From an uncultured Clostridia bacterium (GTDB taxonomy: Bacteria; Bacillota; Clostridia; Christensenellales; Borkfalkiaceae), in NCBI GenBank assembly GCA_947177975.1, contig CAMWWH010000002.1:1-47655 (forward strand): a stretch of 47,655 nt of DNA, in the 5' to 3' direction. The position numbers and the translations under genes were made by a program. Below the pieces are notes generated by a model, which saw nothing but the letters and a program-made list of their open reading frames with translations, made no database searches and had not been told where the DNA came from. Below are positions 1 through 47,655 of this stretch, piece after piece. Within the stretch, counting starts at the first letter, position 1. Each line of letters starts with the position of its first letter.

Positions 1-95
1 GTCTATTTTTGCATAAAATAAGAAGGTAAAAAGCGGTTATTGCAACTATAAGTAATTTTTATAGAAAATAATTTAAGTTAACGCGTTATAATATT

Positions 96-124
96 TTGCA
101 ATCGTCTGCTTTCTATGTTATTAT
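96..124 (+). promoter_or_regulatory. Putative sigma-A promoter of the protease/Opp operon
   Basis: TTGCAA at 96-101 and TATTAT at 119-124 are separated by 17 bases. Transcription would start near 131, leaving a leader of about 110 bases before the first gene. It is the only promoter I can see ahead of the nine-gene run that ends at 22143. A second TATAAT at 87-92 lacks a partner -35 box. Confidence 0.55.
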
Positions 125-240
125 AGTATAGAATGAGAAAATAGGGTCATAGTCTGTTTTCGTAGGGAAAAGCGCGGATTTCGATACGGTTTTGCATAAA
201 AACCGTAAAATACGGCGGTTTACCGAATGGAGAATAAATA
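125..240 (+). other. Leader region with a small hairpin before the first lipoprotein gene
   Basis: An 8-bp stem (acggtttt at 186-193, aaaaccgt at 199-206) closes a 5-base loop. It has no T-run after it, so it is not a terminator. The ribosome binding site GGAGA at 229-233 lies 7 bases before the ATG at 241. No known riboswitch class is recognised. Bases 1-95 hold no gene that I can see. Confidence 0.35.
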
Positions 241-3200
241 ATGAATAAATTCAGGAAAATCTTAATCGGACTGATGGTTGCGGCGGGAGCGACGTGTCTT
301 GGCGGCGCGGCGGCGTGCAATAATAACGGCGGCGATGCGCCCAACTATTATCAGCTCGACCTCGAGGGCTTCGGAGTTGATATCGTCTTTCAGGGCGAGC
401 TTGCCGAGCCTGACGCAAGCGGCGAAAGCTTCCGCTTCGGCGGCAAGGTAAAAGAGGGCGTAGACGTCCGCTTTACGGTGCTTGTCGGCAATCAGGCGCA
501 GGGTACGCCTACGGTCAGCCTCAATTCGGAAACGATGGTTGCCGAGGACGGCGTTTATTCCTTCACGATGGAGAGGGACTCCAAGATTTCGATAACGGGG
601 CTGAGCGCGCTGTATACTCTTTCGTTCCCCAAGTCGGAGGAAATAACCTCGTCCGACGGTCAGATTTACAGAGAGGAGCGCAGAATTAAATTCTACGACG
701 AAGACGACAACGAAATCACCGACGACGTTCGGGTTGTCGGCGGCTCGGACTACACTTTCAAACTGTGGGTAAGCCCCTATTACAACGACGATTTTACGGT
801 GAGCTGCGGCTTCGACGTGCTCGAAAAACAGGACGTCGACGGCTTTTACTCGACCTACACGCTCAGTAGCGTGGGCAGTAACGGCGAAATCAACGTGACG
901 GGACTTACTCAGCAGACGTCGTTTGCCAACTACGGCGACGGCGAGTACGGCGACGGCACTGCGGAAAATCCCTACAAGCTGAGCAAGCCGATTGATTTAT
1001 TCTATCTTGCTTCCATAATCAACACCGACTATTACAGCGGATATTTTTCCAATCTGCACTACGAGCTTACCGCGGACATCGATATGGGCGGCGAACAGAT
1101 TTACGTTATCGGCGACAACTCCACGTCGTATTCCGCGTTCTGCGGCACGTTTAACGGCAACGGTCACACTATAAAGAATTTCTATATCACCGACGAGGTT
1201 TACGACCAGGAATCCTACGCGCGCGAATATCTGACCTACGTAGGCTTGTTCGGCTATTCCGTAGGGACGATTGACGGCAATACGCAGCTTGTTTCCGCGG
1301 AAATCAAAAACGTCACGCTCGAAGATTACACGGTCGAGGTTCACCCCGCGACTGCGCAGGCGGGCACGTACGTCGGCTCGGTTTTGGGCTACGGCATCGG
1401 CACCGAGATTTCGGGCTGCAAAACGGTCAACGGACGTATTTCGGTTATTAACGACAACAACCAGATAGTAAACGCGGGCGGTATAGTAGGCAGACTGCAG
1501 GGCGCGTACGGCACTACCGCCGCGGGCACCGTTTCGAGAGCGGCTTTCGTGCGCTCGTGTTCGGCGGACGTATCGGTACAGGGTACGGGCAGCCCCCATT
1601 CGGAGGGCGGTATCGTCGGTTATCTGATATCGGCTGACGAGAGCGCGATTGCATACGTCGTAAACTGTCATTCGTCGGGCGCGGTCACGGGCGGTATGCG
1701 TGCGGGCGGCATCGTCGGTACGATGGGCAGATTTACTTCCGTGGCAAACAGCTATTCGACGGCGCGCGTTTCGGCGGAAAACAATATAGAAGGCCTTATT
1801 TACGAGGAATTCAGAGGCGCGTATGCGGGCGGCATTGCGGGCTACGCCGAAGAAAACACGGTGTTGAGCGGCTGCTATGCGGCTAACGGCAACCTGAGGG
1901 CAAACAGTACGCACGGCGCTTCCTATTCGGCGACGGGCGCGTTCGTCGCAAGCTACGCACTGCCCGACGCGGCGGCTGCCGATTACTATCAGCTTATAAC
2001 GTTCAACAATCAGGAAAACGTTTCCTCGCCTTCCGAGAGCACGTTCACGGCGCTCGGCTGGAACGAGAGCGAGTGGGATTTCTCGGGTTCGCTGCCTACG
2101 CTTAAAATTATGCAGGTCGGCGGCGACGACCCTCTCGATACGCTTCGCAGCTTTACGGTCAAGACGGTGAACGGTTCTACGACGGTCAAGACGGCTACGG
2201 TTTCGGGATATACGGCAATGGCGGACTGGTACGTCAAAGCGAACGGCGTTCCCGAATACGCGGAGAGCGCAAGCGGACGCAGCTGGGGCTATTACTTCGA
2301 CGCGGAATTGACTAAGAAAGTACCCTACGGCTTCGTACCCGTACAGGCTGAAACTCAGTTATACTTCGGCTATGCGGATTATTCGACGGTTGCGGGTACC
2401 TATTATATAGAGAAAACGACCTACTCCGACGGCGCGCAAATCACGCTTACAGCGGACGGCGTAGCGCAGATACGCAGCGGCGGACTTTACTACGAATGTA
2501 ATTATTCGTACAACGGCAAGACGGGCGATAATATCGTAATTTACCGCAGCTGTCTTGCGGCGCTTTCCTACGGCGAGGACGAAATAAACGGCGGTTACTT
2601 CGCTTACGGCGGTACGGTCGGCGGCGGCGTTCTCGAACTTAAAGCGTATCTGACGATTGTGGATATCACTTCGGAATCGGAATATATCTCTTATATTTAC
2701 CCCACGGAAACTCTCCGCGCCGTAAAGCTGTACGACGGCTTCGTCTACGGCGAATATAAGAATACGAACGGCGTGTTCTACGTGTTCAATAAAAACGGCT
2801 CGGGAGAAAGAAAGCTGGGAACGTCGTCCGAGGCGTTCACGTTCGCTCCTGCAAACGGCGGCAACTACACTATAACCTTCGGCGGCGGAAGAACCGAAGC
2901 GGTCACGCTTACGGGCAACGGAACGGTCGACACAATCAATAACGTTGCCGTATCGAAAATCGACGGCTTCAAGGGAAGCTGGAAAAAGTTCGCCAACTCG
3001 ACGATGGTATTCACCTTCGACGGCGAGGGAAGCGTATCTCTCGGCGGCGGTACGGCGGTTAACTATACGGCGGTCAGCGGCGGAGTAGGCTTCACAATCG
3101 ACGGAGTTCAGTATAAGGCGACGCTCAATAACGGCAATTTAGTAATAAACGGCGAGAACTATTACGTAAGCGACAGCTTTACGGGCGAATGGTATACGCT

Positions 3201-4902
3201 TGCGGAAAAAGAACAGATTTCGATTTCCCTCGGCGGCGTAAGCACGCAGGGCTACGGCAATGCGGTTATATCCTACACGGGCAACCTTTCGCAGACGGTT
3301 GAAGCCGAGTACGATTTGTTCGAAACGGACGGCAACACGCTTCTCAGAATTTACGTGGGCGACAGACAGTACGGCGAACTCAGCTACACCGCGTCCTCGA
3401 ACAAAGTGAGCGGCTCGTTCTACTCGATGCTTTACAGCGAATACCGCTCGTACGAATTCGACATTTACGATATCTTCCGCGGCGTGTGGGCGGGCGTATC
3501 CGACGGCTTCGATACGGTTACGTTCAACGGCAGAAGCGCGAGCGCAGGCGGCGCAAAGGTGACGGTAAAGACGGCGGGCAACGTTTCCAAAAACGGCACG
3601 TACGCGCTTACGAGCGGCACGGCGGGCACTATGACCGTGGGCGGCTCGACCTACAATATAGAATTTAACGAAAAACTCAACAAAATTACTTTCACGGAAG
3701 CCGCGGAGGGCGGTGCGGCGGATAATCTTGCGCGCCGCGACGGCTGGTACGGCGTCGTTCTGTACGACGGCGACACAAGCTACGTATTCGACGGCAAGTC
3801 AAATCTGACTGGTAAGGTAAGCGTGTCCGACGGCACCGAGCTGAGCTATACTTTGACGAACGGCGCCGCGACTATGGGCGGAAAAGCGCTTACTCCGACG
3901 GCAAGCGGCTTTACCTGGGACGGCAAGACGCTCGTGTTTAAGACGGGCTTTGCGGGCGAATGGTACGTTTCGGCGACCGACGCAGCTATGGTTATAACCG
4001 AGGTCGACGGCAATATGACCGCAAACGTTGCGGGTCAGACTTACGTCTACGACCCCGCGGCGAAGACGCTCACGCATACCGAGGGCAGAAACGTAACGAC
4101 GTTGAGGCTGAAGAGCAACGGCGTCGAAATGAATATCACGCGCACGGTTAACGGCGTAAGCAGTAATTCGAACGGCATAAAGAGCGATAGGGCGGACAGC
4201 TGGAGGGGTACTTATACCGCGGTCGACGGTTCGAGCTGGAAGTTCGACGGTCTGGGCAGCAGCGTATTCGGCGACGGTGCGGCAACGTACACTCCCGCAA
4301 ACGGCGCGGCGGTCAAATACTCCTACGTAATTAACGAACGCGGAATACCCTTTATCACGGCGAACAGAAATTTCATATTCACCGCGGCTGAAAGCGGCGA
4401 CGGGGACGTGTTCGTAAAAGACGGAAACAGTTACAAGACGGTGGCTGTCGACAGCTACTACGGAAGCATAGCTATGATTGCGGGCGACCCCGACACTTAC
4501 TTCTTCGACGGCAACTCGACCGTCTGGGTAAAGAGCAGCGACGAGGCATTGTATACCCGCAAGGCGTACAATTACGAAGTGATTACGTCCAATCTGTGCG
4601 AGATTATCGACAACGACGGCGTAAGACACAAGGGCAGAGTCGTCGAAGAGGGCAGAATAAACAGATTTACGATTACTCCTCTCGACAGCTATTCGACGGA
4701 GGACGGCGTGACCTATGCGTTCAGCTGGACGACGGTATGGCAGGTAGAGGGCGCGACCTATACCTTGGCGTACAAGTTCGTAGCAACCGACGTCGAGAAC
4801 AAATACGAACTGACCGACGGTGAAGGCAACAAATACGACGCGGTTGTCAGCGGCTCCGCGATTACGATAACGGCGGTCGAAGAAACAACCGAACAGGCTT
4901 AA
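241..4902 (+). CDS. Very large surface lipoprotein with GLUG-like repeats and tandem beta modules
   Basis: The product has 1553 residues. A lipoprotein signal (basic N-terminus, hydrophobic stretch, C26 as likely lipidation site after AAA) predicts anchoring to the outer face of the membrane. Residues about 240-575 hold GLUG-type repeats, recognisable from GTFNGNGHTIKNF and several copies of a GGIVG motif, which usually build a right-handed beta-helix. From about residue 850 to 1530 there are many copies of a module with a W/Y-rich start (GxW) and an FDG motif, resembling small beta-barrel units. No catalytic residues were recognised. It is the first gene of a run leading into a surface protease and a peptide importer, so an adhesin or substrate-binding role is an inference. 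The start is supported by GGAGA 7 bases upstream. Confidence 0.8.
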   Translation: MNKFRKILIGLMVAAGATCLGGAAACNNNGGDAPNYYQLDLEGFGVDIVFQGELAEPDASGESFRFGGKVKEGVDVRFTVLVGNQAQGTPTVSLNSETMVAEDGVYSFTMERDSKISITGLSALYTLSFPKSEEITSSDGQIYREERRIKFYDEDDNEITDDVRVVGGSDYTFKLWVSPYYNDDFTVSCGFDVLEKQDVDGFYSTYTLSSVGSNGEINVTGLTQQTSFANYGDGEYGDGTAENPYKLSKPIDLFYLASIINTDYYSGYFSNLHYELTADIDMGGEQIYVIGDNSTSYSAFCGTFNGNGHTIKNFYITDEVYDQESYAREYLTYVGLFGYSVGTIDGNTQLVSAEIKNVTLEDYTVEVHPATAQAGTYVGSVLGYGIGTEISGCKTVNGRISVINDNNQIVNAGGIVGRLQGAYGTTAAGTVSRAAFVRSCSADVSVQGTGSPHSEGGIVGYLISADESAIAYVVNCHSSGAVTGGMRAGGIVGTMGRFTSVANSYSTARVSAENNIEGLIYEEFRGAYAGGIAGYAEENTVLSGCYAANGNLRANSTHGASYSATGAFVASYALPDAAAADYYQLITFNNQENVSSPSESTFTALGWNESEWDFSGSLPTLKIMQVGGDDPLDTLRSFTVKTVNGSTTVKTATVSGYTAMADWYVKANGVPEYAESASGRSWGYYFDAELTKKVPYGFVPVQAETQLYFGYADYSTVAGTYYIEKTTYSDGAQITLTADGVAQIRSGGLYYECNYSYNGKTGDNIVIYRSCLAALSYGEDEINGGYFAYGGTVGGGVLELKAYLTIVDITSESEYISYIYPTETLRAVKLYDGFVYGEYKNTNGVFYVFNKNGSGERKLGTSSEAFTFAPANGGNYTITFGGGRTEAVTLTGNGTVDTINNVAVSKIDGFKGSWKKFANSTMVFTFDGEGSVSLGGGTAVNYTAVSGGVGFTIDGVQYKATLNNGNLVINGENYYVSDSFTGEWYTLAEKEQISISLGGVSTQGYGNAVISYTGNLSQTVEAEYDLFETDGNTLLRIYVGDRQYGELSYTASSNKVSGSFYSMLYSEYRSYEFDIYDIFRGVWAGVSDGFDTVTFNGRSASAGGAKVTVKTAGNVSKNGTYALTSGTAGTMTVGGSTYNIEFNEKLNKITFTEAAEGGAADNLARRDGWYGVVLYDGDTSYVFDGKSNLTGKVSVSDGTELSYTLTNGAATMGGKALTPTASGFTWDGKTLVFKTGFAGEWYVSATDAAMVITEVDGNMTANVAGQTYVYDPAAKTLTHTEGRNVTTLRLKSNGVEMNITRTVNGVSSNSNGIKSDRADSWRGTYTAVDGSSWKFDGLGSSVFGDGAATYTPANGAAVKYSYVINERGIPFITANRNFIFTAAESGDGDVFVKDGNSYKTVAVDSYYGSIAMIAGDPDTYFFDGNSTVWVKSSDEALYTRKAYNYEVITSNLCEIIDNDGVRHKGRVVEEGRINRFTITPLDSYSTEDGVTYAFSWTTVWQVEGATYTLAYKFVATDVENKYELTDGEGNKYDAVVSGSAITITAVEETTEQA

Positions 4903-4922
4903 AATTTAAGGAACGGTAAAAA

Positions 4923-7900
4923 ATGAAGTTTAAATTTACGAGGGCAGTCCGCCGCAGAGCGGCGTGTATAGGTCTGAGCGCGGTAATGTGCGCAACGTTT
5001 GCCGCGGGGCAGTTGACGGCTTTTGCGGCAAAGAGCGGCAGCGGTCTGAACGCGTCCGCCGACGAGAGCTACAATCTGGATTTCGAGAGCGCAAACGGCA
5101 AGATAGACCTTACGCAGATTAAAATAGACAATATGTCGAAGGACGTCATCAAGGACGACGGCGTTTCGGCAGACGTGTATTCGCTCACCCGCACTCTGAT
5201 TGTAACGTTGGAGGGCGAGCCCCTTTCCGAGCGCGCTTACGCGGGCAAATCCGCTCGGCAGGAGATTGCCGACGAACAGCAGGCGTTTTTATCCGAACTG
5301 AGAAGGGCGGGCGTCAGCTATAAGTTCAGAAGCAGTTATTCCTCGATAGTCAACGCGGTTGCAATCGACGTTAAGCTTTCGGAGTACGCCAAAATCAAGG
5401 GCTTGAAGGGCGTGTCCACCGTATCGGTCGGCTCGACTTACGCGCTTCCCAAGACGGTTGAAAGCTCGGACGGCGTTCAGCAGAATTCGAGTAATATCTA
5501 CAAGACGGGTATATATAACTCTTCCGAGTACGTAAACGCGGGCTTCGACGGCAGCGGTATGACGGTTGCTATTCTCGATACGGGTCTGGACTACACCCAC
5601 GAAGCGTTCAGAAGCGCGCCCGCAGGCACTAACGGAATTTCGTTTACCTACGATTACGTAGACGACAAAATCAACAACGCGGAGGCGGCTTCCGCTACCG
5701 AGCCCGTTCCTTTCTCATCGCTCAAAAATATCGGCGCGGGCACGGACGACGTATATATTAACGAAAAAGTTCCCTTTGCTTTCGACTACGCGGACAGGGA
5801 TACGGACGTATTCCCCTCGTATTCGCAGCACGGCACGCACGTTGCTGGCATAGTTGCGGGCAAGGCGGACAACTATACCGATAAGGACGGCAACGTTGCA
5901 AACGAACCTTTCCGCGGAGTTGCTCCCGAGGCGCAGCTCGTTATCTGTAAGGTGTTCACGGACGACCTCGACGACGAGAGCGTGGGCGGCGCGGAGGCGG
6001 TCGATATTCTCGACGCGCTCGAGGACTGCTACAACTTAAACGTAGACGTAATCAATATGTCGCTCGGTTCGAGCGCGGGCTTCTCTTCGAGGGCGCTCTG
6101 CCCCAGCGGAGCAAGGGAAGAGGACGAAGAGGGCTACCTCATGAAGAGCGTTTACGAGCGCATAAGGAATAAGGGTATATCCCTTATCGTTGCGGCAAGT
6201 AACGATTTCTCGGCGGGCTTCGGCAGTGCGTTCGGTACCAACCTCACCTCCAACCCCGATTCGGGCACGGTAGGCTCGCCCTCGACCTTCACGGGCGCAA
6301 TGTCCGTTGCCAGCGTTAACGGACAGTATTCGTCCTACCTTATAGCCAACGCAGTTGACAAGAACGGCAACCCCGTAGAGGGCGGCGGCAACGCAATCTA
6401 CTTCGAGGAATCGCGCAACGAGGATTCGGAAGCGTACGATTTCGTCGACGAAATGCTCAATCTTTACAATCAGAAGAACAATCTCACGGGCGCAAACGCA
6501 GTCGACACGGCTACTTTCAGATACGTAGTTATCCCCGGCACGGGCGAAACGACCGACTATCTTCCCACCGTAAAAAGACGTTTAAAGCGCGACCCCGATA
6601 ATCCGAACGAAATCGTAATCGCTATCGTAAAGAGAGGTACGAGCCAGTTCAAAGACAAGATTATGACGGCAATTCACCAGACGTACAGCGGTGAGGACGT
6701 CGGCGCGGACGCGGTAATTGTCTACAACAACGTATCGGGCACTATAAGAATGTCGCTCGGCGATATGCGCGAGCACGTGCCTTCGGCGTCCATACCTCTC
6801 GACGCGGGTCTGTTGCTCACGGGCAACGGCACCAAGACCGAGGGTACGTTGACGGTATCGAGAAATTACAACAACGCGGGTCCCTTCATGAACGACTATT
6901 CGTCCTGGGGTTCGACGCCCGATTTGAAATTGAAGCCCGACGTAACCTCGCACGGCGGCGAGATAACCTCGGCGGTTGCGGGCGGCTATTACGACGAGAT
7001 GAGCGGCACCTCGATGGCGTGCCCCAACCTCGCGGGCTTCGAGGCGATTTTCAAGGGCTATCTCAAAAACAGCAACTCGGAAAATATCAAATCGCTGTGG
7101 CAGCTCGACGACGACCCCGAAATCACTACGGCGGAAGCGTTGAGGCTGACTAAGCTTACAAATAATATAGTAATGAGTACGGCGGTCACGGTTTACGACC
7201 AGAACAAACTGCCCTACTCGCCGAGAAAGCAGGGTGCGGGTCTTGCGACGCTTGCAAACGTGTTCGGTACGGGCGCGTATCTGTACACCAAGGACACGGC
7301 GGACGTCACCGACCCCGACAGAATGTGCGAGGACGGCAGACCCAAAGCCGAGCTCGGCGACGACCCCCGCAAGAGCGGCGTATACAATATAAAGTTCTAC
7401 GTCAAAAACTTCGGCGACAAAGAGCTTAAATTCAATACCAAGAGCATATTCATGACCGAAACGGTCGGCAAGGACGGTATGTCGGTTGCCGAGATGGCGT
7501 ATCTTCTGGGCGGCAGCGCGCAGTGGACGGCGGGCGGTGTTAGCGTCGGCGAGGGCGGTGAAATCACCGTAGCCGCGGGCGCAACTCAGGAAATCGCGGT
7601 AACGCTTACCCTTTCGGAAGCCGACAGGGAATATCTCAAAAAGTTTACGAACGGTATGTTCGTCGAGGGCTTCTTAAAGCTCGAAAGCGCAACCGAAGGT
7701 CAGTGCGATCTGACCCTTCCGTTTATGGGCTTCTACGGCGACTGGAAGGCTGCGCCGATGATGGACTTGTCCTGCTTCGACATTGCCAAGGACGCAAAGA
7801 ACACCGCACTCAAAGACGAGGACAGGGCGCAGCCCCGCGTTTGGGCGACCCAGCCTTACGGCTATTATGCGGGTTACAATTATACCATTCCCCTCGGTTC

Positions 7901-10900
7901 GTTCCTCTATATACAGGACGAGGCGAAGGAGCACACCGCCGACTACGTTTACGTGGACGAGGAGCACATAGCGGTTTCGCGTGATTTCGGCGAGTTCTAC
8001 GGCGACAACAACGCAAGCAACTATCTTACCACGGCGGGAATAAAGACGCTGTACGCGGGACTTCTGCGCGGCGCGGAGGTCGTAACATATACACTGACCA
8101 ACGTCGACACGGGCGAGATTATAGCCGACGAGTTCGGTAACGAAACGAGAGTTGTTTACCGCGCCAACAAGTCGTACGCGGGCGGCGGCAGTTCGCACCC
8201 CTCGCAGGTGCTTTTAGAGCTTAAACCCGACGAAATAGGTCTTGCGGCAAACGGCAAGTACAGGTTGGATTTCAGCTTCTACTTCGATTACGACGACTAC
8301 AAGGCGTATATAGACGGCGACGCGGACGCGTTCACGTATATCGACGAAAACGGCAACAAGCAGACGCACGGCGTTTACAAGGACAACGTTTTCTCTATGA
8401 ACTTCTACGTCGACTACGAAGCGCCCGTGCTTGTGGACAGCCGCATAAGGTTCCAGAACCTCAAAGACGAATCCAACAAGGACTATCAGAGAGTTTATCT
8501 CGACCTCGATATATTCGATAACCATTATCCTCAGGCGGTAATACTGTGCTATGCGGATACGGAAAACGCGTCCAGCGTCGAGCTTACCGAAATCAAGCTT
8601 GCGACCGAGTACGTAATACCCATACTCAATCCCCGCAAGAACACAATCAACACCGTATCGGTAGAAATTACCGAATTCTACGAAGATTACAGGGGCAAGC
8701 TGTGGGTGGAAATCGACGACTACGCGCTCAACCACAACACTTACAGTTTAAGCCTCGACTATATGAGGACGACCTCGGTTGCTCCGAGCGACTTCACTCT
8801 GACGCTCGACGGCAAACCCGTTACGACCGATTACAATCACCCTATAACGGTACAACAGAACACGACGGTTAAGTTCGGCGTACAGAGCAACGACAGCTCC
8901 AAGACCAACTGGGATTTGTCCAACTTCGACTGGGCTACGAGCGACTCCTACGTTGCAAGCGTCAAGAACGGCGAAGTATTCGGTGCACACGCCGAAAGCG
9001 GAGCGGTTACGCTTACCGTAAGAGGCGGCGTAGGCGCGGACGGCAGACAGACCACCAAGACGGTATATATAAAGGTTGTAGAAAGCGACGTAACACTCAA
9101 TCCCCTGACGGCAAAGGCGACGTTCGGCGTCATAGTCAACGGCGCCGAGGGACTGTCCAAGGCGGAGGGCATGGTAGAGGTCAATTCGGGACAGAAGTTC
9201 AGACTTACGCCGGTTATCGACCCCTGGTACTTCCCCACGGACGATATAGTATGGGTATGGAACGCCGATTCGGGAGCGAATAACCCCGAAAGAGCGACCG
9301 TAGACCAAAACGGCAACGTGACGGTAATCTACGAGGGCGAGTATTCCGAGCAGGTAACCGTAACGGCGACGGCGCATAAGGGCACGGCGGACGGCGAAGA
9401 GATGTTCAAAGCCGAGGTGTTGCTGTCTATTCAGCCCTCGTTCACGGTTACGGGCTCTTCGGTTACCAAGTACCGCGGCGCGGGCGGCGTGCTTACGGAC
9501 GAAATAACTATCGGCAATCAGACGTTCGAAAACGTGCGCGTGCTTACCTTCCCCGAGGATATGTCGGCAAACCAGATAGGCGAAAGAGCTTTCAGGGACT
9601 GCGAGAACGTAGAAATCATTATAATTCCCAAGAGCGTTGCTACCATAGACAAGAGAGCTTTCGAAGGCTGCGTAAACCTCAAAGCGGTATGCTTCGTGCA
9701 GAAGGACGCGCTGGATATTCCCAACTCGGCGCTGACGCTTATCGCGGAAAGTGCGTTCACGGGCTGCACTTCGTTGCAGGTTGTAGACCTTTCGAACTGC
9801 AAGCTGTTTACCGTTGCGAGAACTGCGTTTGCGGGCTGTACGGCGCTTGAAGAAGTAGTCAATATGGCGGCAGTCGGCACGGCTTACGACGGCGCGTTTA
9901 TGGGCTGTACCGCTCTTGAAAGCGCGGATATTTCAAGACTGCACGTAGCGGGCGTATCGGTGTTCGACGGATGCAGCTCGATTTCCTCGATTACTACAAG
10001 CGACTATTCGGCAATCGGCACGTATATGTTCCGCGGCTGTACCTCGCTTACAAACGTAATAAATATCAAAAGCGCGGTTATAGGCGCGGGTGCGTTCTCG
10101 GGTTGCAGTAATCTCGGAGCGGTAAATTACTCTTATAACGGCGAGGCTGTGCGTTCAATCGGCGCGCGTGCGTTCGAAAACTGCCAGTCGCTCACAACAT
10201 TCACCGTTACCGGCAAGGAGGTTGCCTCGATAGGCGATTACGCTTTCCGCAACTGCTCACAGCTCGGCTCGTTCGATTTAAGCAATGTAGCTTCGATAGG
10301 CAACGGCGCGTTCGAGGGAGTGCCCTCGGTAACAAAGGACGGCGCGGTCATAAAGGACAATAATACGCTCGTGCTTGCTCCCACAACGGTTACAGCCGCG
10401 TTCGCACAGCAGCTGGCAAGCGGCACTATTACCGCAATCGGTCCCAACGCGTTCTCCGCAAGTCATATGGCTACGGGCGTAACCTCGCTCGATTTAAGCA
10501 ATATTACTTCGATAGGAAACGGCGCGTTCAGGGGTCTTACGGGACTTAAAAGCGTAACGCTCAATTCAAGTCTTACGACGATTCCCGCATACGCTTTCTA
10601 CGGCACGGGACTTACGGAAATAACAATTCCTTCGAGCGTTACGGCGATAGGCAGCTATGCGTTCGCGGATTGTTCGGCGCTTGCAAGCGTCAATCTGAGT
10701 ACGCTTACCGACCTTACCGATATAGGCGCGGGCGCGTTCCGCGGCACGGCTATAACGACGTTAAATCTGCCGAACAGCGTAAATACAATCGGCGACGGAG
10801 CGTTTGCGCTCTGCGAACAGCTCACCCAAGCGACTATCAATTCGGTAAAGACGATGGGTTCGTTCGTGTTTGCGCTCTGCCCCAACCTTACGACGGCGGT

Positions 10901-12719
10901 ATTCGGCGACGAAGCTCAATCGACGGGCGACTATACGTTCGCAACCGTGTATTTGGGCTATACTGCCGACAGCGCGTTGACAAGCGTCGAATTAGGCGGT
11001 AAAATAAAAAGGATAGGCGAGGGCGTATTCGCCTACACGCAGCTCGAAAATAACAACTATATCAACGGTTGCGACAAGCTTACGCAAATCGATTTAAACA
11101 ACGTGACCGAAATAGGCGCTTACGCGTTTGCGGGTTGCAGTGCGCTCGCTACGGTGACGGGTATCGAGGACGTGGAAATTATCGGAAGCTACGCTTTCGA
11201 AAACTGCACCGCGCTCACCTCGGTTAACCTTACCGCTATTAAAGAAATACACGCGTGCGTGTTCCAGATGGCGACAAGCCTTTCGTCGGTTACTTTGGGA
11301 AGCGGACTCGAGGGTATAGGCGACTTCGCGTTCTTCGCGACCGCGATAAGCTCGGTAAGCATACCCGCAAACTGCTCGTATATCGGCAGTGCGGCGTTCG
11401 CGCGCAACCAGAGCATTACCGCGATAGAGGTAGACGACGGAAACGAAAACTATTTCGACGAAGACGGCGTGCTTTACAGATATATCGATAAGGCAAACGA
11501 AGTTTACGAGCTCACGGCTTATCCTCAGGGCAGGCTTGCCGAGCTTGCGGACGGCACGCGCACTTATACGGTACTCGAAAACACCGTATCGCTGTACGCG
11601 TTCTCGTTCTACTTCGTTCCGTCGACGAGCGTAAGTAAGATAGTATTGCCTCACACGCTGAACGTAATCGGACACAGCGCGTTCCTTTACAGCGGAATAA
11701 TGACCTTCCGCTTCGAGAGCATAGAAGCTCCCACGCTGTTGCAGTCGGCAATGGACAGAACGATTGCCAAGAACCAGCCTTCGAGTAACTCGTTCTTCTA
11801 CACCAACTTCGGCTATATTGTCAACCACATTAAAAAGCATCCTACGGACACCGTTACCGAGGTAAGCACGCTGTATATACTCTATCCCTCCAACGGAACG
11901 GGTTACGACAACTATATATACAACGGATTCTTCGGCACGAACAAAACGCAGTTCGGGGAAATGCCCGAGGACAGCACGAGGGAACTGGTCAATATAATCA
12001 AAGACCTTTACGACGTTGCAACCATTAAGGGTTGGAAGGTCGGCACCGACGACGAGACGGTAAAGGAATTTGCCGAAACCGTCAAGTACGCCCACGGACT
12101 GTACAATTCGTTAAAGACGGAAGCTCAGCTCGACTACGTAGGCAGCGAAAACGTAAACAAGCTCTTCGCGGTTGAAAGCGCGTTGGTTGCTATTAAGCCG
12201 TCGTTCGGCTTGCAGACCAAGATAAGCGACGTCGCGGTCGACGCAAGCTCTACGCACCGTGCGCAGTACGTCGAGGGTCAGAGATTCTCGTTGAACGGCG
12301 TCAGAATACTCGTCACTTACGACGACTATTCGACCGAGGTCGTCGGCGCGGCAAACAATTTCGTGCTCAGCGCCCGTTACGACAGAGAGCTTACGGGCAA
12401 CGACTCGTTCGTAACCTTAGACGGCGTGGGCAAGTACGCGGGACTCAGCGCAAACGTAGAGATAACCGTTTTCGAGGACGCGGGTGCGGAAATCCCGTCC
12501 GATAACGGAAACAACGGCGACGGTATACCCGCGGGCGTAATCGCGGTGATAGTCGTAGGTGCGGTAGCGGTCGTTGCGGCGGCGGTTGCGGCAGTGCTCA
12601 TAGTGCTTAAAAAGCGCAAGACGGCGGCGGTAAGCGGCGAAGAACCCGATGACGACCAGACCGCGGACGAAGACGATAATCAACAGGAAAACAGCGGAGA
12701 AGACAAAACCGATGACTAA
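4923..12719 (+). CDS. Giant surface subtilisin (S8 peptidase) with BspA-like leucine-rich repeats and C-terminal membrane anchor
   Basis: The product has 2598 residues. In order: a Sec signal peptide ending near AFA (about 36), an I9-like propeptide (about 60-170), then an S8 catalytic domain with D219 (ILDTG), H303 (HGTHVAG), N427 (AASN, oxyanion) and S697 (GTSMA). A protease-associated-like insert sits at about 530-650, and Fn3/C5a-peptidase-like and Big-like beta domains at about 810-1520. Roughly 1525-2290 is a long array of LRR_5/BspA-type repeats with the pattern IGxxAFxxCxxL. A hydrophobic helix at about 2534-2560 and a basic then acidic tail anchor it in the membrane; no LPXTG is present. 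All catalytic residues are intact, so it should be an active extracellular endopeptidase. It starts 20 bases after the lipoprotein gene and overlaps the next gene by 8 bases, arguing for one operon. Confidence 0.93.
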   Translation: MKFKFTRAVRRRAACIGLSAVMCATFAAGQLTAFAAKSGSGLNASADESYNLDFESANGKIDLTQIKIDNMSKDVIKDDGVSADVYSLTRTLIVTLEGEPLSERAYAGKSARQEIADEQQAFLSELRRAGVSYKFRSSYSSIVNAVAIDVKLSEYAKIKGLKGVSTVSVGSTYALPKTVESSDGVQQNSSNIYKTGIYNSSEYVNAGFDGSGMTVAILDTGLDYTHEAFRSAPAGTNGISFTYDYVDDKINNAEAASATEPVPFSSLKNIGAGTDDVYINEKVPFAFDYADRDTDVFPSYSQHGTHVAGIVAGKADNYTDKDGNVANEPFRGVAPEAQLVICKVFTDDLDDESVGGAEAVDILDALEDCYNLNVDVINMSLGSSAGFSSRALCPSGAREEDEEGYLMKSVYERIRNKGISLIVAASNDFSAGFGSAFGTNLTSNPDSGTVGSPSTFTGAMSVASVNGQYSSYLIANAVDKNGNPVEGGGNAIYFEESRNEDSEAYDFVDEMLNLYNQKNNLTGANAVDTATFRYVVIPGTGETTDYLPTVKRRLKRDPDNPNEIVIAIVKRGTSQFKDKIMTAIHQTYSGEDVGADAVIVYNNVSGTIRMSLGDMREHVPSASIPLDAGLLLTGNGTKTEGTLTVSRNYNNAGPFMNDYSSWGSTPDLKLKPDVTSHGGEITSAVAGGYYDEMSGTSMACPNLAGFEAIFKGYLKNSNSENIKSLWQLDDDPEITTAEALRLTKLTNNIVMSTAVTVYDQNKLPYSPRKQGAGLATLANVFGTGAYLYTKDTADVTDPDRMCEDGRPKAELGDDPRKSGVYNIKFYVKNFGDKELKFNTKSIFMTETVGKDGMSVAEMAYLLGGSAQWTAGGVSVGEGGEITVAAGATQEIAVTLTLSEADREYLKKFTNGMFVEGFLKLESATEGQCDLTLPFMGFYGDWKAAPMMDLSCFDIAKDAKNTALKDEDRAQPRVWATQPYGYYAGYNYTIPLGSFLYIQDEAKEHTADYVYVDEEHIAVSRDFGEFYGDNNASNYLTTAGIKTLYAGLLRGAEVVTYTLTNVDTGEIIADEFGNETRVVYRANKSYAGGGSSHPSQVLLELKPDEIGLAANGKYRLDFSFYFDYDDYKAYIDGDADAFTYIDENGNKQTHGVYKDNVFSMNFYVDYEAPVLVDSRIRFQNLKDESNKDYQRVYLDLDIFDNHYPQAVILCYADTENASSVELTEIKLATEYVIPILNPRKNTINTVSVEITEFYEDYRGKLWVEIDDYALNHNTYSLSLDYMRTTSVAPSDFTLTLDGKPVTTDYNHPITVQQNTTVKFGVQSNDSSKTNWDLSNFDWATSDSYVASVKNGEVFGAHAESGAVTLTVRGGVGADGRQTTKTVYIKVVESDVTLNPLTAKATFGVIVNGAEGLSKAEGMVEVNSGQKFRLTPVIDPWYFPTDDIVWVWNADSGANNPERATVDQNGNVTVIYEGEYSEQVTVTATAHKGTADGEEMFKAEVLLSIQPSFTVTGSSVTKYRGAGGVLTDEITIGNQTFENVRVLTFPEDMSANQIGERAFRDCENVEIIIIPKSVATIDKRAFEGCVNLKAVCFVQKDALDIPNSALTLIAESAFTGCTSLQVVDLSNCKLFTVARTAFAGCTALEEVVNMAAVGTAYDGAFMGCTALESADISRLHVAGVSVFDGCSSISSITTSDYSAIGTYMFRGCTSLTNVINIKSAVIGAGAFSGCSNLGAVNYSYNGEAVRSIGARAFENCQSLTTFTVTGKEVASIGDYAFRNCSQLGSFDLSNVASIGNGAFEGVPSVTKDGAVIKDNNTLVLAPTTVTAAFAQQLASGTITAIGPNAFSASHMATGVTSLDLSNITSIGNGAFRGLTGLKSVTLNSSLTTIPAYAFYGTGLTEITIPSSVTAIGSYAFADCSALASVNLSTLTDLTDIGAGAFRGTAITTLNLPNSVNTIGDGAFALCEQLTQATINSVKTMGSFVFALCPNLTTAVFGDEAQSTGDYTFATVYLGYTADSALTSVELGGKIKRIGEGVFAYTQLENNNYINGCDKLTQIDLNNVTEIGAYAFAGCSALATVTGIEDVEIIGSYAFENCTALTSVNLTAIKEIHACVFQMATSLSSVTLGSGLEGIGDFAFFATAISSVSIPANCSYIGSAAFARNQSITAIEVDDGNENYFDEDGVLYRYIDKANEVYELTAYPQGRLAELADGTRTYTVLENTVSLYAFSFYFVPSTSVSKIVLPHTLNVIGHSAFLYSGIMTFRFESIEAPTLLQSAMDRTIAKNQPSSNSFFYTNFGYIVNHIKKHPTDTVTEVSTLYILYPSNGTGYDNYIYNGFFGTNKTQFGEMPEDSTRELVNIIKDLYDVATIKGWKVGTDDETVKEFAETVKYAHGLYNSLKTEAQLDYVGSENVNKLFAVESALVAIKPSFGLQTKISDVAVDASSTHRAQYVEGQRFSLNGVRILVTYDDYSTEVVGAANNFVLSARYDRELTGNDSFVTLDGVGKYAGLSANVEITVFEDAGAEIPSDNGNNGDGIPAGVIAVIVVGAVAVVAAAVAAVLIVLKKRKTAAVSGEEPDDDQTADEDDNQQENSGEDKTDD

Positions 12720-14385
12720 GAGATTAAAGGTTTACTTGCTAATAGCTTTTGCGGCGGCAGGCGCGGCGTGCACGCTTGCCGGCTGCAAGATAGGCAGACC
12801 GGGGCGTGCGGAAATACTCGCCGGCTACGACAGTCACGTTACGTACTACTCGAACGGCGGGTCGTTCAACGATTCGTCCACGACGACCGTAATGGAGATA
12901 TACTACAAAGCCGGCAACGAAGGCGTGCCGTTCTTCAACGTTACCAATAAAACGAGGGAGTACGGATTGGACGTCGTACGCCGCGGCTACAACCTGATAG
13001 GCTGGTACGAGCCCGAGCGTTACACCGCAGAGGACAAACCCGATTCCGAATACGTAGAAGAGGGCGATATAAAGTTCGTAATAACCTACGTTCCCGACGC
13101 TAACGGCAATATTCCCGAAGACGCGGGCGAAGGTTTGGGAGAAACCGTAACCGAAGCTGTATTCCCCTTAAAGAACAGCAACGGCAGCTATATCGTCGAC
13201 AGCACTAACGACAGACCCGTGTTCGCGAGAATGAACAATGACGGCAGTCTGAAGGACGAGCAGATTTTAGAAGCGCGCGTCACCGCCGTACCCGACGAAA
13301 CCAAGCTTGTAGCGGGCTTTAACGAAGAGGATAAAGAGGTCAACAACCTCACGATAATGCGCGACGACTCGAAGTACGTGTGCGCCGCGTGGGAGCGTGC
13401 GGCAAGTATAAGATACAACCTTATCGTAACCGACGAGAACGGCAACGTTTTAGCCGACGCGGATAAAGACGACCCTACCTACTACAAGGTTTTCGACAAT
13501 GAAGGAAACGAAGTATCCAAGTATAAAAACGAAGACGCTATCGATTTGCTTCCCATACACGGCGATACGGTAACACCTTTGGACAGAGCGCCTCTGGAAA
13601 TAAGCGGACTGACGTTCGTGAGAACGTATATGGACAAGGCTCTGACCGAGCGTGTGCACAGCATACCCAAACCCGAGAAGACGGAAAAGGATAAAGACCC
13701 GATAGTCGACGTTTACTGCCGCTACGTTTTGGGCGACTGGACGGTAGTTACCGCCAAGAAGGTTATCGAGGTGCAGGCGGATTACGAAAGCAGAATAAAG
13801 ACTATGTTCAGCGGTCTGTGGAACGCGGACAGCAAGTATCTGATAATAGACGATATCGACTGTACGGGCTTCTCGGCGTTTCCTTTAAAGAAAATACCGC
13901 AGAGCGGCAACGTAGGTGTTGCGGCTTCGAATGCGACCATAGTCGTTGCGGGAAGCAAAGCGCTGACGATAAGCAACCTCAGCTTTGCTATAAGCGGCGA
14001 TATGAATAACTGGGATACATATTCCATATTCGGCAGAATAGGCGAGTCGTTCAAGGTCACGGGCGCGGGACTGATATTAAAGAATACGACCGTAACGTTA
14101 GCCAGCGCAACCAAGCCCTACAACTTCTATGCAATCTGCGAGGCGGCGGATACCGCGGCTTCGGCAAACGTAAATCTGACGATAGATACGGTTACGGTTA
14201 CGTATCAGCTTGCAGAGGGCGGAATGATAAACGGCATGCAGAGCGGCGGCACAGTTACTCACTGGATGTTCGGCGGCGCGGCAAGCGACCAGGCGTTCCT
14301 TACCCAGTTTACGGGCATAAAACTTGCAAGCGGCGATAACAGCTCTATATCCGAGTATGTGCAGCAGCCCGAACAGCAGGACTAA
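12712..14385 (+). CDS. Lipoprotein with an InlB B-repeat-like segment
   Basis: The product has 557 residues. The ATG at 12712 lies inside the stop region of the protease gene (8-base overlap) and is preceded by a GGAGAAG ribosome binding site. A longer reading from 12649 would begin within the protease gene and bury the signal peptide, so I reject it. The lipobox LAGC places lipidation at C25. Residues about 30-105 resemble the Listeria-Bacteroides (InlB) repeat, with YYSNGGSF and later GYNLIGWYEPE. The rest is beta-rich and unrecognised. Tight coupling to the protease suggests it works with it at the surface, perhaps as an adhesin or a partner; no enzymatic motif was seen. Confidence 0.75.
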   Translation: MTKRLKVYLLIAFAAAGAACTLAGCKIGRPGRAEILAGYDSHVTYYSNGGSFNDSSTTTVMEIYYKAGNEGVPFFNVTNKTREYGLDVVRRGYNLIGWYEPERYTAEDKPDSEYVEEGDIKFVITYVPDANGNIPEDAGEGLGETVTEAVFPLKNSNGSYIVDSTNDRPVFARMNNDGSLKDEQILEARVTAVPDETKLVAGFNEEDKEVNNLTIMRDDSKYVCAAWERAASIRYNLIVTDENGNVLADADKDDPTYYKVFDNEGNEVSKYKNEDAIDLLPIHGDTVTPLDRAPLEISGLTFVRTYMDKALTERVHSIPKPEKTEKDKDPIVDVYCRYVLGDWTVVTAKKVIEVQADYESRIKTMFSGLWNADSKYLIIDDIDCTGFSAFPLKKIPQSGNVGVAASNATIVVAGSKALTISNLSFAISGDMNNWDTYSIFGRIGESFKVTGAGLILKNTTVTLASATKPYNFYAICEAADTAASANVNLTIDTVTVTYQLAEGGMINGMQSGGTVTHWMFGGAASDQAFLTQFTGIKLASGDNSSISEYVQQPEQQD

Positions 14386-14427
14386 AAAAATTAACGAAGA
14401 ATAAGCACTTTTTCAAGGAGGACCATT

Positions 14428-17190
14428 GTGAAAAAGATTTTTAAAGCATTGATGTGCGCATCCCTTGCAGGCGTAATATCCGTCGGCACTATCGGAGCGG
14501 TCGGCTGTAAGAATGAAGGCGACCCCGGTTCGGGCGTCGACCTCAGCAAGCGCGAGTACCGCAATTCCGAAACGCAGCCTTTAAGACTTTCAATCGGCGC
14601 GGTTGACGAGAATTTCAATCCCTTGTACTATACCTCGCTCAACGACGGCACGATAGCTAACCTTACTCAGGTCAGCTTAATCACGTCCGACTCGGAGGGC
14701 AAGCTCTCGTTCGGCGAAGACGAGCCTACGGTTGCGCTCGACTATCTCGAAACGTATTATGCGGCAAACGGTCATACGTTGGCGACGGGCGACGGCAGAA
14801 CAGTCCAAAAATACGGCGCGGACGGCGATACGTCGGGCGATATCAACGGCAGCACCACGTACGAGTTTTTAATTAAAAAAGGTATGAAGTTCTCGGACGG
14901 TCACGACCTCACGGTTATGGACGTACTGTTCAATCTCTACGTCTATCTCGACCCTCTTTACAGCGGTTCGAACACGATATATTCGACCAAAATTAAGGGC
15001 TTGACTGCGTACAGAACCAACACGCCGGGCGCTCCCGACGACCTTGCGGGCGACGCGACGGATACTGCTCTCTACGTAAACGCGGACAACCGCGTTACGG
15101 CGCTTTACAAATGGGCGGACGGCAAATTGCCCACCTTTGACGCAAACGACAAAGCAAAGGCAGTTAAGCTTTATAAAGAAAAGCTCGAATCGGACTGGAA
15201 CTCCATCGCAACGGGCTATGTCGAGGCTTACAAAAATTATTATTTCGACGAAGCCTGGAAGGCGTTCTTATACGAGGAAGGCGCAATTAAAGACCAGATG
15301 GTTCAAAATGAAAACGGCGCCTGGACGCAGGTTAAGGACGAGAGCGGCAAATATCTTACCCAAATCGACCCCGACCCTGCAAACGGCGGCGCAATTTCGG
15401 ATATCGGACAGGAAATTATCGCTTATATGCAGGATGAAGTTTCCGCCGCGGCTATTGCCGAAGAAATCGCCAAAAACCCCGGAATGAAAGAGGAAGTCGC
15501 AAAGCTTAACCTTCAGAAGAAAGCGGCGATAGAATATATTTACGACGCGAATACTTCTCAGGAAGGTATCAAAAAGATACTCGGCGACGGTTCGTTCTAC
15601 GGCACGGTTTTAGACGAGTTCTATAAGGAAGAGGTTTCCAACAAGGTAGCCAACCAAGGCGGCAAAAAGGTCGACAGAATAGAGGGTATAACCGTTTCGC
15701 ATACAGGCGACGCAGAGCATAACGGAACGTTTAACGGTAAGACTTACACGGAAGACCACGATATCTTAAAGATAGAAGTAGCGGGCATCGACCCGAAGGC
15801 AAAGTGGAACTTCGGCTTCTCCGTTGCTCCCATGCACTATTATTCGAGCACGAACTATGAAGGTAAGGACTACGTTGCCGCGGCAATGAAGGACTATACG
15901 GACGGCAAAGTGTACGCGGGTACGGCTACCGAATTCGGCGTAGAGTACAGCAATACGGGCTTTATCGACGACGTTTTAACCTCTGACAGTAAAAAGGGCT
16001 TACCCGTAGGAGCGGGCGCTTACAAGTGCTGCACGTACAGTTACGGGCAGAGCGGACTTACTGCGGGCACGTTCTTCTACAGCAATACGGCGTTCTTCGA
16101 GAGAAACATCTATTTCGAAACAATGGGTGCGGAAATCGAAAACGCAAAGATAAAGTACGTAACGTATGCGGTAACGGACGACGATAAAATCGTAGATAAG
16201 CTCTTAAAGGGTGAAATCGACTACGGCGAGCCCATAGCAACCGCGGTCAATAAGGCTGCCGTAAAGGGTATGGCTTCGATAGACTTTAAGACGGGCGGTT
16301 ACGGCTACGTCGGCATCAACCCCAAGTCGGTGCCCGATATCACGGTAAGAAGAGCAATAATGATGGCGTTCGATACTCAGGAAATTATCGAATACTACGG
16401 TCAGGACCTCGTAGACATCATATACAGACCCATATCGAACACGTCGTGGGTTTGGGATCACGTCACAAGACCCACTGCCAAGGACGCTTACTATAAAAAG
16501 GCTGCCAACGCAAAGGCTATACAAGATTATATCGAGAAAGAAAACGGTTGGCAGTTAGTCGGCAATACCTGGTACGATAGCGACGGTAACGAAGTGAATC
16601 TCACCTATACGTTCACCATTGCGGGTCAATCGGTAGACCACCCCGCTTACCATATGTTCGTAGCTGCCGAAGAGGTACTTGAAAGGGCAGGCTTCAGTAT
16701 TTCGGTAGAAACCGACATAAGAGCTTTGCAGAAGTTAGCGACGGGCAACCTCGAAGTGTGGGCGGCGGCTTGGTCGTCGAGTATCGACCCCGACCCCTAT
16801 CAGATTTACAGTATCTATTCCAAGGCGTCCAGCACTAAGAACTGGAACAAGGACGGCATACTTAAAGACACTATCACGTATGCGAAGGAATACGAGATAG
16901 CGCAAAAGCTCAACAATAAGATTTTGGCGGGCAGACAGACGCTCGACGAACAGCTCCGTGCAAACATTTACGGTCGTTCGGTCGGTTCCGATTTGTGCGC
17001 TCTCGACCTTATAATGGAGCTTGCGGTCGAGTTCCCCACCTATCAGAGAAAGGATTTGTGCGTATACAACGGCAACGTGCTCGACAGAAGCACTATGACG
17101 AAAGATCCTTCGCACAATATGGGACCCATAGCCGAATTGTGGAAGTTATCCTATTTCGTACGTCCCGCAAACGAAGAACCCGCAGAATAA
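14428..17190 (+). CDS. oppA: Oligopeptide ABC transporter substrate-binding lipoprotein (OppA-like)
   Basis: The product has 920 residues. It begins with GTG, 7 bases after AAGGAG (14415-14420), and has a lipoprotein signal with C27 as lipidation site. The SBP_bac_5 fold is recognisable from LRLSIGAVDENFNPL near the start, FLIKKGMKFSDGHDLT and the later YVGINPKSVPDITVRRAIM block. It binds peptides outside the cell and delivers them to the OppBC pore. It is far longer than the usual 530-600 residues, with a helical, charged stretch around residues 220-420 that has no counterpart in classical OppA. The following genes encode all other transporter subunits, which makes the role secure even though the exact peptide range is not known. 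Confidence 0.9.
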   Translation: MKKIFKALMCASLAGVISVGTIGAVGCKNEGDPGSGVDLSKREYRNSETQPLRLSIGAVDENFNPLYYTSLNDGTIANLTQVSLITSDSEGKLSFGEDEPTVALDYLETYYAANGHTLATGDGRTVQKYGADGDTSGDINGSTTYEFLIKKGMKFSDGHDLTVMDVLFNLYVYLDPLYSGSNTIYSTKIKGLTAYRTNTPGAPDDLAGDATDTALYVNADNRVTALYKWADGKLPTFDANDKAKAVKLYKEKLESDWNSIATGYVEAYKNYYFDEAWKAFLYEEGAIKDQMVQNENGAWTQVKDESGKYLTQIDPDPANGGAISDIGQEIIAYMQDEVSAAAIAEEIAKNPGMKEEVAKLNLQKKAAIEYIYDANTSQEGIKKILGDGSFYGTVLDEFYKEEVSNKVANQGGKKVDRIEGITVSHTGDAEHNGTFNGKTYTEDHDILKIEVAGIDPKAKWNFGFSVAPMHYYSSTNYEGKDYVAAAMKDYTDGKVYAGTATEFGVEYSNTGFIDDVLTSDSKKGLPVGAGAYKCCTYSYGQSGLTAGTFFYSNTAFFERNIYFETMGAEIENAKIKYVTYAVTDDDKIVDKLLKGEIDYGEPIATAVNKAAVKGMASIDFKTGGYGYVGINPKSVPDITVRRAIMMAFDTQEIIEYYGQDLVDIIYRPISNTSWVWDHVTRPTAKDAYYKKAANAKAIQDYIEKENGWQLVGNTWYDSDGNEVNLTYTFTIAGQSVDHPAYHMFVAAEEVLERAGFSISVETDIRALQKLATGNLEVWAAAWSSSIDPDPYQIYSIYSKASSTKNWNKDGILKDTITYAKEYEIAQKLNNKILAGRQTLDEQLRANIYGRSVGSDLCALDLIMELAVEFPTYQRKDLCVYNGNVLDRSTMTKDPSHNMGPIAELWKLSYFVRPANEEPAE

Positions 17191-17214
17191 TAACAAATCT
17201 CCACGGAGTAAACA

Positions 17215-18216
17215 ATGGTAAAGTATATAATCAAAAGATTACTGCTTGCGGCACTTATACTGCTCGGCGTATCGTTTATTCTGTACGTGCTGATGAGATG
17301 CGCGCCCAGTAACATTATCGCCGACCAGTATATGGAAACGCATAAAGATCTGCCCGATGAAGAGAGGGCGAGAAACCTTAAAGCTCTTCTCGCAGCGTAC
17401 GGGCTGGACGACGACTCGTTTTTCGGCATATTGAAGGGCTATTTTATGTGGTTCGGCAAATTCCTCCGCGGAGATATGGGCAGGTCGTTCTCGCGCAGTA
17501 TGCCGGTTGAGGAAGTTATCGGTCAGTATATGTGGCTGTCGTTCGGCATTTCGTTCGTGGCGCTCATACTCGAAATGTTAATCGCGATACCCCTCGGCGT
17601 AAAGTGCGCGGTCAATCAGTACGGCAAGCTCGACTACGTGGCGACAGTGCTGTGTATGGTCGGTATAGCGTTCCCGTCCTTCTTCCTCGGCAATCTGTTT
17701 ATAAAATGGTTTGCGGTCGATTTGGGCTGGTTCCCTATAGACGGCTTGACGGGCAACTATGCGGTAGGCAGCAGCAATTTTGAAATTTTCCTGCATAATA
17801 TATGGTGCCTTATACTGCCTATGACGGTAATGGTGCTTTTGAGCATCGGCGGACTTATGCGCTACACGCGTACCAACACGCTCGAGGTTTTAAACGCCGA
17901 CTACATAAGAACGGCGCGCGCCAAGGGACTTTCGGAAAGTAAGGTCGTGTATAAGCACGTATTCCGCAACACGATGATACCTTTGGTTACGCAGTTGTCG
18001 TTCACGCTGCCCACTCTATTCGGCGGCGCTATGATAACCGAGCAGGTATTCAATCTGCCCGGTATCGGTAACATCACCTATCAGGCTATGCTCAAAAACG
18101 ACATATTCCTCGTTCTGGGCTACAATATGTTCCTTGCCGTGCTTACGGTCATCGGCGTTCTGCTCGCGGACATTATGTACGCGGTAGTCGACCCGAGAGT
18201 AAAACTTGGCAGGTAA
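17215..18216 (+). CDS. oppB: Oligopeptide ABC transporter permease (OppB-like)
   Basis: The product has 333 residues. It is a typical DppB/OppB permease: an N-terminal membrane helix starting MVKYIIKRLLLAALILLGVS, an external loop, then five more helices. The cytoplasmic EAA coupling motif is visible as DYIRTARAKGLSESKVVYKHVFRN around residues 223-246. It forms half of the membrane pore and contacts an ATPase subunit through that loop. The gene lies 24 bases after oppA and 11 bases before oppC. Length and topology are normal for the family. Confidence 0.93.
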   Translation: MVKYIIKRLLLAALILLGVSFILYVLMRCAPSNIIADQYMETHKDLPDEERARNLKALLAAYGLDDDSFFGILKGYFMWFGKFLRGDMGRSFSRSMPVEEVIGQYMWLSFGISFVALILEMLIAIPLGVKCAVNQYGKLDYVATVLCMVGIAFPSFFLGNLFIKWFAVDLGWFPIDGLTGNYAVGSSNFEIFLHNIWCLILPMTVMVLLSIGGLMRYTRTNTLEVLNADYIRTARAKGLSESKVVYKHVFRNTMIPLVTQLSFTLPTLFGGAMITEQVFNLPGIGNITYQAMLKNDIFLVLGYNMFLAVLTVIGVLLADIMYAVVDPRVKLGR

Positions 18217-18227
18217 GGAGGTGCGTT

Positions 18228-19346
18228 ATGGAAGAAGATAAGAAATTAGACGGTGCGACCGTCGCGGAGGCGGAAGTCGAAACTGCCGTTGCCGCGACTA
18301 ATCTGACCGAAAATGAAAAGGGCGACGATTTACACGGCGAAAACCTGACCGAAAGGGCAAAGGTACTTTCGCCCGGAATGACCGTTTTAAAGAGGTTTTT
18401 CCGCTCAAAGCTGTCGGTTATCGGCTTGGTGACTATCGTACTTTTGTTTCTGTTTGCGTTTTTGGGACCCGTATTTTCGCCTTGGGCGGCTAACGGCGGC
18501 ACGGTGCTCGATTACGACCCTTCGCGCGTAAAGGAAATCATTACGCCTACGTCGATTATGTACGAGGTAGACGGCAAGTCCTATCAGGCGATGGGCATAG
18601 TCGTAAGCATGCCAAGAAGCGTCAAGCTCGGCGATATCAGCTGGGCGCACTGGATGGGCACCGACGATATGGGTTACGACGTATTGACGCGTTTAATGTA
18701 CGGCGGCAGAGTATCGCTGACAATCGGCTTCGTCGTAGTAATCATCGAAACTATTATAGGCGTAATTATGGGCGGACTTGCGGGCTATTTCGGCAAGTGG
18801 GTCGATAACCTCATAATGCGTATAGTCGATATTTTAAGCTGTATACCGACAATTCCCATAATGCTTATTCTGTCGGTTATTTTCACCGAGAGCGGCTTGG
18901 GCAACAGTATTGCAAAGCTGTATTATATGATGATGGTGCTGTGTCTTATCGGCTGGGTCGGTACGGCGCGACTTGTGCGAGGGCAGATATTATCCCTGCG
19001 CGAACAGGAGTTTATGCTTGCGGCAAAGGCGTCGGGACTGTCTACGTTCTCCAAGATATTCAAGCACCTTATACCCAACGTAATCCCGCAGCTAATCGTA
19101 TCTATGACGCTCGGCTTGGGCAGTATAATTCTGACCGAGGCAACGCTCGGCTTCCTCGGTATAGGCGCGCCTTTGGGTACGGCAACCTGGGGCAGCCTCA
19201 TCCAACTTGCAGGCAAGAGCACGTTCAGGCAGTACTATCCCAACCTTTGGGTGGGCGCGGGCGTGTGCATAACGCTTGCGATACTTGCGTTTAACTTTGT
19301 CGGAGACGGCTTGCGCGACGCCTTCGACCCCAAGATGAAGAGGTAA
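18228..19346 (+). CDS. oppC: Oligopeptide ABC transporter permease (OppC-like)
   Basis: The product has 372 residues. The DppC/OppC fold shows a first membrane helix near residues 60-85, the GTDDMGYDVLTRLMYGGRVSL block typical of OppC, and an EAA loop (LAAKASGLSTFSKIFKHLIPN) near residues 263-283. It is longer than the usual 290-310 residues: the cytoplasmic N-terminus has about 55 extra charged residues and the loop between the first two helices is enlarged (about 85-140). It pairs with OppB to form the pore. The start follows AAGGAGG closely, and the next gene begins 2 bases after its stop. Confidence 0.93.
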   Translation: MEEDKKLDGATVAEAEVETAVAATNLTENEKGDDLHGENLTERAKVLSPGMTVLKRFFRSKLSVIGLVTIVLLFLFAFLGPVFSPWAANGGTVLDYDPSRVKEIITPTSIMYEVDGKSYQAMGIVVSMPRSVKLGDISWAHWMGTDDMGYDVLTRLMYGGRVSLTIGFVVVIIETIIGVIMGGLAGYFGKWVDNLIMRIVDILSCIPTIPIMLILSVIFTESGLGNSIAKLYYMMMVLCLIGWVGTARLVRGQILSLREQEFMLAAKASGLSTFSKIFKHLIPNVIPQLIVSMTLGLGSIILTEATLGFLGIGAPLGTATWGSLIQLAGKSTFRQYYPNLWVGAGVCITLAILAFNFVGDGLRDAFDPKMKR

Positions 19347-19348
19347 GT

Positions 19349-20650
19349 ATGGCTACAAACAAGGATAAAAAGCATTACATATCCCGCTCGGAATCGCGCG
19401 CAATCGCAAAAGAAAATTCGAAGGCAATCCGCCATTTCGAAAAACAGAAAAAGCGCCGCGCCAAGCCCGAAGAATACACTACGGAGATGAAGGACGATAA
19501 CAACATTATCGAGTTCGAGGACCTTCATACCTATTTCTTCTCGGACGCGGGCACGGTTAAAGCGGTAAACGGCGTAACCTTCTCGATACCCGCGGGTTCG
19601 ACCGTCGGCGTCGTAGGCGAATCGGGTTGCGGCAAGAGCGTAACCTCGCTCTCGCTGATGCAGCTTGTGCAAGCGCCCAGCGGACAGATTGTAAGCGGTT
19701 CGATAAGATTTAAAGCAAGTCTTTTTAAGCGCGACGAGCGCGGGCGGAAAATTCCCGTTTACGAAACCGAAACGGACGAAAACGGCGAGGAAAAGGTAAA
19801 GCTCAACGAAAAGGGCAAGCCGATAATCAAGAAGAACTCTCTCGGCGGCAACGTTTACGAGATGGAGGACAGAGTAGTCGACATCGCAAAGATGCCGACG
19901 GAGCATATGCGCTCAATCCGCGGCAGAGAAATCGCAATGATTTTCCAGGAGCCGATGACGTCTTTAAACCCCGTGTTTACAATCGGCAACCAGCTCGACG
20001 AGGTAGGACTTCTGCATATCGAGGGTATATCCAAAAAGCAGGTCAAGGCGCACAGCATCAATATGCTTAAAATGGTAGGCATAGCCGACGCAGAGGGCGT
20101 GTACAAGAAGTACCCGCACGAGCTTTCGGGAGGTATGCGCCAGAGGGTTATGATAGCGATAGCGCTGTTGTGCAACCCCAAGCTGATAATAGCCGACGAG
20201 CCGACGACCGCTCTCGACGTTACCATTCAGGCGCAGATACTCGACCTTTTAAGGGATATAAAGCACAAGATAAACGGCTCGATAATGCTCATAACGCACG
20301 ACCTTGGCGTGGTTGCCGAAATGGCTGACTACGTCGTGGTAATGTACGCGGGCAGAGTAATCGAGATGGGTACGGCGGAGGACATATTCGATAATCCTCT
20401 TCACCCTTACACGATAGGCTTGCAGAAGAGCAAGCCGACGGTAGACGGCGAGGTGGACAAACTGTACTGTATTCCCGGCTTCGTTCCCAACCCCATAAAT
20501 ATGCCCGACTACTGCTATTTCCGCGACAGATGCGAAATGTGCAAGGAAAAGTGCGCGGGCGAATACCCCGGATACGTGCAGGTATCGCCTACTCATAAAG
20601 TGGCGTGCTATCTGTACGAAGAAACCAAGGAGGACGGTAATGGACAATAA
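19349..20650 (+). CDS. oppD: Oligopeptide ABC transporter ATPase (OppD-like) with a long insertion
   Basis: The product has 433 residues. Walker A is GESGCGKS (90-97), the Q-loop glutamine is Q200, the signature is LSGGM (259-263) and Walker B ends in ADE (about 282-284). A cysteine-rich C-terminal oligopeptide-transport domain follows (YCYFRDRCEMCKEKC). It powers peptide import with OppF. Two additions are unusual: about 50 extra basic residues at the N-terminus, and an insert of about 60 charged residues (120-180) between Walker A and the Q-loop. Start 2 bases after oppC implies coupled translation; its end overlaps oppF by 11 bases. Confidence 0.94.
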   Translation: MATNKDKKHYISRSESRAIAKENSKAIRHFEKQKKRRAKPEEYTTEMKDDNNIIEFEDLHTYFFSDAGTVKAVNGVTFSIPAGSTVGVVGESGCGKSVTSLSLMQLVQAPSGQIVSGSIRFKASLFKRDERGRKIPVYETETDENGEEKVKLNEKGKPIIKKNSLGGNVYEMEDRVVDIAKMPTEHMRSIRGREIAMIFQEPMTSLNPVFTIGNQLDEVGLLHIEGISKKQVKAHSINMLKMVGIADAEGVYKKYPHELSGGMRQRVMIAIALLCNPKLIIADEPTTALDVTIQAQILDLLRDIKHKINGSIMLITHDLGVVAEMADYVVVMYAGRVIEMGTAEDIFDNPLHPYTIGLQKSKPTVDGEVDKLYCIPGFVPNPINMPDYCYFRDRCEMCKEKCAGEYPGYVQVSPTHKVACYLYEETKEDGNGQ

Positions 20651-21899
20651 CGAAAACGTTGTTTTGGATAAGCCCGCAGCGGGCGAACCGCTCCTCGAAG
20701 TTAAGAATTTAAAGAAATATTTCACCGTAGACACCAACTTTTTCGGCAAACCCACGAAGTTTTTAAAGGCGGTGGACGGCATTTCGTTCACGCTGTATAA
20801 GGGCAAGACGCTGGGCATAGTCGGCGAGTCGGGCTGCGGCAAGTCGACGATGGGTCGCTCGCTTTTAAGACTGTACGACGGCGTCGAGGGCGAAGTTCTG
20901 TTCGAAGGTCAGGACGTAGCAAAGCTCAAAAACCGTGAGTTCGATAAACTGCGCCCCAATATGCAGATGATATTTCAGGACCCGTACGCGAGCTTATCGC
21001 CCCGTCTTACGGTCGGCGAAATCATAGGCGAGTCGGCGCGTCAGCACAAGCTTGTCGACAGGGCGGGCTTTCACGACTACGTGCTGAACGTAATGAATAT
21101 GTGCGGCTTACAGCCCCACTATTTCGAGCGTTACCCCCACGAGTTTTCGGGCGGTCAGAGGCAGCGTATCTGTATTGCGCGTGCGCTTGCGCTCAAACCC
21201 AAGCTTGTCGTCTGCGACGAGCCCGTATCGGCTCTGGACGTATCCATTCAGGCGCAGGTAATAAATATGCTCATCGAGCTGAGGGAAAAGCTCGGCTTGA
21301 CGTATATCTTCATCTCGCACGACTTGTCGGTTGTCAAGCACATATCCGACGACGTAGGCGTTATGTATCTGGGCAACATAGTCGAGTACGGCAGTAAGGA
21401 AAGCATTTTCAGCAACACGCTGCACCCTTACACCAAGGCGCTTTTCTCGGCTGTTCCCGTGCCCAACCCTCACGTCAAGATGAACAGAATTATGTTAAAG
21501 GGCGATATTCCTTCGCCCGTCAACCCGCCCAAGGGCTGTAAATTCCACACCCGTTGCGAGCACTGTATGGAAATCTGCGGACGTATTGCGCCCGAGTATA
21601 AAGAGGTCGAAGCGGGACATTTCTGCGCCTGCCACTTATACAACAGCGCCGAGGACACCGAAAGACTGCTCGCTCAGGCGGCTATCAACGAAGAGGAAGA
21701 GAAAGCCCGCGCGGAGAAGGAAGCCAAAAAGCCCTGGAACGTTGCAAAGGCTAAGGTGGTCGAAACCGCAAACAAGGTTATAAAAAAGCTCAGAAAAGAA
21801 CAAACTGTTGAAGAAGCTTCCGAAACCGAGGTTAAATCGGAAATTGACGAAACCGCACAACTTGAAGACGTAAATACCGATAATGGCGAAAAAGAATAA
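20640..21899 (+). CDS. oppF: Oligopeptide ABC transporter ATPase (OppF-like) with a charged C-terminal tail
   Basis: The product has 419 residues. Walker A is GESGCGKST (62-70), Q113 the Q-loop, FSGGQ (169-173) the signature and CDEP (about 192-195) the Walker B region. A CxxHC-type cysteine cluster occurs after residue 300 (CKFHTRCEHCMEICG). It is the second ATPase of the importer. The last 80 or so residues (about 335-419) are almost entirely charged and helical (EEEEKARAEKEAKK), likely a coiled coil, and are absent from classical OppF. The gene overlaps oppD by 11 bases and the next small gene by 17 bases. Confidence 0.94.
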   Translation: MDNNENVVLDKPAAGEPLLEVKNLKKYFTVDTNFFGKPTKFLKAVDGISFTLYKGKTLGIVGESGCGKSTMGRSLLRLYDGVEGEVLFEGQDVAKLKNREFDKLRPNMQMIFQDPYASLSPRLTVGEIIGESARQHKLVDRAGFHDYVLNVMNMCGLQPHYFERYPHEFSGGQRQRICIARALALKPKLVVCDEPVSALDVSIQAQVINMLIELREKLGLTYIFISHDLSVVKHISDDVGVMYLGNIVEYGSKESIFSNTLHPYTKALFSAVPVPNPHVKMNRIMLKGDIPSPVNPPKGCKFHTRCEHCMEICGRIAPEYKEVEAGHFCACHLYNSAEDTERLLAQAAINEEEEKARAEKEAKKPWNVAKAKVVETANKVIKKLRKEQTVEEASETEVKSEIDETAQLEDVNTDNGEKE

Positions 21900-22143
21900 A
21901 AAACCCGACGATTTGGATATGGAAACGACCTTTGCGGATATGAACGTAGAGGGGTTCCGCTGGTACGATCCGAGCTTGAAAAAGCGCAAGGCGAGCGGAA
22001 TGAAAGAGCATAAACAAAAGGTATCCCGCAAGGAATACTGGATGATGGTTCGCGCGGCTTTCGCGGCTTACGCGCCCGTGTTCCTGATTGTAATCTGCGT
22101 GTTTATTCTTATGGGCGCAATAGCCTGGCTGTGGGTAGGATAA
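21883..22143 (+). CDS. Small tail-anchored membrane protein at the end of the opp operon
   Basis: The product has 86 residues and is not recognised. Its first 50 residues are hydrophilic and mixed in charge, and a single hydrophobic helix (about 59-85, FAAYAPVFLIVICVFILMG) ends the protein, giving a tail-anchored layout with the bulk in the cytoplasm. The start codon lies 17 bases inside the end of oppF, so translation is coupled to it. This position suggests an accessory part of the peptide importer, perhaps touching the charged OppF tail; that is inference only. A terminator follows 9 bases after the stop. Confidence 0.7.
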   Translation: MAKKNKKPDDLDMETTFADMNVEGFRWYDPSLKKRKASGMKEHKQKVSRKEYWMMVRAAFAAYAPVFLIVICVFILMGAIAWLWVG

Positions 22144-22151
22144 AGAAAATC

Positions 22152-22184
22152 AAAAAGCTCTCCGATAGGGAGAGCTTTTTTTAT
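22152..22184. terminator. Bidirectional intrinsic terminator between the opp operon and the desulfidase gene
   Basis: A stem of aaaaagctctcc (22152-22163) and ggagagcttttt (22169-22180) surrounds a 5-base loop and continues into a T-run. The A-run on the other side makes it work in both directions, serving the plus-strand opp run and the minus-strand gene ending at 22210. Confidence 0.88.
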
Positions 22185-22209
22185 TAATTAAGCCATATAT
22201 AGGGGGCAA

Positions 22210-23490
22210 TTAACCCAAATCCTTAATCATAAGGCGGATAATCTCCTCGTCGGTTTCCTTCATACCCACGCGGGCAAGGTCGGAAACGTTGTCGATAGTG
22301 CTTTCCACGCCGTGGCATAAAATGCCGTCGCCGCCGTAAAACTGACTGCCGCGCTTGTACATTTCGTAGCCTAAAAGTCCCGCGTCGACAGCCGAGGCAA
22401 TCTTTGCGGCACAGCTCGACTTAGCTCCGTCGCATATGAGTCCCGACGTTATAGCCAGCGCGTTGACAACAGTGTGGGCAATCTCGTCGAAGCCGCCGCC
22501 CAAAAGGTAGGCGACGCCCGCACCCGCGCCCGCACCTGCGGAAACCGCGCCGCAGTACGCCGACAGTCTGCCGATCCCCGTCTTCAAATGAATGGTGATA
22601 AGGTCGGAAAGCGCAACCGCGCGCAACAGTTTTTCGCGGGGGATATTCATTTTTTGAGCGTAGACGACGATGGGAAGAGATGCGGTCATACCCTGATTGC
22701 CGCTGCCCGAAACGATTACGACGGGCAGAGAACAGCCGTTCATACGCGCGTCCGAGCCTGCCGCCGCGGTAGCGCGTGCAAGGTTGTGCACGCCGTCGCC
22801 GAAGCTGTCCAGAAGTACTTTGCCCACGCGCGCGCCGTAGTTACCCGTCATGCCCTCTTTTGCAATCGCCGAGTTGTACTCTATCTGCCGCGAAATAATT
22901 TCGTCTATATCTTTAATATCGACCGTGTCGGCGAACTCAATTATGCCTTTGACAGAAAGACATTCTCTGTCGGTCATACCGTCGTTGGAGTTCTCCTGGA
23001 CGACCTGCCTGTCCACAAGCTTTTCGCCGTTTTTGGAAATTTCCACAACGTTTGTGTGGTGACCCTCGATACGCGCGTAAGAGGTGTCGTCGCCCGCAAA
23101 GAGGCGGATACCTATGTCGAAGATACATCCGCTGTCAGCCGCCTTGATTGTGAATTGGGTGGCGGATATGTAGCGTTTAATATCCGAAATATCGCTTTCG
23201 GTGATTGCGGAAAGCACTTCGAGCTTTTTATCGTGTCTGCCCGCAACTATGCCCGCGGCAGCCGCGCTCGTTACGCCTTTCAGTCCGCCCGTGGAGGGCA
23301 CGATAACGCTTTTGACGTTCTTTAATATGTTGCCCGAAACGGTGATTTCAACGCGGTCGGGCAGAGCGCCCAACGCGTTCTTCGCAAGCGCCGCCGCATA
23401 CGCGATGGCTATGGGCTCGGTACAGCCCATAGCGGGCAGAAGCTCTTCTTTTAAAATGTTCAGATAGTCTGTATACAACTTTTTATCCAT
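22210..23490 (-). CDS. cyuA: L-cysteine desulfidase / L-serine dehydratase-like protein (CyuA/YhaM, UPF0597 family)
   Basis: The product has 426 residues, the normal family length. Family hallmarks are LLPAMGCTEPIAIAYA near the N-terminus (C23), SGNQGMTASLPI in the middle, and a late cysteine pair (GLICDGAKSSCAAKI). These cysteines are the expected iron-sulfur ligands. Members break down L-cysteine to pyruvate, ammonia and sulfide in the cytoplasm; a broader serine-dehydratase-like activity is possible. The gene stands alone, with its own promoter (23506-23535) and a shared terminator. Import of peptides by the neighbouring opp system could supply its substrate. No clear Shine-Dalgarno lies before the ATG and the predicted leader is only about 8 bases. 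Confidence 0.88.
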   Translation of the reverse strand: MDKKLYTDYLNILKEELLPAMGCTEPIAIAYAAALAKNALGALPDRVEITVSGNILKNVKSVIVPSTGGLKGVTSAAAAGIVAGRHDKKLEVLSAITESDISDIKRYISATQFTIKAADSGCIFDIGIRLFAGDDTSYARIEGHHTNVVEISKNGEKLVDRQVVQENSNDGMTDRECLSVKGIIEFADTVDIKDIDEIISRQIEYNSAIAKEGMTGNYGARVGKVLLDSFGDGVHNLARATAAAGSDARMNGCSLPVVIVSGSGNQGMTASLPIVVYAQKMNIPREKLLRAVALSDLITIHLKTGIGRLSAYCGAVSAGAGAGAGVAYLLGGGFDEIAHTVVNALAITSGLICDGAKSSCAAKIASAVDAGLLGYEMYKRGSQFYGGDGILCHGVESTIDNVSDLARVGMKETDEEIIRLMIKDLG

Positions 23491-23505
23491 AGTAACACCG
23501 TATAG

Positions 23506-23535
23506 ATTATATAGTCAATTGCCAACCTTTGTCAA
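23506..23535 (-). promoter_or_regulatory. Promoter of the cysteine desulfidase-like gene
   Basis: On the minus strand TTGACA (23535-23530) and TATAAT (23511-23506) are 18 bases apart. The ATG at 23490 is only 15 bases beyond the -10 box. The region is shared with a divergent promoter for the redox operon. Confidence 0.75.
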
Positions 23536-23546
23536 GCGGGAAAATG

Positions 23547-23575
23547 TTGACTTTGCGCGCGCGCGTTGATATAAT
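23547..23575 (+). promoter_or_regulatory. Promoter of the membrane redox operon
   Basis: TTGACT (23547-23552) and TATAAT (23570-23575) have the ideal 17-base spacing. The -10 box ends only 10 bases before the ATG at 23586, so the transcript would have a leader of about 3 bases and no Shine-Dalgarno. Confidence 0.8.
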
Positions 23576-23585
23576 ATATTTACTA

Positions 23586-24401
23586 ATGAAAGAAAAAACT
23601 TGCAAAACCGTGCGTTTAAGCTACGGAATAATATTCGGCGTATTCACCGTCGTGGTGGGCGCGCTGTTCATATGGCAGGTGCTGTCGCTGTATTTTACGG
23701 GTACGGCGGAGGGCTATTCGGGCGACGTTTTCACTCGCGGCAGAGTGGTGGAAGCGCTCTCTAAAATAGACCTCTTTTTCTGGCTGTGGATTGCGGGAAT
23801 AGTCGTCGGCTTCGTGCTGTGGGAGGTCTTCCCAGTAAAGCAAAAGCCGCGCAAAATCTGCCCCGACTTACAGCTTGCGCGATTAAACAAGCGTATGCCC
23901 GCTACCGCTCCCGAGGGCTTGGAAGGCGAGTTTAAGACGATAGCTCAGGCTAAAAAGGTAATATTTGCGCTTCAGTGCGCGGCGTGGGCGCTGTTCGGCG
24001 TTGCGTGCGTTTACGGATTGGTGTATCTGTGCATACCCGCAAACTTCCCCAACAAAAACGTCACGCACGAAATTTTGGAAATGGTAAAGCATATATTCCC
24101 CTGCGTATTCGCGGGACTGCTGGTTATCTGCGGCGCGGGAATTTACGAAAAGTATGCGGTTAAAGCAATGCTGCCTCTCGTGCAGAAGGTGACTAAGGGG
24201 CAGAAGCCGCAGATTAACACTAAGAATAAATTTCAGACGGCGCTTGCGGTGCTCGAAAACAAGTGGGTGATTTTGGGTATCCGTATCGCGGTTGCGGTGA
24301 TTGCCGTAGCGTTTATAATCTGGGGCGCGTTGAACGGCAATGCGCGTTCGGTATTTATCAAGGCGATAAATATCTGTACCGAATGTATAGGGCTGGGCTG
24401 A
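23586..24401 (+). CDS. Five-helix membrane protein ending in a CD1871A-like CxxC motif
   Basis: The product has 271 residues. An upstream TTG at 23529 would place the promoter inside the gene, so I start at the ATG at 23586. About five hydrophobic helices are visible (roughly 12-37, 62-82, 124-148, 166-190, 226-248). The extreme C-terminus, a helix followed by KAINICTECIGLG with C264 and C267, looks like the small CD1871A family of CxxC membrane proteins, whose function I do not know. Here that element is attached to four extra helices. The next gene starts 1 base after this stop and encodes a polyferredoxin/thioredoxin fusion, so a role in moving electrons or disulfides across the membrane is likely but inferred. 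Confidence 0.75.
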   Translation: MKEKTCKTVRLSYGIIFGVFTVVVGALFIWQVLSLYFTGTAEGYSGDVFTRGRVVEALSKIDLFFWLWIAGIVVGFVLWEVFPVKQKPRKICPDLQLARLNKRMPATAPEGLEGEFKTIAQAKKVIFALQCAAWALFGVACVYGLVYLCIPANFPNKNVTHEILEMVKHIFPCVFAGLLVICGAGIYEKYAVKAMLPLVQKVTKGQKPQINTKNKFQTALAVLENKWVILGIRIAVAVIAVAFIIWGALNGNARSVFIKAINICTECIGLG

Positions 24402-24402
24402 T

Positions 24403-26070
24403 ATGAAAAAGTTTTTTACTAAGGTTAAAGATTGGTTCGTCGCCCACAAACCCACCAAGCGCAGAATTATTCAGCTTTACGCCGCACTGCTTACAAACGC
24501 TAATTTAAAGGGCTTTGCCACGGGTAAGATTTATACGGGCGATACGAAGAAAATGTGCGTGCCCGGACTGAACTGCTATTCCTGTCCCGGAGCGGTAGGC
24601 GCGTGCCCCTTGGGCGCGTTGCAGGACAGCCTGGCGCAGAGCGGCAGGTCTGCTCCGTCGTACATACTCGGCATACTGCTGTTGTTCGGTTTGCTTTTGG
24701 GCAGGCTTATCTGCGGTTTTCTGTGTCCGTTCGGACTTATTCAGGAACTGTTGTACAAGATACGCACTCCCAAGCTGAGGAAAAACCGCTTTACGCGCGT
24801 GTTATCCTATTTCAAGTACGTTCTGCTTGCGATAGTGATAGCAATTCCCATTATCTACGCGGGCATACCGTCGTTCTGTAAGTACGTGTGCCCCGCGGGA
24901 ACGTTCGGCGGAGCGGTATCGCTTCTGTCCAACCCCAACAATACCGACTTCTTCGGTATGCTCGGCTATCTGTTCACCTGGAAGTTCTGCGTACTGGTCG
25001 TGGTGGTGGTTGCAAGTATATTTATATACCGCTTCTTCTGCCGCTTTATCTGCCCGCTCGGCGCGATATATTCGCTGTTCTGCAAAATTTCGCTTTTAGG
25101 CGTCAAGCTGGACAAGGACAAGTGTATCGACTGCGGACTGTGCGTGCAGGGCTGTAAAATGGATATAAAGCACGTGGGCGACCACGAATGTATCCAGTGC
25201 GGCGAATGTATCTCGGTTTGCCCCGTACAGGCGATAAGCTGGAAGGGCAGTCAGATTTTCTTAAGGAACACGACCCCCGTCGGACAACCCGCTGTGGCGG
25301 AGGGCGAAAAGATACAGCTTTTGGAAATCGCCAAGGCCAACGCAAGCGGCAGTGTGACTGCAGCAGAAACGGTAGTTAAAGAGGAAGCGGCTGGTGGTGC
25401 GACCACAGCGATGACGGAAGTTGAAGAGGAAACGGCTGTTGCGCAGGTCGACGAAAAGCCCAAGGGCAAAAAGTTACAGGCGGTAAAGACTGCGTTTAAA
25501 AAGCCTCGGTTTGTAGTCGAGTTCGTTGCCTGGGTGCTTGCGACGTTGTTGCTCATAGGAGCGATTATAGGGTACGCAGTAACCAAAGACAAGAAGATTA
25601 TGGTATACGCCGTGGGCGACAAGTGCCCCGAGTTTATCCTTTCGACCTACAAGTCGGACAACGACGTTGAAATGGTAAGCACGTACGGCATAAGTAAAGT
25701 GACGGTACTCAATTACTGGTACACCGATTGCGACCCCTGCAAGGCGGAATTGCCAGAGTTCGAGGCGGTCTACGAAGAGTATGACGGCGCGATAGATATG
25801 TTCGTAATACACAGCTATGCAGCCATACCTCAAGGCGGCGTTCAGAACTTCCTCGATACGGCAAAGGACAAGAACGGAAGGGCCTGGAACAGCTATAAGT
25901 TAGTATTCGCGCAGGACACCGAAGAACTCAACACCTACGGAATGCTCGGCGGCAAGTACGCGTTCCCTATGACGGTTATACTTAACTCCTCGGGAAGAAT
26001 TACTTTCGTAAGGCAAGGCAGTTGCCCGGAGGATATATTGAGAAGCGAAATAATTAAGGCTCTCGGATAA
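24403..26070 (+). CDS. Membrane polyferredoxin (NapH-like) fused to an extracytoplasmic thioredoxin domain
   Basis: The product has 555 residues. Residues 1-230 form a NapH/CcoG-type membrane part with several helices and CPxG cysteine motifs (C108, C163, C217). Two ferredoxin-type 4Fe-4S sets follow: C241/C244/C247/C251 and C263/C266/C269/C273; the first lacks the usual proline after its last cysteine. After an alanine- and glutamate-rich linker (about 300-365) comes a further membrane helix (370-392) and a TlpA/redoxin-like domain with the active site C443-D-P-C446 and a likely cis-proline at FPMT (521-524). The architecture suggests passing electrons from cytoplasmic ferredoxin to a thiol-disulfide domain outside the membrane. 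Translation is coupled to the gene before it. Confidence 0.88.
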   Translation: MKKFFTKVKDWFVAHKPTKRRIIQLYAALLTNANLKGFATGKIYTGDTKKMCVPGLNCYSCPGAVGACPLGALQDSLAQSGRSAPSYILGILLLFGLLLGRLICGFLCPFGLIQELLYKIRTPKLRKNRFTRVLSYFKYVLLAIVIAIPIIYAGIPSFCKYVCPAGTFGGAVSLLSNPNNTDFFGMLGYLFTWKFCVLVVVVVASIFIYRFFCRFICPLGAIYSLFCKISLLGVKLDKDKCIDCGLCVQGCKMDIKHVGDHECIQCGECISVCPVQAISWKGSQIFLRNTTPVGQPAVAEGEKIQLLEIAKANASGSVTAAETVVKEEAAGGATTAMTEVEEETAVAQVDEKPKGKKLQAVKTAFKKPRFVVEFVAWVLATLLLIGAIIGYAVTKDKKIMVYAVGDKCPEFILSTYKSDNDVEMVSTYGISKVTVLNYWYTDCDPCKAELPEFEAVYEEYDGAIDMFVIHSYAAIPQGGVQNFLDTAKDKNGRAWNSYKLVFAQDTEELNTYGMLGGKYAFPMTVILNSSGRITFVRQGSCPEDILRSEIIKALG

Positions 26071-26084
26071 TAAGAAATAAAAAT

Positions 26085-26118
26085 AACGCCCCGCGGCGAA
26101 TGCCGCGGGGCGTTTAAA
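26085..26118. terminator. Bidirectional terminator between convergent redox genes
   Basis: A perfect 13-bp stem, aacgccccgcggc (26085-26097) and its complement (26102-26114), closes a GAAT loop. Toward the plus side it runs into TTTAAATT; toward the minus side into a T-rich run. It separates the fusion gene from the minus-strand lipoprotein genes. Confidence 0.85.
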
Positions 26119-26126
26119 TTATCGTT

Positions 26127-26594
26127 TTAAGACACCGTTATTTTAAGTTCGTAATTACCTTTTCCGTTAACAGTAATTTCGCAGTCGTTCTTATAACCTT
26201 TAACGCCTATTGCGTGGAACACAAACTGCGTTACGTTGCCCGCTTCGTCTTTGTAATTTGAAACGGTGGGAAGAGCGGCGAAAAGCTCGTTTACCCTTGC
26301 CTGCGAAAGGCTGAGCTTACCGTTTGCGTCGGGATAAATGCTTGCAAGAACGAGGGGAGAGCACGCACCGTCCGGCAGACAAATCTGAGTTGCCACTTTG
26401 CCGCCTTCCAGATTGCCGTCCGTCTGTCCGTTTAACGCCTGACCTGCTTTATCGCCGCCCTCGTAAACGATAGTGAAGTTGTAGTCGGACGAGGTGTCGC
26501 CGCTGTCGTTGCCGCCGCAGCCGACGAGTATGCAAGCTATTGCCGCAGCCACGGCTATTACCGCAACCGCCAAAATTTTTAAAAACCTTTTCAT
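26127..26594 (-). CDS. Small lipoprotein paired with a redoxin lipoprotein
   Basis: The product has 155 residues and is not recognised. The lipobox LVGC puts lipidation at C26. The mature part has a two-cysteine element (QICLPDGACSPL) and one more cysteine near the end (NDCEI), and looks beta-rich. AAGGAG lies 7 bases before the ATG. It starts 29 bases after the stop of the large redoxin lipoprotein gene, so the two are probably one operon. The cysteines make it a plausible substrate or partner of the neighbouring thioredoxin-like domain, which is inference. Confidence 0.72.
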   Translation of the reverse strand: MKRFLKILAVAVIAVAAAIACILVGCGGNDSGDTSSDYNFTIVYEGGDKAGQALNGQTDGNLEGGKVATQICLPDGACSPLVLASIYPDANGKLSLSQARVNELFAALPTVSNYKDEAGNVTQFVFHAIGVKGYKNDCEITVNGKGNYELKITVS

Positions 26595-26623
26595 TTTTTT
26601 GCTCCTTAAAATTTATTTAACGT

Positions 26624-29584
26624 TTAATTAATTGTCCATTTTTTGTTGTATACCGCAAACGCAAGCCAGCCGTTGCCTTCGCCCATACCGCCCGACATCG
26701 TGTCGATGAGCTTGTTGAGTATGCTCACGATTTCTTTGTCGGCGGGAACGAGTCCGTAGAGCGGGTCGTCTTCTTCCCTGTTCAACGCCTCGCCCAGATA
26801 TTCCAGCATCTTGGGGTGCTCGTTATCAATGCCGTTGTAAATATACTTTTTGAACGCGCCGTCTCTTATCATATATTCGAGCGTCCTGTAAGAATAGTCG
26901 ACGTCGGGATTCTCTTCCATAAAGAAGCTGCTGTAAGTCATATCTATATAGACGGGCTGTTCGCGGTCGGGCTGACCGTTCTTCACCGCGTAGTAGCGGT
27001 CGTCGGTTTCGTCGTACATAACGTCGATGCCGAGGTAGGTAAGCATAGTTCTGTTGTCGCCCAAATCTATCCAGGTCCAGGCGCCGCCCGCATACGAACA
27101 AATCATCATCTTCTCGTACGTTTCGCCCTTGTACGTAATTTCGAAGTCGTAATACGACCTTGTGCCCGACTTGGTTGCGAGGTAGAGATATATCTCCTGA
27201 CCCGCTTCCAAGGTCAAGTACATATTAAAGCCTTCGTACGTTTCGGTCATCATATACGCGTCGAAGTCGTTGACTTCCTCGCACATCGTCATATATTCGC
27301 CGTTTTTATCGTAAACGAGAATTTTGGGTTCGGGAGCTACGAAAATACTCGAGTTAGTGGTGGTACTTACGACCGTGGGCGAGCAACCCTCGGTGTAAGA
27401 ACGTATCTGATAAACGCCCGCTTCGCTTGCCTTGAACTTGTAGTAAGAGCCGTTCTGCACAAGCTGTAAGGGGAAGTTGATAATAGCCTTGTTTCTGCCT
27501 TCCTTGCCGAGCGTATCCAGGTTTTCGTCCGAGAGATGGGGGTCGCCCTTTAAGTACGCGGTGTAAGCGTTGTACTTGGTAAGACCCTTGGTGTAGTCGA
27601 CGTCCACGTTGCAGGTTGCACCGTCGCCGCCCTCGGCGTCGTGCTCCGGACCGTAGTGGTCGTAGTAAAAACAGAATTCAAGCCATTCATCGGGGTGCTG
27701 AGCGCCGCCTTCGCAGTCGGCGATAAGCGCGTCCGCCCATTCCTTTAAGGGGTCCGTCACGGGGATAAGGTAGTAGGGAGCGGGCATATAGTTCATAATA
27801 AGCACGTACGCGGTGTAAGCCTCGGTTACGTTCTTGTTGCCTATCATAACTTTTACGCTACTCGATTCGCCGTCGGGCGCCTTAACGATTTCCACGTACT
27901 TCTTTTCGGTAATGCTGAAAATGGTGGTAGAATACGTCGAGCCGTCGGATGCGGTCATAGTTTTGCCGTGCAAATCGCTCCAAGGAGTAACGTTGTTGAT
28001 GGACATATAGATGATAGGACCGTCTTTCGTATCCTTGTGATAGAAGCCGTCGTCGCCCATTACCGTTTTAACGTAGTTTTCGTATTGGTTGCCGGTAGTA
28101 GTGCCCGACGCACATTCGCGCATAACGTCAAGCGACTCGGTAACCGTTTCGGCGGTTGCCTTAACGGTGCTTATATTTCTTATTTTTGCAACGTCGTCGC
28201 CCGTGCCCGTGTCGGGGTCAGCCGCGTCTTTCTGGTATACGAACGCAATGTCGACGGTCTTGTCGCGGTCGGAAACGTACAGATTGACAGTGTGCCATTT
28301 GCCGTCGCCGCCCGAGTAACCCGTAGTCATCAGCACGCCGTCTAAAAGCACGTGCAGATAGTCCGCGCCCGCTTCCGAGGAAATGAAGAAATCGAACGAG
28401 AGCATATCGTCCTTTTTCATAACGACGTTGGCGTGAACGATAGCGTAGGAATTGTCTACGTCCGTGTTGGAGGAGTAGATATAGCTGCCGTCGGCGTCAG
28501 AACCGTTGAGCCAGGGCCAGGAATAGTCGTCCTTATCGGCAGTGAACGTTGCGTTAGTGTTCTCCGAAAGCGCCGCCTGCTCCAAAAGAAGAGTGGAGGG
28601 CATCTGAACGTTGGGCTTGACGCGGTCACCGCTCGAACTGTTGCTGTTATTGCTGCCGCTGCCGTCGTCTGTCTTGATATCCTGCACGTAGCCTGACGAA
28701 GCGAAGCTGCTGAACATCTGCGCCCAGTAGGGAGTGGAGGGCTGACCGCCCGTCTCTCTTGCGGCTATCATACCGTACCTGTCGATTACGATAGTGGTGG
28801 GGTAGTTGCCTATTCCGAACGCGGTGCAAAGACCCAATCTGTCAAGCCCCACGGGGAAGGTAAGTCCGTGCTCGTCCCTCTTGCTGATGACCGACGCGTC
28901 CGTGTCGCCCATAGAGGTGGTGCAGATACCGAGAACTTCGATATCGTTTGACGTAGCCTTTCTGGAAGCGTAAGCGCTCTGAAGGTGGGGGAATTCGCCG
29001 TTGCAGGGACCGCAGGACGTAAAGAAGAAATTCAGAACGACCGCCTTTTTCGTCTGTAACAGAGTGGAAAGCGTGTGGCTTCTTCCGTCGACGTCGGTGA
29101 ACGTAAAGTCCCTCATAATGTTGCCGGGAGCGTAAGAGTCCACCGTGCCCGACGCACTGATAACCTTGGAAGGTATGCGGATATTGACAGCCTCGCGCTT
29201 TTCCGCGTTGGTGGTATACGTTGTATTTCCGTTGAGGTAATAGCCTGCGGGAAGAGAGTTTTCGTCGATTTCGAGGCTGTATGCGCCGAGAGGAACGCTG
29301 AACTCGATTTTACCGTTTTTAGCTATGCCGCGCCTTACGACGGTATTGCCGTTTTTGAGCGCAATCTGCACGCCGTCGAGCTTCATACCGCCTTCGGAAG
29401 TCACGTTTACGACGTACTTCTCGCTTGTGGCGGGATTTTCTTCGCCGGAATTATCGGGATTGATATACGCGGGGTAAGAGAAGGGCGAAGTACCGCCGTT
29501 GCCCGACCCGTTATTACAGCCCGCCACGCTCAGCGTGAGCATCAACGCGGCAGCCGCCGCCAAAATCCTTGTGAATTTTTTCAT
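26624..29584 (-). CDS. Large surface lipoprotein with a TlpA-like thioredoxin domain
   Basis: The product has 986 residues. The lipobox VAGC gives lipidation at C23. A small beta domain (about 55-145) resembles a carboxypeptidase-regulatory or SpaA-like fold. Residues about 155-305 form a TlpA/redoxin domain with C191-G-P-C194 and a likely cis-proline in NYPTTIVID. Around 335-470 a jelly-roll-like segment follows, then about 500 residues I cannot assign, including a bacterial pre-peptidase-like beta region near 700-810. It should act as a thiol-disulfide protein on the outer face of the membrane. Such domains are normally 150-190 residues on their own, so this is a strongly extended form. Its operon faces the polyferredoxin/thioredoxin operon. 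Confidence 0.85.
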   Translation of the reverse strand: MKKFTRILAAAAALMLTLSVAGCNNGSGNGGTSPFSYPAYINPDNSGEENPATSEKYVVNVTSEGGMKLDGVQIALKNGNTVVRRGIAKNGKIEFSVPLGAYSLEIDENSLPAGYYLNGNTTYTTNAEKREAVNIRIPSKVISASGTVDSYAPGNIMRDFTFTDVDGRSHTLSTLLQTKKAVVLNFFFTSCGPCNGEFPHLQSAYASRKATSNDIEVLGICTTSMGDTDASVISKRDEHGLTFPVGLDRLGLCTAFGIGNYPTTIVIDRYGMIAARETGGQPSTPYWAQMFSSFASSGYVQDIKTDDGSGSNNSNSSSGDRVKPNVQMPSTLLLEQAALSENTNATFTADKDDYSWPWLNGSDADGSYIYSSNTDVDNSYAIVHANVVMKKDDMLSFDFFISSEAGADYLHVLLDGVLMTTGYSGGDGKWHTVNLYVSDRDKTVDIAFVYQKDAADPDTGTGDDVAKIRNISTVKATAETVTESLDVMRECASGTTTGNQYENYVKTVMGDDGFYHKDTKDGPIIYMSINNVTPWSDLHGKTMTASDGSTYSTTIFSITEKKYVEIVKAPDGESSSVKVMIGNKNVTEAYTAYVLIMNYMPAPYYLIPVTDPLKEWADALIADCEGGAQHPDEWLEFCFYYDHYGPEHDAEGGDGATCNVDVDYTKGLTKYNAYTAYLKGDPHLSDENLDTLGKEGRNKAIINFPLQLVQNGSYYKFKASEAGVYQIRSYTEGCSPTVVSTTTNSSIFVAPEPKILVYDKNGEYMTMCEEVNDFDAYMMTETYEGFNMYLTLEAGQEIYLYLATKSGTRSYYDFEITYKGETYEKMMICSYAGGAWTWIDLGDNRTMLTYLGIDVMYDETDDRYYAVKNGQPDREQPVYIDMTYSSFFMEENPDVDYSYRTLEYMIRDGAFKKYIYNGIDNEHPKMLEYLGEALNREEDDPLYGLVPADKEIVSILNKLIDTMSGGMGEGNGWLAFAVYNKKWTIN

Positions 29585-29630
29585 AATAACCTGTTTCCTG
29601 ATTGCGGGAAAAGTCCCGTAAAGTATCTTT

Positions 29631-29659
29631 ATTTTATAATATGGTTATATAAAAGTCAA
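29631..29659 (-). promoter_or_regulatory. Promoter of the redoxin lipoprotein operon
   Basis: On the minus strand TTGACT (29659-29654) and TAAAAT (29636-29631) are 17 bases apart, leaving a leader of roughly 40 bases before the ATG at 29584. A TATAAA overlaps at 15-base spacing. The rest of 29585-29750 shows only a weak AT-rich inverted repeat near 29724-29744 that may end the asparaginase transcript. Confidence 0.6.
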
Positions 29660-29750
29660 TAATTTATACGTCCGTGGGTATAATTTGACGGTATAAATAA
29701 ATTTTATGTGCCTCATAGTGTTAAATTATGCGCATAAATTTATATTCGTT

Positions 29751-30782
29751 TCAGATTTGCGGGAAGTCGATTTTTTCGAACGCGAAGTCGTCGTTGAAGT
29801 AAGCGTCGGCGGAAAGGTTAGCGCCGAGAGCGCTCATAACCTTTACAATCGTAAGCTCGATGGTCATATCGTAGACGAATATAACGTTTTCGGGTATGCC
29901 TACCATACTCGCGTAAACGCCCGCCTTGCTCATTACGGGCGCGAGGATAAGGGGCACGCCCCATTTTTCACAGTAGGCGGCGAACCTTTTGAAGTTGAGT
30001 TCCTCGCCCACGGTGCACACGGTGCCGCTGTGCGAAAGCTCGACTATGACCGCTTTGGGCTTGGTCGCCGAAAAGTCGTACACGGCAAAGTTCAAAAGCG
30101 AGCGCATGGTTATGAGCATAACCTCGTCGCAGAGCGCGTCGGATAAGGGGGGTATACGCAGGGCTTTTACTTCCTCTTTCGAAGGTAACACGCGGGAGGA
30201 GTTGTAAATTATTTCTTCGTCCTCGGTTACTTCTGCGAAATGCACTCCGAGCGCGCTGTGGTAAAAGCCGTTGATTTCGTCGGGGTAAGCGAGGCGCGAG
30301 CCCAAGTGGATTTTACAGTTTTCGTTGTCGTTGGCAAACGCGCAGTAAACGCCGCGCAAGCCCGACTTCTCGATAAAGGTAACCGCTCCCGAAAAATTCT
30401 TGACGCCGTTACTGCGCGGGTCGGTTAAGGGGTATAGCGCCGAAACGAGTACGAGGGGGATAGGTATATCGCACAGAACCAGACTGAGCCAGTTGACGGT
30501 AAAGCATAGAGTGTCCGTGCCGTGGGTGACGATAATGCCGTCGTATGCGGAATAGTCCACGCTCTTAATGCAGTCGTAAAGCGTTTTAAGGTCGCTCCTC
30601 TGCATATTTTCGCTGAGTATATTGAGGGGAGCAAGCACGTCGAATTTAACTTTATCGCCCTCTGCCGCACGGTATTTTTCAATCAACATTCTCTTGCTCG
30701 CGCCGCTCAAAGAAACGTTTTTGCCGTCGGAATCGCTTCCTATCGTGCCGCCCGTAAATATCACGCAGATTTTGTTTAACAT
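29751..30782 (-). CDS. Asparaginase-like protein (type I asparaginase family)
   Basis: The product has 343 residues. The family signatures are TGGTIGS (T10-S16, nucleophile T13) and HGTDTL (H87-L92, T89 and D90). Members split L-asparagine to aspartate and ammonia; with no signal peptide this one is cytoplasmic. The usual catalytic lysine should lie in a segment of the type GxRxxK; here the comparable stretch reads GSRLAYPDEINGF, with tyrosine (Y166) in its place. Either the alignment shifts or the activity differs from a classical asparaginase. AGAGG precedes the ATG and the gene has a near-consensus promoter. Confidence 0.8.
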   Translation of the reverse strand: MLNKICVIFTGGTIGSDSDGKNVSLSGASKRMLIEKYRAAEGDKVKFDVLAPLNILSENMQRSDLKTLYDCIKSVDYSAYDGIIVTHGTDTLCFTVNWLSLVLCDIPIPLVLVSALYPLTDPRSNGVKNFSGAVTFIEKSGLRGVYCAFANDNENCKIHLGSRLAYPDEINGFYHSALGVHFAEVTEDEEIIYNSSRVLPSKEEVKALRIPPLSDALCDEVMLITMRSLLNFAVYDFSATKPKAVIVELSHSGTVCTVGEELNFKRFAAYCEKWGVPLILAPVMSKAGVYASMVGIPENVIFVYDMTIELTIVKVMSALGANLSADAYFNDDFAFEKIDFPQI

Positions 30783-30806
30783 ACATATACCTCTTTTATC
30801 GTTTAA

Positions 30807-30835
30807 ATTATATCCTTTCGGCGGTAAAAAGTCAA
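30807..30835 (-). promoter_or_regulatory. Promoter of the asparaginase-like gene
   Basis: On the minus strand TTGACT (30835-30830) and TATAAT (30812-30807) are 17 bases apart. The AGAGG ribosome binding site lies downstream, about 7 bases before the start codon. Confidence 0.8.
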
Positions 30836-30845
30836 TTGCAGGCTA

Positions 30846-30874
30846 TTGAAAAAACCGCCGCTCTGTGCTATTAT
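30846..30874 (+). promoter_or_regulatory. Promoter of the alcohol dehydrogenase gene
   Basis: TTGAAA (30846-30851) and TATTAT (30869-30874) are 17 bases apart. It is divergent from the asparaginase promoter. The position excludes the longer reading of the gene that begins at 30846. Confidence 0.65.
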
Positions 30875-30893
30875 GTACGCAGGGGGATTTTTA

Positions 30894-32072
30894 ATGAATT
30901 CATTTTTATATAACGCACCGACAAAGGTGTATTTCGGACAAAACAGCGAGGAAAAGCTCACGGAAATTATTTCGGAGAGCGGGTATAAATGCGTACTTGT
31001 ACACTACGGGTGTGGCAGTGCGGTCAAGAGCGGGCTTATAAAGCGCGTGAAGTGGGCGCTCGAACACGCGGGCGTGAAGATTGTCGAGCTTGGCGGAGTT
31101 ATGCCCAACCCGCGGCTTTCGCTCGTTTACGAGGGAATAAAGCTGTGCCTTAGTGAGCACGTCGATTTTATTTTGGCAGTCGGAGGCGGCAGCGTAATCG
31201 ACAGCGCAAAGGCTATCGGTATGGGCGCTGCGGGCGGCGGCGACGTGTGGGACTACTACGAGGAAAAGCGTACGCCCGAAAAAACTTTGCCCGTGGGCGT
31301 CGTGCTCACGGTTGCGGCGGCGGGTAGCGAAATGAGCAAGTCGTCGGTAATAACCAACGATTATACGCAGGTAAAGCGCGGGCGCAACGCCGAGCTTTCC
31401 CGCCCCGTGTTCGCGGTTTTAAATCCCGAACTGACCGTGTCCGTGCCGCCCTATCCCACGGCTTGCGGCTGTGCGGACATCTTTATGCACACCTTGGAAA
31501 GATATCTCAACCGCGGCGAAAATCTGGAAGTTACCGACCGTATGGCGGAGGCGCTTATGACGACGGTAATCGAAGCTTCGAAAAAGGTCTGCCGTAAGCC
31601 CGACGATTTGAAGGCGCGCGCGGAGCTTATGTGGGCGGGCAGTCTGTCGCACAACGGACTTATGTCCTGCGGCACAGACGGCGGCGACTGGTGTACGCAC
31701 TCGTTAGGTCACGAGATTTCCGCGCTGTACGACGCGGCTCACGGAGCTTCGCTCACCGCGGTGTGGGGAGCGTGGGCGCGCTACGTCTATAAAAACTGTT
31801 TAAGCCGTTTCCATAAATTCGCCGTGCAGGTTATGGGTGTGCGACCCAACGGCACGCGCGAGGAGCTTGCGCTCAAAGGAATAGAGGCTTGTGTGGAGTG
31901 GTTCGCAAGTATGGGCTTGCCCACTTCGATAAGGGCGTTAGGCGTAAATCCCTCGGCGGACGATTTGAAGCTTATGGCGAAAAAGTGGGCGGAAAACAAC
32001 GGCGGAGAAAAGGGCAGTTGTAAAAAAATCAAGGAAAGCGACGCTCTCGCAATTTATACCGCCGCGCTCTGA
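30894..32072 (+). CDS. Iron-containing alcohol dehydrogenase (butanol dehydrogenase / YqhD type)
   Basis: The product has 392 residues, normal for the family. GGGS (97-100) binds the cofactor pyrophosphate, and the metal site is built from D195, H199 (DIFMH), H269 or H273 and H283 (SLGHEISALYDAAHG). It reduces aldehydes to alcohols with NAD(P)H in the cytoplasm, commonly as a fermentation or aldehyde-detoxifying step. I chose the ATG at 30894 because AGGGGG lies 8 bases upstream; an earlier in-frame ATG at 30846 coincides with the -35 box. No obvious terminator follows, so reading into the next two genes is possible. Confidence 0.9.
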   Translation: MNSFLYNAPTKVYFGQNSEEKLTEIISESGYKCVLVHYGCGSAVKSGLIKRVKWALEHAGVKIVELGGVMPNPRLSLVYEGIKLCLSEHVDFILAVGGGSVIDSAKAIGMGAAGGGDVWDYYEEKRTPEKTLPVGVVLTVAAAGSEMSKSSVITNDYTQVKRGRNAELSRPVFAVLNPELTVSVPPYPTACGCADIFMHTLERYLNRGENLEVTDRMAEALMTTVIEASKKVCRKPDDLKARAELMWAGSLSHNGLMSCGTDGGDWCTHSLGHEISALYDAAHGASLTAVWGAWARYVYKNCLSRFHKFAVQVMGVRPNGTREELALKGIEACVEWFASMGLPTSIRALGVNPSADDLKLMAKKWAENNGGEKGSCKKIKESDALAIYTAAL

Positions 32073-32085
32073 AAAAAGCGGTTAA

Positions 32086-32150
32086 TTGCGCCATATTACG
32101 GGGCGGCGTGTCGCCGCAGCCAAGTCTTTTGTTTGCGGCATATTACGGGG
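32086..32150 (+). repeat. Imperfect direct repeat with a GC hairpin upstream of the ASCH gene
   Basis: An 18-base unit (ttgcgNcatattacgggg) occurs at 32086-32103 and 32133-32150 with one mismatch. The second copy supplies the GGGGG ribosome binding site of the next gene. Between them a 6-bp hairpin (gcggcg 32103-32108, cgccgc 32112-32117) has no T-run. It may be a short duplication of the translation start region. Confidence 0.5.
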
Positions 32151-32157
32151 GCAATTT

Positions 32158-32907
32158 ATGAAATACGAGGTAATCGGCTGGACGTATTGCGGTACGCAAG
32201 CGTATACTGTGCATAAGGATATAACCGTCTGCGTGGACAACGCGATAATCGAAGAAATCCGCAAGCACGGCTACCTTTTCGGCGGAGACGTGCACGAAAA
32301 CTATTGCCCCGTTTTGAACGACGGCACTTACGTCAGCTATTCCTGGCGGGGCTGGGGCAGAATAATGGCGCTTGCCCACGGTATCGAAGACGAGCTGGGG
32401 TATATGTTTGCGTATATGGAAGACCTCACCGACCCCGCGGCGCGTAAACGTCCGAAGTGGGGCGAGGTCGACGATTCCCGCATAGTTCCCAAAGAAACGT
32501 TGACGGAAACCTTCGTTATGCGCCTTTCGGACGCTATGTTCGAGTTGGTCAAGGCGGGCACCAAGACGGTTGAAATAAGACTGTTCGACGAAAAGCGCAA
32601 GCTCATCGACATTGGCGATTATATCGAGTTCAGGAAGGTGAGCGACGAAAGCCAACGGGTAAAGCGGCGCGTGGCTGATTTGAATATATGGGAAACGTTC
32701 GAGGAGCTGTTCGAGGTAGAGAAATATCTCGGCGACCGCAAATGGGAGAAGAAACTGCGCTACCCGCCCGAGCAGGTCGGTTCGCCCGCAAACGCTACGG
32801 CAAAAGAAATGGCGGAGGCCATGTACAAATATTACGACAGGGCGCAGGTCGAAAAGTACGGCGTAATCGCGTTTATTTTGGAAGAGCCTACGCAAGGTGT
32901 AAAATAG
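32158..32907 (+). CDS. ASCH-domain protein with an unrecognised N-terminal half
   Basis: The product has 249 residues. The ATG at 32158 follows GGGGG by 6 bases; a reading from 32086 would cover the direct repeat and is rejected. Residues about 135-205 match the ASCH (PUA-like) fold: LVKAGTKTVEIRLFDEKRK, then IGDYIEFR, typical of proteins that bind RNA or modified nucleotides. Residues 1-130 are rich in aromatic residues (SYSWRGWG) and are not recognised. The GH43 glycosidase starts 21 bases downstream, so they are probably co-transcribed, though no functional link is obvious. Confidence 0.75.
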   Translation: MKYEVIGWTYCGTQAYTVHKDITVCVDNAIIEEIRKHGYLFGGDVHENYCPVLNDGTYVSYSWRGWGRIMALAHGIEDELGYMFAYMEDLTDPAARKRPKWGEVDDSRIVPKETLTETFVMRLSDAMFELVKAGTKTVEIRLFDEKRKLIDIGDYIEFRKVSDESQRVKRRVADLNIWETFEELFEVEKYLGDRKWEKKLRYPPEQVGSPANATAKEMAEAMYKYYDRAQVEKYGVIAFILEEPTQGVK

Positions 32908-32928
32908 TTTTTATAAGGAGTGCGGAAT

Positions 32929-34395
32929 ATGCGCTATACAAATCCTGTAGTAGACGGTGATTATCCCGACCCCGACGTCATACGCGTCGGGGAGGATTTC
33001 TATATGGTGGTGTCGTCGTTCAACTATACGCCGGGCGTGCCCGTCTTACATTCGCGCAATCTCGTGGAGTGGGAGCTCATCAACCACGTGTTCGACGAAA
33101 TTCCGTTCGAGCGGTTCGACAAGGTGTGCGAGGGCGACGGCGCGTGGGCGCCCTCTATCCGCTATCACAACGGAAAATTTTACTGCGTGATACCCTTCCC
33201 CGACGAGGGGGTTTACGTGTCCGAAACGACCGACCCGCGCGGAAAATGGTCGCCGCTGCGCTGCTTAATCGATGGCAAAGGGATAATCGACCCGTGCCCC
33301 ATATGGACGGACGGCAAGTGTTATCTTGCGGTTGCGTTCGCCAAGAGCCGTATAGGCTTCAATTCGTGCATAGGGCTGTACGAGGTCAGCGAGGATTTGA
33401 CCGAGTGCCTTTCGGAAAGCTACACGATTATTTACGACGGACAAAAAGACAACCCGACGATTGAAGGTCCGAAGTTCTATAAGCACGGCGAATACTTTTA
33501 CATTCTCGCGCCCGCGGGCGGGGTAAAGAGGGGCTGGCAGACGGCGCTGCGCAGTAAAGACGTTTACGGTCCGTACGAAAGCAAGGTCATATTAGCGCAG
33601 AACGACAGCTCGATAAACGGCCCCCATCAGGGCGCACTCGTCGATTTACCCGACGGCAAATGGGCTTTTATACACTTTCAGGATTTGAACGCCTACGGCA
33701 GAATAGTTAATTTACAGCCCGCAGTATGGCAAGGCGACTGGGTAATCTGCGGCGAGGTGCGCGATGAGTTTCCGGCGGGTACGCCCGTATACGGCGGGGA
33801 ATATCCCGTTAAAGTTAAAACGCGTTACCGCATACCCGAAAGCGATAATTTCAGGGGGAAAAAGCTTTCGCTTATCTGGCAGACCCCCGCGAACAAGGGC
33901 GAGGGCTGGTATTCCCTCGGCGGCGGACTGCGCCTTAACTGCGTGCCGTCGGAGGAACTTTTGAACGCAGTTCCGCAGGTTTTCACGACCAAGATAACGC
34001 GGGCTTCTTTCGTTGCCGAAGTTAAGATAGAACCGCATTTTACGTGCGACGGCGACGAGGCGGGATTTGTGCTGACGGGCGAAGAATACGCCTACGTCTG
34101 CGTTTGCAGACAGAACGGGGAGAATTATATTAAGCTCAGATACGGCGACGCGGACGGCGAGGAACGCTTCTGCAATATGCCGATGCGCAAGAAAAAGGTT
34201 GTAATAAAAATTATCGTCGAAAACCATTACCACGATTTCGACTATATGTTCAAGGTGAACGGTGAAGTACTGCCGTATGCGTTCGACGGAAAGGCGGGTA
34301 AATGGGTGGGCGCAAAGCTCGGCGTATACGCCCGCAACATTGCGGGAGAGAGCGGCGGCGGATTTGCGAAGTTCAAATATTTTAAAATAAAATAA
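32929..34395 (+). CDS. Glycoside hydrolase family 43 (beta-xylosidase/arabinofuranosidase type)
   Basis: The product has 488 residues. The five-bladed propeller carries the family's three acids: D14 (YPDPDVI, base), D121 (IIDPCPIW) and E179 (IEGPKF, acid). The N-terminal block NPVVDGDYPDPDVIRVGEDFY and SSFNYTPGVPVLHSRNL are typical of xylosidase-like members. Residues about 300-488 form the usual C-terminal beta-sandwich. There is no signal peptide, so it acts on imported oligosaccharides in the cytoplasm. The ATG at 32929 is 8 bases after AAGGAG; the GTG at 32920 overlaps that site. A terminator follows directly. Confidence 0.92.
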   Translation: MRYTNPVVDGDYPDPDVIRVGEDFYMVVSSFNYTPGVPVLHSRNLVEWELINHVFDEIPFERFDKVCEGDGAWAPSIRYHNGKFYCVIPFPDEGVYVSETTDPRGKWSPLRCLIDGKGIIDPCPIWTDGKCYLAVAFAKSRIGFNSCIGLYEVSEDLTECLSESYTIIYDGQKDNPTIEGPKFYKHGEYFYILAPAGGVKRGWQTALRSKDVYGPYESKVILAQNDSSINGPHQGALVDLPDGKWAFIHFQDLNAYGRIVNLQPAVWQGDWVICGEVRDEFPAGTPVYGGEYPVKVKTRYRIPESDNFRGKKLSLIWQTPANKGEGWYSLGGGLRLNCVPSEELLNAVPQVFTTKITRASFVAEVKIEPHFTCDGDEAGFVLTGEEYAYVCVCRQNGENYIKLRYGDADGEERFCNMPMRKKKVVIKIIVENHYHDFDYMFKVNGEVLPYAFDGKAGKWVGAKLGVYARNIAGESGGGFAKFKYFKIK

Positions 34396-34398
34396 AAA

Positions 34399-34426
34399 AA
34401 AGAAGAGCCGTGCGGCTCTTCTTTTT
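34399..34426. terminator. Bidirectional terminator between the GH43 and YitT genes
   Basis: A stem gaagagcc/ggctcttc with a GTGC loop (34402-34421) is flanked by an A-run on the left and TTTTT on the right. It serves the two convergent genes. Confidence 0.88.
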
Positions 34427-34442
34427 GATTATTTAATTCGCC

Positions 34443-35411
34443 TCATAACTCCGCGTCTTCGGGGTTCTGATAGCCCTCGCCGTAAATTTCTTTTGCGGAG
34501 GAAACAATCATAAACGCGTGCTTATCTTCCTCGTGCACGACGTCGCGGAGGCGGGGATAGAGGAAGGGTTTTACGACGCAGACAAGCATAACTTTATCCT
34601 CCTGCGTGTACGCGCCCTTCGCGTCGATAATGGTTGCGCCCGTATCGACTTCCTTTAAAATGCGTGCGACAATCTGTTCGTACTTTTCGCGCACGGTGAT
34701 AATGAAAATCGTCTTAGCCGAGTTCCCGCCGTACAGCACCCAGTCGAACACGAGTGTGAACACAAAGGTGGAAAGTGCGGTATAGAACAGCTTTTCGATA
34801 TTGTAGCCGTTCACGAAGAGCGAGCTTGTAACGATTATCATATCGGTGACGAACGAAATCATACCCGTCTTTAAGTGGCGGAATTTTTTACGCAGAAGTT
34901 TAACGATTATGTCCGTGCCCGCGGTGGACGCGCCCATACGGAAGATAAGTCCCATACCCGCGCCGAAGAGCACGCCGCCGACAACCGCGCCGATAAGTAT
35001 GGCGCTTGCGGGCGATGAGCAGTTTCGGGTTATAGGTAAAATATCAAGAACTTTCTCGCCGAAAACATATTCCCAAAGCGTCATTAAAAGCGAGGAGCTG
35101 ACGGTGGCGTAACCGGTGGAAATCAAAAACTTCCAGCCGAAAAATATCAGTCCCAAAATGAGCATGGGGATATTAAGAATGACTAAAATTATACCTTGCG
35201 GTATGGGAATAAACGTGCTGAAAATAATGGATATACCCGTCATACCGCCTGCGGACAGGTCGGCGGGGGTAATAAACACCGCTATTCCGAGCGAATAGAT
35301 TATACAGCCCAACGTAATAACCGCGTACTGTCTTAAAACGTTTAACGCTATTTTCTTTTTAGAAGGTTTTACAGCCGCGTTCGCCGCGGACTTGTTCAAA
35401 TTGTTTTCCAC
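34443..35411 (-). CDS. YitT family membrane protein
   Basis: The product has 322 residues from the GTG at 35411. Five or six helices fill residues about 20-215 (for example YAVITLGCIIYSLGIAVFIT, GAVVGGVLFGAGMGLIF), followed by a soluble DUF2179-type domain (about 225-315) starting TIFIITVREKYEQIV. The family's molecular role is not firmly known. A longer reading would begin at a TTG at 35447, but that TTG is the first part of a perfect -35 box, so it cannot be translated from this promoter. The GTG at 35411 falls where the mRNA should begin, implying leaderless translation; a TTG at 35399 is the alternative. Confidence 0.85.
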   Translation of the reverse strand: MENNLNKSAANAAVKPSKKKIALNVLRQYAVITLGCIIYSLGIAVFITPADLSAGGMTGISIIFSTFIPIPQGIILVILNIPMLILGLIFFGWKFLISTGYATVSSSLLMTLWEYVFGEKVLDILPITRNCSSPASAILIGAVVGGVLFGAGMGLIFRMGASTAGTDIIVKLLRKKFRHLKTGMISFVTDMIIVTSSLFVNGYNIEKLFYTALSTFVFTLVFDWVLYGGNSAKTIFIITVREKYEQIVARILKEVDTGATIIDAKGAYTQEDKVMLVCVVKPFLYPRLRDVVHEEDKHAFMIVSSAKEIYGEGYQNPEDAEL

Positions 35412-35418
35412 ATAATAT

Positions 35419-35447
35419 ATTATAAAAATTGTAGCCGTCCGTGTCAA
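35419..35447 (-). promoter_or_regulatory. Consensus promoter of the YitT gene
   Basis: On the minus strand TTGACA (35447-35442) and TATAAT (35424-35419) are exactly 17 bases apart, a perfect consensus. The -10 box ends 7 bases before the GTG at 35411. Confidence 0.88.
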
Positions 35448-35465
35448 CTATCGCCCGCCGATTTC

Positions 35466-35494
35466 TTTACTTTTTGATAATAAAGTAATATAAT
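35466..35494 (+). promoter_or_regulatory. Promoter of the MATE/deacetylase/KduD-like operon
   Basis: TTTACT (35466-35471) and TATAAT (35489-35494) are 17 bases apart. A ribosome binding site ACGGAG (35505-35510) follows. Confidence 0.6.
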
Positions 35495-35518
35495 GAGCAG
35501 TAATACGGAGTGGCTCAA

Positions 35519-37126
35519 ATGGAAAAAGCGGAAAGGCAGAAAAAAAATTATACGCTCTTTACGGGCAAACAGCTTTTGTGGCTTATACTGCCCATTATTA
35601 TCGAGCAGATTTTTTCGTCGTCGCTCGGCTTTATAGATTCGATAATGGTCTCGAATATGCCCGGTGACAGCACGAGCGCAAGCCTGGCGGTAACCAATAT
35701 CGACTATATGAATAACCTGATTATCCAGCTTTTCTCGGCGTTTGCGACGGGCGGCGCGATAATCACTTCGCAGTCTCTCGGCGCAAAGGATTCCGACAGT
35801 GCGAAGAGCAGTGCAAAGCACATGCTTATGATAGTTATCATTGCTTCCTTTGTTATTGCGGCGCTTTCAATCGCCTTGAATTATCCGCTTTTAAGGCTTT
35901 TGTACAGCGATATCGACCCTTCGACACAGACCTTCAAGTTCCAGAGCATTTACTTTTATATAACCGCCGCGTCGTTCCCCTTCATAGGACTGTTCAACGC
36001 CTGCGCCGCGCTTTTAAGGGTTCAGCGCAAGAGCGTCGTTACAATGAGTTCGGCGGCAATCAGTTGCGGACTGAATGCGGGCATGAACGCAATATTCCTG
36101 TTCGTCGCAAAGCTGGGCGTAATGGGCGCGGCGCTCGCAACGCTTATCTGCCGTGCAATTCCCGCAGTTTATATGCTGATAATTTTGGGCGGAAAGAATA
36201 ACGCCGTGTGCGTGCGCATATTCGAAAAATTCCGCTTCGATAAGCAGATGATAAAAAAGATACTCCGCCTTGCGATTCCCGCAGGCATAGAGAGTTCGCT
36301 TTTCCAGCTCGGCAAGCTTTTGACGTCGACGTTCGTAAACGTCGGTTGCTATATTCAGCCCGTTTTAGACGGAAACGGTTTGCAGGTGGTAGAGGACGGA
36401 GTCAAGAAAACGATAAACGTTCAGGCGCTTGGCAACTCGGTTGCAAACCACGTGAACAACTACGCTTCGATGGTCGGCAGCGGCGTGGGCACGGCGTGCC
36501 TTACGGTTATCGGGCAGTCGGTGGGCACGGGCGACGTTGACCAATGCAAGCATTATATGAAGAAAATGTTTCTTCTGTCGTACATAGCAAACACTGTATG
36601 CGCTGCGCTTTTCCTCGGCTTTTCGATGTTTATTGTCCGTATGTGGAACTTCAAAGACGTAACGCCCGACCAGCTTTCTCTCATTCATCAGACTGCGCTT
36701 AACTGTCTGTATTTCTGTTTGTCCGTTCAGATTGTAACGTATCCGTTATCGTTCACGACGCCCGCCATTTTAAAGGCGACCAGCGACGTCAAATACGTTA
36801 TGTTCAGCGCGGTCATTTCAATGTTCCTGATGCGCGTGGGACTGGCGTTTATACTCACTACCGACAAGATTGCGGGCTTGCCTCAGCTGGGTGCGTTCGG
36901 CTACTGGATAGGTATGTGCTCGGACTGGGTATTGCGTTCGGTGCTCTTCTTGTCGAGACTGCTTACGGGCAAGTGGAAGAAGTCCTCGGGGCTGTTTAAA
37001 GAGCCCGCGGAAGTAATCGCGGCGGCAGAGGGTATTTCCTCAACGGTCGGGGAATGTTCGGGAAAAGAATTGATAAACGAAAATATCGCAAATACCGACG
37101 AAACGGACGAAAACGGCGGTAATTAA
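35519..37126 (+). CDS. MATE family multidrug/cation exporter
   Basis: The product has 535 residues. About twelve membrane helices are visible, beginning with LLWLILPIIIEQIFSSSLGF and FIDSIMVSNM, the typical N-lobe opening of MATE transporters, with a second lobe starting near ILRLAIPAGIESSLFQLGKL. It would export a small molecule using an ion gradient. A loop of about 30 residues near 270-305 and a polar C-terminal tail (about 495-535) are additions. I prefer the ATG at 35519, 8 bases after ACGGAG, to the GTG at 35510 that overlaps it. The next gene begins 21 bases after its stop. Confidence 0.9.
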   Translation: MEKAERQKKNYTLFTGKQLLWLILPIIIEQIFSSSLGFIDSIMVSNMPGDSTSASLAVTNIDYMNNLIIQLFSAFATGGAIITSQSLGAKDSDSAKSSAKHMLMIVIIASFVIAALSIALNYPLLRLLYSDIDPSTQTFKFQSIYFYITAASFPFIGLFNACAALLRVQRKSVVTMSSAAISCGLNAGMNAIFLFVAKLGVMGAALATLICRAIPAVYMLIILGGKNNAVCVRIFEKFRFDKQMIKKILRLAIPAGIESSLFQLGKLLTSTFVNVGCYIQPVLDGNGLQVVEDGVKKTINVQALGNSVANHVNNYASMVGSGVGTACLTVIGQSVGTGDVDQCKHYMKKMFLLSYIANTVCAALFLGFSMFIVRMWNFKDVTPDQLSLIHQTALNCLYFCLSVQIVTYPLSFTTPAILKATSDVKYVMFSAVISMFLMRVGLAFILTTDKIAGLPQLGAFGYWIGMCSDWVLRSVLFLSRLLTGKWKKSSGLFKEPAEVIAAAEGISSTVGECSGKELINENIANTDETDENGGN

Positions 37127-37147
37127 GGCATAGTAGGGGGTCAAACG

Positions 37148-38002
37148 ATGTTCAGACAGATGTTTGAGGAAAAATATATGCGTTTTCCCGAGGGAAAGTG
37201 CAAAGCGCTGACTTTTTCGTACGATGACGGCGTAAAGGCGGATATAAAGCTTTTGCAGATTTTCGGGAAGTACGGGTTAAAGGGTACGTTCAACTTAAAT
37301 TCCAAGTTGTTCGACTGTCAGTGCTGGCACGACCGAATGGACGAAAAGACCACCTTCGAAACGTTTGAAAACTGCGGACAGGAAATCGCAATGCACGGAG
37401 CGCGGCACATATTTATGGACAAAGTGCCCCTCTGCGAGGCGGTCAAGGAAGTCGTGGACAACCGTGCATACCTCGAAGAAAAATTCGGAAAAATAGTGCG
37501 TGGGTTCGCCTACGCGTACGGCGGTTATAACGAAGATATAAAGCGTATGTTAAAGGACTGCGGGGTTGCCTACGCGCGCACAACGCACTCGACTTACGGC
37601 TTTGAAATTCCTACCGATTGGTTGGAACTCAACCCCACGTGTCACCACACCGAAAAGGAGCTTTTGCCCCTTGCGGACAAGTTTTTTTCGAGCTCACCGA
37701 ACGACGAATTCAAGCACCGCGAGCCTTGGCTTTTTTACGTATGGGGGCACTCGTACGAGTTCGACGACAACAATAACTGGGATATAATCGAGGGGCTTTG
37801 CAAGCGCGCCTCGGAAAGCAAGAGCGAAATATGGCTTGCGACAAATATCGAAATTTACGATTACGTGCAGGCTTACAACCGCCTTGTTTTCTCGTTGGAC
37901 GGCGAGCGGGTGTACAACCCTTCGGCGGTTGACGTTTGGATAGAATTGCGCGGAAAAACGTATAAAATAGGCGCGGGTAAAACCGTTGCTTTTGATAAAT
38001 AA
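37148..38002 (+). CDS. Polysaccharide deacetylase family protein (NodB-like), cytoplasmic
   Basis: The product has 284 residues. The NodB fold shows FSYDDG (D26, D27) and MHGARH (H83 and H87) as metal-binding and catalytic residues, and a GFAYAYGGYNE block (119-129) in the position of motif 3. Members remove acetyl groups from sugars or act on related C-N bonds. There is no signal peptide, so it acts inside the cell. AGGGGG precedes the start. Lying between a MATE gene and a KduD-like dehydrogenase (19 bases downstream), it is probably part of a carbohydrate breakdown operon; the substrate is unknown. Confidence 0.85.
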   Translation: MFRQMFEEKYMRFPEGKCKALTFSYDDGVKADIKLLQIFGKYGLKGTFNLNSKLFDCQCWHDRMDEKTTFETFENCGQEIAMHGARHIFMDKVPLCEAVKEVVDNRAYLEEKFGKIVRGFAYAYGGYNEDIKRMLKDCGVAYARTTHSTYGFEIPTDWLELNPTCHHTEKELLPLADKFFSSSPNDEFKHREPWLFYVWGHSYEFDDNNNWDIIEGLCKRASESKSEIWLATNIEIYDYVQAYNRLVFSLDGERVYNPSAVDVWIELRGKTYKIGAGKTVAFDK

Positions 38003-38021
38003 ATTTTTCGGGGGAAACTGT

Positions 38022-38777
38022 ATGATATTAGATTTATTTTCTTTAAAGGGAAAAGTTGCGATTGTCACGGGCTCGAACACGGGACTGGGACAGGGTATTT
38101 GCAGGGCGTACGCCGAGGCGGGCGCAAAGGTCGTGGGCGTGTCGCGCAGACCGTCGACCGAGACCGAAGAGATTATCGGCAGTGAGAATTTTTACAACGT
38201 TATCGCCGACCTTTCTTCGTGCGACGTCATACCCGAGGTTATCGAAAAGACCATGGCGCGCTACGGGCGCATTGATATTCTCGTCAACAACGCGGGCATA
38301 ATCAAGCGTCAGGACAGTCTGGAATTTTCCGAAGAGAACTGGGACAGCGTTTTAAACGTAAATTTAAAGACGGTGTTTTTCTTAACGCAGGCGGTTGCCA
38401 AGCAGTTTATAAAGCAGGGCGGGGGCGGCAAGATAATCAATATCGCCTCGATGCTTTCCTATCAGGGCGGCATACGTGTGCCCTCGTACACGGCGAGCAA
38501 GTCTGCAATCAAGGGCATAACAATGACCCTTTCCAACGAGTGGGCAAAGTACGGAATTAACGTCAACGCGATAGCTCCCGGCTATATGGCTACGAACAAC
38601 ACGCAGCAGCTCCGTCAGGACGAGGAGCGCAGTGCGGATATTCTTTCTCGCATACCCGCGGGCAGGTGGGGAACTCCCGCCGACCTGGAGGGCGCGGCGG
38701 TCTATCTTGCAAGCGCGGCTTCCGACTACGTCAACGGCTTCACATTAGCTGTAGATGGTGGTTGGTTAGGTAGATAA
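38022..38777 (+). CDS. kduD: KduD-like short-chain dehydrogenase (2-deoxy-D-gluconate 3-dehydrogenase type)
   Basis: The product has 251 residues. The opening FSLKGKVAIVTGSNTGLGQG is the KduD pattern; the nucleotide-binding glycines, NNAG (89-92) and the catalytic set N113, S143, Y156, K160 (YTASK) are all present. KduD reduces or oxidises 5-keto-4-deoxyuronate-derived sugars with NAD(H) on the way to KDG. I start at the ATG at 38022, preceded by GGGG, instead of an in-frame ATG at 37986 inside the previous gene. A KDPG aldolase gene at the end of the window would lie in the same pathway. Closely related dehydrogenases could act on other sugars. Confidence 0.85.
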   Translation: MILDLFSLKGKVAIVTGSNTGLGQGICRAYAEAGAKVVGVSRRPSTETEEIIGSENFYNVIADLSSCDVIPEVIEKTMARYGRIDILVNNAGIIKRQDSLEFSEENWDSVLNVNLKTVFFLTQAVAKQFIKQGGGGKIINIASMLSYQGGIRVPSYTASKSAIKGITMTLSNEWAKYGINVNAIAPGYMATNNTQQLRQDEERSADILSRIPAGRWGTPADLEGAAVYLASAASDYVNGFTLAVDGGWLGR

Positions 38778-38805
38778 AATTTTTATTCGGATAACGTTCA
38801 AATAT

Positions 38806-38834
38806 TTGATAATTTATAAATTATATGCTACAAT
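38806..38834 (+). promoter_or_regulatory. Promoter of glyA
   Basis: TTGATA (38806-38811) and TACAAT (38829-38834) are 17 bases apart in an AT-rich gap. ACGGAG precedes the start codon. No glycine or purine riboswitch is apparent in the short leader. Confidence 0.65.
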
Positions 38835-38868
38835 TACTGCATAATTATAAATTTTTACGGAGTTTAAT

Positions 38869-40119
38869 ATGATAGACATATCCTTAATCGAACAGACCGA
38901 TCCCGAAGTTGCCGAGGCTTTAAAGCTCGAACTTGCACGTCAGCAGGGCAATATAGAGCTGATTGCCAGCGAAAACTTCGTATCCCCCGCAGTGCTTGCC
39001 GCGGCGGGCAGTCACCTTACGAACAAGTACGCAGAGGGTTATCCCGCGCACCGTTATTACGGCGGCTGTCAGTTCGTCGACATTGCGGAAGATTTGGCGC
39101 GCAACCGCTTAAAGGAAATCTTCGGTTGCGAGTACTGCAACGTTCAGCCTCATTCGGGCGCGAGCGCAAACCTCGCGGTGTTCTTCGCAATGCTGCAGCC
39201 GGGCGACACGGTTATGGGTATGAACCTCGCTCACGGCGGACACCTTTCGCACGGCTCGCCCGTAAACATTTCGGGTAAGTATTTCAATATCGTGCCCTAC
39301 GGCGTAAGCGAGAGCGAACAGGTCATCGACTACGACGAAATGGAGAAAATAGCGGTGGAGTGCAAGCCCAAGATGATAGTTTCGGGCGCGAGCGCGTACC
39401 CCCGCGTAATCGACTTTAAGAGAATACGCGAAATCTGCGATAAGGTCGGCGCGCTTATGATGGTCGACATCGCGCACATTGCGGGTCTGGTTGCGGCTGG
39501 ACTTCACCCCTCGCCCGTGCCTTACGCGGACTTCGTAACGACCACCACGCATAAAACCCTGCGCGGTCCTCGCGGCGGCGTAATTATGTGCAAGGAGGAG
39601 TACGGCAAGGCGATTGACAAGGCGGTGTTCCCCGGCATACAGGGCGGACCTTTGATGCATATAATCGCGGCGAAGGCGGTGGCTTTCAAGGAAGCGTTAC
39701 AGCCCGAATTCAAGGAATATCAGAAGCAGATTGTAAAGAACGCGGCGGCTATGGCGGACGAGTTCACCAAGCTCGGCGTAAAGATGGTATCGGGCGGCAC
39801 GGACAACCACCTTATACTTTTAAATCTGACGGACAAGGGTATGACGGGCAAGGAGCTCGAACATATGCTTGACGAGGTGCATATCACGGTCAACAAGAAC
39901 GCGATACCTTTCGATACGCAGAAGCCTTTCGTGACGAGCGGCATAAGAATAGGCACACCCGCAATGACCTCGCGCGGAATGAAAGAGCCCGAGGCGCGCA
40001 AGATTGCTCAGCTTATCGCCGAGATAATCGACAAGAAGGAAGCGGCTTACGAGTACGTAACTGCGGAAGTCGCAAAGCTTTGCAAAGCGTTTCCCTTATA
40101 TGCCGATTGTGTAAAATAA
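38869..40119 (+). CDS. glyA: Serine hydroxymethyltransferase
   Basis: The product has 416 residues, the normal bacterial length. It interconverts serine and glycine with tetrahydrofolate in the cytoplasm, feeding one-carbon units. [12 protein letters not shown] (31-42), [11 protein letters not shown] (61-71) and the PLP-lysine motif [14 protein letters not shown] with K229 are all intact. It has its own promoter and a strong terminator, so it is a single-gene unit. Confidence 0.97.
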
Positions 40120-40133
40120 TTTAACAACAATGA

Positions 40134-40170
40134 AGCCCCGCGGCGAAAATTCGCCGCGGGGCTGTTTTTT
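40134..40170. terminator. Terminator of glyA and of the convergent XRE gene
   Basis: A 13-bp stem (agccccgcggcga 40134-40146 and its complement 40151-40163) around AAAT is followed by GTTTTTTT. The T-run reaches the stop codon of the minus-strand regulator gene. Its core resembles terminators at 26085, 40702, 43646 and 46981. Confidence 0.9.
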
Positions 40171-40379
40171 TAATAATCGCTTTTGCCCAACAGATAATCG
40201 ACGGTAACACCGAAATAGTCGCTAATCTTCCATAGCGCCGCCATATCTGGTTCAGTAACGCCGTTTTCCCAATACGAGATTTTACGTTGGGTAAGCCCAA
40301 GCTCTTTTGCAAGCGCCTCTTGCTTCAACCCTCTCTCTTTTCTCAAAGATTTCAGTCTTTCCGCAAACAAAATATTCAT
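40170..40379 (-). CDS. Small XRE-family transcription regulator (module A)
   Basis: The product has 69 residues. It is little more than one helix-turn-helix: LKSLRKERGLKQEALAKELG then LTQRKISYWENG, ending in VDYLLGK. The longer reading to 40553 would run antisense through the divergent small gene and is rejected. A TACAAT box ends 6 bases before the ATG, implying a leaderless mRNA. It is divergent from the small protein gene at 40477, and two palindromic sites lie over both promoters, so it probably represses both itself and that gene. Confidence 0.85.
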   Translation of the reverse strand: MNILFAERLKSLRKERGLKQEALAKELGLTQRKISYWENGVTEPDMAALWKISDYFGVTVDYLLGKSDY

Positions 40380-40385
40380 ACTGAA

Positions 40386-40441
40386 ATTGTAGATAAAAAC
40401 CGTCTTAATTTGTTGACATAGACAAAAACTGTCTGTAAAAT
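40386..40441. promoter_or_regulatory. Divergent promoters with two palindromic operator sites (module A)
   Basis: The plus-strand promoter is TTGACA (40413-40418), 17 bases, TAAAAT (40436-40441). The minus-strand -10 is TACAAT (40391-40386). Two related sites of the form AGAYAAAAACYGTCT lie at 40391-40405 and 40420-40434; the second is a perfect AGACA/TGTCT inverted repeat with a 5-base centre. One site touches the minus -10, the other fills the plus-promoter spacer, as expected for an autoregulating XRE repressor. Confidence 0.7.
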
Positions 40442-40476
40442 ATAGTTTATACAAATTGTTAAAAGGAGTACTGTTT

Positions 40477-40695
40477 ATGGACAAAAAATTTTTAAAAAAG
40501 TTAAGGGAAGAAAAGGAAGCGTATGACGAGCTTAAAAACGAGCCGCCGTTCAAGGGCGAGGAATTTGCGGAAGAGATAGCGCCGCTGTTAGACGACTATT
40601 TCGAAGGTGAATTTCAATTTGACGGAAAAGAGGTAGTATGCAAATTTGCAAACGGTCAGACATTTCTTCTTAAAGCGGAAGAAGTCAAGCAGTAA
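40477..40695 (+). CDS. Small protein of module A (EEIxPLL...NGQxFxL family)
   Basis: The product has 72 residues and no recognised domain. The ATG at 40477 follows AAGGAG; an ATG at 40456 is upstream of that site. After a charged N-terminus (KKLREEKEAYDELK) comes EEIAPLLDDYFEG, then KFANGQTFLLKAEE. The second half aligns with the 59-residue protein at 45470: EEI, PLL, two glycines, NGQ, F and L are shared. Both are divergent from XRE regulators. It is soluble, with no signal or membrane segment. A toxin, antitoxin, or modulator of the regulator are all possible; the sequence does not decide. Confidence 0.75.
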   Translation: MDKKFLKKLREEKEAYDELKNEPPFKGEEFAEEIAPLLDDYFEGEFQFDGKEVVCKFANGQTFLLKAEEVKQ

Positions 40696-40701
40696 TTGGA
40701 A

Positions 40702-40740
40702 AGCCGCGCGGCGAAATTTTTTCGCCGCGCGGCTGTTATT
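40702..40740. terminator. Terminator between the module A small gene and a membrane XRE gene
   Basis: A 15-bp stem of the form agccgcgcggcgaaa (40702-40716) and its complement (40720-40734) is followed by the weak T-run GTTATTATTT. It lies between convergent genes. Confidence 0.75.
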
Positions 40741-41719
40741 ATTTATGATCGTCTTTCGCGTTTAACATTGCGCCTATTATGCCGCAGACAATACCGCCCA
40801 CGGGGAACACTACCCAGCCGGGGTGCCAAAGGTTCCAAACGAATCCGAGCACCAAAAACACCGCCGTCGCCGTCAGCATAATTATGCCGCCCAAAGCGTT
40901 TTTCAGCTTTTCGCGCGGGGAGGGGTTGAGTTCTCTGCCCGTCACCGCATTGTATTCCGAAACGTCGAATTTGGTTTTCTGAATACCTAAATATACAAGC
41001 CCGCATACCGAAACGGCTACTATCAGCAGAAACGCCGCCGTAACGTAGCAGTAGGCGTCGTCGCCTCCGCTTAAAATTTTGTTATCTATAAGCGCGGATA
41101 AAACTACGAGCATAACTACGCCGAGTAAAATGCCCGAAACAAAGCAAGCCATAGCCACGGGAAACCTTTTTGAAAATTTTCGGACTTCGTCTTCGGTAAA
41201 CACGTTTTTCATAACGGGGTGCGCCCTTCTGAACCTGTCGTGGTCAATGCCCGAAAATACAAACAGAAATACCGCAACCGCAGTGCACGCAAGCACGGCA
41301 ACCGCGCCCATTGCAGCCACAAGGTTTGCTGTTTTGCCGGTTAGCGTCTGCGAGTATCCCGCTAAGCCTACGCATGCCGCCACGCCCAGAATAATCAGGA
41401 ATACGCCCAGCGCAATTCTGAGAGAAAACCCGTCCATATGCCGCGCAAAACCGTGTTCGTCGGGGGATATATGCCATTCAATACCCGTTTCCGCGTCTTT
41501 TTCGATTTCCGTCTGGCGGGTTAAATCGCCGCGCAGTAAATCGTCGAGCGATACGTTGAATTTGTCGCAAAGAGCAATAAGCTTTTCCGTTTCGGGGTAC
41601 GCCTCGCCCGTTTCCCATTTCGAAACCGACTGCCTCGACACGTCCAAGCTGTCGGCAAGATCCTCCTGAGTGATACGGTTTTTCTTTCTTAAATAATACA
41701 GGTTTTCGGCAAACGCCAT
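40739..41719 (-). CDS. XRE regulator with a C-terminal membrane domain
   Basis: The product has 326 residues from the ATG at 41719, which follows GGGAGG by 8 bases (a TTG at 41737 lacks one). Residues 1-65 are a helix-turn-helix: NRITQEDLADSLDVSRQSVSKWETG, ending in SLDDLLRGD. About five membrane helices follow (for example LRIALGVFLIILGVAACVG), so the regulator is membrane-bound and may sense an envelope or lipid signal. Direct repeats just upstream of its own promoter (41784-41830) are likely binding sites. Members of this type are common in Clostridia but their signals are mostly unknown. Confidence 0.85.
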   Translation of the reverse strand: MAFAENLYYLRKKNRITQEDLADSLDVSRQSVSKWETGEAYPETEKLIALCDKFNVSLDDLLRGDLTRQTEIEKDAETGIEWHISPDEHGFARHMDGFSLRIALGVFLIILGVAACVGLAGYSQTLTGKTANLVAAMGAVAVLACTAVAVFLFVFSGIDHDRFRRAHPVMKNVFTEDEVRKFSKRFPVAMACFVSGILLGVVMLVVLSALIDNKILSGGDDAYCYVTAAFLLIVAVSVCGLVYLGIQKTKFDVSEYNAVTGRELNPSPREKLKNALGGIIMLTATAVFLVLGFVWNLWHPGWVVFPVGGIVCGIIGAMLNAKDDHK

Positions 41720-41754
41720 TTTGTTTTCCTCCCGCAATTCGGTTTTTCGTAAGT

Positions 41755-41783
41755 ATTGTAAAATCTGCGCGGAAAAATATCAA
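41755..41783 (-). promoter_or_regulatory. Promoter of the membrane XRE gene
   Basis: On the minus strand TTGATA (41783-41778) and TACAAT (41760-41755) are 17 bases apart, followed by a leader of about 28 bases with GGGAGG. Confidence 0.7.
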
Positions 41784-41830
41784 CCAACTTGCGTTAGCAA
41801 TCGAAATTATTCGCGCAACTTGCGGTTGCA
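41784..41830. repeat. Direct repeats upstream of the membrane XRE promoter
   Basis: CAACTTGCGTTAGCA (41785-41799) and CAACTTGCGGTTGCA (41816-41830) differ at two positions and start 31 bases apart, about three turns of the helix. They abut the -35 box of the minus-strand regulator and lie about 35 bases upstream of the DegV promoter, so they may be operators for either. Confidence 0.6.
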
Positions 41831-41865
41831 TTTTTAAAAATTAAGTGAAATAATTGTCGAAAGCA

Positions 41866-41894
41866 TTGTAATTTTTTCGGCGCGGTGTTATTAT
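41866..41894 (+). promoter_or_regulatory. Promoter of the DegV gene
   Basis: TTGTAA (41866-41871) and TATTAT (41889-41894) are 17 bases apart. The ATG at 41902 lies 7 bases beyond the -10 box, so the transcript should begin at or next to the start codon. Confidence 0.68.
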
Positions 41895-41901
41895 CCCGAT
41901 T

Positions 41902-42747
41902 ATGAAAATAAAAATTACGTCGGATTCGACCTGCGATTTAAGTAAAGATTTAATCGAAAGTAATGATATCGGAATATTTCCGCTCACGGTTGTTCTCGGT
42001 GAAAAAAGCTATAAGGACGGTGAAATTGCGCCGTCGGATATTTTTACGTACGTAAAAGAAAACAATCAACTGCCCAAAACGGCGGCGGGTACGTCGGAAG
42101 AGTATGCCGATTTTTTCACCCGCAATATTGAAAATTACGACGCGCTGATACATTTCAACATATCCTCGCAGGCGTCCTCGTCGCACTCGGCGGCTTGCGT
42201 TGCGGCAAAGAATTTCGGCGGCAAGGTGTACGTTATCGACAGCCGCGCTCTGTCGACGGGGCAGGGACTTTTAGTGTTGAAGGCGTGCGATATGGCGCAA
42301 GAGGGACTAACCGCGCAGGAAATCTGCGAAAGCGTTAACGCGCTGAGGATTAAGGTCAACACCTCGTTCGTTCCCGACGCGCTGGACTATCTGCACAAGG
42401 GCGGTCGGTGCTCGCTTGCGGCGCTTATCGGCGCGCGCGTTTTGAAGCTACACCCGATGATATGCGAGAACGAACAGGGTCAGCTCATAGCCAAAAAGAA
42501 GTATATGGGCGGAATGGAGCGGTGCATAAAGACCTACGCCGCCGACCTCAAAGCGGCTTATCCTGCATACGATAAAACACGGTGCTTTATAACTCACAGC
42601 TCGGCGGATAAAGAGCTTGTAGACCTTGCAAAAAACTTAGTCGCGGAGTATTTTGATTTCGATAAAGTGATTGAAACGGTCGCGGGGAGTATAGTCACGA
42701 GCCACTGCGGAAGGAACACTCTGGGTATTCTTTTCATATCCTTGTAA
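41902..42747 (+). CDS. DegV family fatty-acid-binding protein
   Basis: The product has 281 residues, the normal family size. The opening SDSTCDL (7-13), the TAAGTS segment (60-65), the serine-rich NISSQASSSHSAA (86-98) and HKGGRCSLAALIG are family marks; T60 and a serine near 92-94 would hold the fatty acid carboxylate. Such proteins present fatty acids to FakA for phosphorylation (FakB role), linking lipid uptake to phospholipid synthesis; no fakA is in the window. There is no Shine-Dalgarno, and the promoter position implies a leaderless mRNA. Confidence 0.92.
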   Translation: MKIKITSDSTCDLSKDLIESNDIGIFPLTVVLGEKSYKDGEIAPSDIFTYVKENNQLPKTAAGTSEEYADFFTRNIENYDALIHFNISSQASSSHSAACVAAKNFGGKVYVIDSRALSTGQGLLVLKACDMAQEGLTAQEICESVNALRIKVNTSFVPDALDYLHKGGRCSLAALIGARVLKLHPMICENEQGQLIAKKKYMGGMERCIKTYAADLKAAYPAYDKTRCFITHSSADKELVDLAKNLVAEYFDFDKVIETVAGSIVTSHCGRNTLGILFISL

Positions 42748-42754
42748 ATTTTTC

Positions 42755-42783
42755 TTGACAATTCAAAAACGCGGAAATATAAT
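42755..42783 (+). promoter_or_regulatory. Consensus promoter of the FMN riboswitch/ribU unit
   Basis: TTGACA (42755-42760) and TATAAT (42778-42783) are exactly 17 bases apart, a perfect consensus. Transcription would begin near 42790, just ahead of the riboswitch. Confidence 0.9.
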
Positions 42784-42796
42784 CTAACTACAATTT

Positions 42797-42919
42797 AACG
42801 TTCTTTGGGGCGGGGTGCAATTCCCCACCGGCAGTAAAGTCTGCGAAGAGTTTTTAAAACTCCCGATACGGTGTGATTCCGTAACCGACGGTTAAAGTCC
42901 GGATGATAAAAGAATTTTA
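42797..42919 (+). ncRNA. FMN riboswitch (RFN element)
   Basis: The conserved RFN core is visible: a closing stem (ttcttt near 42801 with aaagaat near 42908), GGGGCGGGGTGCAATTCCCC with ACCGGCAGT, an ACTCCCGA segment, and CCGACGGTTAAAGTCCGGATG at the 3' side. It binds FMN and, when bound, favours the downstream terminator, switching off the riboflavin importer gene. It lies between the promoter at 42755 and ribU. Confidence 0.95.
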
Positions 42920-42945
42920 AAGCGGTAATAATATCGTTTTGTTTG

Positions 42946-42974
42946 CGCTCCGAAAATTTTTCGGAGCGTTTTTT
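42946..42974 (+). terminator. Riboswitch-controlled terminator ahead of ribU
   Basis: The stem cgctccgaaaa (42946-42956) and ttttcggagcg (42958-42968) is followed by six T. It is the expression platform of the FMN riboswitch and lies 17 bases before the ribU start. Confidence 0.92.
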
Positions 42975-42990
42975 ATTGCGAGGTGAATTT

Positions 42991-43638
42991 ATGGAAGAGC
43001 AAATTAAAATGAGCAAAGGTCAAGCGTTTAAACAGTACTTTACGGCGACGAGGATATCCTTCCTTGCGGTGTTTACCGCGCTGTCGTTTATTCTTCGGCT
43101 GCCTTGGTTCGAGTTTTATATTATCCCCGCGGTCAGCTTTTTAAAGGTTGATTTCTCGGGCGTGTTCGTGATGATTGCGGGCTTTGCGTTAGGACCCGTC
43201 GCGGGCGTAATCGTAAGCGTGCTCAAAGAAATTCTGTACGGGGTCGCGTTCTCGCAGACGGTGGGAGTAGGCGAGCTTGCAAACATTCTGATTATGCTCC
43301 CGTATATTCTTATCCCGACTATCCTGTACAAGAAATTCAAGGGCATAAAAGCCGTGCTAATAGCCATAGCGGCGGGCTGCGTGTGTCAGGTTGCCTGGTC
43401 GGTGCCCGTCAACTATCTGCTGACCTTTCCGTTCTATCTCAATCTGTACGCGCATATGCCGTGGCGCGCGGGAATGGACTTTTATCTTACGGTATGGTAC
43501 TGGGCTTTCCTTTTCAATTTCGTAAAGACCGTGCTGATATCGGTTGTCACTCTCATAATCTACAAGCCTCTTTCGATGCTGATTAAAAAGACCAACGAGA
43601 AGTTTGCCTCGGTAAAGCGTAAGAAAACAACAGAATAA
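42991..43638 (+). CDS. ribU: Riboflavin ECF transporter S component (RibU)
   Basis: The product has 215 residues. The ATG at 42991 follows GCGAGGTG; a reading from 42943 would overlap the terminator hairpin and is rejected. About five or six hydrophobic helices are present, with the ECF S-component hallmark region FLKVDFSGVFVMIAGFALGPVAG near residues 50-72. It binds riboflavin or FMN precursors in the membrane and is driven by a shared ECF energising module encoded elsewhere. The FMN riboswitch upstream fixes the substrate with good confidence. Confidence 0.94.
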   Translation: MEEQIKMSKGQAFKQYFTATRISFLAVFTALSFILRLPWFEFYIIPAVSFLKVDFSGVFVMIAGFALGPVAGVIVSVLKEILYGVAFSQTVGVGELANILIMLPYILIPTILYKKFKGIKAVLIAIAAGCVCQVAWSVPVNYLLTFPFYLNLYAHMPWRAGMDFYLTVWYWAFLFNFVKTVLISVVTLIIYKPLSMLIKKTNEKFASVKRKKTTE

Positions 43639-43645
43639 AAAAATA

Positions 43646-43682
43646 AGCCCCTCGCGGAAATTTTTCCGCGAGGGGCTGAATT
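43646..43682. terminator. Bidirectional terminator between ribU and the SPFH gene
   Basis: A 15-bp stem (agcccctcgcggaaa 43646-43660, complement 43663-43677) is preceded by an A-run. The plus side has only a modest T content (GAATTTATTT); the minus side runs into T-rich sequence. Confidence 0.83.
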
Positions 43683-43685
43683 TAT

Positions 43686-44786
43686 TTAATTATTGGGATT
43701 TGTGGGAACGGGTATCATAATATTGCCGTTGTCGCCCGTCACGACCTGAGGCAGCTTGCCGTCCCATTTTGCGAGATATTCGAGGTATTCCATATACTCG
43801 ATTAACAGCTTTTTGGACGCTTCGGCTTCCGCACCGGTGCCCCATTCGATTTCGTAAATAGTTTCCTCGCCCTCGGTGGTAGAGGTCACGGTATAGCCCA
43901 TCGAACGTGCAAGTTCGACGATTTTAATCTTGGTTGCGTACGCTTCTGCGGAGGCGATTAACTTCTGAGCTTCCGCGTCCGCCTTGGCGACTTCGATTTT
44001 CGCTTCGGCTTGCTTTTTGGCAACTTCCAATTCCTTGTCGGCGTTGATAATCGCCGTTTCCTTTTCGTACTGCGCCTTCAGCTTTTCCTGTTCGGCAATC
44101 ATCTTGTCCTCGACCGTCTTTTCGAACGCGGCGGTAAAGTCTATGTTCGTGAGAACGACGGTGTTAATGGTCGCATAATAACCCTTGTCGATTGCCGCTT
44201 TAACCGCTTCTTCGACTTTTTCGGTTGCCGTCGCGCGGTTTTCGATAACTTCCATTGCCGAGTAGTCGGCAAGCACGGCTTTGGCTTTGCCCTCGGTCAC
44301 ACTCTTGATTTTGACCGAAAGAGCGTCGAGGCTGCCGTAGTTGTTGGCGATTTCCAAAGCTCTGGCTACGTCCATCTGGTACTGAACGTTGATTAAAATG
44401 TCCATCGACTGACCGTCTTTCGAGTAGGTGTTCGCGTTGATGTTCAGGTTCTGCACCTTGGAATCGTATCTGTCGTACTTTTCGGTTATCCAGAAATCGA
44501 AGTACGTGCCCGCCGTACGTACGGAACGCGCTTCGCCGAGGTGCTTGACGACGGCGATTTCACCCGCGTTGACGGTGTGAAAGCTGAAGGGGATAAACAG
44601 GAAAAGTATAAACGCAACGAGCGCCGCGCCCGCGGACAAGCCGCCCGCAAGCGGTTTTCTGACCGTCGCGCCGCCGCTCCTGCGCATAGCAAACGGTTTT
44701 TTGCCCGTGAGAAAGAGTACGGCTAAAGCCGCGCAGATTACGAAGGCGATTGCAAAAACAAAACCCAAGATAATTCCGATTGTCAT
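43686..44786 (-). CDS. SPFH/band 7 (prohibitin-like) membrane protein
   Basis: The product has 366 residues. Two N-terminal membrane helices (about 4-26 and 50-68) are followed by a band 7 domain (about 70-245) starting FHTVNAGEIAVVKHLGEARSV, then a long alanine- and glutamate-rich coiled coil (about 225-295). Such proteins form large rings on membranes and shield or regulate proteases and other membrane proteins. The C-terminus (about 295-366) is not recognised. AAGGAG precedes the ATG. It is monocistronic with its own promoter; no NfeD-type partner gene is adjacent. Confidence 0.9.
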   Translation of the reverse strand: MTIGIILGFVFAIAFVICAALAVLFLTGKKPFAMRRSGGATVRKPLAGGLSAGAALVAFILFLFIPFSFHTVNAGEIAVVKHLGEARSVRTAGTYFDFWITEKYDRYDSKVQNLNINANTYSKDGQSMDILINVQYQMDVARALEIANNYGSLDALSVKIKSVTEGKAKAVLADYSAMEVIENRATATEKVEEAVKAAIDKGYYATINTVVLTNIDFTAAFEKTVEDKMIAEQEKLKAQYEKETAIINADKELEVAKKQAEAKIEVAKADAEAQKLIASAEAYATKIKIVELARSMGYTVTSTTEGEETIYEIEWGTGAEAEASKKLLIEYMEYLEYLAKWDGKLPQVVTGDNGNIMIPVPTNPNN

Positions 44787-44820
44787 TGTTGATAATCTCC
44801 TTAATATTTTTTACAAGTAT

Positions 44821-44850
44821 ATGATAACAGTAAAATGCGGTTTCCGTCAA
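44821..44850 (-). promoter_or_regulatory. Putative promoter of the SPFH gene
   Basis: On the minus strand TTGACG (44850-44845) and TATCAT (44826-44821) are 18 bases apart, about 35 bases before the ATG at 44786. Confidence 0.5.
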
Positions 44851-44891
44851 TGCACAAATTCTGTAAAAAATACGAGAAAGTCGCGGATTGT

Positions 44892-45323
44892 TCAGCTTTC
44901 GCGCCCGAGGATAAAATCAACTCGGCAATCAAACTCGTCGGCAAGGTCGATAATGTTTTTAAGCGTGGGCTTGTGTTCACCTCTGAGCCAGCTATAATAT
45001 GCCGTCTTTGAAATTTTAGTTCCGTTATAAAAACGGTAAGAGGAGCATTTGAAATGCTTTTTCAAAAATGCAAGCTGTTCTGAAAATGGCGGGCAAGGCT
45101 TAAAAATCAAATTTTGTTTTTCCGTTTCTCTGCCCAAAAGAAAGTCTACCGAACAGTTATAATAGTCGGCAATTTTTAATATAGTTTCTACGGTTGGTTC
45201 GCGCTCATCGTTCGAATAGTAAGTAAGGCAAGACGCGGAAATACCTATTTTAGCGGCAGTTTCTTTAAGGTTTAATCCGCTATCGGAAATCAAATCCGAA
45301 AGTGTTTCACTCAGTTTCGACAT
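44892..45323 (-). CDS. XRE-type regulator with two tandem helix-turn-helix domains (module B)
   Basis: The product has 143 residues. The first HTH covers about 1-66 (GLNLKETAAKIGISASCLTYYS, ending VDFLLGRE) and a second, more divergent one about 78-143 (ISKTAYYSWLRGEHKPT, ending VDFILGRES). Both halves share the V-D-F/Y-L/I-L-G ending of the module A regulator at 40170, suggesting duplication of one HTH unit. It is divergent from the 59-residue gene at 45470, with an inverted repeat between them, so it likely controls that gene. GAGGAA precedes the ATG. Confidence 0.8.
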   Translation of the reverse strand: MSKLSETLSDLISDSGLNLKETAAKIGISASCLTYYSNDEREPTVETILKIADYYNCSVDFLLGRETEKQNLIFKPCPPFSEQLAFLKKHFKCSSYRFYNGTKISKTAYYSWLRGEHKPTLKNIIDLADEFDCRVDFILGRES

Positions 45324-45361
45324 AATTCCTCAAAAGTAGTGTTTTTTCTACAATTTATTCT

Positions 45362-45413
45362 GTGCTAACCTGCGAATTTTCACTTGCAAATTATCAAGTT
45401 AGCACGGTATAAT
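45362..45413 (+). promoter_or_regulatory. Module B promoter with a long-armed inverted repeat operator
   Basis: TTGCAA (45384-45389) and TATAAT (45408-45413) are 18 bases apart. A perfect inverted repeat, GTGCTAAC (45362-45369) and GTTAGCAC (45398-45405), flanks the -35 region; the right arm ends 2 bases before the -10 box. This is where the divergent XRE regulator would be expected to bind. Confidence 0.7.
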
Positions 45414-45469
45414 GTAAGTACACAAAAGATTGCGCAACAAATGTGAAAAAATACTAAGGAGGTTTAATT

Positions 45470-45649
45470 ATGGTCAAAGCATTAAAAGATGCAATAAACG
45501 AAAAAGGTATAACGGGCAAATCGATAGTGGAAGAAATAGAGCCGCTTTTGAAAGAGGTTTACAGAGGAAGCGTGGAAATAAGCGGCGACTGTCTTATTAT
45601 CAGATTTTTAAACGGTCAGGTTTTTAAGCTGTCGGCGGTTGAACAATAA
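45470..45649 (+). CDS. Small protein of module B (EEIxPLL...NGQxFxL family)
   Basis: The product has 59 residues, which makes it easy to overlook. The ATG at 45470 follows a strong AAGGAGG. The protein reads MVKALKDAINEKG, then IVEEIEPLLKEVYRG and IRFLNGQVFKLSAVEQ at the end. These last two blocks align with the 72-residue protein at 40477 (EEI-PLL, G, G, F-NGQ-F-L). Both genes are divergent from XRE regulators and preceded by palindromic sites, so the two loci look like copies of one module. No known domain is recognised; its role is open. Confidence 0.8.
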   Translation: MVKALKDAINEKGITGKSIVEEIEPLLKEVYRGSVEISGDCLIIRFLNGQVFKLSAVEQ

Positions 45650-45653
45650 ACGC

Positions 45654-45682
45654 TTGCAACTTACCCCGAACAGTGATATAAT
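45654..45682 (+). promoter_or_regulatory. Promoter of the zinc-ribbon membrane protein gene
   Basis: TTGCAA (45654-45659) and TATAAT (45677-45682) are 17 bases apart, starting only 5 bases after the small gene's stop codon. A CGGGAG ribosome binding site follows near 45703. Confidence 0.75.
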
Positions 45683-45715
45683 ATAATATATTGATTTAAC
45701 TTTCGGGAGTAAGCA

Positions 45716-46969
45716 ATGGCAAGGGTTAATTGTAAGGCGTGCGGAGCGTCAATGAATACGGCTTTTTATATCTGCCCGCAGTGCGGAGTGAAAAGAGCGG
45801 ACAGAGAGCTGCTTAAAGACGTGAATATTGCGTACAACGCCGACGATTCGCAAGCGGCGCGCCTTTTTTATAACGACGTTTTAGCCGCCGACCCTATAAA
45901 CGCCGAGGCTTACTGGGGATTGTTTTTGCTTGATTTCGGTTTAAAAGACAAGATAGAAAGCGACGGCATTACACAGAGGCGCATTACGGCTGAAAACTTT
46001 ATATATAAGAAACTGACCGCACAGCTTTACGACAGAATATATGCAAACGAAAGCTATCTGAAAGCGCTGAGCCTTGCAGACGGTGATTTCAAAAGGCGCG
46101 TCGACACGTTTTGGCGCGGACTCGAAGACCGCTACGGCGAGATTAAACGCGAACGCGCCGAAAAACAATTCGAAAAACGTACGGACGCGGTGCTGTCGGA
46201 ACCGAAAAAATCCTCGAAAATAACTGCGGGTAAATTGGTGACGTCGATTTTATGTTGCTTACCCGTAATTCTGGAATTGCTCCTCGTGTTACTCATTCCG
46301 CATATAGGCGTTCTTGCGGGAAACACGTACGTGGCAAGGTGGGGTTGGCAGGAGCTTTCCCTGCCTATGAAGATTTCGTTTTTAAGCGTGATTATTCTCG
46401 GCTTCGTCATACAGGTACTTGGACTTTTCAGAAAACTGCATAAAGTGCTGGGTATGTTTACGCAAATCATATCGTTCGGCTTGTTCGTGCTTTCGGCTTA
46501 CGCACTGTACGACAACGCCTCGTCGGTATATATTCAGTGGGGCTTGGCGATGATGGTGCCCGTGTCGCTGCTCGTTACGGCGCTGCGGTATGCGTCCGCC
46601 GACGGCTTCGGCTTTATCGACGATTTCAATTTCTGGTATTTTCTGCCGATTGCTCTCGAAGTCGCGGAATATATTTTATTCTTCCTCGTGTTCCGCACCA
46701 TATTCGGAGTATCCGCTCAGCTGTGGTTCTTCGTTGCGATTACCGTTACGACGGTAGCTTCGGTTGCCGTTTCATCCTTCTGGGAAGATTTCCATTGGGC
46801 GCCCGTGGGAATTAACCTTGCGGTTGCCGTGCTCTTATGCGTGATTTTCTGGATAGGCAGAATGGTTTCAAGCGAATGGTTTGCAAACGGCGGCGTAATC
46901 ACCGTGGTTATCCTTGCAATAGGCGGCTCCTGGTTTATCCACTGGTTTATTCACAGAAACGACCCTTAA
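45716..46969 (+). CDS. Zinc-ribbon, TPR-like and multi-helix membrane protein of unknown function
   Basis: The product has 417 residues. A zinc ribbon opens it (C6, C9, C20, C23), followed by a helical segment resembling a TPR unit (about 34-75: AARLFYNDVLAADPINAEAYWGL). From about residue 180 there are six or seven membrane helices. Zinc-ribbon plus TPR-like plus membrane proteins are common and uncharacterised in Clostridia. The gene has its own promoter and a strong terminator, so it is a single unit. Confidence 0.75.
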   Translation: MARVNCKACGASMNTAFYICPQCGVKRADRELLKDVNIAYNADDSQAARLFYNDVLAADPINAEAYWGLFLLDFGLKDKIESDGITQRRITAENFIYKKLTAQLYDRIYANESYLKALSLADGDFKRRVDTFWRGLEDRYGEIKRERAEKQFEKRTDAVLSEPKKSSKITAGKLVTSILCCLPVILELLLVLLIPHIGVLAGNTYVARWGWQELSLPMKISFLSVIILGFVIQVLGLFRKLHKVLGMFTQIISFGLFVLSAYALYDNASSVYIQWGLAMMVPVSLLVTALRYASADGFGFIDDFNFWYFLPIALEVAEYILFFLVFRTIFGVSAQLWFFVAITVTTVASVAVSSFWEDFHWAPVGINLAVAVLLCVIFWIGRMVSSEWFANGGVITVVILAIGGSWFIHWFIHRNDP

Positions 46970-46980
46970 AAGTTATTTAA

Positions 46981-47020
46981 AAAGCCCCCTCGCGAAAAAT
47001 TTTCGCGAGGGGGCTTTATG
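46981..47020 (+). terminator. Strong intrinsic terminator after the zinc-ribbon gene
   Basis: A perfect 18-bp stem (46981-46998 and 47000-47017), of the form aaagccccctcgcgaaaa, lies 11 bases after the stop codon. It belongs to the family of similar palindromes noted in this window. The T content after the stem is short. Confidence 0.85.
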
Positions 47021-47030
47021 TCTATATAAT

Positions 47031-47116
47031 GTATGAATATATCCGTTTTGTATATGTACTTTCCAAAAATTAGCATTTATAATTTAAGTGTATGAATATG
47101 CGCGTATTATGCGCGC
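47031..47116 (+). promoter_or_regulatory. eda upstream region with repeats and a putative -10 box
   Basis: A TATAAT lies at 47078-47083 but a good -35 box is not seen, hinting at activator-dependent control. The 10-base sequence GTATGAATAT occurs at 47031-47040 and 47090-47099. A short hairpin GCGCG/CGCGC (about 47100-47116) sits just before the GAGGAG ribosome binding site. Confidence 0.5.
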
Positions 47117-47129
47117 GTGAGGAGATAAA

Positions 47130-47655
47130 ATGAACATTAAAGAAAAACTCAACGATTTGGTTGAACAGCTTGGCAACGTGGGAATCGTTCCCGTAATCAA
47201 GCTCGACAAGGTGGAGAACGCCGAAAAGCTCGCGAAAGCTCTGCGCGACGGCGGCATCAACTGTGCCGAGGTAACCTTCCGTGCCAAGGGTGCGGATGAG
47301 GTTATCGGACGCATGGTAAAGGCTTACCCCGATATGCTTGTCGGCGCGGGCACGGTTTTAACCTGCGAACAGGCGGATGCGGCTTACAAGGCGGGCGCAA
47401 AATTCTGCGTAGCCCCCGGTCTTAACCCCAAGGTTGTAAAGCACTGCCTCGACAAGGGCATACCTTTCGCCCCCGGACTTTCGTCGGCGAGCGAGATTGA
47501 GCAGGCGCTCGAACTCGGACTTGACTTCGCGAAGTTCTTCCCTGCGGAGCAGGCGGGCGGACTTCCCTACATAAAGTCGGTCTGCGGTCCTTACACGACT
47601 ATGCGCTTTATGCCCACGGGCGGCGTTACGGCGGACAACCTCAACACCTACCTTG
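47130..47655 (+). CDS. eda: 2-dehydro-3-deoxyphosphogluconate (KDPG) aldolase, cut by the window end
   Basis: Only the first 175 residues are present; the gene continues past the window. GAGGAG lies 5-6 bases before the ATG. The family pattern is clear: GIVPVIKLD at the start, AEVTFR with E47, VGAGTVLT, and FAKFFPAE with the Schiff-base lysine K135, then MPTGGV. The enzyme splits KDPG to pyruvate and glyceraldehyde 3-phosphate, the last step of the Entner-Doudoroff and uronate routes. It fits with the KduD-like enzyme at 38022. A KDG kinase gene would be expected just beyond the window. Confidence 0.95.
   Translation, partial: MNIKEKLNDLVEQLGNVGIVPVIKLDKVENAEKLAKALRDGGINCAEVTFRAKGADEVIGRMVKAYPDMLVGAGTVLTCEQADAAYKAGAKFCVAPGLNPKVVKHCLDKGIPFAPGLSSASEIEQALELGLDFAKFFPAEQAGGLPYIKSVCGPYTTMRFMPTGGVTADNLNTYL

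Follow-up and report, generated by a model that had tools for sequence, protein, structure and literature searches.

Two gene pairs in the window, a 47,655-nucleotide stretch of DNA from an uncultured Clostridia bacterium, each set an XRE regulator opposite a small acidic protein whose family is not yet catalogued in the libraries that we searched. We put at roughly 55% the probability that each pair is a mobile, self-contained and autorepressed cassette, with transcription gated by the regulator and the small protein as a payload that would act independently of that regulator. This places an uncatalogued family of small proteins in a genetic context. Sequence comparison alone also indicates the way in which an XRE regulator with two HTH domains probably recognises an operator of four parts, and many natural variants of this specificity code exist. 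The swapping of regulators and target genes makes a case against the usual toxin-antitoxin guess for pairs of an XRE gene and a small protein.

Table 1. Features of cassettes A and B and of their surroundings in the window.
Feature	Position	Strand	Evidence or comment
Terminator-like hairpin 3' of glyA, left side of cassette A	40134..40172	+	by-eye reading
XRE-A, 69 aa from its own ATG, single HTH	40170..40379	-	HTH_3, E 1.9e-18
Putative small A promoter (TTGACA, 17 bp, TAAAAT)	40413..40441	+	by-eye reading
Weak palindrome AGACA-N5-TGTCT in the 17-bp spacer of the small A promoter	40420-40434		5-bp arms, by-eye reading
Small A, 72 aa, putative payload family	40477..40695	+	ORF, ATG 40477, Shine-Dalgarno; profile match 8.8e-24 (small A itself in profile)
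Second terminator-like hairpin, right side of cassette A	40702..40735	+	sequence and comparison with relative G092
XRE-B, 143 aa, tandem HTH x2 (residues about 8-66 and 81-139)	44892..45323	-	two HTH_3 stretches, the second also matched in the NCBIfam search; alignment with 32 relatives
Segment present here, absent at the matching place of G092 and in G011	44896..47029	.	holds cassette B and the 417-aa gene
Operator B (predicted), GTGCTAAC-N28-GTTAGCAC	45362..45405		outer half-sites GTGCTAAC / GTTAGCAC; centre 45383.5
Putative small B promoter	45384..45413	+	-35 TTGCAA 45384-45389, -10 TATAAT 45408-45413; read from sequence
Small B, 59 aa, putative payload family	45470..45649	+	ORF, ATG 45470, AAGGAGG Shine-Dalgarno; profile match 1.7e-19 (small B itself in profile)
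417-aa protein gene	45716..46969	+	by eye, hydrophobic stretches and a start resembling a zinc ribbon
Terminator-like hairpin, right edge of the 44896..47029 segment	about 46981-47017		

Small proteins and their XRE neighbours

An earlier note on this DNA had described two XRE genes, each with a divergent tiny gene, and we found both pairs in place. The two tiny proteins had been called related; they are identical at 19 of 49 positions (E 1e-12, BLASTP, for that one comparison only), and EEIxPLL and NGQxFxL are common to both. A search of the bacterium's own genome with small B returned small A (E 1e-6), and a third family copy lies at G000:C47:10739-10927 with its own divergent 67-aa XRE gene. 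A longer XRE-A reading frame, from a TTG at 40553, would overlap the small A gene. By profile search, the family occurs in 59/93 genomes of the genus and 43/396 of the order; one match within a 649-aa frame was judged false and removed before the family alignment was made. The cassettes described here sit in the genome of a gut bacterium.

The module was also said to be possibly undescribed and its small proteins to lack a recognised domain, in agreement with their absence from the family libraries searched. No convincing family emerged from Pfam, NCBIfam or PHROGs, and PADLOC and PDB sequences likewise gave only stray or sub-threshold matches; across the family searches, three stray single-member matches appeared at E 0.01. 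These searches covered the full-length proteins of the window copies and the trimmed cores of 73 others (73 of 95 member cores). The small proteins are acidic, with a median pI of 4.8 and a negative charge in 92% of 155 (last 60 residues). Their genes show dN/dS of 0.07-0.23 in 11 of 13 pairs and of 0.11-0.17 in all six pairs with dS of 0.5-1.5, ratios indicating that purifying selection is acting on them.

The profile search that the earlier note had proposed recovered an XRE gene in divergent orientation, no more than 450 bp away, at 131 of 155 places, compared with 5 of 140 on the other (downstream) side, so homologues mostly lacking a neighbouring XRE gene, the outcome named there as telling against the module, were not what we found. 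By our reading of the loci, fourteen small genes are not accompanied by an XRE gene. Two HTH domains are present in 105 of the 131 divergent regulators, and the regulators scanned carry no domain besides HTHs. Within the genus, 69 of the 96 two-HTH regulators scoring at least 140 bits among the matches listed have a divergent small gene within 600 bp, and 65 have one within 450 bp; among the 69, which correspond to 65 distinct small genes, a few are the second regulator of a tandem. The next score band, again among the matches listed, yields 2 of 34, and the link between regulator and small gene is therefore specific. These counts use 132 listed matches of at least 79 bits (listed matches below 75 bits were left out) and a profile made from the same loci that it then scored; 20 of the 23 unpaired, non-tandem two-HTH regulators above 140 bits were inspected. 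The VDYLLG-like ending attributed to the two regulators is present, but most aligned two-HTH relatives have the same one, so it says little about these two. New to the present follow-up are the two-HTH regulator itself and the absence of the cassettes from the matching sites of relatives.

Predicted operators and promoter geometry

Intergenic inverted repeats with arms of at least 8 were found in 70 of 129 regions, against 18.4 (SD 4.0) in shuffles. Of the two-HTH pairs, the clearer ones have a four-part palindrome that occupies the gap between face-to-face -10 boxes. Among the 63 of 103 two-HTH regions that were chosen for a high palindrome score, which inflates symmetry (the centres of the shuffles were chosen in the same way), a TATAAT-like box starts 23.5-25 bp from the centre in 56, and the left box ends 21.5-22 bp from it in 41. 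The remaining 40 of the 103 missed the score threshold. The small B -10 box conforms to this geometry of other two-HTH pairs, lying 24.5 bp from the centre of operator B, whose inner half-sites are imperfect by eye. The operator B pattern has one exact site in its own genome, where no further sites were found: the sole other match appears only when 3 mismatches are allowed, and a control search with the reversed pattern yields 3 matches per strand.

A palindrome had been proposed over each promoter. That of cassette B is strong and that of cassette A weak; because the short-palindrome score of one-HTH pairs is barely raised (mean 8.1 versus 7.4 in shuffles, with 2/26 above the shuffled 95th percentile), the cassette A operator rests mainly on by-eye reading.

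Partial Mantel tests on 85 of 100 modules (the 100 taken from the 103 regions), with permutations that do not model the tree, related HTH1 to the inner half-sites (r 0.16, p 0.002) more than to the outer (r 0.05, p 0.064), and HTH2 to the outer (r 0.27, p 0.002) more than to the inner (r 0.09, p 0.002). The deviating positions are HTH1 position 16 and HTH2 positions 1, 7 and 8. The recognition helices of HTH1 thus appear to covary mainly with the inner half-sites and those of HTH2 mainly with the outer, HTH2 covarying with the inner as well. The two sites in the window had been noted to differ, with the suggestion that the copies may be insulated from each other; operators that differ and track the recognition helices are in line with such insulation.

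Probable insertion and apparently independent exchange

Both cassettes are missing at the matching sites of two relatives, G092 and G011. Where cassette A would lie, the glyA-degV gap of G092 has a hairpin closely related to that at 40702..40735 (97% over 38 bases). The 417-aa gene shares the segment that relatives lack around cassette B, and was considered as a component; however, it is absent from every other fetched locus and so probably falls outside the cassette. All Pfam matches of its product are below cut-off. The two copies in the window look like separate insertions. The module had been described as duplicated; with a third copy elsewhere in the genome and window copies that resemble separate insertions, the copies are better called members of a dispersed family.

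Regulator-plus-operator and small gene appear to be exchanged independently among related bacteria. At one pair of loci (L053/L149) the regulators are 96% identical in amino acids and the operators almost the same, with small proteins only 33-40% identical between flanks that mostly retain about 80-97% identity (60-base windows). At another (L103/L104), the small proteins (68-73%) and the downstream DNA (86%) are retained opposite regulators of 40% amino acid identity and a different operator, and at other loci a retained small gene faces regulators only 25-47% identical. The nearest regulator and the nearest small protein belong to one and the same module in only 31/128 cases, a comparison that is noisy for 60-aa proteins and whose pairs are non-independent. 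Small-protein and regulator similarity correlate weakly (r 0.13, p 0.008), which would fit linkage; some co-adaptation would predict the same.

The exchange counts, if indirectly, against the two genes forming a cognate pair, whether toxin-antitoxin or antirepressor, and thereby against the roles that the earlier note had offered for the small protein, as toxin or antitoxin or as a ligand of its regulator. In SinR/SinI and RstR/RstC, a small protein binds an XRE repressor and relieves repression. An antirepressor switch of this kind, in which the small protein would lift repression by its own regulator and make the locus bistable, would suit a small acidic partner adjoining an XRE gene, overlapping divergent promoters, and the standing of RstR as best NCBIfam neighbour of both regulators, though below cut-off. 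We consider it unlikely, given the near-identical regulators with divergent small proteins at L053/L149, the small genes kept opposite dissimilar regulators, and small-protein similarity that does not track the recognition helices (r 0.04 and 0.03; p 0.16 and 0.25); contact with a surface common to the regulators would still fit. DNA mimicry by the small protein, a separate candidate, was rejected on the same correlations.

Even less probable is a toxin-antitoxin system, with the small protein as toxin and the XRE protein as its repressor and neutralising antitoxin. Sporadic, multi-copy, two-gene XRE modules that are absent from relatives' matching sites are what such a system would look like, and XRE-DUF397 pairs were predicted to be one on like grounds, as described in PMC2701414. 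But the genes are divergent rather than in one operon, the small protein is acidic, some small genes occur without an XRE gene, and a neutralising pair should not tolerate the separate swapping of its halves. In the family searches the small proteins match no toxin or antitoxin family, and the regulators match antitoxin HTH models only below those models' cut-offs. When fourteen XRE-DUF397 pairs were overexpressed in Streptomyces, they failed to act as toxin-antitoxin systems, by the account in PMC10364602.

Activation of the small gene by the XRE protein, with a small product acting on some other protein, for instance a prophage repressor, is very unlikely: the layout of a regulator and a divergent small gene without known domains is that of the TF-smORF modules described in PMC10432266, but the half-sites occupy a repressor's place, between -35 and -10 and adjoining both -10 boxes, a sought-for shared downstream partner was not found (99 singletons among 133 downstream neighbours), and there is no relative in viral contigs (small A and B, in a search reaching close relatives only) or phages (small A). 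A phage origin of the cassettes is unsupported by these searches and by 17 viral loci fetched via the regulator, which held no small-protein relative.

Proposed mechanism and known systems

In the autorepressed cassette that we favor, the XRE protein would repress two face-to-face promoters, its own and that of the small gene, from one palindromic operator. That one operator may serve both is suggested by the enriched palindromes, the geometry of the clearer pairs and the covariation of helices with half-sites; we infer repression rather than activation. The regulators of TF-smORF modules and of WhiJ9-iosA, by contrast, are activators. In cassette B, as the covariation suggests, a dimer would bring four HTHs to the four half-sites, its HTH1 domains to the inner ones and its HTH2 domains to the outer, spanning the distance from -10 to -10. 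Because the scanned regulators show HTHs only, the payload would be made whenever the repressor is missing, through loss or degradation or because none has yet been produced, for example right after entry into a new cell. The payload itself would be acidic, about 55-80 aa long and, from its sequence pattern, probably made up of one helix and about three strands. Its action would be independent of the controlling regulator, as the halves swap separately. In the weakest step of this proposal, it most likely binds and modulates another protein, by analogy with the small proteins that phage TF-smORF modules encode.

More speculatively, and doubtful as a whole, these pairs could represent a chromosomal cassette class in which repressor-with-operator and payload halves recombine freely near the payload start codon. 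Fixed promoter geometry would let repressors diversify their four half-sites, with no cross-talk between co-resident copies, and diversifying acidic payloads would be released by zygotic induction in a naive cell, their diversity being maintained through conflicts with phages or rival elements.

Among known systems, RstR-type phage repressors (NF041951) are the top named NCBIfam family for the HTH of both regulators (60.7 and 67.0 bits); both scores are under the curated cut-off of 80, and regulator B has two HTH domains. In Streptomyces, the XRE-DUF397 (WhiJ/BldB) modules likewise pair an XRE gene with a small partner in multiple copies, and the first prediction for them was toxin-antitoxin. 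As these sources describe them, they are found in Actinobacteria, the DUF397 gene is often downstream of the regulator, and WhiJ9 binds direct repeats and is needed for iosA activation (PMC10294661, PMC10364602, PMC2701414). The small proteins here are of another family, with 0/73 member cores matching DUF397 (Pfam, E 0.01). TF-smORF modules, in the account of Silpe et al. (Nature 2023, PMC10432266), have a regulator, sometimes XRE with LuxR, that controls a divergent small protein without predictable domains, and resemble one another little in sequence; they reside on linear plasmid-like prophages, their regulator is an activator, and the cI repressor that the small protein inactivates is that of the phage carrying it. 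The cassettes here also pair a regulator with a divergent, domain-less small gene. In contrast, they lie on chromosomal contigs among varied neighbours, our searches brought up no relative in phages, and they often have a two-HTH regulator and a repressor-type operator geometry.

The small-gene family and its regulators

The window (contig C2 of a 1.47-Mb assembly in 107 contigs, 80% complete) contains, as the earlier note described, two pairs of an XRE regulator and a divergent small gene. The small proteins are identical at 19 of 49 residues. A third copy occurs in the same genome on contig C47, with a divergent 67-aa XRE gene.

Features of the window and of one related contig
Sequence	Feature	Position	Remark
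Window	Cassette A	40170-40695	Regulator A, one HTH; small A, 72 aa
Window	XRE gene	40739-41737	Adjoins cassette A; long hydrophobic C-terminal part; also inside the glyA-degV interval that varies among relatives
Window	FMN riboswitch	42797-42918	Rfam RF00050, 108.3 bits
Window	RibU-like transporter gene	42943-43638	Downstream of the riboswitch; label by eye
Window	Cassette B	44892-45649	Regulator B, two HTH; small B, 59 aa
Window	Aldolase-like gene	47130	
G095:C15	Small gene	4953-5099	
G095:C15	Small gene	23234-23380	Equal score, opposite orientation

The family core, approximately LLxEIxxLLxDYFxGxxxxxGxxIxxxFxNGQKFxLxVxE, is preceded by a variable N-terminus. Using a 24-member profile for the genus and order searches, we found the family in 59 of the genus's 93 genomes (103 places, E 0.01), including 40 of the 61 most complete. 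Order-wide (E 0.001), 43 of 396 genomes had members, representing 19 of 142 genera; in a class-wide sample, a 73-member core profile (E 1e-4) matched 3 of 391 genomes, all from the window's own bacterial family. None of the 73 cores matched PHROG at E 0.01, where Pfam gave two stray matches and NCBIfam one; PADLOC returned no match for the window's small proteins. Small-gene dN/dS was 0.07 to 0.23 in 11 of 13 module pairs with related regulators, several of them with dS close to saturation; of the others, one was saturated and one nearly identical with few changes (0.61). Six pairs with dS of 0.5 to 1.5 gave 0.11 to 0.17. Low dN/dS between related modules marks the small gene as genuine and constrained. 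The two copies on G095:C15, ~18 kb apart, are perhaps an inverted duplication; locus L170 (G154:C26) has three small genes in a row, spaced ~0.7 to 0.85 kb, with one-HTH XRE genes nearby.

The earlier note asked whether an XRE gene is divergent from most matches to a small-protein profile. It is: a divergent XRE gene lies within 450 bp at 131 of 155 distinct small-gene places in the fetched loci (105 two-HTH, 26 one-HTH), as detected with an XRE profile that was seeded with regulator A and built up from these same loci. On the downstream side, an XRE gene was found at 5 of 140 places. Among the 24 unpaired places, with ORFs read by eye, two small genes face another, diverged XRE gene, seven have an XRE gene nearby in a different layout, 14 are alone within the stretch examined, and one borders a contig end. 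Upstream of small genes without a regulator (L045, L059, L116, L124, L127 and L160 among them), TTCGACAAA-like motifs recur; by eye they look like the leader sequence of regulators that do have a small-gene partner (on the regulator strand, TTGTAGAAA or TTGTCGAA). These small genes may be former pairs.

Reciprocally, 69 of 96 high-scoring two-HTH regulators in the genus face a small gene, as do 2 of 34 in the next score band and 0 of 2 below. Several of the unpaired high-scoring regulators show no clear facing gene, and several have other genes opposite. At L200, L205 and L208, for example, where the small gene is absent, the facing gene encodes a protein of 150-250 aa whose family carries a FALPQGF-like motif; members of this family (~150 aa) also lie downstream of the small gene at L043, L050 and L073, and two members scanned gave no Pfam match above cut-off. 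At L214 it is a DUF4085-like protein (E 2.9e-5, just above cut-off), with a relative recognized by eye at L213. Because these unpaired regulators face various genes, the regulator family is not bound to a single target.

The operator

Inverted repeats with arms of at least 8 were found in 70 of 129 intergenic regions, compared with 18.4 (sd 4.0) in shuffles, and with arms of at least 10 in 21, compared with 2.0. Aligned on the palindrome centre, frequently CTTGC, the better two-HTH regions have a single common layout: an ATTATC-like box, which would be the regulator's putative -10 on the opposite strand, then outer half-site, inner half-site, centre, mirrored half-sites and TATAAT. The mean best layout score of two-HTH regions was 13.0 of ~19, against 10.8 (sd 1.0) when shuffled; 61% of two-HTH and 23% of one-HTH regions exceeded the shuffled 95th percentile. 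On a short simple palindrome score, two-HTH regions did not exceed shuffles and one-HTH regions barely did. Operator B matches the layout (GTGCTAAC-N28-GTTAGCAC, TATAAT 24.5 bp from the centre).

Half-site similarity tracks recognition-helix similarity after correction for the remainder of the protein, most strongly for HTH1 at inner positions 9-12 and for HTH2 at outer positions 18-19. This covariation is the main support for the proposal that both HTH domains would read the operator directly. From the operator's position, we infer that the regulator represses both promoters.

Presence, absence and separate exchange

Cassette B is missing from the related genomes G092 and G011, which keep glyA, degV, the transporter, the band-7 gene and the aldolase-like gene (labels assigned by eye; of these neighbours, the band-7 gene alone was scanned), and the small-gene profile matched nothing in either. 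The G092 alignment to the window ends at 44895 and restarts at 47030; its glyA-degV interval holds a different ORF, of 138 aa. In G011 that gap is ~230 bases and cassette A is missing. Terminator-like hairpins lie on both sides of cassette A and at the right edge of segment B, the left edge of which falls in the spacer adjoining the band-7 gene. Downstream neighbours of the family are diverse (99 singletons among 133). Small genes lie within ~2 kb of glyA in G000 (the window's genome), G064, G005 and G007, with a two-HTH regulator there instead in G078; the glyA region is a possible preferred landing place.

Aligned syntenic loci differ in either component. Between L053 (G008) and L149 (G094), the regulators are 96% identical, flanks are mostly ~80-97% identical and only two changes lie between the -10 boxes, and the small gene is replaced from about the Shine-Dalgarno to the stop. 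Between L103 and L104, the small genes are 68-73% identical and the downstream sequence 86%; the regulators are 40% identical, the operators differ, and the break falls at the Shine-Dalgarno. The nearest relatives of the L104 regulator are all at other loci (L117, L054 and L046), whose operators have CAGC(T/G)AAA in common. Similar cases are L113/L115, L111/L125, L066/L114, L043/L050 and, less surely, L074/L075, because the L075 regulator is about equally near its syntenic partner and others. Across module pairs, which are not independent, 9 of 19 with small genes at least 70% identical have regulators at most 50% identical, and 17 of 30 with regulators 70-90% identical have small proteins at most 45% identical (background 27%). 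Nearest regulator and nearest small gene came from one module in 31 of 128 cases. The claim of exchange does not need 18 of the 34 syntenic pairs; several that retain both genes together, such as L056/L103 and L079/L081, count against it.

Function and known systems

A regulator that acts on DNA and carries its own operator would be exchangeable as a whole, as would a payload without contact to the regulator. Such separately exchangeable parts fit the data better than either rival pairing. An antirepressor specific to its own regulator, for which SinR/SinI and RstC are the comparison systems, fits less well with separate exchange of regulator and small gene, as does a neutralizing toxin-antitoxin pair. 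Our likeliest guess is that the payload acts on another protein. Among the open-access papers that the searches listed, none was seen to describe the small-protein family or the cassette. The closest described systems are XRE-DUF397 and TF-smORF modules.
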